DNA from: Meghimatium bilineatum
Lineage: Eukaryota > Mollusca > Gastropoda > Stylommatophora > Philomycidae
DNA length: 64,000 bases
Assembly (NCBI GenBank): GCA_034231615.1
Contig: CM067317.1
Coordinates: 13,061,316 to 13,125,315, forward strand
Reading direction: 5' to 3'
The notes under the pieces were generated by a model that was not told where the DNA came from, made no database searches, and saw only the letters and a list, made by a program, of their open reading frames with translations. A program made the position numbers and the translations under genes. Of the stretch, positions 1-64,000 are shown piece after piece; positions within the stretch are counted from its first letter, which is position 1; the number at the start of each line of letters is the position of its first letter.

Positions 1-231
1 GTCCGCCTAGTCATTAACTTCTCGTTGTTAAATGAATTGTACTTACCTGGTGATTCATGAGGTTGTGAAAGAGGTCAAGGGCAAAACAATATTTTTTAGC
101 AATAATCCTTGACAGGCTCATGAGATTCCCGTGAAACCTACTTAATACAAAACTCTCTGATCATATTTTTGAATGCCTATAAAAGATTGACGGTCCTCGA
201 ATAAATTCAGTTGGAAATCCAATGCGCAAGT

Positions 232-1200
232 ATGGTTTATCTCGCTACAGCACAACGATACGTTATCATTAGACGCTTACAGACTGGATAATCACAAAGT
301 GTAGTAGCCATACAATTTAATGTGGTTAGAGGCACCATTAGTCGCATTTGGAGGCGATTTCAACAAACTGGCTCCTTGACAGAACGGCCTCACAGTGGAA
401 GACCCAGTGTCACAACTCCTGCCGAAGACCGTTTCATGCGTCTGCGTCCTCCACAGTCCACTCAATGCCAGCAGCTCGTCGAATTTCAAATCAAACGGTC
501 AGGAACTCTCTGATGGAAGGTGGTATCTGGACTAGGATACTCTACAGAGATCCTATTCTTACGGAGCGGCACTACCAGAACCAACTGCAGTGTGGACGAA
601 CCAACATCGTCAATGGACCGGTGGGAATGACTGTAGACGGATTTGGTTTAGTTGTAATTTTTGTGGTGTGATTCAGTGACTCGATAGGTGGAGAAGAGCT
701 TACCACAGAGTCCGTGAGCGCTGCACACAGAACAACGCTGATGAGGCTCCTCCACATGGTGGTGGAGGTGTACTGATGTGATCACGTCACTACAACAGCA
801 CATTTTGGTGAAAAGAAGTGACCTGGTGAAGATTGATGGACGCCTGAATGCCGAACGATACGTCGTAGAAATTCTTTGAAATTCTTAATGCAGCCAATTT
901 TGGCTGCATTAATTTTGAGTCGATTTTACAGCTGGATAAGTCTTGACCTCATGTGGCACAAATCACCACCAGTTTCTCACTGACAAGAACGTCGAGACCA
1001 TTCGGTGGCCAGCCATGTCATAAGACATGAGTCTCATGGAACCCTTAAGGGATTAATTCGACAGAGAACTCCGCCAGCGGGATGTGGCTTCAGTAATTCT
1101 CTGACTATTGTCTCTTGGACTGCAGGGATAGTGGGTATCCACCCCACAACATATCCATCGTATCCATGTCATGGAGATATCATCTGATAGAGGTCAGATG
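232..1200 (+). pseudogene. Tc1/mariner-type transposase, decayed
   Basis: An ATG at 232 opens a helix-turn-helix reading (MVYLATAQRYVIIRRLQTG, then a stop), which continues in frame from 322 with SRIWRRFQQTGSLTERPHSG, the paired DNA-binding region of Tc1 transposases. After frame changes, 689-760 reads DRWRRAYHRVRERCTQ and 980-1110 reads FLTDKNVETIRWPAMS, then DMSLMEPL and FDRELRQRDVASVIL. That last part is the C-terminal catalytic region holding the final acidic residue of the DDE triad. In-frame stops occur after LQTG, after GVLM, and after PAMS, with frameshifts between blocks. The SDES-type and DNAR-type aspartate motifs are not preserved. It cannot encode an active enzyme. I did not find a convincing pair of terminal inverted repeats. 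Confidence 0.85.
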
Positions 1201-1465
1201 AGGTCATACAACTTATTGAAATGGAGACCTCAGTCGCAAAGAATAAAAGTCCAAATCAAATTTAATGAGCATAATTTCATTGTTAAAATCTGAAAGGTTC
1301 TTCATGCCAAGATTGAAACATGAATTCCAGAAAATAACATTTTGTTACATGTTTTAAATTTGGTGTTCATTAACACTGCATTAATATTTCGTTTAACCAA
1401 AAAAAAAAATTGTATATTTAATATGTATGTAAAATAACAACATAAATCGATGTATTCATAACACC

Positions 1466-3523
1466 AGCAGAATACAGCATAGAAATAATTAAGAGCAGAT
1501 TTGCAATCTTAGTGGAAGAACAAGAAAATTGGTCGAGAGAAAAACTCGCAAATAAATATATACATCACAAGCGCACACAAACACATCCTCAAAAACGTGA
1601 TTAAAAAAAAGCAAGCATATATTTCAGGGAAAAAAAACATGAAGCTGGTGGAAGACGGAAGAAATCTTAAGACGAAGAAAAACCCTAAGTGCCAGAACAC
1701 GTATAGATCTAGAACTCACAAGGGAAATTTAAAAAAAACAAATCAGACATGGTAAACAACAATACATAATCAACTTCTGTAAGGAAAGAGAAGATATGCA
1801 TTAACAATGGAAAAGTAGGGGTATGTTTTCTGTGGTAAGAGCAATGTAGAATAAAGTCTACAAAACATCTTTACGGGTCATAACAGAAAAGAAGGATAAC
1901 ATTAATTGAGCAGAAGGACACACTACAAAGATGAAAAGAGTGATGTACACAGAAACAACTCTAACTAACACAGAAGATAATACCATAGCTGTAAACGAAT
2001 ATCGAAAACCAGACCTAACACAAGAGGAAGTTAGAAACGCAATAAAATATTTTTTTTAACGGCAAATCCCCTGACAGCAATGAACTAACAGCAGAAATGA
2101 TCCAGGCAGGAGGTGACGAAAGCGTTCATATATACCATAGTCTATGTTGTAAGATCTGGAAAACTGGCACATAACCAAAAACGACTGGAAGAGATAGTAT
2201 ACATCCCTCTACCACAAAATGGCAACTTACAACTATGCAGCAATTATAGAACTATCGCTGTGATAAGCCAAGCCAGTAAAATATTACTTAATATCATAAT
2301 GACGAGAATGCAAAACAAAATAGAAACAGAGGTTCACTGAGGTACAGGCTGGTTTCAGATCAGGCACAGGCACCAGAGATTATATATTAAACATGAGAAT
2401 TATAATAGAGAAATGTAGAGAATTCAATATAGATTTGCATGCATGTTTCATTGATTACACCAAGGCTTTTGATTGTGTACAACATCACCAAATGTGGAAA
2501 ATTATGAACTACATTGGTTTTCCAAAACATCTCACTTCACTTATATGATCGCAGTGCTGTATCAAGAACAAGAAGCAGCAGTAAAAGTAGATAGAGACAC
2601 ATTAGAGTGGTTTAGCGTACAGATAGGAGGTAGACAAGGATGCATACTATTCCTGTACATGTTTAATATATATGGGAAAACATAATGAGAAATGTAAAGG
2701 AAGATATGACACACGCAGATTGTCAACCTCTAACCATCAGAGGTCGGCAGATCCCAGAAATCAGATACGCAGACGATACAGTCCTCTTAATAACACATGA
2801 AGACGGTCTTAAGAAAAAGTATTCTCTCAACGAAAAAAACACAGCGAAGCTCAAAATCTGTTCCTGAATATGAGGAAAAATAAAATTATGGCAACTGATA
2901 AAGTACAACCTCAACCAAAAATAATAATTGATACCCATGAACTGGAAGACGTATCACATTTCAATTATTTGGGTTCAAACATAAATAGTTCAGGGAACTG
3001 CGCAGTAGAAATTAAGAGAAAGATGGCAATGAAAAGTCTCTGGCAAGGTATCAGTAGCACAGTAAAACTGTGTATGATAAGAACATGTGTATTTCCTGTG
3101 GCAAGATACGGCTGTAAGGCTTGGACTCTAAATAAAACAGTGGCAAAGAAAACTACCGCCTTCCAATGGAGATGTTGCAAAAAAATTGTGCATATACCAT
3201 GGACAGCAAACAAAAACCAAACAAATAAAGAAGTATTACAATCATTAAACATCGACGAGGGCTGGCTCCTAAATAACAACATAACAAGAAATCTCAACTT
3301 GTTTTGGTCATCTAAAGAGACATAACAGCTTGGAAAGACTAATAGCAGAAGACAGAGTAAACGGCAGAAGAGGAAGAGGTCGCCCACCATGGACAAACGA
3401 TATATTTGACTGTTTAAACATGTCTTGGAGAAAAAGGCAAGTCAACCCATCCATGATCACGAGGTGTTCAGAAGGTCCATAAAGAAGACTACTTTCTGGA
3501 AAGAATGTCACACGATGATGATG

Positions 3524-3525
<2 letters not shown>
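1466..3525 (+). pseudogene. Non-LTR retrotransposon (LINE) reverse transcriptase, decayed
   Basis: A long, frameshifted reverse transcriptase can be followed across this stretch. A linker before the palm (around 1466-2050, with EYSIEIIKSRFAI) leads to NSPDSNELTAEMIQAGGDE near 2065. Then come NYRTIAVISQASKILLNII (2243 on), AGFRSGTGTRDYILNMRI (2348 on), FIDYTKAFDCVQ (2450 on), IGGRQGC (2624 on) and the catalytic IRYADDTVLL (2761 on). The C-terminal part reads HFNYLGSNINSSGNC (2958 on) and RYGCKAWTLNK (3104 on). Motif order is that of an LINE RT, and the YADD box is intact, but stops and frame changes are many. No endonuclease domain is visible upstream, so the copy is probably 5'-truncated. A second copy of the same family lies at 15355-15990. 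The 3' end runs into a TA/GA simple repeat at 3527. Confidence 0.9.

Positions 3526-3526
<1 letters not shown>

Positions 3527-3587
<61 letters not shown>
3527..3587. repeat. (TA)n then (GA)n microsatellite
   Basis: About 20 TA dinucleotides are followed directly by about 10 GA dinucleotides. It lies just after the end of the LINE sequence and may have grown from its tail. Confidence 0.95.
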
Positions 3588-3789
3588 CAATGGTGTGTTG
3601 CATGTGTGTGTATTGTATGGCCGTATACATCTTTCAGACGGTTATGAAGTAACACGAAGATGCAATCTTGTGCACATTTTCTCAGGGATTTGAACTTTTC
3701 AAACGATCATGTCACTGCAGCAGTATATTATTGTTTTTGTCTCTCTTTTTTTCTTTTATATCTTTGAACATATTATTTATGTACAATGT

Positions 3790-4020
3790 TGCTCCCGCAC
3801 GTAGGTTAGGCTTCCAGGCAGCCAGAGTTCCGGCCGTGTTTCCCCCAGATTTTGGGGTCTTTGAAATAGCCTTTCATTGAGAATTTACGGATGTCCGGAT
3901 ACGTTAGCATTGGTCTACCGTGAGCTCGATGGCCTTCAACCAGTTCTCCGAATAGTACTTGTTTTGTGATGCCGCAATTTGCCTATCTACCGACGTGACC
4001 CAGCCAACTCAATCTATTTT
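3790..4020 (-). pseudogene. LINE reverse transcriptase C-terminal fragment
   Basis: On the minus strand the stretch reads KQVLFGELVEGHRAHGRPML and later KDPKIWGKHGRNSGCLEA. This matches the common LINE tail in which VLFGEL..GHR..GRP is followed by W..TA.DR..WR. Only the last 70 or so residues are present, with stops near LAGSRR. It belongs to a different LINE family from the one at 1466-3525. Confidence 0.65.
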
Positions 4021-4164
4021 ATTAAGTGTTTCCATGGCAGATGGTAGCTGAATGCGGCGTGAATATAATATATGAAAAGACATAGAAAACCTATTGGTGT
4101 GTCCAGACAATGTTCATATTATGAAAGTTTGATCACATAGTTCACATATTGCATGCTGTAAAAA

Positions 4165-4930
4165 CCAGTTCTTTGAAATAAACCGGCCCATTAATTTGAT
4201 TTTTTGAATGAGAACAATAGTAGCCATGTCTCAGTGTGCTACTGTTTAGGCTTCCTTATGTTGTGAAAAAACTAGAATAATCGATAAACTGACAGATGCG
4301 GTGTGTGTGTGTGTGTGACGCAGAAATGAACAGAACATTGTATTTGTAGAGTAGTCTCATGGGGTTTGTGTCTGTATATTACAGATGGCCATTAGATCGA
4401 GACCGAAGGCAGTATAGATCTCTGTACAGAAAGTACACAAGTCTTTATTCGTTATGTTTTTGATGATTGTCGTATTTTTCGTTGGTCACAATTTGTATAT
4501 TTCGAGTTGCATGCCACAAAATGCCCAAGCCGAGCAGTGACATGCACAGAAATAATAAAAATCAGCCTTTCAGGTCGTGTCTACCTTTCTGTAAACAGGT
4601 CTTTATACATGAGTCTGGTCATGTGTAGATAGAGCTTTAAATTAGTAGATCTCAATCTAGTATACCATGGTAGCCCCTCGACATTTCCTCCATACATACC
4701 AAGTTCTTTTAGATTCATACACAAGAATACTTGTGTTAGATTTTGTTAGAATTACAGGGACTTGATATCTATGGAGGAAACTTCGAGGGATTACCATGTA
4801 TACTAGATTGTGAACCACGAATTAACAGTTTAATTGTTATTAAAACATAAAAAGAGGCAGGCAAGGCTAATATTGTCCTCATTCCAAAAATCAAATTCAT
4901 GGACTAGTTTATTTCAAAGAACTAAAATAC
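4165..4930. mobile_element. Foldback-type element with nested inverted repeats
   Basis: Two inverted arms frame this stretch. The left arm starts at 4168 with GTTCTTTGAAATAAACCGG, and its imperfect reverse complement is at about 4855-4927. The arms are at least 60 bp long. A second inverted pair lies inside: 4660-4698 (from CTAGTATACCATGG) against about 4769-4808 on the opposite strand. The interior holds a GTn microsatellite (4302-4317) and sequence resembling 38480-38670 (TTTTCGTTGGTCAC and CATGCACAGAAATAAT types). There is no coding capacity. This looks like a non-autonomous DNA element, but I could not define a target duplication, so the outer ends are approximate. Confidence 0.6.
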
Positions 4931-5329
4931 AATTTTACATAGATTATATTAGTAACTACGTTGTGTATCTAAGTTAAAAGTGCTTACTACTAGAGTTTCC
5001 TGTACGCAGCTTATGTGTATGACATTGCACATCAAAAACAAAAGTGCAGCGTTGTAGTCAAACCTCCACGTACAGAATCCAAGACTTCGGATTGCAAAAT
5101 AAAAAGTATGTAGAAGTGATTTACATATGCTTATAGTTAATGATATATCAGTTGAACTAGTCTTCATGTCGCTTAGATCTGTCGCTAGCTGCCGTTACCA
5201 AAGTTCCTGGTCTTGTTTCATACATGAGGCTATGGAAGACAATCATACAATTACACCAGATCGTCTGTTGCCAAGCACCTTATAGATGGATGATGTACTT
5301 GGAGGTTAATTGTCGTTCTAAAATATTAT
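4931..5329. other. Unassigned intergenic sequence
   Basis: I see no gene, RNA or clear repeat here. The open frames at 4949-5167 and 5224-5535 have no recognisable domain and run into repeat sequence. Confidence 0.4.
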
Positions 5330-5945
5330 TTTACCGCCGAAGATGGATATGTCGAGCCATTGACGCAAATAAAACAGCGACACAACGCATTTCCATTTTC
5401 TGGACTACATCCTGCTGGAAACATGGTCCTGCTAGAAGGGAGATCCAGTGGGAGTTTGAGGATGTCCTGCTACAAGGGAGATCTAGTGGGAGTTTGAGGA
5501 TGTCCTGCTACAAGGGAGATCCAGTGAGATTTTGACGATGTCCTGCTAAAAGGGAGGTCCAGTAGGAGTTTGAGGATGTCCTGCTACAAGGGAGATCCAG
5601 TGAGAGTTTGAGGATGTCCTGCTAAATGGGAGATCCAGTGAGATTTTGACGATGTCCTGCTCAAAGGGAGGTCCAGTAGGAGTTTGAGGATGTCCTGCTA
5701 CAAGGAAGATCCAGTGAGAGTTTGAGGATGTCCTGCTAAAAGGGAGATCCAGTGAGAGTTTGAGGATGTCTTACTGCAAGGGGGATCCAGTGAGAGTTTG
5801 AGGATGTCTTACTGCAAGGGGGATCCAGTGCGAGTTTGAGGATGTCCTGCTACAAGGGAGATCCAGTGCGAGTTTAAGAATGTTCTACCACAAGAGAGAT
5901 CCAATGGGAGTTTGAGAATGAACGCTGAAGAAGAAGGAATATTAT
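5330..5945 (+). mobile_element. SINE-A family copy with internal minisatellite expansion
   Basis: The left end (GAAGATGGATATGTCGAGCC, then ACACAACGCATTTCC and GGACTACATCCTGCT) follows the 3' half of the SINE-A consensus seen at 47451-47733. The right end (GAGTTTGAGAATGAACGCTG followed by AAGAAGAA) is the SINE-A tail. Between them a 38-bp segment has expanded to about 13 copies. A relative at 59842-60003 carries the same 3' half with the segment once, so the array grew inside the SINE. Confidence 0.75.
5440..5925. repeat. 38-bp minisatellite inside a SINE
   Basis: About 13 imperfect copies of a unit built on GAGGATGTCCTGCTACAAGG followed by GAGATCCAGTGAGAGTTT. Variants (AAAGGGAG, GGGGGATC) recur in blocks, as expected from unequal exchange. 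Confidence 0.92.
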
Positions 5946-6225
5946 TTTGCTGTTGTGGCATCGATTTGGATGAAAAGTTGATGTGCGAACAAGAAGAAAT
6001 AGAGTTGAATGGTAGTTTTAGAAAGCTACTCACATTACTTTACAAACAGATTATATGTGAGTGTTTGCCGAAGCAAGATGTCCGTGTTCTGCTTTGAGAT
6101 GCCACTGTGTAAGGTTACTATTGAAGCATATTGACAGAATGTGTGATGATGATGGTTCTAACATGTACATGAGATCTAAAACTGCGACATCCTATGACAC
6201 TTTTCTCACCCCGTATACCACTTCG

Positions 6226-6440
6226 TCCGGCTCTGTGGCGACGTGGTACAGAGCGTATCTGTGACGGCCAAGGTACCGAGTTCGATCTCCACCACAGGAA
6301 ATAGTGCACCCGGACCGTTCAGAAAGCAATGGCAAACTACTGAACGTATTTATATTGCTTAGAAAATCACCACAGCCAACAAATGCTGGGTTGATAGCTA
6401 AGTCCTGTAAAGGATATGTTACAAATATTTTTAAATAGCA
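6226..6440 (+). mobile_element. tRNA-headed SINE (family C)
   Basis: The head reads CTGTGGCGACGTGGTACAGA, then GGTACCGAGTTCGATCTCC, which resemble the A and B boxes of a RNA polymerase III promoter. The body contains AGCAATGGCAAACTACTGAA and AACAAATGCTGGGTTGAT. The same body occurs at 12575-12660 in a more diverged form. A tRNA gene is excluded because no cloverleaf closes. I assign SINE by this dispersed head-plus-body structure. Confidence 0.6.
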
Positions 6441-6772
6441 CTTCCGAGTAGAAGGCTTCTTCAGTAGACATTGCACTAAGCCGAAACCTGAAGTCTCCTG
6501 GGTATGAAAGAGAACTCCGAGAAACTAATGTACATACAAATTAAAAGCAAGCTGCTCGCAATTCATAGAGTTAGCAAACAAATAAACAAACATACATCTC
6601 ACACCATATATATTTGTTCTGATATTTTAATCTCGGTGACACTTTTATCAAAAGACGCGTTCTTGTAATGGCGTGGGAACTTCAAGGCAAAAAGATAGTA
6701 TATACTGCACCTGTTGATACGGAATTTGTGGAAAAAAACTTATTAGAAATAATATGGTTCAATTATGTCAGG

Positions 6773-6845
6773 GATGTTGTGTTTAAACGACGAATGAAAC
6801 TGGGTGCAATGTTGTGTTTAAACGACGAATGAAACTGGGTGCAAT
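6773..6845. repeat. Short tandem duplication
   Basis: A unit of about 35 bp (GTTGTGTTTAAACGACGAAT, then GAAACTGGGTGCAAT) is present twice in direct succession. Confidence 0.9.
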
Positions 6846-6989
6846 GAACCGAAATTCTCACAACAAAGTGCAGCGAACACTTTTTAAAATATAACTCAGA
6901 AAGAGAAACTGAAGGGTGTAATAATACCGTGTACACGGCATTCTAGTTGTCAATGTGCACGCAATAATACATGATATATATTTTTTCAC

Positions 6990-7080
6990 GTGTTCTCGAA
7001 CTCCCACCAGATCTCCCTTGAAGTTTTACAATGATCATACTAGATCTCGAGCAGGATTTAGTCCAGAGAACGGAAGTGTC
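6990..7080 (-). mobile_element. SINE-A fragment
   Basis: On the minus strand this matches the tail half of the SINE-A variant at 5330-5945 and 59842-60003 (the complement of GAACTCCCACCAGATCTCCC and of AGTCCAGAGAACGGAA). Both ends are missing. Confidence 0.5.
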
Positions 7081-7409
7081 TTGTGGTGCAGTGTTTTTTT
7101 TCACAAATGGCAACATACATCCGACTTCTGCGGCGGTAATTAATTATTTCAGTGTTTTTACCACTTGCACTGAACGGTGAACGTCTGTAACATCGCTGGT
7201 ATGCCAGTTGTGCGAGAGAAATGGGCCCTTTACTTACACGCTGGACACAATTCTCATAGTTAATTACTTTGCTTTGACCGTTTTCATTCTGTGTGTGCAA
7301 GATAGAGGTGCAGACGCTCAAACATGTCACTTAAATTGTTATTTTATTTTAGAGAACCATTATATCAGTTAGCAAAGCGGTGGATTGCCATCCAGATATA
7401 CGTACATGT
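7081..7409. other. Unassigned sequence
   Basis: No gene or repeat is recognised here. The minus-strand open frame 7058-7330 has no known motif. Confidence 0.35.
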
Positions 7410-7740
7410 CTTAAGAACGTGATTTTCAAACATCTTGTATAATTCAAAGTCAGGTTAATAACGTGATTTTCAAAATCTTGTATAATTCAAAGTCAGGTTA
7501 AGAACGTGGTTTTCAAACATCTTGTATAATTCAAAGTCAGGTTAATAACGTGATTTTCAAACGTCTTGTATAATTCATAGTCAGGTTAAGAAAGTGATTT
7601 TCAAATATCTTGTATAATCCAAAATCACGTATAGTATGTCTGACATTCTGAGATGTCTGACGTATAGTCTGACATTCAGACATCTTGGATAATCTAAAGT
7701 CAGCCTAAGATCCTGAAATTCAGACTTTTGGGTAATCCAG
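7410..7740. repeat. About 42-bp minisatellite, decaying to the right
   Basis: Some six to seven copies of a unit based on AACGTGATTTTCAAACATCT, then TGTATAATTCAAAGTCAGGT. The leftmost copies are near-identical and the rightmost (after 7620) are strongly diverged. Confidence 0.9.
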
Positions 7741-7789
7741 AGTTAGGTTAAGAACATAGCATTTTTCTATTCAACAAGAACATCTCATG

Positions 7790-8050
7790 GCAGTGGTGAA
7801 ACGTCGCAAACTTGTGTGGTTTAGCCATGTGATCAGACACAATTCCCTTTCCAAAAATATCCTTCCATGGGGACATGTAAGGAAAGAGAAGAAGAACAAG
7901 GCAAAAGAAAGCATGGATTGATAATATTAATGACTAGGCAGGATTAAGATTCTCCTGAGAACAGAGAGGATAGGCGGGATTTTTGTGTTGATGTTTGTAG
8001 AGTGGCACCTTTACGACCATGATGGATTATGGGTTTGATAATGATGATGA
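7790..8050 (+). pseudogene. LINE reverse transcriptase C-terminal fragment
   Basis: The reading VVKRRKLVWFSHVIRHNSLS, then KNILPWGHVRKEKKNKAKES and a divergent tail, follows the final segment of a LINE RT. In these families R.KL.WFGHV.RHDSLSK leads to a GGR..GRQ motif and a short terminal helix. Similar ends occur at 12950, 28073 and 59807. It ends in a (GATGAT)n tail near 8040-8058. Confidence 0.75.
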
Positions 8051-8235
8051 TGATGGTGAAAAAATAGTAAGACTGTTACATTCAATGCATATCATAAAAG
8101 GCAACTACAAATGTTTACGGTGGATTTTACTCTGTCATCCAATAATCAAAGTGAAAGAGAAGTTTTACTGAGGTTGAATGTGTTGAAGTGAAAGACGAAG
8201 ACATTGCAAAGAAGCGGTCTTCCTCTGATTTTTTT

Positions 8236-8724
8236 GTCTCAAATTCCTGCATTTAATCAGGACATATTCCGGAGAACGGAATGAGATATCTTCATCTTCT
8301 TCTTCTGCGTTCGCTCTAAAACTCCTGCAGATTAGCAGGATGTAGACCGGAGAACAGAATGCGTTGTGTCATGGTTTACAGCATTGCTGCGATATCTGCA
8401 CCTTTCGGCCTGAGACAGCCAGCTCCATCCCATAACCTCCTTAGTCGCCTTTTACGACATGCGTGGAAGGTAAACAGTGTTGCTATTCGTTGCTCCCCTT
8501 TCGGGCCCCACCAACACATGGGCATGGAATGAGATATGTAATGATTTAAAGCTTAGCTGCGATATCTGCTCATTTGGAGCTGACACAGCTGAGGTCATCA
8601 TGTGTTCTGGGCCACTTTCGCCGTCTCTAGGATGTGACAACTAACACAGCAAATTCTCATTATGAGTGCAGATATCAGTGTCCTTATTCTTGCTCACCTT
8701 GTGGGTCCCTGCATTATACGGGCG
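8236..8724 (-). mobile_element. Older SINE-A copy, split by a younger SINE-A
   Basis: The flanks 8236-8289 and 8538-8724 together read as one diverged minus-strand SINE-A. The left part has AATCAGGACATATTCCGGAG, and the right part has TTAGCTGCGATATCTGC and ends in CTCACCTTGTGGGTCCCTGC. It is interrupted at the GGAATGAGATAT position by the insertion at 8290-8525. Confidence 0.8.
8290..8525 (-). mobile_element. SINE-A, nested insertion with 12-bp target duplication
   Basis: A well-preserved minus-strand SINE-A runs from its TTCTTCTTCTGCGTTC tail end to the GGGCCCCACCAACACATGGG head end. It is bracketed by an exact 12-bp direct repeat, GGAATGAGATAT, at 8278-8289 and 8526-8537. The target was itself a SINE-A copy. 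At about 236 bp it is shorter than the 283-bp copy at 47451; it lacks the segment around the AGTGACCC motif. Confidence 0.9.
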
Positions 8725-8728
8725 CAGT

Positions 8729-8826
8729 CAACCTGTAAACCATGACACAACGCATTAGGTTTTCTAACTACATCCTGCCAATCTGCAGGAGTTTTAGAAC
8801 TAACCCAGAAGAAGACATGAAGAGGA
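8729..8826 (+). mobile_element. SINE-A 3' end, inverted relative to its neighbour
   Basis: It starts at CTGTAAACCATGACACAACG and ends in AACCCAGAAGAAGA, so only the last 95 bp of the family are present, on the + strand. Directly to its left the older copy ends on the minus strand. Confidence 0.8.
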
Positions 8827-8869
8827 AGAATACATTGAGACGTCATATGTAGAGAATCACAGGACATCC

Positions 8870-9215
8870 TATGTCGGAACTAACTAGAGATCACATGACA
8901 TCCTATACCAGAGGTAACTGTAAAGAATCACATGACATCCTATGCCAGAGGTAACTGTAAAGAATCACATGACATCATATGCCGGAACTATCTGTAAAGA
9001 ATCACATGACATCCTATGCCGGAACTATCTGTAAAGAATCACATGACATCCTATGCCGGAACTATCTGTAAAGAATCACATGAGATTTTAGGCCGGAACT
9101 AACTGTAGAGAATCGCAGAACATCCGATGACAGAGAACTAACTGTAGAGAATCGCAGGACATCCGATGACAGAGAACTAACTGTACAGAATCGCAGGACA
9201 TAGGATGCCAGAACT
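8870..9215. repeat. About 37-bp minisatellite
   Basis: About nine copies of a unit based on AACTATCTGTAAAGAATCAC, then ATGACATCCTATGCCGG. The right half uses a variant with ATCGCAGGACATCCGATG. Confidence 0.93.
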
Positions 9216-9295
9216 AACCAAGAAGAATCTGAAACAGTTCTTGCTAAAATCACGCAACTATAGTTTAATTTTAAACAAAAATAGTAAGAATATTC

Positions 9296-9690
9296 TGACG
9301 TACCCAGCCGCAAAACTTTACGCCAGTAGATTGTATGCAAGCAACACTCCCTGATGTACCCAGCCGCAAAACTTTACGCCAGTAGATTGTATGCAAGCAA
9401 CACTCCCTGACGTACCCAGCAGCAAAGCTTTACGCCAGTAGATTGTATGCAAGCAACACTCCCTGACGTACCCAGCTGCAAAACTTTACGCCAGTAGATT
9501 GTATGCAAGCAACACTCCCTGATGTACCCAGCCGCAAAACTTTACGCCAGTAGATTGTATGCAAGCAACACTCCCTGACGTACCCAGCAGCAAAGCTTTA
9601 CGCCAGTAGATTGTATGCAAGCAACACTCCCTGACGTACCCAGCTGCAAAACTTTACGCCAGTAGATTGTATGCAAGCAACACTCCCTGA
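9296..9690. repeat. 56-bp minisatellite with a three-unit higher order
   Basis: Seven copies of a 56-bp unit (CTGACGTACCCAGCCGCAAA, then a common TTTACGCCAGTAGATTGTAT part). Units 2-4 and 5-7 share the same series of variants (GATG/CCGC, GACG/CAGC with AAGC, GACG/CTGC), which gives a 168-bp higher-order period. Confidence 0.95.
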
Positions 9691-10679
9691 ACAAGACAAT
9701 GCTTTCCCGGACTAAGCTATCGTGTTGCAGGTATTGGGAAAAAAAATGAAACGTTCGATCATAAAAATAAATACAAAAATAATGAGAATTATTACAAACT
9801 GACACGTAGAGATGACACAACACTGATTTAAATGTATTCTTATATCCAAACAATTGTACAATGTATCAATGGCAAATTGGTTGGTTGGTTTGTTATCCAA
9901 CGGCCTCTGGGTTCATGACATTTGGTGCCATTGTTACGTACGGGAGTACGCGAATAGAAGTACATAAAAGAAAAGTATGTGCTTAGGTAATAATGCAATG
10001 GTTTTAATAATTATTGACATTTTATATATTGTATTCTGCACTGTGTACCGCAGACCTTCGATTCTTTTATCGACCTTATTATCTCAATCCTCTGGAGAAT
10101 TTAATTACCTCCTAATGCCAGTACTCGATTGTCATTATGTCATTCGTTTAAAACCGCATACTGTTTGACTGATATGCACATATCTACCCCCCCCCCCCCA
10201 CTTTTTTCCTTTTGTTATTCCCCCAATGAAATAGAGTGAAATCTCATCTCTGTCCTAGGATGTGTTCTCAGCATCAATCATGTGATTCCCATCTCTGTCA
10301 CGTCATTCATGGTCGTTCTCCCTTTATGTGTTCTTGTCTTCCTTGTACCATGCCATTAATCTTGAGCTTATTTTCTGAGTGTATCAGATCCATCTCTTAT
10401 TTTTTCTCTCTCATTAATCTTATTGTCTACCATATCTTGGTATATTCGTTTCATATCTCTTTCATTTCTTATCTTGTTCTGCCACCTACTGTTTCCTACT
10501 GTTTAGTATATATGTATACTATATTATATATATGTTATTACACATGCATATCTATTGCTGTTTCTTGATGTTTATGATGTTGTGTTTTTGCATTTATATA
10601 GGCCTCGAGTACAATAACCTTCAGAAACCTTTCACTGTATATGTGTGTATTTACAAATACATATTTATTGTTGTTTCAG
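9691..10679. other. plexin: Sequence upstream of the first plexin coding exon
   Basis: No gene or full repeat is recognised here. It holds a C-run at 10190-10199 and ends in the pyrimidine-weak acceptor TTGTTGTTTCAG (10668-10679). That acceptor means at least one upstream non-coding exon exists. I cannot locate it or the promoter. Confidence 0.45.
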
Positions 10680-11010
10680 GATGTCATGATGGCGTCATAG
10701 ACAGTATAATGGAAACCGCGCTCAAGATATACATTCGGTTATGGCCACCACTGCAGATTCTCCTCATTTTAGCGGCCTCTGAAACTGTGTTGGAGAACGG
10801 GACATCCACGGTTGCTCCAACAGTTATATCAGTGGTCAAAGTGGAAGATGTTAGGGCGGCAGGCAGCAGTAGCAGTAGGTACGTGAAACCAAGCAGCATC
10901 TACCAGACGGGAGAGTTTGTCACACCGTACAACAACGGTTCTTTCACGCACATGACAGTCAGCGAAGAGTACCACGATGTCATCATTGGTGCTGTGGACT
11001 ATCTCTACAG
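10680..11010 (+). CDS. Plexin (A-like) exon with start codon, signal peptide and Sema start
   Basis: This is the first coding exon of a plexin, a cell-surface receptor for semaphorins that steers axons and cell migration. It follows a TTTCAG acceptor and ends at a CAG/GTAACT donor. The first ATG in frame is at 10709, so 29 bases are 5' UTR. Residues 1-25 look like a signal peptide: METALKIYIRLWPP, then the hydrophobic LQILLILAA. A serine- and threonine-rich linker follows. The Sema propeller begins around residue 78 with FTHMTVSEEYHDVIIGAVDY and LY; plexins have FxHLxVxxxxGxVYxGAVNxxY here. The exon ends in phase 2 and joins the C at 39117 to give SLDEDL. Plexin-A is preferred over plexin-B on the layout of the next exon. 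The downstream intron is 28.1 kb. Confidence 0.9.
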
Positions 11011-11094
11011 GTAACTTGTATATGTGCTATCCGTTATAGAGCTATGTTTAAAAGACACGGTCATTAAGTCAGGAATACCAACAATACATAGTCT

Positions 11095-11337
11095 TAAGAC
11101 TGCCTTGGTAATGCAGGTATCAGAGGCAACGAAAATGCAGACACATTGGCGGGTAATGATGTGGTTGATGACATAGTACTGAGAAGATATATGGTTCACT
11201 TAATAAGGGCAGTTATAGGTTTGCTACAAAAGGAACACAACCACCTACGTGATAACGTACACATACAAAGAATGACAGGAATGGCAGTGACGATAAGTGA
11301 GGGGCGGAGAAAGTATGCCCGTTCTGGAACAATTTGA
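11095..11337 (+). pseudogene. LINE RNase H C-terminal fragment
   Basis: The reading from about 11100 runs LGNAGIRGNENADTLAG. This resembles the conserved C-terminal RNase H motif (PxHxGIxGNExADxLA), where the D is a metal-binding residue. The rest (to a stop at 11335) has only weak resemblance to a LINE tail. The histidine region before GI is lost, so the fragment cannot be active. It lies just 90 bp into the plexin intron. Confidence 0.55.
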
Positions 11338-11765
11338 ATATCACATAATCAATATCACTCACATAAATCAATATCACTCACATAAATCAATATCACTCAC
11401 ATAAATCAATATCACTCACATAAATCAATATCACTCACATAAATCAATATCACTCACATAAATCAATATCACTCACATAAATCAATATCACTCACATAAA
11501 TCAATATCACTCACATAAATCAGTATCACTCACATAAATCAATATCACTCACATAAATCAATATCACTCACATAAATCAATATCACTCACATAAATCAAC
11601 ATAACTCATAAAATCTACACGATTCATATAAATCAACATGACTCATAAAATCAACACGATTCACATAAATCAACATGACTCATATAAATCAACATGATTC
11701 ACATAAATCAACATGAGTCATAAAATCTACACGATTCACGTAAATCAACATGATTCACATAGATC
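11338..11765. repeat. 19-bp satellite
   Basis: About 13 nearly identical copies of ACATAAATCAATATCACTC run to about 11595. Then follow eight or nine diverged copies (CATGACTCATATAAATCAA and relatives) to about 11770. The homogeneous left part and eroded right part suggest recent amplification from one side. Confidence 0.95.
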
Positions 11766-11854
11766 AACATGACTGGGACTTTTGAGTCTACATCTGGAGG
11801 ATGCTGATTTCTAGCCAAGATTCAAAATAATAAAACTGGATAAATCAGTTGCAA

Positions 11855-12245
11855 AAGTTAACTGCTTCTTTTGAAATGAAATGCTACAGAAGGATTTGGA
11901 GAATAACATGGACAGTCGTCGTGTATTGACGGGCCCGAAAGGGGAGCAAAGAATAACAACACTGTTTACCTTCCATGCATGTCGTAAGAGGCGACTAAGG
12001 AGGTTATGAGATGGAGCTGGCTATCCCATATAGGGCCAGTGACCCAAAGCCATGCTGAAGTCGGATGTGTCGTGTTGAAAGGCGCATATATCGCAGCAAT
12101 GCTGTAAACCATGACACAACGCATTTCGTTCTCCGGACTACATCCTGCTAATCTGCAGGAGTTTAAGAACGAACGCACAAGAAGAAGAAGAAGATGGACA
12201 GCGAACGAGACGAATGAAGGCGTGTTGGAATCATTGAAAGTGCCT
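11855..12245 (+). pseudogene. LINE reverse transcriptase fragment split by SINE-A
   Basis: Left of the SINE the reading is LTASFEMKCYRRIWRITWT, and right of it is TANETNEGVLESLKVPL. Joined, they follow the LINE C-terminal segment in which a KCYRRILRISWT motif leads to EVLE.L. The same segment at 15640-15740 and 13375-13635 is uninterrupted. The SINE therefore entered an existing LINE fragment. Confidence 0.85.
11919..12193 (+). mobile_element. SINE-A inserted in a LINE fragment
   Basis: Full + strand SINE-A from TGACGGGCCCGAAAGGGGAG through GTCGTAAGAGGCGACTAAGG to GAACGAACGCACAAGAAGAA. The flanks share ATGGACAG (11908-11915 and 12194-12201), a short target duplication that also reads as part of the LINE codons for TWT. 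Confidence 0.88.
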
Positions 12246-12519
12246 CTAACAAGACTTATAACAGGGAAAACATATTAATTTGTCCATATAAAAAAAAAGA
12301 TAACTGCATTGAAACATTAGTAATATAGTGAATGATTACTGGTATCAGAAGGGGACATGGCCATTCGAGCAAAGCCTACCCGAGTCCCTTGATAACACAG
12401 TCCTTTGGAAATTTAGAATCATCCTTCTAATGGACACATTTTGATCTCTCCCTTGTTGTTCATTGACTGTCCACTTAAAGTATGCATACAGTGATCAGTG
12501 AAAGTCAGTCAAATTTATT

Positions 12520-12770
12520 GAAAGTCGAGGTGTCAGGTTCATTTGCCGACGTGGCTGTTGTGCATTTGAAATGTTCATAGAACAATAGCAAACCACTGAA
12601 CGTAAAATATTGTCTATAAAACAATGCAGTCAAAAAATGCAAGGTTGATCCCAAATTGGATATGCTAGGATTGGGGATCAATTTGGAGTCGTTTTCTTTG
12701 CGCTCAATGAGTCGCGGGTTTGATTCTCGCTCGAGATTTGTTTATAAAGTAGATTTTGATGGAGATCATG
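12520..12770 (+). mobile_element. Diverged SINE (family C) remnants
   Basis: AACAATAGCAAACCACTGAA (12581 on) and AATGCAAGGTTGATCCCAA (12636 on) match the body of the SINE at 6226-6440. A tRNA-like piece, GGGTTTGATTCTCGCTC, at 12717 on could be the B box of another copy. Confidence 0.5.
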
Positions 12771-12939
12771 AGACTATGGTCTGAAGCTACGGTGTTACAT
12801 TCTAAGAATGTTTCTATCGTCAGTGGAAGGCATCTTCGCTGAAAGAGGTGTGGTACATATCGGATAACCAGAGTACAAAAAAGGAAATCTCTTCGCCTTT
12901 TGATTGTGTAAACCTTATGATATGCTATCAGTTTGATGA

Positions 12940-13195
12940 TACACAGAAAAACCATTTCTTTCAATAGTGAAACGACGAAAACTAGCATGGTTTGGACATG
13001 TACGCAGGCATGATTCCATGTCAAAAACAATACTTCAGGGAGCCGTCAAAGGAGGGAGAAACAGAGGACAAATAAAGACACGGACAAGCAACATCAAGGA
13101 ATAGATAGGAAAAGATTTTTCCTCACTCATCCGCATCGTTCAGGATAGAAATTGCTGGAGGAATCTCTTTGTGCTGAAGCATCCAATGTAGTATC
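12940..13195 (+). pseudogene. LINE reverse transcriptase C-terminal fragment
   Basis: The reading is VKRRKLAWFGHVRRHDSMSK, then TILQGAVKGGRNRGQIKTRT and FSSLIRIVQDRNCWRNLF. This is the standard tail of the same LINE family as at 7790 and 28073. One stop interrupts it (KE then IGKD). Confidence 0.82.
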
Positions 13196-13270
13196 CCTAC
13201 GTCTCTTACTCTTTGTGCTGAAGCATCCAATGTAGTATCCCTACGTCTCTTACTCTTTGTGCTGAAGTAC
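13165..13270. repeat. Tandem duplication, about 46 bp
   Basis: CTCTTTGTGCTGAAGCATCC, then AATGTAGTATCCCTACGTCT, is repeated twice with a third partial unit, directly at the LINE 3' end. Confidence 0.85.
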
Positions 13271-13690
13271 TTCTAGAACATTGTCGGTGTCGTCGATACT
13301 CTGAGTGCCTCTCTGCCCCGGAAAACAGGCCTACATTGGCAGAAAGATGTTCGTACATTCTTCGATCTCGTGCCTCATCGTCTTCTTGGTCTCCCTCTTC
13401 TCTTACCCGGAACTCTGCCCTCCAGAATTAGCCTTTCGATCCCAGCATGTCTTCGTAAGTGTCCAAAAATGTGTAGCTTCCTTCCTATGATTGTATTTAG
13501 AAGCCACCTTTTATTTAGTTTCAGTAATTTCAGAATTTCAATGTTCTTCTTTTTCTCTGTCCATGATATTTGCAAGATCTTTCGGTAACACTTCATTCCA
13601 AGTAAATTTATCCTTCTGAATATTCCCTTGTTCAATGTCCAAGTCTAGCATCCACATGTTGTCACTGGGAAACACACGATCTGAAATATA
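13270..13690 (-). pseudogene. LINE reverse transcriptase C-terminal fragment
   Basis: Read on the minus strand: VCFPVTTCGC, then TWTLNKGIFRRINLLGMKCY, RKILQISWTEKKKNIEILKL, RWLLNTIIGRKLHIFGHLRR and KRRGRPRRR. This is the thumb and tail region of a LINE RT. A stop precedes TWTLNK, and the sequence after GRPRRR is frameshifted. Confidence 0.85.
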
Positions 13691-14100
13691 TTATTTTTGT
13701 GTCTCTGGGCTTATTTTGACTACATAAGGGCTCAGTCCGTGTCTGCTAGCTGAAAGTGTCAGCGGCGGAGTTATATCACAGTTGCGATGACAATTCCATT
13801 TCCACTAAACCTCTTATTTTTGCATTCATAATTGTGACCGTGCCGTATCTTGATACCAATTGACAGCAAAGTTCATGGTTTTGAAAGGTGAAGGTACCAG
13901 TCGCATAGTTTCTATCAATTCTTTCTATCACTCTCTCTGCCAGTGTTTATTCTTGTAAGCTGAGCAGTCTTGGGTTTATGTTCAAAGATCTCCCGATTAA
14001 AACCATTCGAAGTTTAGTGACCGAAGAATCGATTTACTGGAAATTAAATGCTTCTTCTTTTCTCGTTATCCTTGTTTTTACTGGTAGGTATCACAGTTAT
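13691..14100. other. Unassigned sequence
   Basis: No gene or repeat is recognised between the LINE end and the 54-bp array. Confidence 0.35.
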
Positions 14101-14102
14101 GT

Positions 14103-14385
14103 ATGATGATCTGTGTTCATGGTTGTGGTATGTTAAACGTAATCTGCAGTGATAGTATGATGATCTGTGTTCATGGTTGTGGTATGTTAAACGTAATCTG
14201 CAGTGATAGTATGATGATCTGTGTTCATGGTTGTGGTATGTTAAACGTAATCTGCAGTGATAGTATGATGATCTGTGTTCATGGTTGTGGTATGTTAAAC
14301 GTAATCTGCAGTGATAGTATGATGATCTGTGTTCATGGTTGTGGTATGTTAAACGTAATCTGCAGTGATAGTATGATGTCAAAGT
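14103..14385. repeat. 54-bp satellite, five copies
   Basis: Five nearly identical copies of a unit beginning AGTATGATGATCTGTGTTCA and ending in GTAATCTGCAGTGAT. Because 54 is a multiple of three, frames on both strands stay open through it; they are not genes. Confidence 0.96.
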
Positions 14386-14389
14386 ACGT

Positions 14390-14640
14390 CTGTAATCTTC
14401 AATCCATGTTCTTCTCCATCTTCCCCTGCCCCTTGATGTTACTTTTCTCATGTTGTAAGCTTTTACTTCTGGCCAAATATTGTTCATTCTTGTTCAATAT
14501 CCGAACTACGAGTATTTTCAGTATCAGTTCAATATATCTGACAACATGTGTTGTTCTAACATTTAATGTCATTTCTTCATGTTTTACATTGTCTCTTATT
14601 GATCTGTTTTTGTTAACAATCGCATTTCGCATGCAGTGAG
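14390..14640 (-). pseudogene. Possible LINE-derived fragment
   Basis: The minus-strand reading contains VKHEEMTLNVRTTHVVRYIE and LARSKSLQHEKSNIKGQGK. Its charged character and position beside other LINE remnants suggest a retroelement piece. I do not recognise the domain with confidence. Confidence 0.3.
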
Positions 14641-14675
14641 ATGTTCTCGTGTTCTTTAGTCAGTGCCCGCGTTTG

Positions 14676-14985
14676 ACTGTACGACAATCATAATAAGTGA
14701 AGACTCATTAACAACCGTACAACAATCATAATAAGTGAAGACTCATTAACAACCGTACAACAATCATAATAAGTGAAGACTCATTAACAACCGTACAACA
14801 ATCATAATAAGTGAAGACGCATTAACAATTGTACGACAATCATAATAAGTGAAGACTCATTAACAACCGTACAACAATCATAATAAGTGAAGACTCATTA
14901 ACAATTGTACGACAATCATAATAAGTGAAGACTCATTAACAATTGTACGACAATCATAATAAGTGAAGGCTCATTAATAAATATA
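14676..14985. repeat. 38-bp minisatellite
   Basis: About eight copies of CGTACAACAATCATAATAAG, then TGAAGACTCATTAACAAC. Two alternating forms exist (CCGTACAA and TTGTACGA). Confidence 0.95.
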
Positions 14986-15354
14986 CAACAATAGTACTGA
15001 AGTAAAACACAATGTCGATCGGTTGTACACTGAATGCACAGACTATTGTGTTGTCTTCATGTTGTTTTCAGGCAATGTTGTATTCCGCTCTCATTCTCCA
15101 TATTTTTGTAATGCGCGTCTCTAAGATCTGCCATCCAATGCTTTTGTGATAGTGTCATTATTTATTTTTTTACTGTGTTTATAGTTTGTTCACTGTTTGT
15201 CTTGTATTTTCATGAAAAAGACCTTAATATTTAAACCGTCTTGTTTACTGTTATTTGTATTTTTTTCTACCCATACCCAACCCAATAGTCTGATAGTTTG
15301 TGCGTTTATTGCAAAACTGATCGTCCTTCTGTTTTACATGAGTAAATGTTTGTA
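14986..15354. other. Unassigned sequence
   Basis: No gene or repeat is recognised here. Confidence 0.35.
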
Positions 15355-15990
15355 AGTAAAAAGTGCAACCAAAGATAATAATTGAAAATTTCGAACTAGA
15401 GGAGGTAACAAATTTCGAGTAATTTGGTACAAATATAAATAGCTCAGGAGAATTCGAGGTATAAATCAAGAGAAGAATTGCAATGGCAACATTGAAACTT
15501 GCACAAATGAAAAATCTGTGGAAATGCACCAGCAGCATAGCCAAACTTTGTATGATCAGAACATGCGTACTTCTAGTGGCAATATACGATTGTGAGATAT
15601 GGGCATGAAATAAAACAATAGCAAAGAGAATCGCTACTTTTGAATTGAAATGCTACAGAATAATTTTACGCATACCAAGGACATCTCAAAAGAAAAATCA
15701 AGAAGTATTAATATTAATAAACGTCGAAGAGGGATGGCTTCTTAACATGATAACCAGAAAACTAAGTTGAGAGGTCATATAAAGAGACATAACAGCATGG
15801 AAAGATTAATAGCTGAAAGTAGAGTTAACGGGAACAGGGGAAGAGGGAGCCCAAGACAAACGTAGGTGCAGTGATATATCAGGTTGCTTAAACATATCTC
15901 TAGATGTGGCAGGTAAACTCACACAGAATCACGAGTGTCCAGAGAATCCACAAGCAAGACCACGTTCTGGAGAGAATATGTCTAATGACA
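15355..15990 (+). pseudogene. LINE reverse transcriptase C-terminal half, second copy of the 1466 family
   Basis: Read with frame changes: PKIIIENFELEEVTNF, NINSSGEFEV, KLCMIRTCVLLVAIYD, ATFELKCYRIILRIP, EVLILINVEEGWLLN and MERLIAESRVNGNRG. The order and wording match 2920-3500 closely, including the ending around GTCCAGAGAATCCACAAGCA. It starts after the YADD region and is 5'-truncated. Several stops are present. Confidence 0.85.
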
Positions 15991-16009
15991 ATGAAGAAAA
16001 TTTGTGTAC

Positions 16010-18497
16010 TAATGTTTGATTGTTGTACAGAATGTACTAATGTTTTGTGTACAGAAAGTACTGTTTGACTGTTGTACAGAATGTACTAATGTTTTGTGTA
16101 CAGAAATTACTGTTTGACTTGTACAGAAAGTACTAATGTTTGACTGTTGTACAGAAAGTACTGTTTGACTTGTACAGAAAGTACTAATGTTTGACTGTTG
16201 TACAGAAAGTACTGTTCAACTGTTGTACAGAAAGTACTAATGTTTGACTTGTACAGAAAGTACTAATGTTTGACTTGTACAGAAAGTACTAATGTTTGAC
16301 TTGTACAGAAAGTACTAATGTTTGACTTGTACAGAAAGTACTAATGTTTGACTGTTGTACAGAAAGTACTAATGTTTGACTGTTGTACAGAAAGTACTAA
16401 TGTTTGACTGTTGTACAGAAAGTACTAATGTTTGACTGTTGTACAGAAAGTACTAATGTTTGACTGTTGTACAGAAAGTACTAATGTTTGACTGTTGTAC
16501 AGAAATTACTGTTTGACTTGTACAGAAAGTACTAATGTTTGACTGTTGTACAGAAAGTACTGTTCAACTGTTGTACAGAAAGTACTGTTCAACTGTTGTA
16601 CAGAAAGTACTAATGTTTGACTTGTACAGAAAGTACTAATGTTTGACTGTTGTACAGAAAGTACTAATGTTCAACTGTTGTACAGAAAGTACTAATGTTC
16701 AACTGTTGTACAGAAAGTACTAATGTTCAACTGTTGTACAGAAAGTACTAATGTTCAACTGTTGTACAGAAAGTACTAATGTTCAACTGTTGTACAGAAA
16801 GTACTAATGTTCAACTGTTGTACAGAAAGTACTAATGTTCAACTGTTGTACAGAAAGTACTGTTCAACTGTTGTACAGAAAGTACTAATGTTTGACTTGT
16901 ACAGAAAGTACTAATGTTTGACTGTTGTACAGAAAGTACTAATGTTTGACTGTTGTACAGAAAGTACTAATGTTCAACTGTTGTACAGAAAGTACTGTTC
17001 AACTGTTATACAGAAAGTACTAATGTTTGACTTGTACAGAAAGTACTAATGTTTGACTGTTGTACAGAAAGTACTAATGTTTGACTGTTGTACAGAAAGT
17101 ACTAATGTTCAACTGTTGTACAGAAAGTACTAATGTTCAACTGTTGTACAGAAAGTACTAATGTTCAACTGTTGTACAGAAAGTACTGTTCAACTGTTGT
17201 ACAGAAAGTACTAATGTTTGACTTGTACAGAAAGTACTAATGTTTGACTGTTGTACAGAAAGTACTAATGTTTGACTGTTGTACAGAAAGTACTAATGTT
17301 CAACTGTTGTACAGAAAGTACTAATGTTCAACTGTTGTACAGAAAGTACTAATGTTTGACTGTTGTACAGAAAGTACTAATGTTCAACTGTTGTACAGAA
17401 AGTACTAATGTTTGACTGTTTTACAGAAAGTACTAATGTTCGACTGTTGTACAGAAAGTACTAATGTTTGACTGTTGTACAGAAAGTACTAATGTTCAAC
17501 TGTTGTACAGAAAGTACTAATGTTCAACTGTTGTACAGAAAGTACTAATGTTCAACTGTTGTACAGAAAGTACTAATGTTCAACTGTTGTACAGAAAGTA
17601 CTGTTCAACTGTTGTACATAAAGTACTAATGTTTGACTTGTACAGAAAGTACTAATGTTTGACTGTTGTACAGAAAGTACTAATGTTCAACTGTTGTACA
17701 GAAAGTACTAATGTTTGACTGTTGTACAGAAAGTACTAATGTTCAACTGTTGTACAGAAAGTACTAATGTTCAACTGTTGTACAGAAAGTACTAATGTTC
17801 GACTGTTGTACAGAAAGTACTAATGTTTGACTGTTGTACAGAAAGTACTAATGTTCAACTGTTGTACAGAAAGTACTAATGTTCAACTGTTGTACAGAAA
17901 GTACTAATGTTCAACTGTTGTACAGAAAGTACTAATGTTCAACTGTTGTACAGAAAGTACTAATGTTTGACTGTTGTACAGAAAGTACTAATGTTCGACT
18001 GTTGTACAGAAAGTACTGTTCAACTGTTGTACAGAAAGTACTGTTCAACTGTTGTACAGAAAGTACTGTTCAACTGTTGTACAGAAAGTACTGTTCAACT
18101 GTTGTACAGAAAGTACTGTTCAACTGTTGTACAGAAAGTACTAATGTTCAACTGTTGTACAGAAAGTACTGTTCAACTGTTGTACAGAAAGTACTGTTCA
18201 ACTGTTGTACAGAAAGTACTGTTCAACTGTTGTACAGAAAGTACTGTTCAACTGTTGTACAGAAAGTACTAATGTTCAACTGTTGTACAGAAAGTACTGT
18301 TCAACTGTTGTACAGAAAGTACTGTTCAACTGTTGTACAGAAAGTACTAATGTTCAACTGTTGTACAGAAAGTACTGTTCAACTGTTGTACAGAAAGTAC
18401 TAATGTTCAACTGTTGTACAGAAAGTACTAATGTTCAACTGTTGTACAGAAAGTACTAATGTTCAACTGTTGTACAGAAAGTACTAATGTTTGACTG
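16010..18497. repeat. 2.5-kb array of 22 to 28-bp units
   Basis: About 95 copies built on TGTTGTACAGAAAGTACTAA followed by TGTTCAAC (28 bp). A short form lacks TAATG (TACTGTTCAAC), a form lacks the TGT before TGTAC, and the last bases vary between TTCAAC and TTTGAC. Forms with TTTGAC dominate at the left, and the short TTCAAC form dominates around 18000-18300. Each unit holds the near-palindrome GTACAGAAAGTAC. Open frames here are repeat artefacts. Confidence 0.97.
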
Positions 18498-18920
18498 CAG
18501 TAGTTATATGTTTCATGACATTTGTACAGCGTATGTGAAATAAAATATGGGAAAAATTACTATGTGAACTTCTTGTAGTTGCTTCCAGTCATAGACAATG
18601 GCATAACAAGTGATTTGACTGCATAACCTGAGTGCAAACTCATCGGCTTGAAAAGAATGTGTGTGTATATATAATTAGTGTATCGTAACGCCATCATGCC
18701 GTGCTAACAGTACTCTCCATTAGGAAAAAAAAACAACAAAGCTAGCACAGCTCAGCATCTGGCGCGGGCCAATAAATGTCACGAGATGTACATTCCCTAA
18801 AGCTGTGTTTATTCTAAACTGAGACAACGTCCAGTGGTGCTGTCACGACATCCTGACAATGTTAGCTAACAATCGATATACTCATACCTTCAGTTGCACT
18901 ATTTATGGCTATTTCTCTTT
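18498..18920. other. Unassigned sequence
   Basis: No gene or repeat is recognised between the two arrays. Confidence 0.35.
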
Positions 18921-18924
18921 TTAC

Positions 18925-19035
18925 CTTTCTATTCGTGACTGCCTTTCTATTTGTGACTGCCTTTCTATTTGTGACTGCCTTTCTATTTGTTATTTGTGAC
19001 TAACTTTCTATTTGTGACTGCCTTTCTATTTTTGA
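18925..19035. repeat. 18-bp repeat
   Basis: Six or so copies of GACTGCCTTTCTATTTGT, leading directly into the larger pyrimidine-rich array. Confidence 0.92.
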
Positions 19036-20160
19036 CTGTTTCCTCTTTTCTCTTCTCACCTTTGTGTTTGTGACTGTTTTCTCTTCTCACCTTTGTGTTT
19101 GTGACTGTTTTCACTTTTCTCTTCTCACCTTTGTGTTTGTGACTGTTTTCACTTTTCTCTTCTCACCTTTGTGTTTGTGACTGTTTTCACTTTTCTCTTC
19201 TCACCTTTGTGTTTGTGACTGTTTCCTCTTTTCTCTTCTCACCTTTGTGTTTGTGACTGTTTTCTCTTCTCACCTTTGTGTTTGTGACTGTTTCCACTTT
19301 TCTCTTCTCACCTTTGTGTTTGTGACTGTTTCCTCTTTTCTCTTCTCACCTTTGTGTTTGTGACTGTTTTCTCTTCTCACCTTTGTGTTTGTGACTATTT
19401 TCACTTTTCTCCTCTCACCTTTGTGTTTGTGACTGTTTTCTCTTCTCACCTTTGTGTTTGTGACTGTTTCCACTTTTCTCTTCTCACCTTTGTGTTTGTG
19501 ACTGTTTCCTCTTTTCTCTTCTCACCTTTGTGTTTGTGACTGTTTTCTCTTCTCACGTTTGTGTTTGTGACTGTTTTCACTTTTCTCTTCTCACCTTTGT
19601 GTTTGTGACTGTTTCCTCTTTTCTCTTCTCACCTTTGTGTTTGTGACTGTTTTCTCTTCTCACCTTTGTGTTTGTGACTGTTTTCACTTTTCTCTTCTCA
19701 CCTTTGTGTTTGTGACTGTTTCCTCTTTTCTCTTCTCACCTTTGTGTTTGTGACTGTTTTCTCTTCTCACCTTTGTGTTTGTGACTGTTTCCACTTTTCT
19801 CTTCTCACCTTTGTGTTTGTGACTGTTTCCTCTTTTCTCTTCTCACCTTTGTGTTTGTGACTGTTTTCTCTTCTCACCTTTGTGTTTGTGACTATTTTCA
19901 CTTTTCTCCTCTTACCTTTGTGTTTGTGACTGTTTTCTCTTCTCACCTTTGTGTTTGTGACTGTTTCCACTTTTCTCTTCTCACCTTTGTGTTTGTGACT
20001 GTTTCCTCTTTTCTCTTCTCACCTTTGTGTTTGTGACTGTTTTCTCTTCTCACCTTTGTGTTTGTGACTGTTTTCACTTTTCTCTTCTCACCTTTGTGTT
20101 TGTGACTATTTTCACTTTTCTCCTCTCACCTTTGTGTTTGTGACTGTTTCTCTTCTTACC
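19036..20160. repeat. Pyrimidine-rich array with about 497-bp higher order
   Basis: Units alternate between a short form (TTTTCTCTTCTCACCTTTGT plus GTTTGTGACTG) and longer forms with an extra TTCCTCTT or TTTTCACTT. The block at about 19270-19540 is repeated almost exactly at 19767-20037, an offset of 497 bp. On the minus strand it reads as a lysine- and threonine-rich repeat, which is an artefact. Confidence 0.95.
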
Positions 20161-20341
20161 TTTGTGTGTGTATGTGCGTGCCTTTGTTCACGTTTCACAT
20201 CTTACATGTGTGTGTGTGTGTAAAACTGTTTCCAAGTTTTACCTCTTACCTTTGTGTGACTGTTTCCACTTTTATCTTCTTACCTGTATATTTGTGACTG
20301 TTTCTGTTTTCTCGTGAACACTGACAATGTTTTTACTTTAT

Positions 20342-20582
20342 TGTTGCCGGCACCCGAAAATAGTGAAAATAGTAGCTACACTGTGCTCCGCCATGCAGTC
20401 GTAAGAGGCGACTAAGAAGGACTTTGGGTGGGGGTTGACTGTCTCACACAATCGAGGATCAATTTGATTCAGAAGACATTATGATGTATCGAGCCGAAAG
20501 ACGCAGATACCGCAATCTATATGTAAAACACATTCCGTTCTCCTGATATATCCTGCTAATCTTCAGGAGTTTGATCACTAGC
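20342..20582 (+). mobile_element. Old SINE-A copy
   Basis: Diverged + strand copy. The order TGTTGCCGGCACCCGAAAAT, CAGTCGTAAGAGGCGACTAA, AAAGACGCAGATACCGCAAT, ATATCCTGCTAATCTTCAGG matches the consensus. The tail lacks the AAG repeat. Confidence 0.8.
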
Positions 20583-20621
20583 GGGGTCAAAGAATATGAT
20601 GCGGTAAGCAGTTTTACTATG

Positions 20622-20760
20622 ATATTGTTTGAGTCTTATCATATTGGGTTCACTGCTTCAGCTGGAGTTTGATTCTTATCATATTGGGTTCACTGCTTCA
20701 GCTGGAGTTTGATTCTTATCATATTGGGTTCACTGCTTCAGCTGGAACATAACTCTTATG
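20622..20760. repeat. 40-bp repeat
   Basis: Three good copies and one weak copy of GAGTTTGATTCTTATCATAT, then TGGGTTCACTGCTTCAGCTG. Confidence 0.92.
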
Positions 20761-20769
20761 ATCTTAAAG

Positions 20770-23740
20770 ACATTGTTTCATCTGGAGCTTGACTCTTATC
20801 ATTAGAATTTTGCTACAATATTTTGTGTTCTTCAGTCTGTTGTGCCTCTTCAAACGTTCAAGGTTTCATAACAATTCATCGCCACGTAATAGGCACATGA
20901 CTCTCTTGCGTCACTATTGAGTATCTCAAGATCTCCCTGGAGATGTTATAGCCCATGTAATGAAATCCTGCATGGTTGTAAACCAACATGTATGATACAC
21001 ATGTAAGAGAAAGACAGTTTTTTTATGTTAATGCTTTCTTTAGTTCAGTGGTAACACTCCACCTTATGTACGCCACTCCTTCACACTCTCTTTCTCACTT
21101 TCTCTCTTTCTCTCTCTGTCTCTCGCTCTCCAGTTTTAAAAATCATTTCTGTATCTGTAATAACCAGTATGATGCGATAGCGCATGCATGGCCGTCTACA
21201 ATATAAGGCTTACTGATTAAGGGAAAATCAAATCTTCTTAATGACTCAATTGCCTATACCCGTGTTTGCATTGGTCAGTATGATTATACTGTGTGTGACA
21301 GCAGTCAGTGACAAGCAAGGTGATAGACAAATGAGGTTATCTTTAAATGCATGATTTTTTCATTAACCAAAATGTCTTATATATCACAGATGGTCATAGT
21401 TTATGCTCTCTCTCTCTCTCTCTATCTCTCTACGCACGCACACACACGACACTTACAATCTTCTATTACTGTATCATATTTGTGGTCGTATATTTCTGAT
21501 GTACTTATGTGATTTCTACCATTTCATCCATCCTGATCCGTCACGTCCAACTACCCAGAGCGTATACTCTTTAGTCCATTTGTTGTAACTTATCTGTAAC
21601 ATGGACCAGACATTTCCTATTTACAAGAATAGTTCGTAATCCTGAGAGTCTGAAATAAAATTGATGGCTGTATTTTTTTCTAGCTCTTCTGGACCAGATA
21701 GAATATTTGTCATGTGTCTGGACTCTGTCATAGTACTCCTGAATGCACTCTGTGTCTGGACTCTATCATGGTACTTCTGAAGGTACTTCTGAACACACTC
21801 TTTGCCACACTAACGATGAATTTCTTAGCCCCAGTAATCGTTGTTGACATTATACGCAAACGCTCAGAGATGTGGTTTAATGTGACCATGTACTTACAAA
21901 TAAAACGTTTCTGCGTGAACAATCTTACTTTTATGTTTGCATGCTTTGTGTTATATTTCTTCTACTAACTCTTTTTTCAGCGTTCACAGCTTTCTAAATA
22001 TTGTAATCCCCACCAAATTTCTTCCTTGTTCCTCTTTTATGTTTTACTCCTACTTGCAGTATCCTTGAGAGAATGTGTCTTGTTGTTACAGGATTCTGTT
22101 ACTATGATTAAGTAAACATACCTCGACTACACATTTTTATGGTAACACCTAAACCTTTCATCGAAATGTGTAGGTCTGTTGCTTCAAGCCAGGTATGGTT
22201 GGTATGTAGCAGCGTAGTTGGAAATCGTGAAGGATAGCTCCCAGGGGCGTAATGAGATTATGCTACGGATAAATTGTTTTTAATGTTTGATATATATTAG
22301 ATATCCGTGTAATGAATGCGGACGATTCTGGGTGGTATGTGAGATTCGTGGGTAAAGTCTAGCGAGGTTACTAATTTTTTCCCCGTCTCATTTGTATATC
22401 AATTAGACACAAAATACAGTCAGTGGTAACGATGATAAAGAAAGAGTCGACAATGATGATGATGATAAGTAGGGCGAGGATGATGATAATGATATTGAGG
22501 TTGATGATGATAATGGACACTATATCGTGTAACAGACATGTTTAGTATGAGGCTTGAAATAATCAACGCCTACGTATCGCACACAATGCCTTTATCGGGC
22601 TGAAACAAGAGCAACTGCAAAGTTATAGGGAACATCTAGCATATAAATTCAGTAGTAAAAATGTACATCCTGTTCCAGATAGACAATTTGTGAACGTAAG
22701 GTTGTGATATACAATTATCGATATTCATTAATTATTAACAATTATGGTTGAAATAATATAATGTTACTAAAACGTAATTACTAACAATTATGGTTTGAAT
22801 AATATAATGTTACTAAAACGTAAAATAAAAGGCGAATAATGAAGTGCAAATAATACATGTTAAATCAATGTAAAATAATAGGCAATGGAAATACAGGAAA
22901 CAACAAAGACGTTTTTATGTGTGTCATGATTATTTTGTATTTGCACTTACTGATTAGAATTTGAGTATATAGGCTGTTTAGCAAGAATTAAAAGAGTTAA
23001 CAGCAAAGTTTTAAAAAGTTACCAGCCAGTACGGAATGGAAATCAATACGGAAAAGAGCAAGATCTTGGTTAACAGCAGAGGCACAAAATAAACCCCCTT
23101 CCCCGCCCCCTACACTCCCCCAACCCCCAGGCACTGAAGCCTTCTATGACCGATAGTTGGTTCAGAAGCTATTGAGGCGAGGTGTGATCTAGGGGTCGGT
23201 TACTCCTTATAGAATAAATTAATAATATTTATTTGCAAATTAATAATTTGTGTGATTATGCGATATATTCTATCATATATTTGATGGTGTTTGAATTATT
23301 ACAATCTGTTTTATACTAATCTAATGCAAACTCTTAATAAGTATTCCAAATTTTCATATTTAAACCATTGTATGAAACTGTATAATGTAATTAGAGCAAA
23401 CAATTTACAATCTTTGCATATGGGTTATGTTCCATCCAAATCTGTATAGCGATAACTGTGTTCAAGATGAAGCACATATTGGTCACCACTGTTTCAATAA
23501 TTTAACCGACGAAGCAGTAATGTATCATTGCTTGCTATTTACGTCGAAAATATCAAACGGCTTTAACGCGGAAAACTGTTACAATATTTGTGTCTTGCAA
23601 AGTTGGCCGTGGCCCGAAATAATTTTCTAACGTTTTATGAAAACTCCTAGAAGTATTATCATTTGCTGTTTGCATTGCTGCGGCACTCTTTATAAAAATA
23701 AAAATAAAAGTATCGTCTGTGCGATATATTCTAAATAAGA
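20770..23740. other. Long unassigned intronic stretch
   Basis: I recognise no gene or full element here. Minor features are CT-rich microsatellites (21080-21130 and 21405-21430), a GAT-rich tract (22455-22515) and a 50-bp direct duplication with ATAATATAATGTTACTAAAA (22740-22821). Open frames of 60 to 84 codons have no known motif. Confidence 0.4.
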
Positions 23741-25145
23741 CAATTTGGTTTCAGTAAAGTCATGAGATGCACAGATGCAATTTTTGCGCAACGTCAACTC
23801 AGCGAAAAGACATTTGATATTGTGTTTGTGAAAACAACATTTGACAGAGTTGACGGGGTTAAATTGTGGCTAATATTGGAAGACTATGGAATACAGGAAC
23901 AATTATTAGAAAACATAAGAGATTTATACAAAATCTGCCAAAGTATAATCAGAACTATTGGAAGACACACCAGACCCACTTGAAATAAAAACATGCTTCA
24001 GACAAGTCAGCGTACTATCACTTCTGTTCGACACATGCATGGACATGATAAATAAATTAACAGTCTAAATAAACGAATCCACCCTTGCAAATACAATCAA
24101 ATGAAGAACACAGCTCAATAAAAGAACTGCTATTTTCATAGGATCAATGTTTAATATAAGGATTTAAGATGAATGACTGCGGCACACACACCTGATCTAT
24201 ACCACCTGGGAACAACACAACATGAAACTAAACACATCTAAAACAGAGACTATGAAGTTAAAGCAGAACACCAGGTCAGTTAAATGTATCTGTCAATTGT
24301 ACAGAAGTAAAGCAGGTCTCAGTTCTAATATTTAGGAATCGTCTTTACAATGCATGCAAATTTGATAGAGAGTTCGAAACAAGATGTGAGAAAGTCCTTG
24401 CTATGACTTAGCAGCTGATGCTAATACTGAAACACCCAACTATCTGCAGGCTATAAAATGACGATTCTTCTTCGTTCGTTTTCAAACTCCTGCAGATTAG
24501 CAGGATGTAGTCCGGAGAACTGAATGAGTTGTGTCATCGTTTACAGCATTGCTGCGATATATGCGCATTTCGGCCTGACACATCCGACTTCAGCATGGCT
24601 TTGGGTCACTGACCTTATATGGGATGGGACAGCCAACTCTATCCCATAACCTCCTTTGTCGTCTCTTGCGACGTGCATGGACGGTAAACAGTGTTGTTGT
24701 TCTTTGCTCCCCATTCGGGCCCCGGCAACACACGGGCGAAATGACCATTGATGAACAGTATTTTTACACCAACTCTGTGTTACCAATGTCAAACATGGCA
24801 TTTGAGAAACACATTAGCGAAAAATACTACAGTATGTGAATTGAGATGCTTGAGGAAAGCTATAAATGTCACGAGGAATCGGCAAAGAAATGAAGATATC
24901 AGGAAAGCAATAAAAACAATCTCTAGTCAAGACTACATTGATAGACAGCAAACCAGGTGGTTTGGTCACGTCATGAGAATGGATCCACTGCAACCAGCCC
25001 TTCATGCATACAACAACATAAATATCGGGCTACACGGCAGGAGGAAGACCAAGAACTAGATGGGTAGAGACAATCAAAGAAACCTTAAAGAGACACGGGT
25101 TGACTATGCCAAGTGCGACCAAAATGGCGAAAGACAGACAACTAT
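23741..25145 (+). pseudogene. LINE reverse transcriptase, decayed and split by SINE-A
   Basis: QFGFSKVMRCTDAIFAQRQL opens the fragment at 23741, and FDIVFVKTTFDRVDGVKLWL follows (palm motif A region, with the usual D/K/AFD altered). Diverged sequence runs to 24455. After the SINE, TNSVLPMSNMAFE resembles the LP.L.YG.E.W motif, and NEDIRKAIKTISSQDYIDRQ, QTRWFGHVMRMD and GRRKTK form the C-terminal tail to about 25145. No YADD box is found, and many frame changes are present. Confidence 0.8.
24467..24738 (-). mobile_element. SINE-A inserted in the LINE, with 11-bp target duplication
   Basis: Full minus-strand copy from the tail (TTCTTCGTTCGTTTTCAAAC) to the head (GGGCCCCGGCAACACACGGG). Flanking repeats AAATGACGATT (24456-24466) and AAATGACCATT (24739-24749) match at 10 of 11 positions. 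Confidence 0.9.
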
Positions 25146-26674
25146 AACTCTACCCCCCCCCCCACGACGTTTAACAGCACAGTGGTAATGACAATAGATT
25201 GATCCTCTAGCACTTTATTATATACTATTGCTGGAACTGTAAAGAGTTCAAATCCTTCGTTCCGTGTTTATAACTTATTTGTATGCTATATTTCCTTGTT
25301 CAACCTTTCTGCCAAAACTTGTCCGAATATACCCAATTAAACTTCTCCAAAGTTTTGCTTTCAAATCTTCTAAGAAAACATATTTTCTTATGGCTGTTTA
25401 CTGTTTTTCCTAACATCGTTTGCTGTCTTTATTTTCCTTTCATGTTTCCAATATCAACATTTCATGTTCGTCTGATCCTTTCTTTATGTCTGATTGTAAT
25501 GCCATCTCGTGCGGCAACAGGCAGTTAGCTTGCCTAATTGCTGCAGTGGATTGACGTTTTTTCCTTTCTTGTTATTACTCTTGAAATGAGGACGCGCAAT
25601 TTTCAACGAAACAGACGTTTTAAGTTGTAGCGAATACAGAGAAGACAGCAGTAGAAACGATTACTAAAAGGTGAGCACAGCGCAGATAGTGACAGGTTTA
25701 CAAAAGATAGAAATATAATAGATGTTTATATGGCTATTGTGAAGCTCTTGGTATACTAGTAACGTATACATTACAAATAATATATTACATTGATTGTAAT
25801 TTAACTTGATACAAAAAATTCTTGCGTAGTCAGTGAAATTTCCATACGAGCAATAGGCACCATTGAAAACTGGTGCCTGGAAGAATATTGAACATAAAAT
25901 GGAATGCTTTTAAAACAATAGATTCGTTAAGGAAAGAAATAAGCTTAGAATTTGTGGCTTTTTTTTTTTAAAGAAAAAAGACTGAATAACATTGGTCACG
26001 TATTTACAATGGATGAAAACTTTATTTATGGTTGATTGCTGATCCAGCGGTCTATGGGCTCACGCCCTTTGACCCAATGCCATTGTGTGATATATGCATG
26101 TGTTTGTGAGCTGTTGTTTTGTTCCATATAATGTGTTCCATTAATCTGGTCCTGGAGGGAAAAACATTATTTATAAACAAACCTTCATGTGGAAGGCATA
26201 GGGTAAAAGAAAATAGTCCATTTAAAGTCACTACACAGAACAGTTACAGAAAAAGTTCATTATGTAATATATATATATATATGATATACGACGACTAACT
26301 ACAGCAACAACGTGCAAAGAGGGTCTCAACATGGAGAGAAATGAGTACTGCCATATGTACCATCCTTGACCCAAAAGGAATTAACTAAGTGAATCGATAG
26401 ATGCTTTTTGATAGAAACGTCGACGTATTTGTTGCTGTCCTTTATAAGTGTAAGTTATGTATACGCTTCAGTAAAAACCTCTGTACAGTATTTAGATGTA
26501 TACGGTGTAACGCCCGTAATTGTTTGCGAACAACTAGTGGTATTGTGATCAGTGTTTAACAGACCACCTTTACTTACCATTTGCTGGAGCTTACGGAATT
26601 CAATCCAGCTCATCCGAGAATTAAACAATGGACCACTTGGTTAGAAAGCGAGTTCATTAAAAACTGCACCACCT
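25146..26674. other. Unassigned sequence
   Basis: No gene or complete repeat is recognised. A short piece at 26030-26090 (CCAGCGGTCTATGGGCTCAC) resembles 9890-9930, so a dispersed element fragment may be present. Confidence 0.35.
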
Positions 26675-26679
26675 CGGCT

Positions 26680-27716
26680 ACATAAATATAGCTGTAAATA
26701 TATAGCATACATAAATATAGCTGTAAATATATAGCATACATAAATATAGCTGTAAATATATAGCATACATAAATATAGCTGTAAATATATAGCATACATA
26801 AATATAGCTGTAAATATATAGCATACATAAATATAGCTGTAAATATATAGCATACATAAATATAGCTGTAAATATATAGCATACATAAATAAAGCTGTAA
26901 ATATATAGCATACATAAATATAGCTGTAAATATATAGCATACATAAATATAGCTGTAAATATATAGCATACATAAATATAGCTGTAAATATATAGCATAC
27001 ATAAATATAGCTGTAAATATATAGCATACATAAATATAGCTGTAAATATATAGCATACATAAATATAGCTGTAAATATATAGCATACATAAATATAGCTG
27101 TAAATATATAGCATACATAAATATAGCTGTAAATATATAGCATACATAAATATAGCTGTAAATATATAGCATACATAAATATAGCTGTAAATATATAGCA
27201 TACATAAATATAGCTGTAAATATATAGCATACATAAATATAGCTGTAAATATATAGCATACATAAATATAGCTGTAAATATATAGCATACATAAATATAG
27301 CTGTAAATATATAGCATACATAAATATAGCTGTAAATATATAGCATACATAAATATAGCTGTAAATATATAGCATACATAAATATAGCTGTAAATATATA
27401 GCATACATAAATATAGCTGTAAATATATAGCATACATAAATATAGCTGTAAATATATAGCATACATAAATATAGCTGTAAATATATAGCATACATAAATA
27501 TAGCTGTAAATATATAGCATACATAAATATAGCTGTAAATATATAGCATACATAAATATAGCTGTAAATATATAGCATACATAAATATAGCTGTAAATAT
27601 ATAGCATACATAAATATAGCTGTAAATATATAGCATACATAAATATAGCTGTAAATATATAGCATACATAAATATAGCTGTAAATATATAGCATACATAA
27701 ATATAGCTGTAAATAA
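26680..27716. repeat. 29-bp AT-rich satellite, about 36 copies
   Basis: Unit CTGTAAATATATAGCATACA plus TAAATATAG, almost without variation; the one difference I see is AAAGC for ATAGC near 26891. Because 29 is not a multiple of three and no stop arises on the minus strand, all three minus frames stay open for over 350 codons and spell the same 29-residue cycle. I treat this as an array property and not as a gene. Confidence 0.97.
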
Positions 27717-27892
27717 ATATCCCCATCAGATATTTGAACCACGTCGTCTCAGCTACTAAATTATGTGAATAAATCGCTAAAACGTAATACTAGTTAAAAC
27801 TCAGTTGCAATATCCGTCGTGTGGTGTTATATATATTTGCTCATACGTTGTCAATCAAAGCAATAGTACCTTCACTTAATTATTTAAAATAC

Positions 27893-28003
27893 TTGAGACT
27901 AACGGGAATTGAACCAGTCCGTTCAACGTTTAAACGGACTGGTTCAATTCCCGTTAGTCTCATGAATTTTTAAATTGTCCTCTGGTTTCCTACTTAAATT
28001 TAC
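27893..28003. mobile_element. Hairpin-bearing insertion flanked by 13-bp direct repeats
   Basis: A perfect inverted repeat of 30 bp (27894-27923 and 27933-27962) with a 9-base loop. The right arm contains GGTTCAATTCCCG, like a RNA polymerase III B box. The direct repeats TTATTTAAAATAC at 27880-27892 and 28004-28016 bracket it like a target duplication. There is no coding capacity. Confidence 0.7.
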
Positions 28004-28072
28004 TTATTTAAAATACGTAGGTAACACTTGTTTGTCATCAGAGTGATTTATGTTGGTTATTAAAATACGTTA

Positions 28073-28330
28073 TTGTTTCGCTTCAAGGTGATAAAACGCC
28101 GTAAACTTGTTTGGTTTGGACATGTAACAAATAAACTCAGTAAAATTATTGTGCAAAGAATTGTCGGTGTGGAAGGAGAAAAGGTGGTAAAAGAAAATAC
28201 TGGATTGATAACATCAAGGGATGGTCTGAGTATAATTTGTCTACACTCGTCAGAATGACATAAAGCTGGTGTGTTTAGATGCATTTTTCTGCTGGGGTTT
28301 CCAGTGTTGCATCCATATAATCCAGAAAGG
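28073..28330 (+). pseudogene. LINE reverse transcriptase C-terminal fragment
   Basis: FKVIKRRKLVWFGHVTNKLS, then KIIVQRIVGVEGEKVVKENT, YWIDNIKGWS in a second frame, and a terminal STLVRM segment. Same family as 7790 and 12950. One frameshift occurs near 28170. Confidence 0.82.
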
Positions 28331-28569
28331 TTATGGGTCTTGTTATTATTGTTTCACACAAAAAAATGCTATGGGGAATTCTTCTTTACGTGATATTATT
28401 TCCAGAGTGTAGTCTTTCTTTGTGGACGCTTCTGTACTTGTTGACCTGCTGTGTCCAAGAACATGTGCAATCAATGAATGCGACTAATTCATTCAAGTGC
28501 CAAAAGCTGTAAACGTTAATATTTCTCTGCAACTCTCTATTTCTTTTGCTGTTAATAAGTTCAGTTGGT

Positions 28570-28850
28570 GACATTCTCTCGTGCCACAGTGACAACCCGT
28601 CGAGCTATTGTCTTCCTCTGTCTCTTTTCCCCGTGAACTTTCCTATTGGTTACTAAATGTTCATGTTTCTCTCTTCTTATCAAATGTCCTAAAAATCTTG
28701 ACCTGTTTGATTCTCATTTCTGGTTATAATTACTCTTTTTGCTCCATCATCTCTGAGAACTTCTACACTGATAATATTAGTTTTTCATTGAATTGTCATC
28801 ATTTTTGTAAGAAACGCCGCGTTCTTCTCAGTAGCCTCCAGCTGACTTTG
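28570..28850 (-). pseudogene. LINE reverse transcriptase C-terminal fragment
   Basis: Minus-strand reading with frame changes: LRRTRRFLQK, SVEVLRDDGAKRVIITRNEN, then a FLGH-like segment and KFTGKRDRGRQ. It pairs with 33180-33560, which has the same VEVLRDDGVKR motif. Confidence 0.65.
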
Positions 28851-29054
28851 ACATGTTTTTAAATAACACCCCCCATAGTACAGAGAAAGGTATAGAGTTA
28901 ATCCTTATACTATGGTTATCTGTGTCAGTGTGGTTAGTGCATCTGTTTTGTGTTCACGAAGTCGCAGGCTTAATTCTGGCCCGCTACTTTTTGTTTACCA
29001 GTTGGTTGTTATTGTTTTCTTAGAGACTCCAGGGGATTCTCGCTTCAAAGTTAC

Positions 29055-29190
29055 GTGCCACGAAAGCTATGACGTTGCGTGCCACGAAAGCTATGACGTT
29101 GCGTGCCACGAAAGCTATGACGTTGCGTGCCACGAAAGCTACGAAGTGATGTGCCACAAAAGCTACAAAGTTATGTGCCATGAAAGATAC
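29055..29190. repeat. 24-bp repeat
   Basis: About six copies of CGTGCCACGAAAGCTATGAC plus GTTG. The frame stays open with an eight-residue period (CHESYDVA), but nothing else suggests a gene. Confidence 0.93.
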
Positions 29191-29229
29191 CTCTCAGCTG
29201 AGAGGGAAAAAGTGCATTTTGGAAAACCC

Positions 29230-29755
29230 TAGTACAAATTAAGTCAATAATCGAGTACGTTGAAGCTTTCCGAATCTTTGGAATGCTCATGAAAAAAAAA
29301 TTATAATCGTTGCAGACAATTCTCCCGAAAAGTAGGATACGTTGAGACCCACAGTTATGCACGTACGCACAGGTAATAGACAATATGTATAGGGCAGACC
29401 AAGATAAATCACTCTGATGACAAACAACTGTTACCTCCCCGAAATGTCAAGAAACACCGAATTCTAGAAATGCAGCCCCCAAACAAATACACACTGACAA
29501 CATGTGCAGTATACATGCAACACCCCAAACAAATACACACTGACATGTGAACTGGGCATGAAGCCGGACAATTTGGTGCAGTTTAGGCAAGAGAGAAAGT
29601 GTTGAACGTCATGGAAGTTAACTTTGGTTGTGGAGACGTCACCTCATCTATCTGTTGATTATTTATAGATGACGATTACATAATAAGAGGAAACATGTGT
29701 GATTAATTTCTGTAGATTGTTGGAAAATAAGAAAGTCATTCATTGCCCCAGTTTA
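29230..29755. other. Unassigned sequence
   Basis: Apart from a short duplication (CCCAAACAAATACACACTGA at 29477 and 29523) nothing is recognised. Confidence 0.35.
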
Positions 29756-29756
29756 T

Positions 29757-29918
29757 CGTGTATTATATATGAAGTATTTACTGTGTATTATATATGAAGT
29801 ATTTACTGTGTATTATATATGAAGTATTTACTGTGTATTATATATGAAGTATTTACTGTGTATTATATATGAAGTATTTACTGTGTATTATATATGAAGT
29901 ATTTACTGTGTATTACAT
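29757..29918. repeat. 23-bp repeat
   Basis: Seven copies of TGTATTATATATGAAGTATT plus TAC. Confidence 0.95.
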
Positions 29919-30009
29919 GCGATTTCATTTATTGTATATTAATTTTGATTTTTTTCTTTTTATTTATATTTCACAGTCCCCTGAGCTGTTCGCTTCAGAA
30001 TATTCTAAA

Positions 30010-30465
30010 CTTTTTAAAAATACATTCGTTAGTTTCAGGACATCTTGTTATTTTTGTCAATTCCATGTGACAGTCTTTCCACTTCCTTCTATTTCATGTG
30101 CTGTCCATCATTTCCGATACCGATGTTCTCCCATGCCATACTGCTAGGTTGTCAAGCATCTTCTCTCTTAGTCTTCCCTTAACTCTCTTACTTCAACTTG
30201 CCTTCTGTTACAATGTGTTCCATCTTCCCTGTTCCCAAGAAGTGTCCAAAAAATGTGGACTTTCTCTTTCTGATGCAGGTAAGCGGCTCTCTTTTTTAAT
30301 TAACTTCTTTCAAGATATCTTCATTACGCTTTTTATATGTCTGTGGTGTTCTTAACATTCTTCTATAAAACCACATCTCTGCTGCCTCAATATAATTTTT
30401 CACTGGTCTGCTGAATGTCCAAGGTTCATTTCCATACATCAGAATTGGTTCTATATTACGTCAAA
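30010..30465 (-). pseudogene. LINE reverse transcriptase C-terminal fragment
   Basis: Minus-strand reading: EPILMYGNEPWTFSRPVKNY, IEAAEMWFYRRMLRTPQTYK, KRNEDILKEVN, a FFGHFLGTGKMEHIVTEGKL segment and GRLREKMLDNLAVWHG. This is a classic LINE thumb and tail. Stops and one frameshift disable it. The same family is at 37565-37960. Confidence 0.85.
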
Positions 30466-31240
30466 GAACTCACTCAAGTTTCTCACGTCAATTGACAAAG
30501 ATATATTACATATGATGTCTTAATCTTGTGAAATTTTGCCTTAGCCACAGAACGTATCTTTCACCGAAATGTCATTATTTTATGAGTCACTTTCAGTTTA
30601 GCACATAACACAACATTGCACGCGCTATTTGTCCTACGCCAAGATCGCTGCATCGAATATGACACATGAGATGTCATTCCTCCTTCAACCCGGCGGTGTC
30701 ATTTAACAGTGCAAATCTTGATCCTCTAGTGATGAAAATGCTCATAGGTTAATGTCGACACATCATTCAGGTCACGATGTGGCCTGTTGCTCCTGGAGTG
30801 GTGTGAATTTCACGTGCGGAGTGAATTTAAAACATCCTTTACCGGGCTACCTCGTAGCGAATTAATTTTTTTAAACGTGTGAAACGTCCTTGAACTTCAG
30901 CGTGAAAAGTCAACCCGACCCGTAATTTTGTGAATATATATATATATATATAAAATTCGCAACGAAATATCATACAATTATAGATGTTTGATTGTTAAGA
31001 AACCTGTCTTGGAATGATAAATTCGGAAACAGAAATGAAGTCTGGTCTTGCAATCAGACACAATGTGTAGAAAAAATGAATCATTTAGCAGCAAGAACGT
31101 CGGTGTTGCGTGAGTACAAAAGAGCTCATCATTCTGCATTTTCTGTAACGATGTTCTAGACGGGGGCGTACGGTGGTAATAAATGTTCAGTTGATATGCA
31201 AGAAAGATAGATTAAAACTAGATTTATGGTTGGAATGAAA
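30466..31240. other. Unassigned sequence
   Basis: No gene is seen. A short (TA)n lies at 30934-30951. Confidence 0.35.
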
Positions 31241-31244
31241 TTAT

Positions 31245-31645
31245 GCTTTGCTGGTTTCACTGTATTTGTTTGTTTTTTTATGTTCCATAAAAGAAAATAG
31301 AATTGGATTGTAATAAGTTGATTTCATGGTGTGAATTCCTGAGATAATTTGTTTGTTTTAAGTTCTATCACAGAAATAGAAAGAGATTCGGCTTTGTTGG
31401 TGTCACTGTATACATTCCCCAGATAAGTGTTTGGTTTTATCAAAGAAATAGAATGAGATTCGACTTTGCTGGCTTCACTGTATACATTCCCGAGATTAGT
31501 GTTTGGTTCTTTCACAGAAATAGAGATTCGGCTTTGTTGGTGTCACGGTATATATTCCCGAGATTTCCCGAGATAAGTGTTTGGTTTTATATCCCATAAA
31601 GAAAACATAATGGGATTGTGCTATGTTGGAATCACGGTATAAATT
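31245..31645. repeat. Degenerate 60-70-bp repeat
   Basis: About six copies with the core GAGATTCGGCTTTGTTGGTG, then TCACTGTATACATTCCCGAG and GTGTTTGGTTTTAT. Lengths vary by insertions and deletions. The LINE at 31657 inserted at its right end. Confidence 0.8.
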
Positions 31646-31656
31646 AATCCAGTATA

Positions 31657-32502
31657 CACAAAAGTCACCCTCAGTTTCCTGGATGAGGAATATCCACAAG
31701 ATATATGGGTCAGAGTATACACAGATGAGTCAGCACAGAATGCCGTGAGGAATGGAGGTGCAGGTGTATATATAGAATATCCACACAAGCCTAGAGATAC
31801 AATCAGAACACCGACAGGAAAATTCTGCAATAATTATGATGCAGAAATCCAGGCAATTAGTGTGGCAGCTAAAAAACTGCTGAACTCCAACTCTGACCTA
31901 CAGCCTGTGGTATTCCTGACAGATGCAAGGTCAGTGCTTCAAGCTCTCCAGTCTGGAAAACTAACAGACTTGAAAAAACTACTTAGGGAATTGTCTTACC
32001 AGTATAGGGTAACCATGCAGTGGATACCCTCTCACTGTGGAATACCAGGAAATTAAAAAGCAGACCAACTGGCTAAGGAAGGTGCTGCCGAAGACCAACC
32101 AGATATACCAATCACCTACCATAAGAAAAAAACAGATGATCAAGTCAATAAGAAAGCTACAAACACCAACACAAGATGACTATCATATTATGAACAGACC
32201 AGAACAAGTTATAATTCTACGTCTCAGAACAGGACACAACCGACTCCGCAGTCACATGTATACAAAGTTCAAGATTGGCAACACAGCCATGTGTACATGT
32301 GGACAGGCAGCACAGAGTGCCAAATATATACTTCAAGAGTGTTCTGAGCATGAAACGCTGAGGCAGACATATTGGCCAGAGGAAACAACACTGGAATCAA
32401 AACTCTATGGGAGACTGTATGAACTACAAAAGACAGTGAGTTTTATTAAGGAGACAGAATTACAGATATAGACATGTTTCTAGTGAACGAAAGAAGAAGA
32501 AG
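31657..32502 (+). pseudogene. LINE RNase H tail, 5'-truncated, with target duplication
   Basis: From 31710 the frame reads RVYTDESAQNAVRNGGAGVY, then NYDAEIQAISVA, VVFLTDARSVLQAL and MQWIPSHCGIPGN. These are the D, E, D and histidine motifs of RNase HI, all in place. A stop falls directly after GN, where GNEKAD is usual. After a frameshift the C-terminal part reads EQVIILRLRTGHNRLRSHMY, then CTCGQAAQSAKYILQEC. The element ends at a stop at 32471 and an AAG-type tail (AAGAAGAAGAAG), followed by AATCCAGTATA, which also stands at 31646-31656. It is therefore a young 5'-truncated insertion of a LINE with an RNase H domain. Confidence 0.92.
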
Positions 32503-32599
32503 AATCCAGTATAACTGCTTTGTTTTTTAGTGATATTTCTGCATTAAAGTAAGCTTGGATAGAAAATAACGTGCATGAGTGTGCATTATGGGTCTCCTA

Positions 32600-32870
32600 G
32601 ATCTCTGGTTAAACACGTTCCTGACTGGTTAAACACGTACCTGACTGGATAAAGACGTATCTGACTGGTAAAACACGTACCTGAATTCTTAAAACGTTTC
32701 AGACTGGTTAAACACGTACCTGACTGGCTAAATACTTTCCTGACTGGTTAAACACGTACCTGACTGGCTAAATACGTTCCTGACTGGTTAAACACGTATC
32801 TGACTGGCTAACTACGTTCCTGACTGGTTAAACACGTACCTGACTGGCTAAATACGTTCCTGACTCTATA
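32600..32870. repeat. 40-bp repeat
   Basis: About seven copies of TGACTGGTTAAACACGTACC followed by TGACTGGCTAAATACGTTCC. Each copy is itself two related 20-bp halves. Confidence 0.92.
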
Positions 32871-33056
32871 GTTTTATTCGTCTTGACCTCCATTCTCGCA
32901 CTCCTTGGTCTGGCACAAGTTTTAAGTAATTATACAAACATTAAATGTGGGTGTAGGCAAAATGTGGCCTGAGAATGCCTTTTAGCTGGTCGACCATGAT
33001 GAACTGAAAGTAATATATGCACAGGGCTCAGGAATCAGTTCTTGGAGCTACAAGGT

Positions 33057-33605
33057 CTAGAAAACATTTTGGCGTAATATCACACGTATTGATATCACAT
33101 GCCAAATCAGCATTTCAAAAGTTGAGAAACATTCTGTGCAATTGAGTATCAATGCATACGATAGTTCGAGTGCTAGGGTGTTATATTGAGCCAGTCCTTC
33201 TTTATGGATGTGAAGCATGAACAGTGAACAAAAGAGCTCAAGATACACTGGACGCAACCAAGATGTAGTTTTTGAGAAGAATGATGAAAATTGCATGAAC
33301 AGCCAGTAAAACTTAATGTAGAAGTCCTCAGGGATGATGGAGTAAAACGACAAATTATAGGCAAAAAAAAAAGAAGCAAAAAGTCAAGATTTTTAGGGCA
33401 TGTGATGAGAAAGCAATACTTGAACATTTAGTAATCATCGGAGAGATCAGGCTAGAAGAGACAGAGGAAGACAAAGATAGAAATTTCTGGATGGGTTGTC
33501 TCTGTGCCACAAAAAGATATCACCTACTGAACTTATTAACTATACAAGAGACAACGAGTTGTGGAGAAACATGAACGTCTACACCACTCGGAATGGCACT
33601 GGATT
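33057..33605 (+). pseudogene. LINE reverse transcriptase C-terminal fragment
   Basis: Around 33100 the sequence reads AFQKLRNIL, and from 33187 EPVLLYGCEA, then TVNKRAQDTLDATKM and FLRRMMKIA. NVEVLRDDGVKRQIIG follows in another frame, and a FLGHVMRKQYLEHLVIIGEI segment leads to a tail at about 33600. Stops and frameshifts are present. It ends next to a (TTGA)n run. Confidence 0.8.
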
Positions 33606-33640
33606 GATTGATTGATTGATTGATTGAATGATTGATTTAC
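33602..33640. repeat. (TTGA)n microsatellite
   Basis: About eight tetranucleotide units directly follow the LINE end and may be its original 3' tail. Confidence 0.9.
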
Positions 33641-34135
33641 CACACGTAGCAAAATCTGAATATAGGTCCGCCGAATCCAAAAGGTTACCATCCCCCGATT
33701 TATTATCACACCATTTTGAACACTTTTTCTACAATCTTGAGTCATTGATCTAAAATTATAAGAATCTTTCTTGGAAATAATTACAGAAACGTGAGGTTAA
33801 ATAAAACATCACATGGTCACTAAAATATTGATGAAATCGTAATCTCTTCACTGTTTGTGAGAACGTTATTCAGACGTTAAATGGCTTTACGGGGAGCTAA
33901 GTATTGCGTGGTAACTTACTAAGCTGACAATTCATGTTGTATTTTTGACGGCATTTCAATGTGCTTGGTAACGTCGAATAAGAGGAAAATTAAAACCAGA
34001 CATTGCAGAAGGGCAATGTGGATGTGTGGAAGGAAAAGACACAAGAAATGCCCTATATATACATTGATAGAGAAGGCAATAGAAGTACAAAATGACATGT
34101 ACTTATGCGTCATAGATTATAGTAAAATACATCAA
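33641..34135. other. Unassigned sequence
   Basis: No domain or repeat is recognised. The overlapping open frames at 33919-34150 have no support. Confidence 0.35.
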
Positions 34136-34350
34136 AATTTGAATTGTTGAATACATCACACACTTTGTACATCAAAATAAGACTTGTTGAATACATCACA
34201 CACTTTGTACATTAAAATTTGAATTGTTGAATACATCAAACACTTTGTACATCAAAATTTGAATTGTTGAATACATCAAACACTTTGTACATCAAAGTTT
34301 GAATTGTTGAATACATCAAACACTTTGTACATCAAAGTTTGAATTGTGAA
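34136..34350. repeat. 40-bp repeat
   Basis: Five to six copies of GAATTGTTGAATACATCAAA, then CACTTTGTACATCAAAATTT, with small variants. Confidence 0.94.
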
Positions 34351-34351
34351 G

Positions 34352-34465
34352 GGAACTAGTAATCATTAGTGCTCGCGAGCACATTTTAGCTCGTATGACT
34401 CACCGCTTGTCATTACGAGAGCACCATGATGCATGTGAGCACCAGTTTGAGAATACCTGTTCTAA
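34352..34465. mobile_element. Dispersed element fragment related to 54090-54215
   Basis: AATCATTAGTGCTCGCGAGC, then ACATTTTAGC and GAGAGCACCATGATGCATGT, is shared with 54118-54200. The form resembles the end of a hAT-type non-autonomous element. No target duplication was found. Confidence 0.5.
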
Positions 34466-34644
34466 GAGGGTAACCTAAGCACTCTTGGTGAAGGTCCTGT
34501 GACGACTTCATTAACTTCTCATCTCTTACGCTAACTATTCATGGAACTTGTCGTAAGGTTAATGTGACCTGTCTAGAACAGATGTGTGCCTGTGCAACAC
34601 GAAGCTACGGTACACTTTTGTTATTGTTTGTTTGTTTGTGTGGC

Positions 34645-35900
34645 GTTCGCTCCATTGTAACCATCACGGATATCCGTGTGATTTCCGCAGGGAGCGTGGT
34701 TACGTTGTGCCACCGTTATGCGCCTTTTAGGCCTAGCACATCCGATTTCGGCATGCCTTGACAATTCGGGTGGGCTACCCTTAGCCTGTGACAGCCTCTA
34801 TATCTGTCTCCAGGCACGCGTAGTGGCGACTCTTCGCCCAGACGATTTTTGCTCTCGTCTGACTCGCACGAGGTGTTCCACTGTCTATATGAACTTGCCT
34901 CGTGTAATTGGACGTGCTGTGCCTGTGCCCATTGGGTACTGAACCGTTTCTCATCCGTGAGCCTGGTTCCTTAAGGGAAAGAACTCAACAGAGGAGTTGG
35001 ACTCTGGCTCTTTCGCCCTCTTAGCCGAGGTGTCATTCACCGACATCGTGTACCCCTTGTCCAAGTTCGAGTCTCACACCACGCGTTAAGAGCAAGGCGT
35101 TCTCGTGCTGAGCGTCCTTGTCCCAATAGCGCCTGAACCCATCATGTACTGAACCCTTTCTCTCTTCAAGTGTATTTCCGGTGTAGGAAAACCTTGACAG
35201 TAGAGTTGGACCAGGACTACCATCGTTGTCCCTTTCTTGCCTAAGCCCATCGGGAACAGAACCCTTTCTCTTCGCGAGCATATTTCCGGTTTAGGAAGGC
35301 TCGACATTAGAGTTGGATTAGGTCTTCTTGCTTTACCAGCCGCCAATGGATGGGTCTGGGTCTCTGTCTGTAAGGAACACAGGTAACTAGATGCTCGTCT
35401 CGAGCTGACGGAGCTTGTAGTTCACCTTTCCTAGAGACTTTTCACTTTCTATTTGCAGTTCACGCTGCCCACTAGCGCTGTTCTGCCCTTTCATTGTTTC
35501 ATTGTACTCGGTATGAAATCTATTTGTCTCTTGCCATGCATCTACCTTTACGTTCATTTTACATTGGCCGCCCCTCCAATGTTCGGACTGGACTGACTAG
35601 ATTCACTGTATGTCGACAGTGTCGCTATATGTGGTGATTCTGGTGGTGTCGGAGATATTGTCTGTCTCTTGTGCAGTCAAATCTCTTTCCATCTGCTACC
35701 TCCACATTCTCGGACACGATCCCCAAATGATTTGGCCAGAATCAGCTCGAGCTGCTGTATTTCTGTTTCCAGGGTGCACCGCGTGGAGGTACATTTGGGA
35801 TCTTGGTTATCTGCTAACCCTGGGTCCGTCTAGAGCAATGCGTTCCCTTTGCACCCCACTTTTGTTAGGATTAAGAAGGAACAATCATGCATAGAAAATT
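34645..35900 (+). mobile_element. GC-rich dispersed repeat, longer copy
   Basis: Much richer in G and C than its surroundings. The part 34660-35025 is shared, in the same orientation, with 53430-53845 (for example CTCGTGTAATTGGACGT and GAACCGTTTCTCATCCG). From 34930 to 35330 it is internally tandem: three versions of a roughly 120-bp segment each hold an ACTGAACC.TTTCTC motif and an AGAGTTGGA motif. No domain is recognised in any frame; the open frames 34564-34942 and 35610-35894 are unassigned. I cannot name the element type. Confidence 0.6.
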
Positions 35901-35964
35901 ATGTGAACCAAGTCCGCTCATTTAATCTTGTCACAGTCAACTATGGTGCCGACTGAGCCAATGG

Positions 35965-36150
35965 TAACCCCCTCAATGACACGTTTGTGTGTGGTGGCTA
36001 ATTTTAACCCCCTCAATGACACGTTTGTGTGTGGTGGCTAATTTTAACCCCCTCAATGACACGTTTGTGTGTGGTGGCTAATTTTAACCCCCTCAATGAC
36101 ACGTTTGTGTGTGGTGGCTAATTTTAACCCCCTCAATGACACGTTTGTGT
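35965..36150. repeat. 40-bp repeat, five copies
   Basis: Near-perfect copies of AACCCCCTCAATGACACGTT, then TGTGTGTGGTGGCTAATTTT. Confidence 0.96.
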
Positions 36151-36630
36151 GGATTTTGTAGGATGTCTATAATTTATGGCAATAATTATAGAGAGGGGGG
36201 GGGGGTGTGGATGTGTTGAAAATGGGTTGACATTAGTTATCAAGAGAGGAAAATGAATTGACATTTGTTGTTAAGAGAGGAAAATGAGTTTTTGTCGAGA
36301 GAGGAAAATTAGCTGAAAAAAGTTGACATCAATAAAACTGTTGTATATGACAATAACACAATAACAATAAAACTGTTGTATAACACAATAACAATAAAAT
36401 TGTTGGATTGCAAACATTATTGGAAAAAAAAATCATATAGTTGTGTTCGTACGTTATCTCCTTAATTTATTTTTTTTTTTGGGGGGGGGGGGGAGGAAAG
36501 AAAGGATGTAACATAAATAAGTTGGGCAGGTTCCGAAGGGAATTGCTGATTTATTGACAGTTTGTTGGCAATAATGGCGATGGGGGTAAAATTGGCAACA
36601 CATTGTTGACGTAAGTTATGGACAACTTTT
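36151..36630. other. Low-complexity stretch
   Basis: It contains G runs (36197-36207 and 36481-36493), T runs, and short repeated pieces (GAGAGGAAAATGA three times, ACAATAAAACTGTTGTAT twice). No gene is seen. Confidence 0.5.
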
Positions 36631-36644
36631 TTTCTGGATGTCAC

Positions 36645-36865
36645 AAGACGAGACAGTGTATGGACAGCCTTTAGTGGGTGTCACCAGACGAGACAGTGTA
36701 TGGACAGCCTTTAGTGGGTGTCACCAGACGAGACAGTGTATGGACAGCCTTTAGTGGGTGTCACCAGACGAGACAGTGTATGGACAGCCTATTGTGGGTG
36801 TCACCAGATAAGACAGTGTATGGACAGCCTTTAGTGGGCGTCACCAGACGAGACAGTGCATTCGA
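36645..36865. repeat. 40-bp repeat
   Basis: Five to six copies of GGTGTCACCAGACGAGACAG, then TGTATGGACAGCCTTTAGTG. Confidence 0.95.
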
Positions 36866-36999
36866 GACGTTATTGGAATCAGAATTGAAGCAACATCTTA
36901 CATTGAATACATTTAGAGATCACAAATATAATTGTCTGGTCACATTCAGGGAATCAACTGACTTCAACTCTGACACAATTTAATGTTCACAATTCATAT

Positions 37000-37965
37000 A
37001 ATACTTAAACAAACAGAACATACAAAAACGCGAAATCCACAGGCAGACATACAGAAGGGAGAATCCATAAGACAAAACAGACATTAAATTGGATAGCATA
37101 AGGAAAAGCATCCAAACAATACATGAAAATTTTGCATTAAAAAAAGTCAAGAACAATCAAACATGAATTACTAGGTAAAATCTGGGAAAGAAAGTTAAAA
37201 AATAACACCAAAATTTTCATTTACGGACAAAGAGATACGTGACATGTGCAGAACAGCGGAAGAACAATTGTTAGAAGCAAAATACAGAGAAATAGAGATA
37301 TTATTTATATAGAAGATACAATAATGCAGACACGGCATAAGAAAAATCATGTCTATGGGGGAGATTATATTAAAGATAAAAGTGCAAAAGATATATGACA
37401 GGCCCGTTTGATGACCAAAGGAACAATAAAACCTGCAGTACCAAACAGTGATGAACTGGCGATACTGATATCAGAAGTAGAAAATACAATAAAATAAAAA
37501 CAAACTGTGGAAAGGAAGCGGACCCTGACAACATACGAGTAGACAAAAAACTAGATGAATTGATATGGAAATTATCACAGAGCTTATATTAATACTTTCG
37601 GTTCTATACAAGGAAAGTGGGAAATTAGAGGCAACAGAGATGTGGTTCTATAGAAGAATGCTGAGAGTATGGACTGCCAGAAAAACTAATGTGAGGGCGT
37701 TGAAAGAGTCAATTGCGAAATGGACCCTAATCAATAATATAAGAAAAAGACGATCTCATTTTTTGGCCACTTCATGAGACAAGGAGATTTGGAGAACATA
37801 GTCACATATGGCAAGATTGAATGTAACAGAGGGCGAAAACGTGAAAAGATATTAGATACTTTGACAACCTGACACGGCAGGGAAACAACAGCGAGCTTGA
37901 TACATAATACTTGAGACAGAGACCTGTGGATCGCCTACTTCAGCCGCCATGATACCTGATAATGA
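37000..37965 (+). pseudogene. LINE reverse transcriptase with internal deletion
   Basis: A linker (HELLGKIWERKLKNNTKIFI) leads to a KGSGPDNIRVDKKLDELIW-like start of the palm near 37520. The text then jumps to the C-terminal region: EATEMWFYRRMLRVWTARKT, NVRALKESI and a HFFGHFMRQGDLENIVTYG-like segment, ending with WIAYFSRHD. The palm core with YADD is missing, so about 400 residues have been deleted. Same family as 30010-30465. Confidence 0.78.
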
Positions 37966-38399
37966 TGACTATACAAGGATTAGTGGTCAGGTTTCTACGG
38001 AACAAAAAGCTAACATAATTAAACGGAACGAAATTCCGATAAAGACGCATATTCCGACACAGCCAACGTTCTACACGTTTGGTGATGATAGCCCCCGTTC
38101 ATCCGATAGCGCGCTACACACTGAGTGGGGGGGGGCTCATAGCAATAACATATAAATAAAAAAATCGGATATTTTCTTTCTTCTGCACTCGAATTATAAT
38201 ATGTTCTTTCTTCCACACTCGAATGTTAATGTTTTCTCTCTCTTCCACACTGGAATGTTAATTTCTCATCACAACTCACAGCTCCAAACTTGAGCATTGA
38301 ATGATTGCTATAGAGCGAGGTATACAGGATTATTAACGTTTAACAGGTTACTGAAATGTTGATATTATGGGGTGAGTTAAATACGATCAGTCAAGCCAT

Positions 38400-38680
38400 A
38401 TTTACTGATCCTCATTGAGACAATATGAAGCGTGACCTTTGACAATACTATAGGACCTCTGTACATAATTAATTAGGACGTCGTTATTTATACGTTTTTC
38501 GTTACGTTTTTTTATTATTGTCTTGATTTTCGTTGATCACTATTTATATACTTCGAGTATATACTTAAAGTATATGTCAAAAATTGCCAATGCCGACTAA
38601 CGAAATGCATGGAAATAATTTCGAGTTCTCAGGTCATGTTTACATTTTCTGTATACACATCTTCTATACCGGAGACCAGT
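38400..38680. mobile_element. Dispersed MITE-like sequence
   Basis: TTTTCGTTGATCACTATTTA, then TATACTTCGAGTATATACTT, and ACGAAATGCATGGAAATAAT resemble the interior of the foldback at 4440-4620 and the hairpin at 42655-42770. Ends were not defined. Confidence 0.5.
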
Positions 38681-39116
38681 CAAAAATCGCCACTCAGCTC
38701 AGAAAATATTGTGTGGAACCACAAGTGACGAAAAACATTCCTTGGCCCTGTTCAACCAACCTGATGGCTAGGCCGTCCCACTAACCCAGCAGTGTTGCCC
38801 ATGTCATTATTAAATTTTCACAACTAACTTCTTAATGTCATCTTACAGCAAAACGTTTGTGTTGAGTAACATGCAAGTTATATTGCTCTCAGGGGAGGAA
38901 AGTCGTTTTGAAGACTTTTTAGTCGAAACGTCGTTTGTTTCTGTTGATGTCGTTAGTGTATGTTGTACTTTGCTGTAACACTCTCTACGTATTTCTGGTT
39001 TTTCCTCCCATTACTATGTGTTGCACTTGCCCTCACATCTTTATTACTTTAGGTTCTTCCCTAACAGTGAGGATCTGTCCTAATAATGTTCTCTCTTTGT
39101 TTTACTTTTGTTGCAG

Positions 39117-40080
39117 CTTAGATGAAGACTTGAAGAAGAAACAAGAGGTAAAGACTGGACCAGAACTAGACTCTGGAAAGTGTCCTCCACCAGTGGATGA
39201 GCTCAAGACGTGCTCAAGCTCTCGTCAATATACAAACAACGTGAATAGGGTCTTGGCCATCGATGAAGTCAACGATGTACTCATTTCTTGTGGCACCTTG
39301 TATCATGGATACTGCGAGAAACGGGACATTAAGAACATTTCTAGCTTGGAATATAGAGATGTTAGAACATCTGTGGTAACTAACAACGCATCTGCATCCG
39401 TTGTAGCTTTCATAGGGCCAGGTCCCCCCTACCAAAGCGGCGGTGACCAGCAGCGTGCCCTCTACGTAGCAGTATCTTGGTCAAAACCAGAGGGAATTTT
39501 GGAAGAGATTCCGTTGTTTTCAAGCCGCAAGCTTACAGATTTTACGTTGGCTGCTACAGACAGTCTTAAATTTACATTCACAGCCTTCAATATTGAAGGA
39601 CAGCAGAGGCAACAGTTTCATGTACAGTACATCTACGGGTTTAGCTCTCAAGGTTTTAGTTACATGCTAACAGTACAGAAGAAGGATGTGTTACCAGGGA
39701 ACGTGCCCTATAACTCTGTAGCTGTTCGAGTTTGTCAAACCGACGTTAATTATTACTCTTACGTCGAGATGCCTCTCGTCTGCTCCTTCGGAGCAGGTAA
39801 CGAAAATAACGTTTACACCATCTTAGTGGCAGCACATTTGGCCAAAGCTGGTCGGAATTTAGCCCTGTCTTTGGGAGTCGACATGACAACTGATGTCTTG
39901 TTTGCCTTGTTTGCGCGAGTAGAGAACCACTCCAGGATGCCTAAAGCTGAAGCCTTGTGTATATTTCGAATGGACGTTGTTCGCAGTAAATTCACGGACA
40001 CCATCAAGGAATGTTTCAGTGGAATTGGTAATTCTGCGGGTGGTCATCTTGGAATTGCCAGGACATGCACAAGAAATACG
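39117..40080 (+). CDS. Plexin exon: main part of the Sema domain
   Basis: One 964-bp exon follows the TTGTTGCAG acceptor and ends at ACG/GTAAGC. It begins SLDEDLKKKQEVKTGPELDS, then CPPP, NNVNRVLAID, LISCGTLYHGYC, FSSRKLTDFT, the plexin signature YIYGFSSQGFSYMLTVQ, VRVCQ, YSYVEMPLVC, AAHLAKAG, DVLFALFARVEN, ALCIFRMD and ECFSGIG. These match the blade order of plexin Sema domains with cysteines in the usual places. The single large exon and the YGFSS..FSYFLT-type block favour plexin-A. The open frame extends 60 codons upstream into the intron, but only the part from 39117 is exonic. There are no stops or frameshifts. Joined at phase 2 on the left and phase 0 on the right. Confidence 0.95.
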
Positions 40081-40549
40081 GTAAGCCTTGTAAAACTCTT
40101 TAGGCGTTTATCATGTTAATTTTGCTGTCAGTGACTTGAAATTTGAGATTGTCTACTATATTCACGCAGTTCATTGCATTCTAATAATGGAATTATTCTT
40201 CGTCATAAAATAATCAGTCAGTTAGTTATTTAGCTAGTTGGCTAGTTTAGTTAATTAGGTATTTAGCTAGCTAGATATAAATAACCAAAATATCAGAGTA
40301 TCTCTGACAAAAGGGAGAGTGCCACAGTAACCCAACGAAAAATTGGTAAATACTAAATGAAGTATAAAGTATACGATAAAATCCTATCAGTATTAAAAAT
40401 ATATACCTAATAATAAAACAAAGAACAAGGACACTTTTCCACGTTACGGTCCAACAGGGACCTTTATCAAGAAACATATAACCATTTTTTTTTAAAAACC
40501 CATAAAACCATAAGAATATTGATAATTAGGAATGATATGTCAGTGTTTC

Positions 40550-42105
40550 CCCTGTTCTAACATACATATTCTAGCATCCCTGTTCTAACATCCATATTCT
40601 AGCATCCCTGTTCTAACAAAAATGTTCTAGAATCCCTGTTCTAACATCCATATTTTAGCATCCCTGTTCTAACATCCATATTCTAGCATCCCTGTTCTAA
40701 CATCCATATTTTAGCATCCCTGTTCTAACATCCATATTTTAGCATCCCTGTTCTAACATCCATATTTTAGCATCCCTGTTCTAACATCCATATTTTAGCA
40801 TCCCTGTTCTAACATCCATATTTTAGCATCCCTGTTCTAACATCCATATTTTAGCATCCCTGTTCTAGCATCCCTGATCTAACATCCATGCTCTAGCATC
40901 CCTGTTCTAACATCCATGTTCTAGCATCCCTGTTCTAGCATCCCTGTTCTAACATCCATGCTCTAGCATCCCTGTTCTAACATCCATGTTCTAGCATCCC
41001 TGTTCTAACATCCCTGTTCTAGCATCCCTGTTCTAACATCCATGTTCTAGCATCCCTGTTCTAACATCCATATTCTAGCATCCCTGTTCTAACATCCATA
41101 TTTTAGCATCCCTGTTCTAACATCCATGCTCTAGCATCCCTGTTCTAACATCCATGTTCTAGCATCCCTGTTCTAACATCCATATTTTAGCATCCCTGTT
41201 CTAACATCCATGTTCTAGCATTCCTGTTCTAACATCCATATTTTAGCATCCCTGTTCTAGCATCCCTGTTCTAACATCCATATTTTAGCATCCCTATTCT
41301 AGCATCCCTGTTCTAACATCCAAGCTCTAGCATCCCTGTTCTAACATCCATATTTTAGCATCCCTATTCTAGCATCCCTGTTCTAACATCCAAGCTCTAG
41401 CATCCCTGTTCTAGCATCCCTGTTCTAACATCCATATTTTAGCATCCCTATTCTAGCATCCCTGTTCTAACATCCAAGCTCTAGCATCCCTGTTCTAACA
41501 TCCATATTCTAGCATCCCTGTTCTAACATCCATATGTTAGCATCCCTGTTCTAACATCCATGTTCTAGCATCCCTCTTCTAGCATCCCTGTTCTAACATC
41601 CATGCTCTAGCATCCCTGTTCTAACATCCATGTTCTAGCATCCCTGTTCTAACATCCATGTTCTAGCATCCCTGTTCTAACATCCATATTCTAGCATCCC
41701 TGTTCTAACATCCATATTTTAGCATCCCTGTTCTAACATCCATGCTCTAGCATCCCTGTTCTAACATCCATGTTCTAGCATCCCTGTTCTAACATCCATA
41801 TTTTAGCATCCCTGTTCTAACATCCATGTTCTAGCATTCCTGTTCTAACATCCATATTTTAGCATCCCTGTTCTAGCATCCCTGTTCTAACATCCATATT
41901 TTAGCATCCCTATTCTAGCATCCCTGTTCTAACATCCAAGCTCTAGCATCCCTGTTCTAACATCCATATTTTAGCATCCCTATTCTAGCATCCCTGTTCT
42001 AACATCCATATTCTAGCATCCCTGTTCTAACATCCATATGTTAGCATCCCTGTTCTAACATCCCTGTTCTAACATCCATATTTTAGCATCCCTGTTCTAA
42101 CATCC
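40550..42105. repeat. 28-bp array with 616-bp higher order
   Basis: Units of TGTTCTAACATCCATATTTT plus AGCATCCC, with variants (ATGCTC, ATGTTC, AAGCTC, ATATTC) and some half units. The marker GCATTCC occurs at 41218-41224 and again at 41834-41840, and the flanking variant order is the same in both places. The offset of 616 bp equals 22 units, so a block was duplicated. The TGTTCTA... halves contain about 14-bp sub-repeats. Confidence 0.97.
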
Positions 42106-42654
42106 CTGATTCAATAAGCCAGACAAAATGTACCCTCAATAACTGTTTGCAGAAAAAAAATGTTAATTATTTTTCCTGATTTTTTAAAAAAATAATTCAA
42201 ATTCATACAATTTAATTAGTGTATAAAACAGTTTTGTTGACGTTAACTTTTGTAAGCCATCCCTCTTCCCATCTTTCCCTTTTGTCAACAAGTGTCAAAC
42301 TTTTCCACCCCCTCCCCTCCTCCCCCCCCCCCCCAAATAAAAAATGTTTTGCATAATGCGTGGACAAACTCTGATACTATATAATTTGGATGTCAACAAT
42401 GAATAGGTTACAACCAACTGGCTGTCGATGAGAAGAAACACTGTGATATCGCAACTACCACCATGGCAACATTGAAATATTTTATTGCAGAGTTGCAGTA
42501 ATTAGAACGTGCATATTTATGGAAATATTTGCGTGCATTGAATCCAGCAAGTACTCTTGTATCCATGTTAATAAGTGAGTCAGTACGAGACCCTCGACAG
42601 TAGAGGACTTCCGTACAGAATTAATTTGGAACTCATTGGCAACTTATTAAAAAT

Positions 42655-42770
42655 TATTGTCGGATGTTCGTTGGTCACTGTATATATACTTGGAGTCGCA
42701 AACCAAAAATATCCAAGGCGACTCCAAGTATATAAATAGTAACCAACCAAATCCACGATAATAATAAAAA
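42655..42770. mobile_element. Hairpin element (MITE-like)
   Basis: The arms TTATTGTCGGATGTTCGTTG...TACTTGGAGTCGC and the complement of GCGACTCCAAGTATATAAAT...GATAATAA pair over about 46 bp with few mismatches, around an 18-base loop. Related sequence lies at 38480-38580 and 4440-4500. Confidence 0.7.
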
Positions 42771-43279
42771 AACATAACGAATGATGCCCTAATTAATTAT
42801 GTTGAAAGGTCTTATAAGAACTGTACATTGTCATGGACTGAACCTGTCAGACTTATACAGAAGTAGTCATCACGCGTCATCTCGTGTCACTAAGTAGCTT
42901 TCTTGTAAGCCACATGTGGCGTGAGTACCTATTTATCAGGTATACCGATACTTGCTATACAATACACATACGTATACAATATATATATTGTATGAAGACG
43001 ATGATGTCTGCAGCGTATTCGACTGCGACTAATGAGTCCTGTGAGTGCTTAGAATTGTCTACCACACTCTGGGCATGTATAGGAGGTGTTGGCGTCCCAT
43101 TTAGCAGCTCTTGCTTTTCCTCTAGCGAGTTTTTGTTGCGCATCATTGTGTCTGAAGTTCTCTGCAGCTGCTACAACATTTATTAAATTTAAAAAAATGA
43201 GACTTGTGCAAGACTGTTCCATGAGTGTGTGTCTATTTTGAAGTGAGCCAGTAATATCTTAATAGTGTTTTTATAATGT

Positions 43280-43680
43280 TCTTCAGTCCTCCTGCTTTGC
43301 GGGAACCAGTCTATAGATCTCCATATAACAACCTCTTTGGTAAACGATGATCTTTCATGCGGACCATGTGTCCTGTCCAGCCTGTCTGCGCCTTCATCAA
43401 CATTGTATGTATGCTTATAGACTTAGATTTCATCAGTACTTCACTGTCTGGTATTTTATCCCACCAATGGATATTGGGTATCTTACGAAAGCAGCTTAGG
43501 TGGAAGTGGTCGAGTATTCTAGCGTGTCTGGCACACGCTGCCCATGTTTCAAGGGCATAAAAGAATGATGATAATACTGCTATTTGGTAAACTATTATTT
43601 TGATGGTAGTTGTTATTCCCCTTCTTTCCCATGCGTGTCTTCGGTCTTCCATGTGTGGCACCAGATTTCGCTATGTTGTT
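43280..43680 (-). pseudogene. LINE reverse transcriptase C-terminal fragment
   Basis: An open frame of 116 codons (43311-43661) reads MPHMEDRRHAWERRGITTTI, then VLSSFFYALETWAACARHAR, ILDHFHLSCFRKIPNIHWWD, KIPDSEVL, WTGHMVRMKDHRLPKRLLYG. This is the thumb and tail of a LINE RT family whose tail has RMPDHRLPK.LLYGEL. It is still free of stops here, so it is younger than most LINE remnants in the window, but only the 3' end is present. Confidence 0.88.
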
Positions 43681-43794
43681 TACCTCAGTGTTGATGTTTA
43701 CATCTTGTGAGAGAGCTACAGAGCTAGGTGAAATATGATTACTGGTTTCTCATGTGTACAGTCACAGCTGAATATCGATGATATGTATTATGAA

Positions 43795-43999
43795 GGAAAG
43801 TAGTACTTTCAGTATACCCACTATTAGTATGACATTGATGGTGATTCCGATGACCAGGATAAGGAAATGACTAAAGACTCGGTCTACAAATGTCCGTGTT
43901 TATATTGATTTTATAAGTATACAAAGAGACAGTCGGAATGTCAATTTACACAGTTCTGAAGCCTATGGCGAAGTCTGTGCGTAAGAGAGTTACTTTTTT
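43795..43999 (+). mobile_element. SINE-D body, 5'-truncated
   Basis: GTAGTACTTTCAGTATACCC, ACTATTAGTATGACATTGAT, GACCAGGATAAGGAAATGAC, CTCGGTCTACAAATGTCCGT, GACAGTCGGAATGTC and GTAAGAGAGTTACTTTT match the split copy at 45327-46395 in order. The tRNA-like head is missing. Confidence 0.8.
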
Positions 44000-44504
44000 T
44001 TTGCGTTCCTGGACACGCGGGTGTTAGGGAAAATGAAAGAACAGACAGACCTACCGGCGTATACACAGTGACAAGTCTAAGTTTAGTCGCTCAATAATTA
44101 TACTTGATTATTGTGCTGTGGCACACACCGGTTGCGAAGCACTGCTATACCATGCTTTGAATATTATTGTGTATATTTGGAATATCACCATTTAAAATTG
44201 ATTCTTTTGTTATAATAAACACATGTTTGATGTAGAATCTTCATTACTCATTTGCTATGATGGTTTCTGTGCTGAAGAATGAAGACTGTTCTTACCGTCC
44301 TCACAAGACCTTACGGTAATTAGTTGCTTTGTCCAGTGAAGTACAAGAATCGACATGTTGCTGAATGGGAATGTGGTGCTTGTACTAGATTTTTTTGTTT
44401 ATAAATGGAATACTCAAAGAGAATGTCGCTAGCAGTACGCCAGCCGTCTTTACTTTTCATAGAAAATCCGGTACCTAATTCCTTAGCCTAGATCGATCTA
44501 ACAG

Positions 44505-44735
44505 TAATTTCTGGTCTAAATACTTTCCAGTTGTACTGGAAGTTTGAAATCGATCTAACAGTAATTTCTGGTCTAAATACTTTCCAGTCGTACTGGAAGT
44601 TTGAAATCGATCTAACAGTAATTTCTGGTTTAAATACTTTCCAGTTGTACTGGAAGTTTGAAATCGATCTAGCAGTAATTTCTGGTCTAAATACTTTCCA
44701 GTTGTACTGGAAGTTTGAAACTGGATGATAATCTG
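44505..44735. repeat. 57-bp repeat, four copies
   Basis: Unit with TCTAACAGTAATTTCTGGTC, then AAATACTTTCCAGTTGTACT and GGAAGTTTGAAATCGA. The 57-bp length keeps frames open on both strands with a 19-residue cycle. Confidence 0.95.
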
Positions 44736-45054
44736 ACTAGAAAGCCAGTGCACTGGCCATTGACAGAAAACTGCTCCTGGTTGTGTCCCGTGTTATATAT
44801 TTTCTAGACATTGACATAATATATTATAACATATTCTTCAGTGTCTACCAGCTCATGTACCACTATGAGAACTGGCATTCAGTCAAATGAATGCAGAAAA
44901 CCTACACGTAACCCTTTAATGTTAACATTTCCATTCAAACTAAATGTTCAGTTAACATTTGAGTACATTTCAGTATACCTGCCTAGACTAACTATGTCAC
45001 TTTCATATTACTAAATATATTTTGAGTAGATTCTATGATGTTTAACTTCTACAG

Positions 45055-45243
45055 TTTAAGATAACCGATGACTACTGCGGCGAGGCTGACTCCAACCAAC
45101 CAATTGCTGGGACTATTCCTATACAGAGTCAACCAGTTCTTACTTTCCCACCAGACTCATCCAACCTGAACGCCATACATGTGACTACAACTCAGGATTA
45201 TACTGTAGCGTTTGTCGGGACCAAGGATGGAAAGCTTCTCAAG
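45055..45243 (+). CDS. Plexin exon: late Sema blades
   Basis: 63 codons, phase 0 on both sides, between TTCTACAG and AAG/GTATGA. It reads FKITDDYCGEADSNQPIAGT, then NAIHVTTTQDYTVAFVGTKD and GKLLK. In plexins the DDNFCGLD...PLGG segment and the FVGTKSGKLKK strand stand at exactly this place near the end of the Sema domain. Confidence 0.94.
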
Positions 45244-45326
45244 GTATGAAGTTATAGGCTATATAATCTGGTATATACTCAGCTTGTTTAATGTTTACTT
45301 TAGTCTCATAAAGAGTCCGATCATGA

Positions 45327-46252
45327 GGAGTGCGGTGGTCTAGTTGATAGTGATATTACTTACTATCGCCGGTTAGAGAGTGCCTGGTTCGAACCCACAT
45401 CGGGTTAAAACAATCCGGGTCATGAGGTCTGGTAGTACTTTCAGTAAATCCACTATTAGTATGACAATGGAGGTGATGCCGGGGACCAGGATAAGGAAAT
45501 GACTAAACAGTCGGTCTACAAATATCTGTGTTTGTTTAGTAGGGGTTTATGCCTCATATGGTCGAGGCCCGTCTCTTTCAACCTAGGACTGGTGTCCATA
45601 GTGGTTATATCGAGGCGGTTGGGGACCTGTGGTATTTGTGGCTTGTTTGCCTGGTTGTTGCTAGGATGTGGCTCTGTTAGCCGGGTTCGCTGTAAGGCCT
45701 CCTAGCTTCAGTCCTTGTATGGACTATGTTGTGGCTCTGCCTGTCTCTGGTACGATGAGATTATAAGGTGATAGTCCTAAGAAGGACTTTGTGGTGATTG
45801 GTTGGAGCTCTTTCTTCTATTCGGAGCTATTTGCTGTGTTGTTCCTTCGCTGTGTCGATCTGGATTATAAGGTGGTAGTCCTTAAAAGGACTGTGTGCAG
45901 GATTGGTTGGAGCGCTTTCTTCTGCTTCTTTCCTGTGCTGTTCATTCGCTTAGTGGGTCTGGACCACATGTTGTCTTTAGTTGTCTATGCTGACATTGTT
46001 TGTGCAGTATCGGCTGCTGATTGTACCTGTGGAGAAAGATTTTTTTTAAATTATTATTATTATTATTATTATTATTATTTTTTAATTTTTTTTTTTTTTT
46101 TTTTTAAATTATGAAATGAAGTTTATAGCCCTTATAAGGACTTTATTCTGTCTGGTTGGTGCTTTTTGTTGTGTCATCTCTGTGTTGTACCTGTCTGGGT
46201 TGGCTGTTTATTATATGTTAAGTTGCTTGTCTGTTGGTGTTACCTGTGGATA

Positions 46253-46283
<31 letters not shown>

Positions 46284-46395
46284 TCTGTGTTCAGATTTAT
46301 TTTATACGTATGCAAAGACAGAGACAGTCGGAATATCTATTTACACAGAGCTGGAGCATATGACGATGTCTCTGCATAAGAGAGTTACTTTTATT
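45327..46395 (+). mobile_element. SINE-D, tRNA-headed, split by an insertion
   Basis: The head reads TGCGGTGGTCTAGTTGATAG, later TGCCTGGTTCGAACCCACAT, with good A-box and B-box (GGTTCGAACCC) matches of a tRNA-Glu/Asp type. The body (GTAGTACTTTCAGTAAATCC through GACCAGGATAAGGAAATGAC) stops at 45532 and resumes at 46276 with TACAAATATCTGTGTTCAGA, then GACAGTCGGAATATC and GTAAGAGAGTTACTTTT-like sequence. The middle, 45533-46275, is a separate element. Confidence 0.85.
45533..46275 (+). mobile_element. T-tailed two-module insertion with 16-bp target duplication
   Basis: 743 bp bracketed by an exact 16-bp direct repeat, TACAAATATCTGTGTT (45517-45532 and 46276-46291). The interior is built of related segments: AGGACTTTGTGGTGATTGGT with GGAGCTCTTTCTTCT, then AGGACTGTGTGCAGGATTGG with GGAGCGCTTTCTTCT, then AGGACTTTATTCTGTCTGGT. 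Two of them run to a TACCTGTGGA motif followed by a long T tract, one after a (TTA)n stretch at 46052-46110 and one at the very end (46252-46276). Open frames encode no recognised domain. Retroposition is suggested by the duplication, yet the tail is T and not A on the strand I call sense. Confidence 0.75.
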
Positions 46396-46544
46396 TGTGT
46401 GCCTACTGCCTCTCTCCTTAGTCGTGTAAGTTATTTAACTCCAGTGTTAATTGTCTGCGTCCAGTGTTGATTGTCTCCGTAGTCGTATAAGTTATTCAAC
46501 TACTCATAAGGAAGGATTCATGTTTTGTATTGTTGAAAATACCC

Positions 46545-46660
46545 GGGGTAGCGACAGCTCAGTTGTTAATGAACTGACTTTCTGTTCGGGTGATCTGAAG
46601 TTCAATTTTCAGTTCAACTGAAAGTATTTTAAAATCCCCAATGGCTCCTAAATCGATCTA
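46545..46660 (+). mobile_element. tRNA-like SINE head, fragment
   Basis: GCGACAGCTCAGTTGTTAAT and GATCTGAAGTTCAATTTTCA resemble A and B boxes spaced as in a tRNA-derived SINE. No body was matched. Confidence 0.35.
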
Positions 46661-46984
46661 ACCTAAGGATAATAAGAATCGTCTCTTCTAGGGAAGTGTA
46701 GAGGGAGACTTGTTGTTGACCGCATCATCCGTCTGTATGATCCGTTAGTTCAAAGAAATATATTTGCCTAACACTGCATTATATATATATATATATACCC
46801 CAGTGACGTGGAAGAGGGATAATGACTTTACTATTGTTGGAAATACAAGAATCGTGGGATGGAGATTGTTGCAGAATGAGCAAAGCACCTCACCAAAACA
46901 TGTCAGGGAACAGTTCATCAGCACTGAGACTTGGCACCACCAGGCACTCTAACGTATGTGTATTATGCTACGATTACGATAACG

Positions 46985-47397
46985 CAGGGGTGGGGAACCT
47001 TTTTGTCAGAGAGAGCCATGGACACCACATATTTTGAAAAGTAATTCTATGAGAGCCATACATTATGTTTAAAACTAAATATTCAAGTATATGTGTGCAT
47101 TTTGTGTAATTTCAACACTAAAAGTACAAGAATTATGTCTCTGAATTCATTTAATAACATTGTTATGTTGTTGCTAATTAATAATAAGTATTTCTTACCA
47201 TTAACGCGACTTGTAGTAGATGCTGAGCTGTAGTAGACTTTAGCTCATTTGTAGAATTAAATATTGATATGCAATTAGTTTGTAGATCAAATGAGTCTTA
47301 AGAAACATTTTTTTATAATCGAACATTTGTCTGCGAGCCAGATGCAACCATCATTAGAGCCATATCTGGCTCGCGAGCCATGGGTTCCCGACCCCTG
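46985..47397. mobile_element. hAT-type non-autonomous element with 8-bp target duplication
   Basis: 413 bp starting CAGGGGTGGGGAACC and ending GGTTCCCGACCCCTG, inverted repeats of 15 bp with one mismatch. The exact 8-bp duplication CGATAACG stands at 46977-46984 and 47398-47405. Eight-base duplications and CAGGGGT-type ends are typical of hAT elements. Inner copies of AGAGCCAT/GAGCCATG extend the terminal symmetry. There is no coding capacity. Confidence 0.93.
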
Positions 47398-47450
47398 CGA
47401 TAACGTATGCTACAGTTGAGATTGTAACATATATGGACATATTCCTTGTA

Positions 47451-47733
47451 CCGCCCGTGTGTTGCCGGGGCCCGAAAGGGGAGCAAAGAATAGCAACACT
47501 GTTTACCTTCTACGCATGTCATAAAAAGCGACTAAGGAGGTTATGGGATGGAGTTGGCTGTCCCATCCCATATAGGGTCAGTGACCCAAAGCCACGCTGA
47601 AGTCGAATGTGTCATGCTGAAAGGCGCAGATATCGCAGCAATGCTGTAAACCATGACACAACGCATTCCGTTGTCGGGACTACATCCTGCTAATCTGCAG
47701 TAGTTTGAGAACGAACGCATAAGAAGAAGAAGA
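47451..47733 (+). mobile_element. SINE-A, full-length reference copy
   Basis: 283 bp from CCGCCCGTGTGTTGCCGGGG through GGGGAGCAAAGAATAGCAAC, AAAGCGACTAAGGAGGTTAT, GTCAGTGACCCAAAGCCACG and CTACATCCTGCTAATCTGCA to AACGAACGCATAAGAAGAAG. The flanking repeats ATATTCCTTGTA (47439-47450) and ATATTCCATGTA (47734-47745) agree at 11 of 12 positions. At least eight other copies lie in this window. I see no clear RNA polymerase III boxes in the head. Confidence 0.92.
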
Positions 47734-47882
47734 ATATTCCATGTACAAATTTGATTATATATATATATATATATATATAAACCATAGTTTCGGTAATGTT
47801 TATTCGATTACTCACACAATTGTTTCAATAGAAGATATATAATTGTTGCATATTGAACAGCTAATGTGTTGTATTGTTACAG

Positions 47883-48011
47883 ATATCTCTGGAGTCGAAT
47901 ACATCAGCCAATATATACGAGACGGTCTCAGTGGTACCAGGAAGCGCCATCCAAGCAGACATGAACTTTGATGATGACTCCAAACACTTGTATGTTTTGA
48001 CAGACAAAAAG
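47883..48011 (+). CDS. Plexin exon: end of the Sema domain
   Basis: 43 codons, phase 0 on both sides, between TTGTTACAG and AAG/GTAAGA. It reads ISLESNTSANIYETVSVVPG, then SAIQADMNFDDDSKHLYVLT and DKK. In plexins the YETVSV..G..I..DM.F....+LYVMTE+ segment ends the Sema domain and is followed by a RVPVESC start of the first PSI domain. That next exon is not found before 64000. Confidence 0.94.
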
Positions 48012-48164
48012 GTAAGAAATTTACCTGATGTTTTCCTCCTTTCCTTGGACCACCGACCATGTCATTGAATATTACTCCGTGTAGCGCCTAACAAGCTCTT
48101 GTTCCGTCTGTGAATGTACCCGTACTTCATAATGCGCCTAATTTATGAATTTCACGCAGACGAC

Positions 48165-48315
48165 GACGGTCGCCATCTTCCAATGTTTATATCGTATCTG
48201 TTTGATCTCCTTCCAAGTTTGTGTCATGTCTGTGTTATCTCCATCTTCCAATTTTGATATCATATCTATTTTATCTCCATCTTCCAAGTTTGTGTAATAT
48301 CTTTGTTTCATTTCA
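48165..48315. repeat. Degenerate repeat of about 50 bp
   Basis: Three copies with CCATCTTCCAA, GTTTGTGT or TTTTGATATCATATCT and ATCTCC. On the minus strand they give a repeated LEDGD.ID-like reading, which is an artefact. Confidence 0.75.
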
Positions 48316-48579
48316 ATGTTTCCATTTATTACCTTTATCCATTTTTTATCTTCACACTTTTCAGTAGTCGTGCATCTATTTAGTTTCATATATTCTTTTT
48401 TTAATTTGCCAGTTTCAGTGTATGGTATATGATCATTATGTATAATCTACTCAGCTAGCGATAATGTTCATCACCTTTTATCCGTTACTCAAGAAAGTCG
48501 TTTAGGTAGAAACGTCAGCAGCATTTGTTATGAATTAAAATTACTGTTCATTTTCATAAAATTAAACCAATATCTTCTC

Positions 48580-48945
48580 TCTATTTCTCTCTCTCTCTCG
48601 TCTCCTTTTCTCCTTCCATCTTTCACTCTCGACCTTTCCTCTCTCCCTATCTTTCTACACTCTCTCCTTTCTCCATCTTACCCCCTCTCATTGTCTTCTT
48701 TCTTCCTTCTAACTTTCTACATCTCTCCTACCGTTCTCCATTTCCCACTCCACTTCTCACTCTCCTCTCCCTCCTCCCTCCTCCTCCTCTCTACTTCTGT
48801 GCTCTCTCTCCTTCCATCTCTCTCCTAATTTCTTTTCTCTCTCTCCCTCCCTCTCTCTATCTTCTTTCTTGTTCCTCTTTCTCTCTGTCCCCTTCTCTAT
48901 CTTACCTCCCGCTCTCCTCTCACTGACTATCTTCTCCATCCGAAA
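48580..48945. repeat. CT-rich low-complexity tract
   Basis: About 365 bp of nearly pure pyrimidine with TCTCTC and TCCTCC runs. The charged minus-strand open frame is a composition artefact. Confidence 0.92.
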
Positions 48946-49189
48946 TGAACCATCTCCCCATCACTTGCATGCATAACTTAACTCCAACTGCATGGTTACC
49001 AGAAATATAACCAAATATAAGCAAATAAAGCAAACATCAAATAACGATTAATATTATGATTAGCGTTTGTCGGAATATCGTCCTATTCCAGCTCATTTAT
49101 TTCTGTGATCAAGTCCTACTAGCCTGTAATAATTGCCAGTCACCATTAACAAGAGCCGGGTCATAATTCAAGATCAATATCGTCCTAGA

Positions 49190-49560
49190 TACCCCATGGC
49201 AGTGCATTTTGCAGTTGATTTCCTAAAATGCGCTGGCTATTTATAAATGTGATATTTTCCAGTTAAAACGGCCTGGCTATTTTTAACGGGTAATTTTTTT
49301 TTTCAATTGATCTGTTAAAATCTGCAGGCAATTAATAAGAGAGATTATTATGCAGTTGATTTGGTTAAAATCGTTGAAGATTTTTATGGGCACTAATTTT
49401 TCTATAGATTTGGTTATATTGGTCTGAAAATGTTAAGAAAGATAATTTTGCAGCTGATTTGGCTAATAGTTATTGGCTATATTTAAGATATAATTTATTT
49501 GTTTAAAATGTTCCGATTATTTTAAAGGGAGATGATTTTGCACTTTATGTTGCGTGGATA
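49190..49560. repeat. Ancient, strongly eroded tandem repeat
   Basis: Five or six related segments of 60-75 bp, each with a TTTTGCAGTTGATTT-like core and a TGGCTATTT-like core. Divergence is high. Confidence 0.55.
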
Positions 49561-49814
49561 TGGAAATAGGCCTAGATGACAAGCTCGTGACGTGATAATA
49601 ACATGAGAAAATATGATTTATTGAACAGAATTGAAAGTTGTCTGGGAAATATGGGTCTAACATTTTGTTATTATTTTCAGTTATATTTTCCTTTTTATAA
49701 TGTAATTTTGTTTCTTCTTAGTAATGTTGGTTAGTTTCTCTAATTTTCTTTAGATAAAAAATCAGAGTATGTGTTTTGGGAAGGAGAGACATATAGTCAC
49801 ACGGAATACAGTGA

Positions 49815-50225
49815 TTTTAGAGAGAGAGAGAGACAATGGATATATAGATAGTAAGACAGACAGAGTCAAAGAGACAGGCAGAAAGTGACAGACATAAAGT
49901 GACAGATAGAGTCAAAGAGACAGGCAGAAAGTGACAGACATAAAGTGACAGACATAAAGTGACAGATAGAGTCAAAGACAGTGAGAGAAATAGGCATGTA
50001 GAGTAGCGGTAAGAGACATAGAATGACATATATATGTAGAGAGTCAGCAATATAGTGAGAGAGTAACAGCGAAAACAGTGAGAGTGACAGAGCAAAGAAA
50101 TAGAGTGACAGAGATACTACGAGAGAGAGTGACACAGAGACATAGAGAGTGACAGAGCAAAGAAATAGAGTGACAGAGATACTACGAGAGAGAGTGACAC
50201 AGAGACATAGAGAGTGACAGAGAAT
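49815..50225. repeat. GA-rich repeat tract
   Basis: Short motifs such as GAGAGTGACAGAG and AGTGACAGACATAA recur; a 60-bp block (AGAAATAGAGTGACAGAGAT...) is duplicated at 50095 and 50160. Confidence 0.9.
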
Positions 50226-50229
50226 GACT

Positions 50230-53085
50230 GCTTTCGTATTCTCCACTGTTCAGAAGTAGATATTGTTTGAGAGTCTACTTTCCTGTACATCTACACTGTT
50301 CAGAAGTAGATATTGAATTTCTAAGTCTGAGGGATGTAACATTTGTATGCACGTAAATAAATGTAAAAGTTAAATACGCCATGGTGGCAAACAAGTGTAA
50401 TCAAATTGTAGATTTTGCAGTTCGCAGGTTATTTTCTAGTTATATTTTGTTTATAATTACTCTTGTTGGCATAACCCAAATGTATCCATGAATTTTATTG
50501 GTCACTTGCGGTGACAGAACATCGCAGTAACCATTGAAGATCGCAGAAATATTCATGACAACAAGTGGACGTAATCAGTCAGCTTGCCTTCAAATTTCAA
50601 GTTAACTGTTAACTAAACAACATTTTCTCACTTTTGAATATTGTTAGTCCAGCTGTATACTGTGTCGTTCTAATGCAAATGGAGATGGAAGATTGTAATT
50701 CCGAAGATGTATTCCACTGCTAAAAAAACATGTTCAAATACGACAACTGTTTACTCTAGAACATGTAATATTATATACAATTAAATGGAGTTGATATAAC
50801 ACACACACGCACTATATATATATATAATGTGTGCGTGTGTGTATATACACGCAAGAACAGATGGAACATCTTTCACAAGAGTATGCCTTCAGTCATTTCA
50901 ACTGAAACGATTACTTCTCTTGGTAGCACATCTGTTACCATGGTACTAGAGTTCCTCGACAATACAATCATGTGGACGCAGCTGGAATAATCCTTCAACT
51001 GTAACTTTATTCTACTTTCCCTGTGTTTTTCACGGGCTGAGACACAAAGTACATGCAAAATGACCAATGAAAATAACAGGCAAGTCATACATTTATTTCT
51101 GATGAGTCTGCATGACTGTATTGGCGAGGGACTTGGTACCGGAGTCTGTTGAAAGGACAACTCTCACTTACAAATTAAACTATTATCGCCCCTGCACTCC
51201 CTTTAAAGACAGACAGAGATAGACGCAGAGAGCACACCGTCAGTCGCAGACTCCGCTGCGTTATGGTCAGGCGCGAATGTCTGTATAATTGTTTCATGGT
51301 GTTTCGAACTAAACACAGCAAAGTCCGCTGCATGCATCAGTCATTTTAACTTTGAAATATATTGTACTCAGAATGACACTACCAAAACACGCGCAACTAT
51401 TCTCTACTCATTGTCGTGTAGAATATCTCGCATTTGAAGTCGATATACTTTCCTCCCCCACGGAGATAGTGATAAAGAGACCATTTCTCAGTGGTGCATT
51501 TTAATCGGCTAGGAAAAAATAATCTCCTAGCAGCGCTATAACTTGGAACTTTTTATAGTGACATGTGTTCTGTCTGAAAAAAAATAAATTTATACTTTCC
51601 TGAGCACACATTCAAGGGAGGTGGGTCGCCCGATGTCACGTGGAGGCTTCCCATGACTCCTCCAGCGTGAAGCGATCTGTGCGAGGCCGACATAAATCAA
51701 CAGATCGACACTAATTGTGTTAGTCTAACGTGGCCGCTAGATTAAGTTCATTATTGCGTTTCTTTCCGCCATATTTGCGTAATGTGTTGGGAACATAGAG
51801 TCTGTAAGATACGGGACGGCCTTGACGTCTACTGTAGGGGGGTACAGAGGAGTTTCTGTCTATCATGCCGCATATGGTTTATGAATAAATAATACATGGA
51901 CTTCCAACATGTTCTGTGTGTAACTCACTGATAGGCAATCTTCCATTTTTTTCTTTTTAGGGGGGAGGGGGATCTGCGGGCCACATGCAGAATAATTCTG
52001 TTGGTGTGTGTGTGTTATATAGAAATATTCCACTAGAAATTGTGCGCTCAGATTTTCCAGCAACATGATAATGTTGTGAATGATTCATAAAACCAAATAC
52101 ATTTGCTGTCAACCTTTCTAATACTTGAGACAGGAGCTGAAATATATTTAAATTCAGATTATGGGCATCGATCCGGTTGTGCTAAAAGGAAGGGTTCTCT
52201 TTTCTTTTAAAAAAAAAATCCGTTTGTTTTCGTTTCTGAAGAACTTTACCCTCAAATATCCTTCGTCGCTTTTTACGACATGTGTTACAAATCGCTGTGT
52301 TGCTATACTTGCTCTATTATCGGGTTTTAGCAACATAGCGGGGTATTGTTTGTAAAAGTGACACCGATTCTTCTCTGATCAATGTGGCATGACTTCCGAG
52401 TGATCTAATCTCGTTGTATTGACATTCTAATCTTTGCATTTTTTAATACCATTTTTTGTAGAGAATTCTACATTAATTTTAAAATTTGGCGTTCAGGTTT
52501 CTAATGTTGGGGCTTGAAAAAAGATGAAAATAACATATCGTATTCTTGGTAAAGGTCTTCTCGTTGAAATATCAATTTTGCGTGTTATCATGTGCGTTTC
52601 CAGTGATTAGTCAAACGTCATCATCCATTTACTAGCTAGTATCCCCTGTAGGACTACAGTTTTGCAGCAGTTATTACCAATTCATGTTGGTGCTGTAATG
52701 TTTGTATAATTACAATTCACCAAAAAATAAAACTCTAATAACTTCAGTGTTTATCTAAGACTGGATTTCAATGATTCAGCACGCGCGGTGAAGATGGGAG
52801 AATGACGCTGTTTTAATCACGTGGTACCGTCTCGTCCCGAGTAGTGTTTTAAAAACGCAACATTGTATCTGTTAGTGAAACGTCTGGATGATTCTTCCTA
52901 TTTATATTGAGTTTATTTGTGTGTCTGTATATGTGTATCTAGGTTTGAGGTGCGCGAACTTTTTTTAGTACTCCGGTCGAGTTTGGGGCCAGTGGTTTGT
53001 AAAATCCCGCCTCCAGATCAAGGTGGTGGTTTTATAGTTTTATGTAAGGCAACATAGCATTCTTCGTATTTGATCTTTTTCTTTT
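50230..53085. other. Long unassigned intronic stretch
   Basis: I recognise no gene or full element. A short CA/TA/GT hairpin lies at 50800-50855 (ACACACGCAC, TATATATA, GTGTGCGTGTGTG). Open frames of 60-95 codons have no known motif. Confidence 0.4.
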
Positions 53086-53090
53086 AAGTT

Positions 53091-53352
53091 CATTCTCATA
53101 CTCCTGATAATTAGCAGGATGCAGTCCAGAGAGCTGATTACGTTGTGTTAGGGTTTATAGTTTGGCCGCAGTATATGTACCTTTAACTTCACATATCCGA
53201 CTTCAGCATGACTTCTGGGTCACTTTGACGCCCTATGTAATTGGACAACCAATTCCACTCCCAAAAGCCTCTGTCATCTCCTGTGACGTGCATGGCAGGT
53301 AAAAGTGTCACTATTCTTTGCTCCCCTTTTGGGCCCTAGGAGCAAACGGGCT
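53091..53352 (-). mobile_element. Old SINE-A copy
   Basis: Minus-strand copy: ACTCCTGATAATTAGCAGGA, TCCGACTTCAGCATGACTTC, GTGACGTGCATGGCAGGTAA and TTTGCTCCCCTTTTGGGCCC occur in consensus order. Ends are eroded. Confidence 0.82.
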
Positions 53353-53399
53353 ATTCATATATTCAAATGGACCTTCTGTTCTTTTCAGTCTTCTTCTTC

Positions 53400-53850
53400 T
53401 TCTTCTGCGTTCGATCTCATATAACCACAACGAATATATCGTGGGATTTCCGCCGGGGAGCGTGAAGTACGCTGTGCTGCAGATTTCACAGTAAAACTGT
53501 TATTTGCACCTCGGTTGGTTACTCTGTGGTCTGGACGTCCGAGGTCCAGCACATCCGTTTTCGTCATCCTTTAATTCGGGTATTATGCTTCCCTAGTCCG
53601 TGACAGCCTGCCTATCTGTCGCCGGGCACACGGATGTGTATTGACTCGTCGCCGAGACGATTGTCGTTTACGTCTATCTCGCATGAGGTGTTCCACCGTC
53701 TATGAACTTGCCTCGTGTAATTGGACGTACTTGCCTGTACCCATCGGGTTCTGAACCGTTTCTCATCCGCAAGCCTGGTTCCGTATGAGGAAGAACTCCA
53801 CAGAAGAGTTTGACCATGGCTCTACCGTCTTCTTAGCCGGACACTTGAAC
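53400..53850 (+). mobile_element. GC-rich dispersed repeat, shorter copy
   Basis: Shares GATTTCCGC.GGGAGCGTG, GACAGCCTG, GAGGTGTTCCAC, CTCGTGTAATTGGACGT and GAACCGTTTCTCATCCG with 34660-35025, in the same order and orientation. A TTCTTCTTCTTCTGCGTTCG run just before it (53390-53413) resembles a SINE-A tail on the minus strand. Confidence 0.65.
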
Positions 53851-54084
53851 ATTTCTGGACACTTGAACGTTTGCCAACATTTGATATGAAGACAGACTTA
53901 GTTGTTGATTAGGCTTGATCTCATTCTTGACAATGTTGTAAAAAAAACATGTGTCCTAGCAAATAGATGCGTCATTAAGAAGGTCCTATATCCCACTTGC
54001 CAATAGATCTTATACTGTAGTTCCATAGATCCTATACTGTAGTTCAATAGAATAGGTCTTATACTGTACTCCATAGGTTATCAA

Positions 54085-54215
54085 CTTTTTCAGATGCCGA
54101 GCACCGCCCAATATGTAATCATTAGTGCTCGCGGGCACTTTTTAACACGCATGGCGCGAGAATGTCCTTACGTGAGCACCAAGGTGCTCGGGAGAACCAT
54201 GAGAAACTAAGAACA
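54085..54215. mobile_element. Dispersed element fragment related to 34352-34465
   Basis: GGTTATCAACTTTTTCAGAT, then AATCATTAGTGCTCGCGGGC, and AGCACCAAGGTGCTCG. The first words resemble a hAT end. No partner end or duplication was found. Confidence 0.5.
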
Positions 54216-54224
54216 CCTGATGTA

Positions 54225-54718
54225 GATTGTCACTGCCCACCTATGTACCAAGCTAAGAACACCTGCTGTGGATTATCATGTCCCACCTATGTACCAAACT
54301 AAGAACACTTGCTGTGGATTATCATGGCCCACCTATGTACCAAACTAAGAACTTTTGCTGTGGATTATCATTGCCCACCTATGTACCAAACTAAGAACAT
54401 TTGCTGTGGATTATCATTGCCCACCTATGTACCAAACTAAGAACATTTGCTGTGGATTATCATTGCCCACCTATGTACCAAGCTAAGAACACTTGCTGTG
54501 GATTGTCATTGCCCACCTATGTACCAAACTAAGAACACTTGCTGTGGATTGTCATTGCCCACCTATGTACCAAACTAAGAACACTTGCTGTGGATTGTCA
54601 TTGCCCACCTATGTACCAAGCTAAGAACATTTGCTGTGGATTGTCATTGCCCACCTATGTACCAAACTAAGAACACTTGCTGTGGATTGTCATTGCCCAC
54701 CTATGTACCAAACATCGA
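54225..54718. repeat. 46-bp minisatellite
   Basis: About ten copies of CTAAGAACACTTGCTGTGGA, then TTGTCATTGCCCACCTATGT and ACCAAA, with a few point variants. Confidence 0.96.
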
Positions 54719-54719
54719 C

Positions 54720-55660
54720 GTTAACTCAGAGGCAAAAGATGGACATATTATGGCCCAGCTCATGAACACATTGACGACCAGTGTCTGAAGTGTACTCAAA
54801 ACTCGTATTCTTCAACCGTGTGTGTTATAAAACACTGCATTTAGTGCATATTTGTAAATCGCATTCCCCGTTCTATGTGATGAGTTAATTATGCATTGGC
54901 GATAGTTAAACCTATGCTTTTATTGCAACCTCTCAATGCTCGTAGCTAGAGAGAAACAATGGAAAACGATCAGTTGTATAGACATGCAAGCCAGCGATGC
55001 CTCATTATATATTCATACCGATGACTAATCGGACCGTACCCTTGATCATTCCCCGATGCTTTTCAGCCCATATTCTGTGATACTTGCTTTTGTTGTTGAG
55101 TTGTTTATTTCCATGCAAATGAAGCATCTGCAGGGGAACGTAGAGTAGCCGATAAGCTGGGTATAGTTAGTCGAAAATCCCATGTCAGAGAAATATAGTG
55201 TTCAAGCGTTGATTGGTTAGCATTGACTAAACTCGTACGTTACATTTATCTTGTATGATTTTCTCCACGAGAATCATAGTGTTTATCGCGACGTCGTTTA
55301 TCATTTGGATATCAGGGAATGATTCAATTTAGTAGTATACCATCGTGTTTCTCTACAGCGCTTATTCTCTTGTGTTTTTAATCAGTTCCGTCTGTCACTT
55401 TCAATGTCTTGTGTTGTTAATAAACTAAATTTGTGTCTTTCTGCCATTCTCTTTTGTTGTTATTAAGTTTTACCGGTGACTTTCTCTGTCTCTTTTGTTG
55501 TTAACAGGTTCAATTGTTGACTGTCACCCAGTCTCTTAATAGATTCAAGTGGTTACTTTTTATGTTAATAGGTTCAATTGGTGGCTTTCTTCAAGTCTCT
55601 TTTGTTGTTAATATTTTGAATTATTGACTTTCCCAAATTATTATTTTTTATGTTTTACGT
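54720..55660. other. Unassigned sequence
   Basis: No gene is recognised. From 55380 to 55640 the pieces TCTTTTGTTGTTAATA and TTCAATTGGTGACTTTC recur loosely. Confidence 0.4.
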
Positions 55661-56447
55661 TATTGACGACCCTCATTCAGTATGCTGATGTATCCAATAT
55701 GGTACCACTACGACGCTGATTCAGTGTGCTGATTTATCCAATATGGTACCCCTACGACCCTGATTCAGTGTGCTGGTGTATCCAATATGGTACCCCTACG
55801 ACCCTGATTCAGTGTGCTTGTGTATCCAATATGGTACCCCTACGACCCTGATTCAGTGTGCTTGTGTATCCAATATGGTACCCCTACGACCCTGATTCAG
55901 TGTGCTTGTGTATCCAATATGGTACCCCTACGACCCTGATTCAGTGTGCTTGTGTATCCAATATGGTACCCCTACGACCCTGATTCAGTGTGCTTGTGTA
56001 TCCAATATGGTACCCCTACGACCCTGATTCAGTGTGCTTGTGTATCCAATATGGTACCCCTACGACCCTGATTCAGTGTGCTTGTGTATCCAATATGGTA
56101 CCCCTACGACCCTGATTCAGTGTGCTTGTGTATCCAATATGGTACCCCTACGACCCTGATTCAGTGTGCTTGTGTATCCAATATGGTACCCCTACGACCC
56201 TGATTCAGTGTGCTTGTGTATCCAATATGGTACCCCTACGACCCTGATTCACTGTGCTTGTGTATCCAATATGGTACCCCTACGACCCTGATTCAGTGTG
56301 CTTGTGTATCCAATATGGTACCCCTACGACCCTGATTCAGTGTGCTTGTGTATCCAATATGGTACCCCTACGACCCTGATTCAATGTGCTTGTGTATCCA
56401 ATATGGTACCCCTACGACCCTGATTCAGTGTGCTGATGCATCTAATG

Positions 56448-57757
56448 TAGGGTTGCCATCCGTCCCGCTTTTTCCGGATTGTCCCACTTTTTCATCAAAA
56501 ATAAATTGTCCCGCCTAAGGGTCTGGGGGACAGCAATTTGTCCCGCTTTTTAATCGAGCCAAATTTTGTGAGTTCGTGGAATTAGAGTATCATGCATTAT
56601 TGTCACACACAAAAACAAGGTGGTTATCACTTTTAGCTGCAGTAGACAGAGTATTAAAATTGTATGACGCCCTGCAATCATTCTTCTTATCTGAAGAAAA
56701 AGCACCTAAAGTTTTGCTAACATTATTTCAAAATCCGTTAAGCGTGCCATATCTATGGTTTGTCCATAGTCAGATGAGCGTGTTTGAAAGACAAATACTT
56801 AAGTTGGAAAAGACTGATATCAGTGTAATAGAGGTAGCAGTAATTTTGAAGGATACCCTCAGGTTAATAAATGAACGTAAAGAAGAAAGATTTATCCCTA
56901 TAAAGGTGAAGTCTATTCTTAAAAGAATAGAAAATGAAGTGTCTACAGATGATATTGAGAAACTTTATGCTGAGGTGGATGAATTTTATGAAACAGCGGC
57001 CGCTTATTTGCAAAAGTGGATGACGCATTTGAATGAATTTTCCACCATCTTTACTTGGATGCTACTAGACTCTAAACCAGAATGGACTGCAGTTCAGGGA
57101 ACATTAATGTTTCTACAAGACAAAGGTGTGTCAATAGATGATTCATTGTTGTTTGATCGGTTCACATATTTGAAAGAGTTTATTGAATTAGAACTTTGTA
57201 AAAATGGAGATAGATGGAATAGTAAATCATGTCAGGAGAAATGGACGTTTTTCTTAAGACAATGTAAATGTGCGGATCAGTATTCCCAGTTATTACATTT
57301 ATGTGAATTCATCTTCAGCGTTCCAGGACACAATGCTAATGTGGAAAGAATATTTTCTTTAATGAATGTGCAGTGGACAGATGAACGAAATCGGTTGCAC
57401 GTAGCAACTGTTGAAGCAATAATGAAATGTGTGTTTAATTATAAACTTAGCTGCACCGAGTTTTATGACTACGTAATCCAGCGACAAGATCTTCTCACTC
57501 AGAGTCTGAAGTCAGACAAATATGAGATGCAGCCGACACCGACTTAAGAAGCTGCAAATCAAGGTAAACATGTTTTTTTATTAATTAAAAAAATTACTGG
57601 TACAGGTATTAGAATTATAATGTAATAATAATTAGTCTATGTGTGTGCTATCTCTGACTTTTCCTATGGCTATTATGCTTTACATGATGTGTCCCGCTTT
57701 CGCGTCTAAAAAGTACCATTTGTCCCGCTTTCTGCTTCGAAGGTTCTGGCAACCCTA
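56448..57757 (+). mobile_element. hAT element, internally deleted, with 8-bp target duplication
   Basis: 1310 bp starting TAGGGTTGCCA and ending TGGCAACCCTA, perfect 11-bp inverted ends. The exact duplication ATCTAATG is at 56440-56447 and 57758-57765. TGTCCCGCTTTTT-type words recur inside both ends (56472, 56539, 57691 and 57719) as subterminal repeats. It carries the transposase remnant 56576-57547. Confidence 0.95.
56576..57547 (+). CDS. hAT transposase, C-terminal half (N-terminus deleted)
   Basis: 324 codons without a stop. Residues 1-25 include TKTRWLSLLAAVDRVLKLYD, the RW block that follows the second catalytic region of hAT transposases. The C-terminal part has EFIFSVPGHNANVERIFSLM (residue 245 on) and RNRLHVATVEAIMKCVFNY, the hAT dimerisation region in which the usual Sxxxx(A/N)xxERxFS wording is seen. 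The DNA-binding BED-type finger and the first catalytic aspartates are absent: only about 128 bp lie between the left end and the ORF. The true start is uncertain; the frame simply begins at an available ATG. It could be a remnant or a repressor-like product; transposition alone is not possible. Confidence 0.88.
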   Translation: MELEYHALLSHTKTRWLSLLAAVDRVLKLYDALQSFFLSEEKAPKVLLTLFQNPLSVPYLWFVHSQMSVFERQILKLEKTDISVIEVAVILKDTLRLINERKEERFIPIKVKSILKRIENEVSTDDIEKLYAEVDEFYETAAAYLQKWMTHLNEFSTIFTWMLLDSKPEWTAVQGTLMFLQDKGVSIDDSLLFDRFTYLKEFIELELCKNGDRWNSKSCQEKWTFFLRQCKCADQYSQLLHLCEFIFSVPGHNANVERIFSLMNVQWTDERNRLHVATVEAIMKCVFNYKLSCTEFYDYVIQRQDLLTQSLKSDKYEMQPTPT

Positions 57758-57894
57758 ATCTAATGTGGTACCACTACGACCCTGATTCAGTGTGAATTTT
57801 ATTACCTTTTTTCTATTCTTTTCATCGTAAGTCTACAAGGACATTGTCTCTGTCGCCTATGAATTCGAGAAAAATCATGCTGATTCATGTATAT

Positions 57895-58372
57895 TATACC
57901 TTTTCTGAATCATCTAAAACATGTGTATTATACGTTCTCTGAGTCACCTAAAACATGTATATTGTACCTTCTTTGAGTCACCTAAAACATCTATATTGTA
58001 CCTTCTTTGAGTCACCAGAAACATGTGTATAGTACTTTCCTTGAGTCACCTGAAACATGTGTATAGTACTTTCCTTGAGTCTCCTGAAACGTGTATATAG
58101 TACTTTCCTTGAGTCTCCTGAAACGTGTATATAGTACTTTCCTTGAGTCACCTGAAACATGTGTATAGTACTTTCCTTGAGTCTCCTGAAACGTGTATAT
58201 AGTACTTTCCTTGAGTCACCTGAAACATGTGTATAGTACTTTCCTTGAGTCTCCTGAAACATGTGTATAGTACTTTCCTTGAGTCACCTGAAACGTGTAT
58301 ATAGTACTTTCCTTGAGTCTCCTGAAACGTGTATATAGTACTTTCCTTGAGTCACCTGAAACACGTATGTAT
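57895..58372. repeat. 34-bp minisatellite
   Basis: About 14 copies of AGTACTTTCCTTGAGTCACC followed by TGAAACATGTGTAT. Forms with CTCC/CGTGTATAT and CACC/CATGTGTAT alternate. Confidence 0.95.
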
Positions 58373-58374
58373 AT

Positions 58375-59610
58375 TATACTTTCTCTGGGTCACTTAAGAC
58401 TGTCCTCATCGAAACCAACTCCTTGAAGTGGAAATGAGGCTTAGTCCTGAAACAGAGGCTGAAAACTAAGATTGGTCGGGCTATCCCTGTCATCGAGCAG
58501 GACAGCATTCCTTCCCAAGAAAGCAATGGTGCTGAAGCCGGAGATACCATGCCGACAGGCGCACCAGCAACATGGTATCGCCCAACACAACTAGAGAACA
58601 TGTCTTCACAATAACTACACATTTTAAGTATGTAATCAACTCCCAAAAATGATGCTTACAAAATAAGATAACTGGTCACAGAAAAAGAGGATGTTTCTCT
58701 CTTCCTTTTTTGTCACTCGATTACTCAAACAGTATTATTGACCTTTCTCCTCAAATCATATTGTTATTTATGCGTACTTGCTCCACGGTGATAAGCTATG
58801 CTCCACTCATGGCCACCTACAGCATAAGACATATTAGCTAATCGTCCAGTCGCCTAAAAGAACTAATTTTATTATTTCTTAATTTTTATTTTATTTTTAA
58901 ATTATTATATTATTTTTTTTAATTTTTTTTTTGGGGGGGGGGGCTGTCACACAAAGTATAATCATAGTGACCAATGCAGATACGGGAATAATCAAATTAG
59001 TCACTCAGAGGGTTTATTTCTCATTGGCCAGCAGGTCATATTGTAGACAGCCAGGTTCCACTTACGAGCCACATAACTCCGGTTGGAAGTCACTGTTCAA
59101 GACAACCTGCACCATACAATTGTGCACCATGTGATGCCGCGGTGATGTCTCTAGCAGTTTACTGTTTATGGTAAGGAGGGTAGCTTCGTGTATACGACAT
59201 TGTGATCGCTTATTACGTTTTGTTGAATTCAGTGGCCATATTGTCATTTTCCCTGGAAGAGACACAATGTTCTTAAGTGGTGCGTACTCATTGTTCTTAA
59301 AATTATTGTTCAAATATTCATTACATTCCAAAATCCGTCTGTTCTATTCTCTACCTTGCATTGTTCTATTATTTATTTCCTATTTTATTTCACTTCACTC
59401 ATTTTACCATATCCAAGCACAACAGTGTTGCCACTTCTAGCATTTTATTTGCTTCTGTTTGTCCATGTTTGCTTTCGACTATCTTTGCATATCTCTTTAT
59501 GGCACTTTGCGGCCCATTGAACTTAATATACTGCACTGCTTCGCTTTGCAACTTGGCACTATTTTTGTTGTCTCTCTTTATTTTTAAATTATTATTTAGG
59601 AACGTATAAC
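58375..59610. other. Unassigned sequence
   Basis: No gene is recognised. It includes T, A and G runs (58868-58942). Open frames at 58374-58646 and 59062-59440 have no known motif. Confidence 0.4.
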
Positions 59611-59614
59611 TTAC

Positions 59615-60162
59615 TATTGCTTTCTTTTATACTCTATGGCTGTGAGAGTTGGACACTCACTGCGGCTATGGAAAGATGGATGTAGACCTCTGAATACAAG
59701 TGTTACAGACAAATGCTATACTTTACCTAGAAATAGTGTAAGATAGATTTGTACGTAAGAAATAAATGAGAAAGAAAGAATTTCACAATAATCGCTATTT
59801 CAGTTGTGAAATGATGAAAACAGGCGTGGTTTGAATAAATATCTTGCAGAAGACGGATTTGTCGGGCCATTGGCGCAAATAAACCGGAAACACAACACAT
59901 TTAAATTCTCTGGACTACTCCTGCTTAAAACTAGAATGAATAATGGTCCTGCTACAAGAGAGATCCAGCAGGAGTTTGAGAATGAACGCTGAAGAAGAAG
60001 AAATATAGCCGACATGATTTCTTTTCAAAACGATGGTACATGGAATAGTCGAAAGTAGAAGAAGCAAGGAAGACAAATAAAACACAATATTAAAGATGGG
60101 ACAGCTGATGATTTGTCCACACTTCTCCGCCTCGTTCAAGTTCGAAATCAGCGGAAGACTTT
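59615..60162 (+). pseudogene. LINE reverse transcriptase C-terminal fragment split by SINE-A
   Basis: FILYGCESWTLTAAMERWM, then YKCYRQMLYF, and VVK..KQAWFE lead to 59840. After the SINE, HDFFSKTMVHGIVESRRSKE-like sequence and MGQLMICPHFSASFK follow. The joined order equals that at 12950-13190 (KLAWFGHV.RHDS.SK). Several stops are present. Confidence 0.75.
59842..60003 (+). mobile_element. SINE-A variant (single-unit form of the 5330 element)
   Basis: GAAGACGGATTTGTCGGGCC, ACACAACACATTTAAATTCT, CTGCTACAAGAGAGATCCAG and GAGTTTGAGAATGAACGCTG, then AAGAAGAAGAAA. It carries one copy of the segment that is amplified at 5440-5925. It sits in the LINE tail; a possible AAATAT duplication is too short to rely on. 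Confidence 0.8.
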
Positions 60163-60316
60163 TCTGCGTTCATTCTCAAACTCCTGCAGATTTGCAGGGA
60201 TGTAGTGCCGAGAACAGCATGTGTCGTGTCACTGTTTACAGCTTGACTGCGATATTTGCACCGGTGTGCTTATCACATTCGCTTTCATCATGGCTTCTGG
60301 GTCACTCCGACCTGAT
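60163..60316 (-). mobile_element. SINE-A, truncated
   Basis: Tail half on the minus strand: CTGCGTTCATTCTCAAACTC, CTGCAGATTTGCAGGGATGT, ATCATGGCTTCTGGGTCACT. The head half is missing. Confidence 0.78.
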
Positions 60317-60496
60317 TGATGATAATGAAAATATTGCAATTTTCTATAGAGAGTCCAATTATTGTTTAGTCAGTTTTCTTTTTTTCTATTTTTTTTATTT
60401 CAATTCTCTCAGGATGCCGATATATGTAATCTTTTTGGTCCATGGTATTCTAATTATTCTTCTGTAACATTATATTTCAATATTTTAGCTCAGCCA

Positions 60497-60604
<108 letters not shown>

Positions 60605-60699
60605 AAATGAATCTGGTAGGGAAAAAGGGTTGCCATTTTTTAAATCAGTAGGTCAAATATACATACAATATATATATATATATAAATGTAAGATGGCAG

Positions 60700-60905
60700 C
60701 CTTGTGTGATCTATGTTATTTAACGTGATGTTGCTGGTTGGTGCTGCGATAGTGATGTTGCTGGTTGGTGCTGCGATAAGTGTGGTGATTGTGTTGAGTA
60801 TTAGGGATTATTCCTACTTAATGATGATGATTGATTCTGTGCGTGATTATTATATTGGTATTCAGCGATGGTAGTGTTGGTCAATGATGGTGGTTGTGGT
60901 GGTAA
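60700..60905. repeat. Imperfect GTGATG-type repeat
   Basis: GATGTTGCTGGTTGGTGCTG is present twice (60729 and 60753), followed by loosely repeated GGTGATTG and GATGATGATT words. Confidence 0.7.
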
Positions 60906-61527
60906 GTTAATCAATGCATAATTATTTTCTCACTGATCAGTGTGCACTACCGCGTCTTGTAATTTGACTATAAGAAAAATATCTTTAGGAAGTATAGTAG
61001 TACTTTTTTTTAACAGAAATAAATCAAATACAAATCGTGCACTATTCAAGAATCGACAGGAAACATTGAAACAGAACGTGCTTCCATTGACGTTCTCCCG
61101 GGCATTGAACACAACAAACTTCCGCTGTCGTTGGACGACTTCTGCGTCAGGTCGTGCCCCTCCATTCTCGGTCACTGATCATAGCCAGTCTAGAAGCCCG
61201 GAGATGTCTGTTGACTAGGTCATGCAATATGTTTCTCTTGTGACCTTCCTGGCGGCTGTTTTTATTAATCAATCCCTGAAGCAGAAGTATTATTCACGTC
61301 TCTATTGTCTCGGAAAAAAACCCTTACTTTTGGTTTGTTTGATTAATCAGACCTTGACCTATTCTAGATGTAGATTTCTGCACAGATTATATGAATTTTT
61401 CTTGCTATATGTTTACGTTCTTCGGGAACAGAATTACTGTTCGCATTTATGAATTTTTGTTTCTTGAACCAAACCACTCTTTTTAAGTGACTTGTTGGGA
61501 AATAATATCTCACAAATTTTATATCTC

Positions 61528-61592
61528 AAACTCCTGTCGGTTATCAGGGTGAGTTCCGAAGAACAAAATATAGTGTGCTATGGTTTACAGCA
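61528..61592 (-). mobile_element. SINE-A fragment cut by a hAT-like end
   Basis: AACTCCTGTCGGTTATCAGG, AGTTCCGAAGAACAAAATAT and GCTATGGTTTACAGCA follow the minus-strand SINE-A. The match stops where CAGGGGACGGCAACCTACGG begins. Confidence 0.65.
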
Positions 61593-61710
61593 GGGGACGG
61601 CAACCTACGGCTCGCGGGCCGAACTTGGCCCACATGCCTAAATTACACGTCCCGTCGGTCCTGAATGAAAAATCATGACTGCTGACCCAATGTTAGTTAA
61701 TTAATTAGTT
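61592..61710. mobile_element. hAT-like element end
   Basis: CAGGGGACGGCAACCTACGG, then CTCGCGGGCC, has the form of a hAT terminal repeat (compare CAGGGGTGGGGAACC at 46985). The opposite end was not found, so this is a single end. Confidence 0.5.
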
Positions 61711-61734
61711 ATTCATCTAGGGCCAAAGACGGCA

Positions 61735-62440
61735 CATAGGGCGGGTGTCATTGATTTCCATGTCTCTCGTTTCATTGCAATCTGCTTTTGATCTTCATTA
61801 TTTCTGATACCGATGGTGAAACGTTCTCTTGTAATAGTTCTATGTAAAGTTTCTTTTTGGTCTTCCCCGTGTTCTCTTTACCTTTGGTGACCACATCAAA
61901 GCTTGACAGGGGAGTCTTTCAGTATCCATTCGTAGCGCGTGTCCGATGTAATTCCAGCGACGCGTTCTAATATAGGTGGATACATATTCTTGTTTTGATT
62001 CTTGTCTGACAACTGTGTTTGATTTGAAGTCTGACCAACGTATGTTCAGTAGCCTTCTAAGACATTAATTTTCAAAGGTGTTTAGTCTTTATTATAATTT
62101 TCATGTTGCTTTCTAACTTTCGCATCCATATGTTAATGTTGGAATTATGCAGGAGTTGAAGATTTTGAGTTTTGTGTTATTTCTTAGTGGTTTTGAATGC
62201 CAGTATTTGATAGTTTTGAATGAGTTAGTGCAATACGGTGTAAAAATATCTGTTGAGGAATCTCCTGTTGTTGATAGCTTGCTGCCAAGGTATGTGAAGT
62301 TGTTGACTTTTTCAAGAATGTTGTCGTTTAGCCTGATGTCCGTTGGTTTGTTGGTAAGGTCAAATATTTTTGGTTTTGGATGTGTTGATTTCAAGCCCAA
62401 GTTGTACAGAGAATAATTGACCCAATGTAACCCTTGAAAA
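61735..62440 (-). pseudogene. LINE reverse transcriptase C-terminal half
   Basis: Minus strand, 62400 downwards: MGLKSTHPKPKIFDLTNKPT, then NNFTYLGSKLSTTGDSSTDI, KIFNSCIIPTLTYGCES. In other frames RRWNYIGHALRMDTERLPCQ and ALMWSPKVKRTRG, and an end at about 61740. It begins after the palm motifs. A family relative lies at 63520-63770. Confidence 0.85.
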
Positions 62441-62739
62441 ATAGTTGAATTGTTTATTTGGAGCCACGTCTAGAACCGCATGTCCATAATCCATTTACTG
62501 TACCTAAATATAGGCTGCATATTGAACTGTCGATAAGTCTACAAAAATTGTAATGTATAATTAGTAATATTAATACGGTTCTGGAAACAACGACCATTCT
62601 CGTTGCGGTCCAAGATCGAACATTTGTATTACTAGCCCGTTCCGTAATCCAGTGCTCTTCTGAGTGGAATATTACTTTGATATAAATATAAGATAGCCTG
62701 TGTCATTAAGACTTTAGGTTGGCTTTTTTGTCGGGCCCG

Positions 62740-62962
62740 TGACCAATTATTTATTTGTGCATCCGGTCTCGGACCATATGTCGCTGATCTCTGGTTTACA
62801 GTATATATGCATATTTCGACCCCACACATCCAATTTCAGTATCATATTTTCGGTCGCTGTGACATTATACGTATCGGGCGTAACCATCTTTTACCACATG
62901 CATGATATCGTAACTGTGTTACTGTTATTGTTCTCCCCCCTCTCGGGCCTCGTCAACTAAGT
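62740..62962 (-). mobile_element. Old SINE-A copy
   Basis: TGGTTTACAGTATATATGCA, TTTCGACCCCACACATCCAA, ACCACATGCATGATATCGTA and CTCCCCCCTCTCGGGCCTCG follow the minus-strand consensus. The tail half is missing. Confidence 0.72.
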
Positions 62963-63373
62963 CCTTCTCCAGACTAGTTCTGCGCACTGATCCCAAACAG
63001 TATCACTTTATCTTGGCTGTTGCGACTGATCGTTAAGTCTCTGTGCGTATACTTTGTGTTCCGAGCCAATGAAAATCACTGGAAAAGTCTGATTAGTCTG
63101 AAAATCAAGACCCAGTGACGTTGTTTAAGATCAAAGCGGCATGGCTATTCTAAAGAAGAGCTTGTTGTGAGCACACGATTCTAAGTATGTGGTCACACTG
63201 TCATGACGGTATACTGTATAAAACCTATTGGTTAATGGAGAAATCAAGCCCTACTGATGACTTATTTCATTATTCCCTTGATTTTCATTGGTTGTCGCAT
63301 CAAGTATAATAATAGCGCCCTATGAAAATCTCGAGAAAAGTCATTATGAATGCAAATTTACGGTGCTGTAGGC

Positions 63374-63520
63374 CAGTGTTTCTCAACCTTTTTTCTACCA
63401 TGCCCCACTATTTCTAAAATTCTCATGTCACCCTATTAACATATACCGCTATCGACGGTCATTAGAATATCACAATTCTCTGTCATATTAACACATTAAC
63501 ATAAATATATTTATATTCAT
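63374..63520. mobile_element. hAT-like element end
   Basis: CAGTGTTTCTCAACCTTTTT, then CTACCATGCCCCAC, has the well-known form of a hAT non-autonomous element end. The second end and target duplication are not seen; the right limit is arbitrary. Confidence 0.55.
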
Positions 63521-63775
63521 TCATTCATTTTCCTTTTGCGCTGAAGTTAGGGCAGAGGTCAGATCTCTCCAATTCTGTCTGTTCAAAGCTATTCTGTGCA
63601 GTTCTTGAATAGTATGAATATTGGTTGTTTTACTTTCTCTAAGTATTGTTCTTCTGAGTGTTTCTTTTGGTCTACTACCCCTTGCTCTTTTGCCTGTAGG
63701 TATCCATTCAAGAGATTGGTGTATTCTGTTGGTGTCTTCGCGTAGGACATGCCCGATGTAACATCGTCATCTATG
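63520..63775 (-). pseudogene. LINE reverse transcriptase C-terminal fragment
   Basis: Minus strand: LHRACPTRRHQQNTPISWIP-like start, TGKRARGSRPKETLRRTILR, TIQELHRIALNRQNWRDLTS and ALTSAQKEN. This is the usual LINE tail (GKR.RGRP..T.RRT, A.DR..WR.LV.AL). Only the last 80 codons are present. Confidence 0.82.
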
Positions 63776-64000
63776 TCTTGATAATGAGCGATATTATCAT
63801 CAGCATATTTTTTGTCATCGATTGATCACTTGGTGTACGACCTCGTTGAGGTTAAATACGGAATAAGGTGGAGGCGATAACAAGTTGACATCTGACGTAA
63901 TTCTCGTTCATCACTATTTCTCTTTCCTTTTTTTCGTTGAGGATTGACTTAATTGTACTCGGGTTTTCCCATATGCCTAGTGTATTACTCATACCACGTA

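Follow-up and report, generated by a model that had tools for sequence, protein, structure and literature searches.

An RNase H domain in ORF2 marks LINEs (non-LTR retrotransposons) of the I group and the Nimb clade. Nimb and gastropod LINEs are treated in PMC4245944 and PMC11203168; the available sections of the former describe Nimb LINEs with an ORF1/ORF2 layout and common 5′ truncation, and for the zebrafish element Nimb-2_DR (I group, Nimb clade) they give target-site duplications mostly of 10-15 bp, with a peak at about 12-13 bp (PMC4245944). For LINEs of the stringent type, the accessible portion of PMC5135761 describes a reverse transcriptase (RT) that recognises a 3′ stem-loop. The insert analysed here lies in a window of 64,000 nucleotides (C20:13061316-13125315) of the 1.61-Gb genome of Meghimatium bilineatum, and it is almost certainly a 5′-truncated, minus-strand copy of a LINE of about 8.4 kb, made by target-primed reverse transcription (TPRT).

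The insert measures 743 bp and is bounded by an exact 16-bp direct repeat, as the initial annotation had stated (Table 1). Its description of a retroposon-like insertion that splits a SINE likewise stands: joined in silico, the two flanks align at 84.5% over 206 nt to a relative at 43800-44001. This relative, previously taken for an intact SINE at 43795-43999, lacks the tRNA-like head and is therefore not intact. In the host SINE, the head was judged by eye from box-A/box-B-like motifs; ARAGORN called no tRNA in the whole window, and a search of 43500-47200 against Rfam was negative at gathering scores. The related internal segments of the insert were also recovered, namely three 52-nt segments (the second and third 63% and 75% identical to the first) and a 61-nt pair with 86.9% identity.

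Upstream of the insert, on the strand opposite to the LINE, positions 45058-45246 encode a partial Sema domain (7.5e-8) with plexin A as closest PDB match (4.5e-8), and GTATG follows directly. Judged from this exon-like stretch, the insert seems to lie inside a plexin intron, antisense to the gene. The window also holds tandem arrays at 44492-44720 (57-bp unit, 4 copies) and 40550-42105 (28-bp unit, about 56 copies), as well as an interspersed repeat unrelated to the LINE (12077-12192, 47608-47737, 8288-8417 and 24465-24582), which is present at 84-87% within locus L009 (3339-3468) as well.

Table 1. Features of the insert and its host SINE (window positions)
Feature	Position	Strand	Sequence or basis
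5′ part of host SINE, tRNA-like head	45327..45532	+	alignment; head by eye
3′ part of host SINE, opening with second duplication copy	46276..46396	+	
Target-site duplication at LINE 3′ end	45517..45532	+	TACAAATATCTGTGTT, exact
Target-site duplication at truncated 5′ end	46276..46291	+	TACAAATATCTGTGTT, exact
5′-truncated LINE copy, last ~740 nt of 3′ UTR	45533..46275	-	copy comparison
3′ tail TACTAAACA; (AAAC)n in other copies	45533..45541	-	
Last hairpin before tail (GCCTC...GAGGC)	45551..45568	-	predicted
3′-terminal stem (CCGCCTC...GAGGCGG), one pair broken in window copy	45569..45618	-	predicted
Stem edge (-77), start point of many other copies	45618	-	truncation positions
Hairpin AGTCCATACAAGGACT	45710..45725	-	exact pattern
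Hairpin AGTCCTTCTTAGGACT	45773..45788	-	exact pattern
Hairpin AGTCCTTTTAAGGACT	45877..45892	-	exact pattern
Hairpin AGTCCTTATAAGGGCT	46127..46142	-	exact pattern
Internal A-rich linker; (ATT)n on + strand	46040..46109	-	
Second A-rich linker, truncation site of window copy (the "T tail")	46253..46275	-	

A genome search with the insert yielded 1073 first-look candidates, 40 of which were scored, namely the window and 39 places elsewhere at 87-98%. Ends were compared among L001-L008 and 20 further loci taken with upstream DNA (L005/L008 and L009/L010 denote the same copies). The left end is common to the copies. Its minus-strand sequence is ...GAGGCATAAACCCCTACTAAACAAAC(AAAC)n (motif ...CATAAACCCCTACTAAACAAAC(AAAC)n), followed by the duplication; the exact 3′ motif is absent from L024, and a few copies carry the variants TACTTAAC or TAACAAAC. 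The T-rich end, in contrast, differs among copies, several of which run on past the T run. With a constant left end and a variable T-rich end, the element therefore reads on the minus strand, and not on the plus strand that had been taken as sense. The T-rich end is a 5′ truncation within an internal A-rich linker rather than a tail. Truncation within the linker is shared by the window copy, L004, L006 and L026, a set that was chosen by similarity and is thus not unbiased.

In L014, L016, L018 and L027, the sequence common to the copies continues unbroken into ORF2. The coding part of L016 matches the Pfam families Exo_endo_phos_2 (6.1e-26), RVT_1 (8.2e-39) and RNase_H (1.9e-18), and the RT is closest in PDB to L1 ORF2p, with the first five of 10 sequences at 2e-17 to 5e-16. 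By eye, a C-terminal Cys-Cys-His-Cys motif follows the ORF2 domains, and L027 and L032 feature an upstream ORF1 with Cys/His (CCHC) knuckles; ORF1 pieces compared with Pfam matched no family above the cut-off. L014 and L027, which could be followed as far as the 5′ end, start at the identical base (TCGGTAACAATATTTGG, 8435 and 8370 nt before the end) and show no convincing duplication. Stops and frame breaks occur in the LINE copies. Combining an endonuclease and an RT in ORF2 with a common 3′ end and variable 5′ truncation, and with no LTRs noticed, the family is, as far as could be tested, a new LINE of a known kind, and it is young; given its RNase H domain, it is perhaps a member of the I group and perhaps Nimb-like. 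Flanking frames in L031 (upstream of L014) and in the 5′ flank of L018 appear Penelope-like by eye.

Duplications were analysed in 23 copies whose 3′ end could be recognised and whose 5′ start could be estimated; the start of L009 was placed before an inverted segment, L024 was dropped, and L011, L014, L016 and L027 were left out. A duplication of 10-17 bp is present in 18 of the 23 (12 or 13 bp in 10 of them), compared to 2 of 529 mismatched controls, in which the 3′ flank and the 5′ zone came from different copies. None was found in L002, L003, L018 and L019, and L010 has one of 8 bp only. L003 has an internal gap of about 4 kb that brings ORF2 next to the 3′ part of the UTR, and in L009 some 209 nt of ORF2 are inverted right after a 17-bp duplication, a twin-priming-like 5′ inversion. 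Together, the common 3′ end, the variable 5′ ends, the duplications and the coding content of longer copies identify the insert as an ordinary 5′-truncated LINE copy. The biochemical steps that we infer for its TPRT would begin with the LINE endonuclease nicking the host SINE, after which the freed target end (...TGTGTT) would act as primer on the LINE RNA, at its (AAAC)n tail. Copying by the RT would proceed from the tail through the terminal stem and further into the 3′ UTR and would end inside the A-rich linker, and joining of the ends would leave the 16-bp duplication.

A retroposon on the plus strand, either T-tailed or dimeric, as the initial annotation had envisaged, would suit the T run that adjoins the duplication and the two stretches of the insert that end in TACCTGTGGA, each followed by a T-rich run. 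These two "modules" do exist, but not as separate units: longer copies carry both in order, with further sequence beyond, and they are successive parts of a single LINE 3′ UTR rather than a head-to-tail dimer. Nor is T the natural 3′ tail, since it marks the variable end, opposite the constant one, and we regard such a retroposon as vanishingly unlikely. Alignment of the copies thus gave differing boundaries at the T end together with a LINE structure, and a layout once thought to lie outside known families leads, in the longer copies, into a LINE with endonuclease, RT and RNase H. Highly improbable, too, is a non-autonomous SVA-like composite of a VNTR and unique parts moved by a separate LINE. 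L009 and L010, at about 2.4 kb with the VNTR and without a coding frame of interest, have this appearance, yet the VNTR directly follows ORF2 in the four longer copies named above, and the 5′ ends of copies are not fixed. A SINE identity of the insert was rejected on its variable 5′ ends and the coding longer copies, and a Helitron identity on the target-site duplications, as Helitrons insert without them.

The 3′ UTR of this LINE is long. In L016, the ORF2 stop lies at sense position ~4230 and the 3′ end at ~7197, leaving about 3 kb, which comprises a VNTR (a 75-79-bp tandem array, seen upstream in L009 and L010), a tract of (AT)n or (AC)n and two A-rich linkers. It also includes four hairpins with the pattern AGTCC-N6-GGACT/GGGCT; by exact pattern, these are complete in most, not all, copies. 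Internal gaps recur in L083, L101, L114, L045, L053 and L091, where they lie around -281 and -324 in similar positions close to the 61-nt repeats. Searches of an open-access library showed no report of VNTR-bearing LINE 3′ UTRs or of stem-edge truncation, which is weak evidence of absence.

Compared with 20 shuffles for each strand, the 743-nt insert gave a folding z of -7.20 on the minus strand and -3.06 on the plus strand. For the last 96 nt of L016, the prediction is an outer stem of 7 bp plus inner stems, followed by a 5-bp hairpin and, last, the tail (z -4.81; antisense -1.77); for the 3′ end of the window copy, with one outer pair broken, z is -2.67. Stem pairs of the last hairpin are identical across 28 of 28 aligned copies. 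RNAalifold, applied to 28 copies with 97% mean column identity, found 0 of 77 pairs covarying, so that the terminal stem is a prediction from energy and conservation only.

Copies were then sampled independently of their length through an exact 27-mer of the 3′ hairpin, which occurs at 305 places in the genome (control 0). The sample consists of 100 listed places on contigs C1-C7, with 92 new copies (L033-L124) and 8 known loci, all of the latter longer than 380 nt. One quarter (25/100, or 25/92 new copies) start 76-81 nt before the 3′ end (76: 5, 77: 6, 78: 6, 79: 4, 80: 3, 81: 1), which is where the predicted outer stem has its 5′ edge, with -77 as its first paired base; some of the values at 79-81 are due to chance matches of one to three bases. 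A stricter pass over the 92 kept 56 truncations after exclusion of 24 copies that extend to the limit of the retrieved stretch and 12 with LINE sequence further upstream (in L050, a 15-nt match only). Here, 25 truncations fall at 75-81, 5 are shorter, none lies at 82-112 and 23 are spread over 82-350; about 0.6 would therefore be expected per 7 nt, and the Poisson value for 25 at 75-81 is ~1e-31 if an even spread is assumed.

Duplications of at least 10 bp accompany 20 of the 25 stem-edge copies, compared to 0 of 600 mismatched pairs; among other copies they are found in 21 of 42, a set that includes internal deletions. No 3′ flanks are alike among the 25, and only 3 of 300 pairs of 5′ flanks are, which indicates that these copies are mostly independent insertions. 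A second sample, the first 20 places of a stem-edge 29-mer list that are absent from the 27-mer list, is by design unable to show copies below 76 nt; six of its copies start at 76-79, and a duplication was found in three of the six. Genome-wide, with at most two mismatches allowed, 534 places match a 29-mer that lies immediately inside the stem edge and 414 match one immediately outside it, counts that agree with a step at the stem edge for words that may differ in conservation. The stem-edge starts suggest that structure sets a limit to the template, by a mechanism that we infer.

One possible mechanism, put forward tentatively, is 5′ decay of the LINE RNA up to the 3′-terminal stem or a protein bound to it, with the remnant serving as template. 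The pile-up of starts at the first paired base, the duplications around these copies and the recurrence in the second sample favour decay, but the predicted stem is without covariation support, and an RT boundary would produce identical ends, as would a cDNA end trimmed back at a DNA hairpin. That the RT itself stops, because it or an RNA-binding part of it holds the stem and so makes the 5′ edge the template boundary, matches the same end positions and is a rather unlikely alternative: simple stalling is expected at the near side of the stem, where 1 of 56 truncations lies (L078, -32), and an enzyme past a melted stem should not sense its far edge. Since a stalled RT should stop at the near side, the far-edge ends are in keeping with loss of the template up to the stem before it was copied. 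We consider it improbable that the stem-edge copies are a separate mini-SINE made from its own short RNA. They are numerous and uniform in length; however, their starts spread over 76-81, no head with a promoter was noticed in them, and the A and C subfamily alleles occur both in them (19 A, 2 C, 4 untyped) and in longer copies (46 A, 8 C, 7 untyped), the C alleles of the short copies being few. More broadly, we see an even chance that the 3′-terminal stem, perhaps protein-bound, is the unit left when the other RNA is lost or remains uncopied, in which case about a quarter of insertions would be a ~78-nt unit plus tail.

The family resembles Nimb LINEs, as the available sections of PMC4245944 present them, in its ORF1/ORF2 layout and common 5′ truncation, and its duplication sizes, which are as in Nimb-2_DR, fit an I-group LINE. 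It differs from the account in those sections by its ~3-kb 3′ UTR with VNTR and hairpins. With L1 it shares endonuclease and RT, signs of TPRT, duplications, 5′ truncation and a twin-priming-like inversion; unlike L1, it has an (AAAC)n tail instead of poly(A) and an RNase H domain, and the inversion is seen in one copy only. The predicted 3′-terminal stem and hairpin, with a short-repeat tail after them, would parallel stringent-type LINEs as outlined in the accessible portion of PMC5135761, whereas the copies described here also start at the stem edge.

Once the strand is reversed, the puzzle of the "T-tailed" layout resolves into an ordinary truncated LINE. The family to which it belongs combines a long, repeat-laden 3′ UTR with sharp truncation at a predicted stem, and its 305 exact 3′ ends offer many independent insertions for studying TPRT template starts and the origin of 5′ truncation. 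The family also bears on how SINEs could gain LINE tails: if the terminal stem is indeed the unit that is left, stem-only inserts would be a possible ready source of LINE-derived SINE tails.
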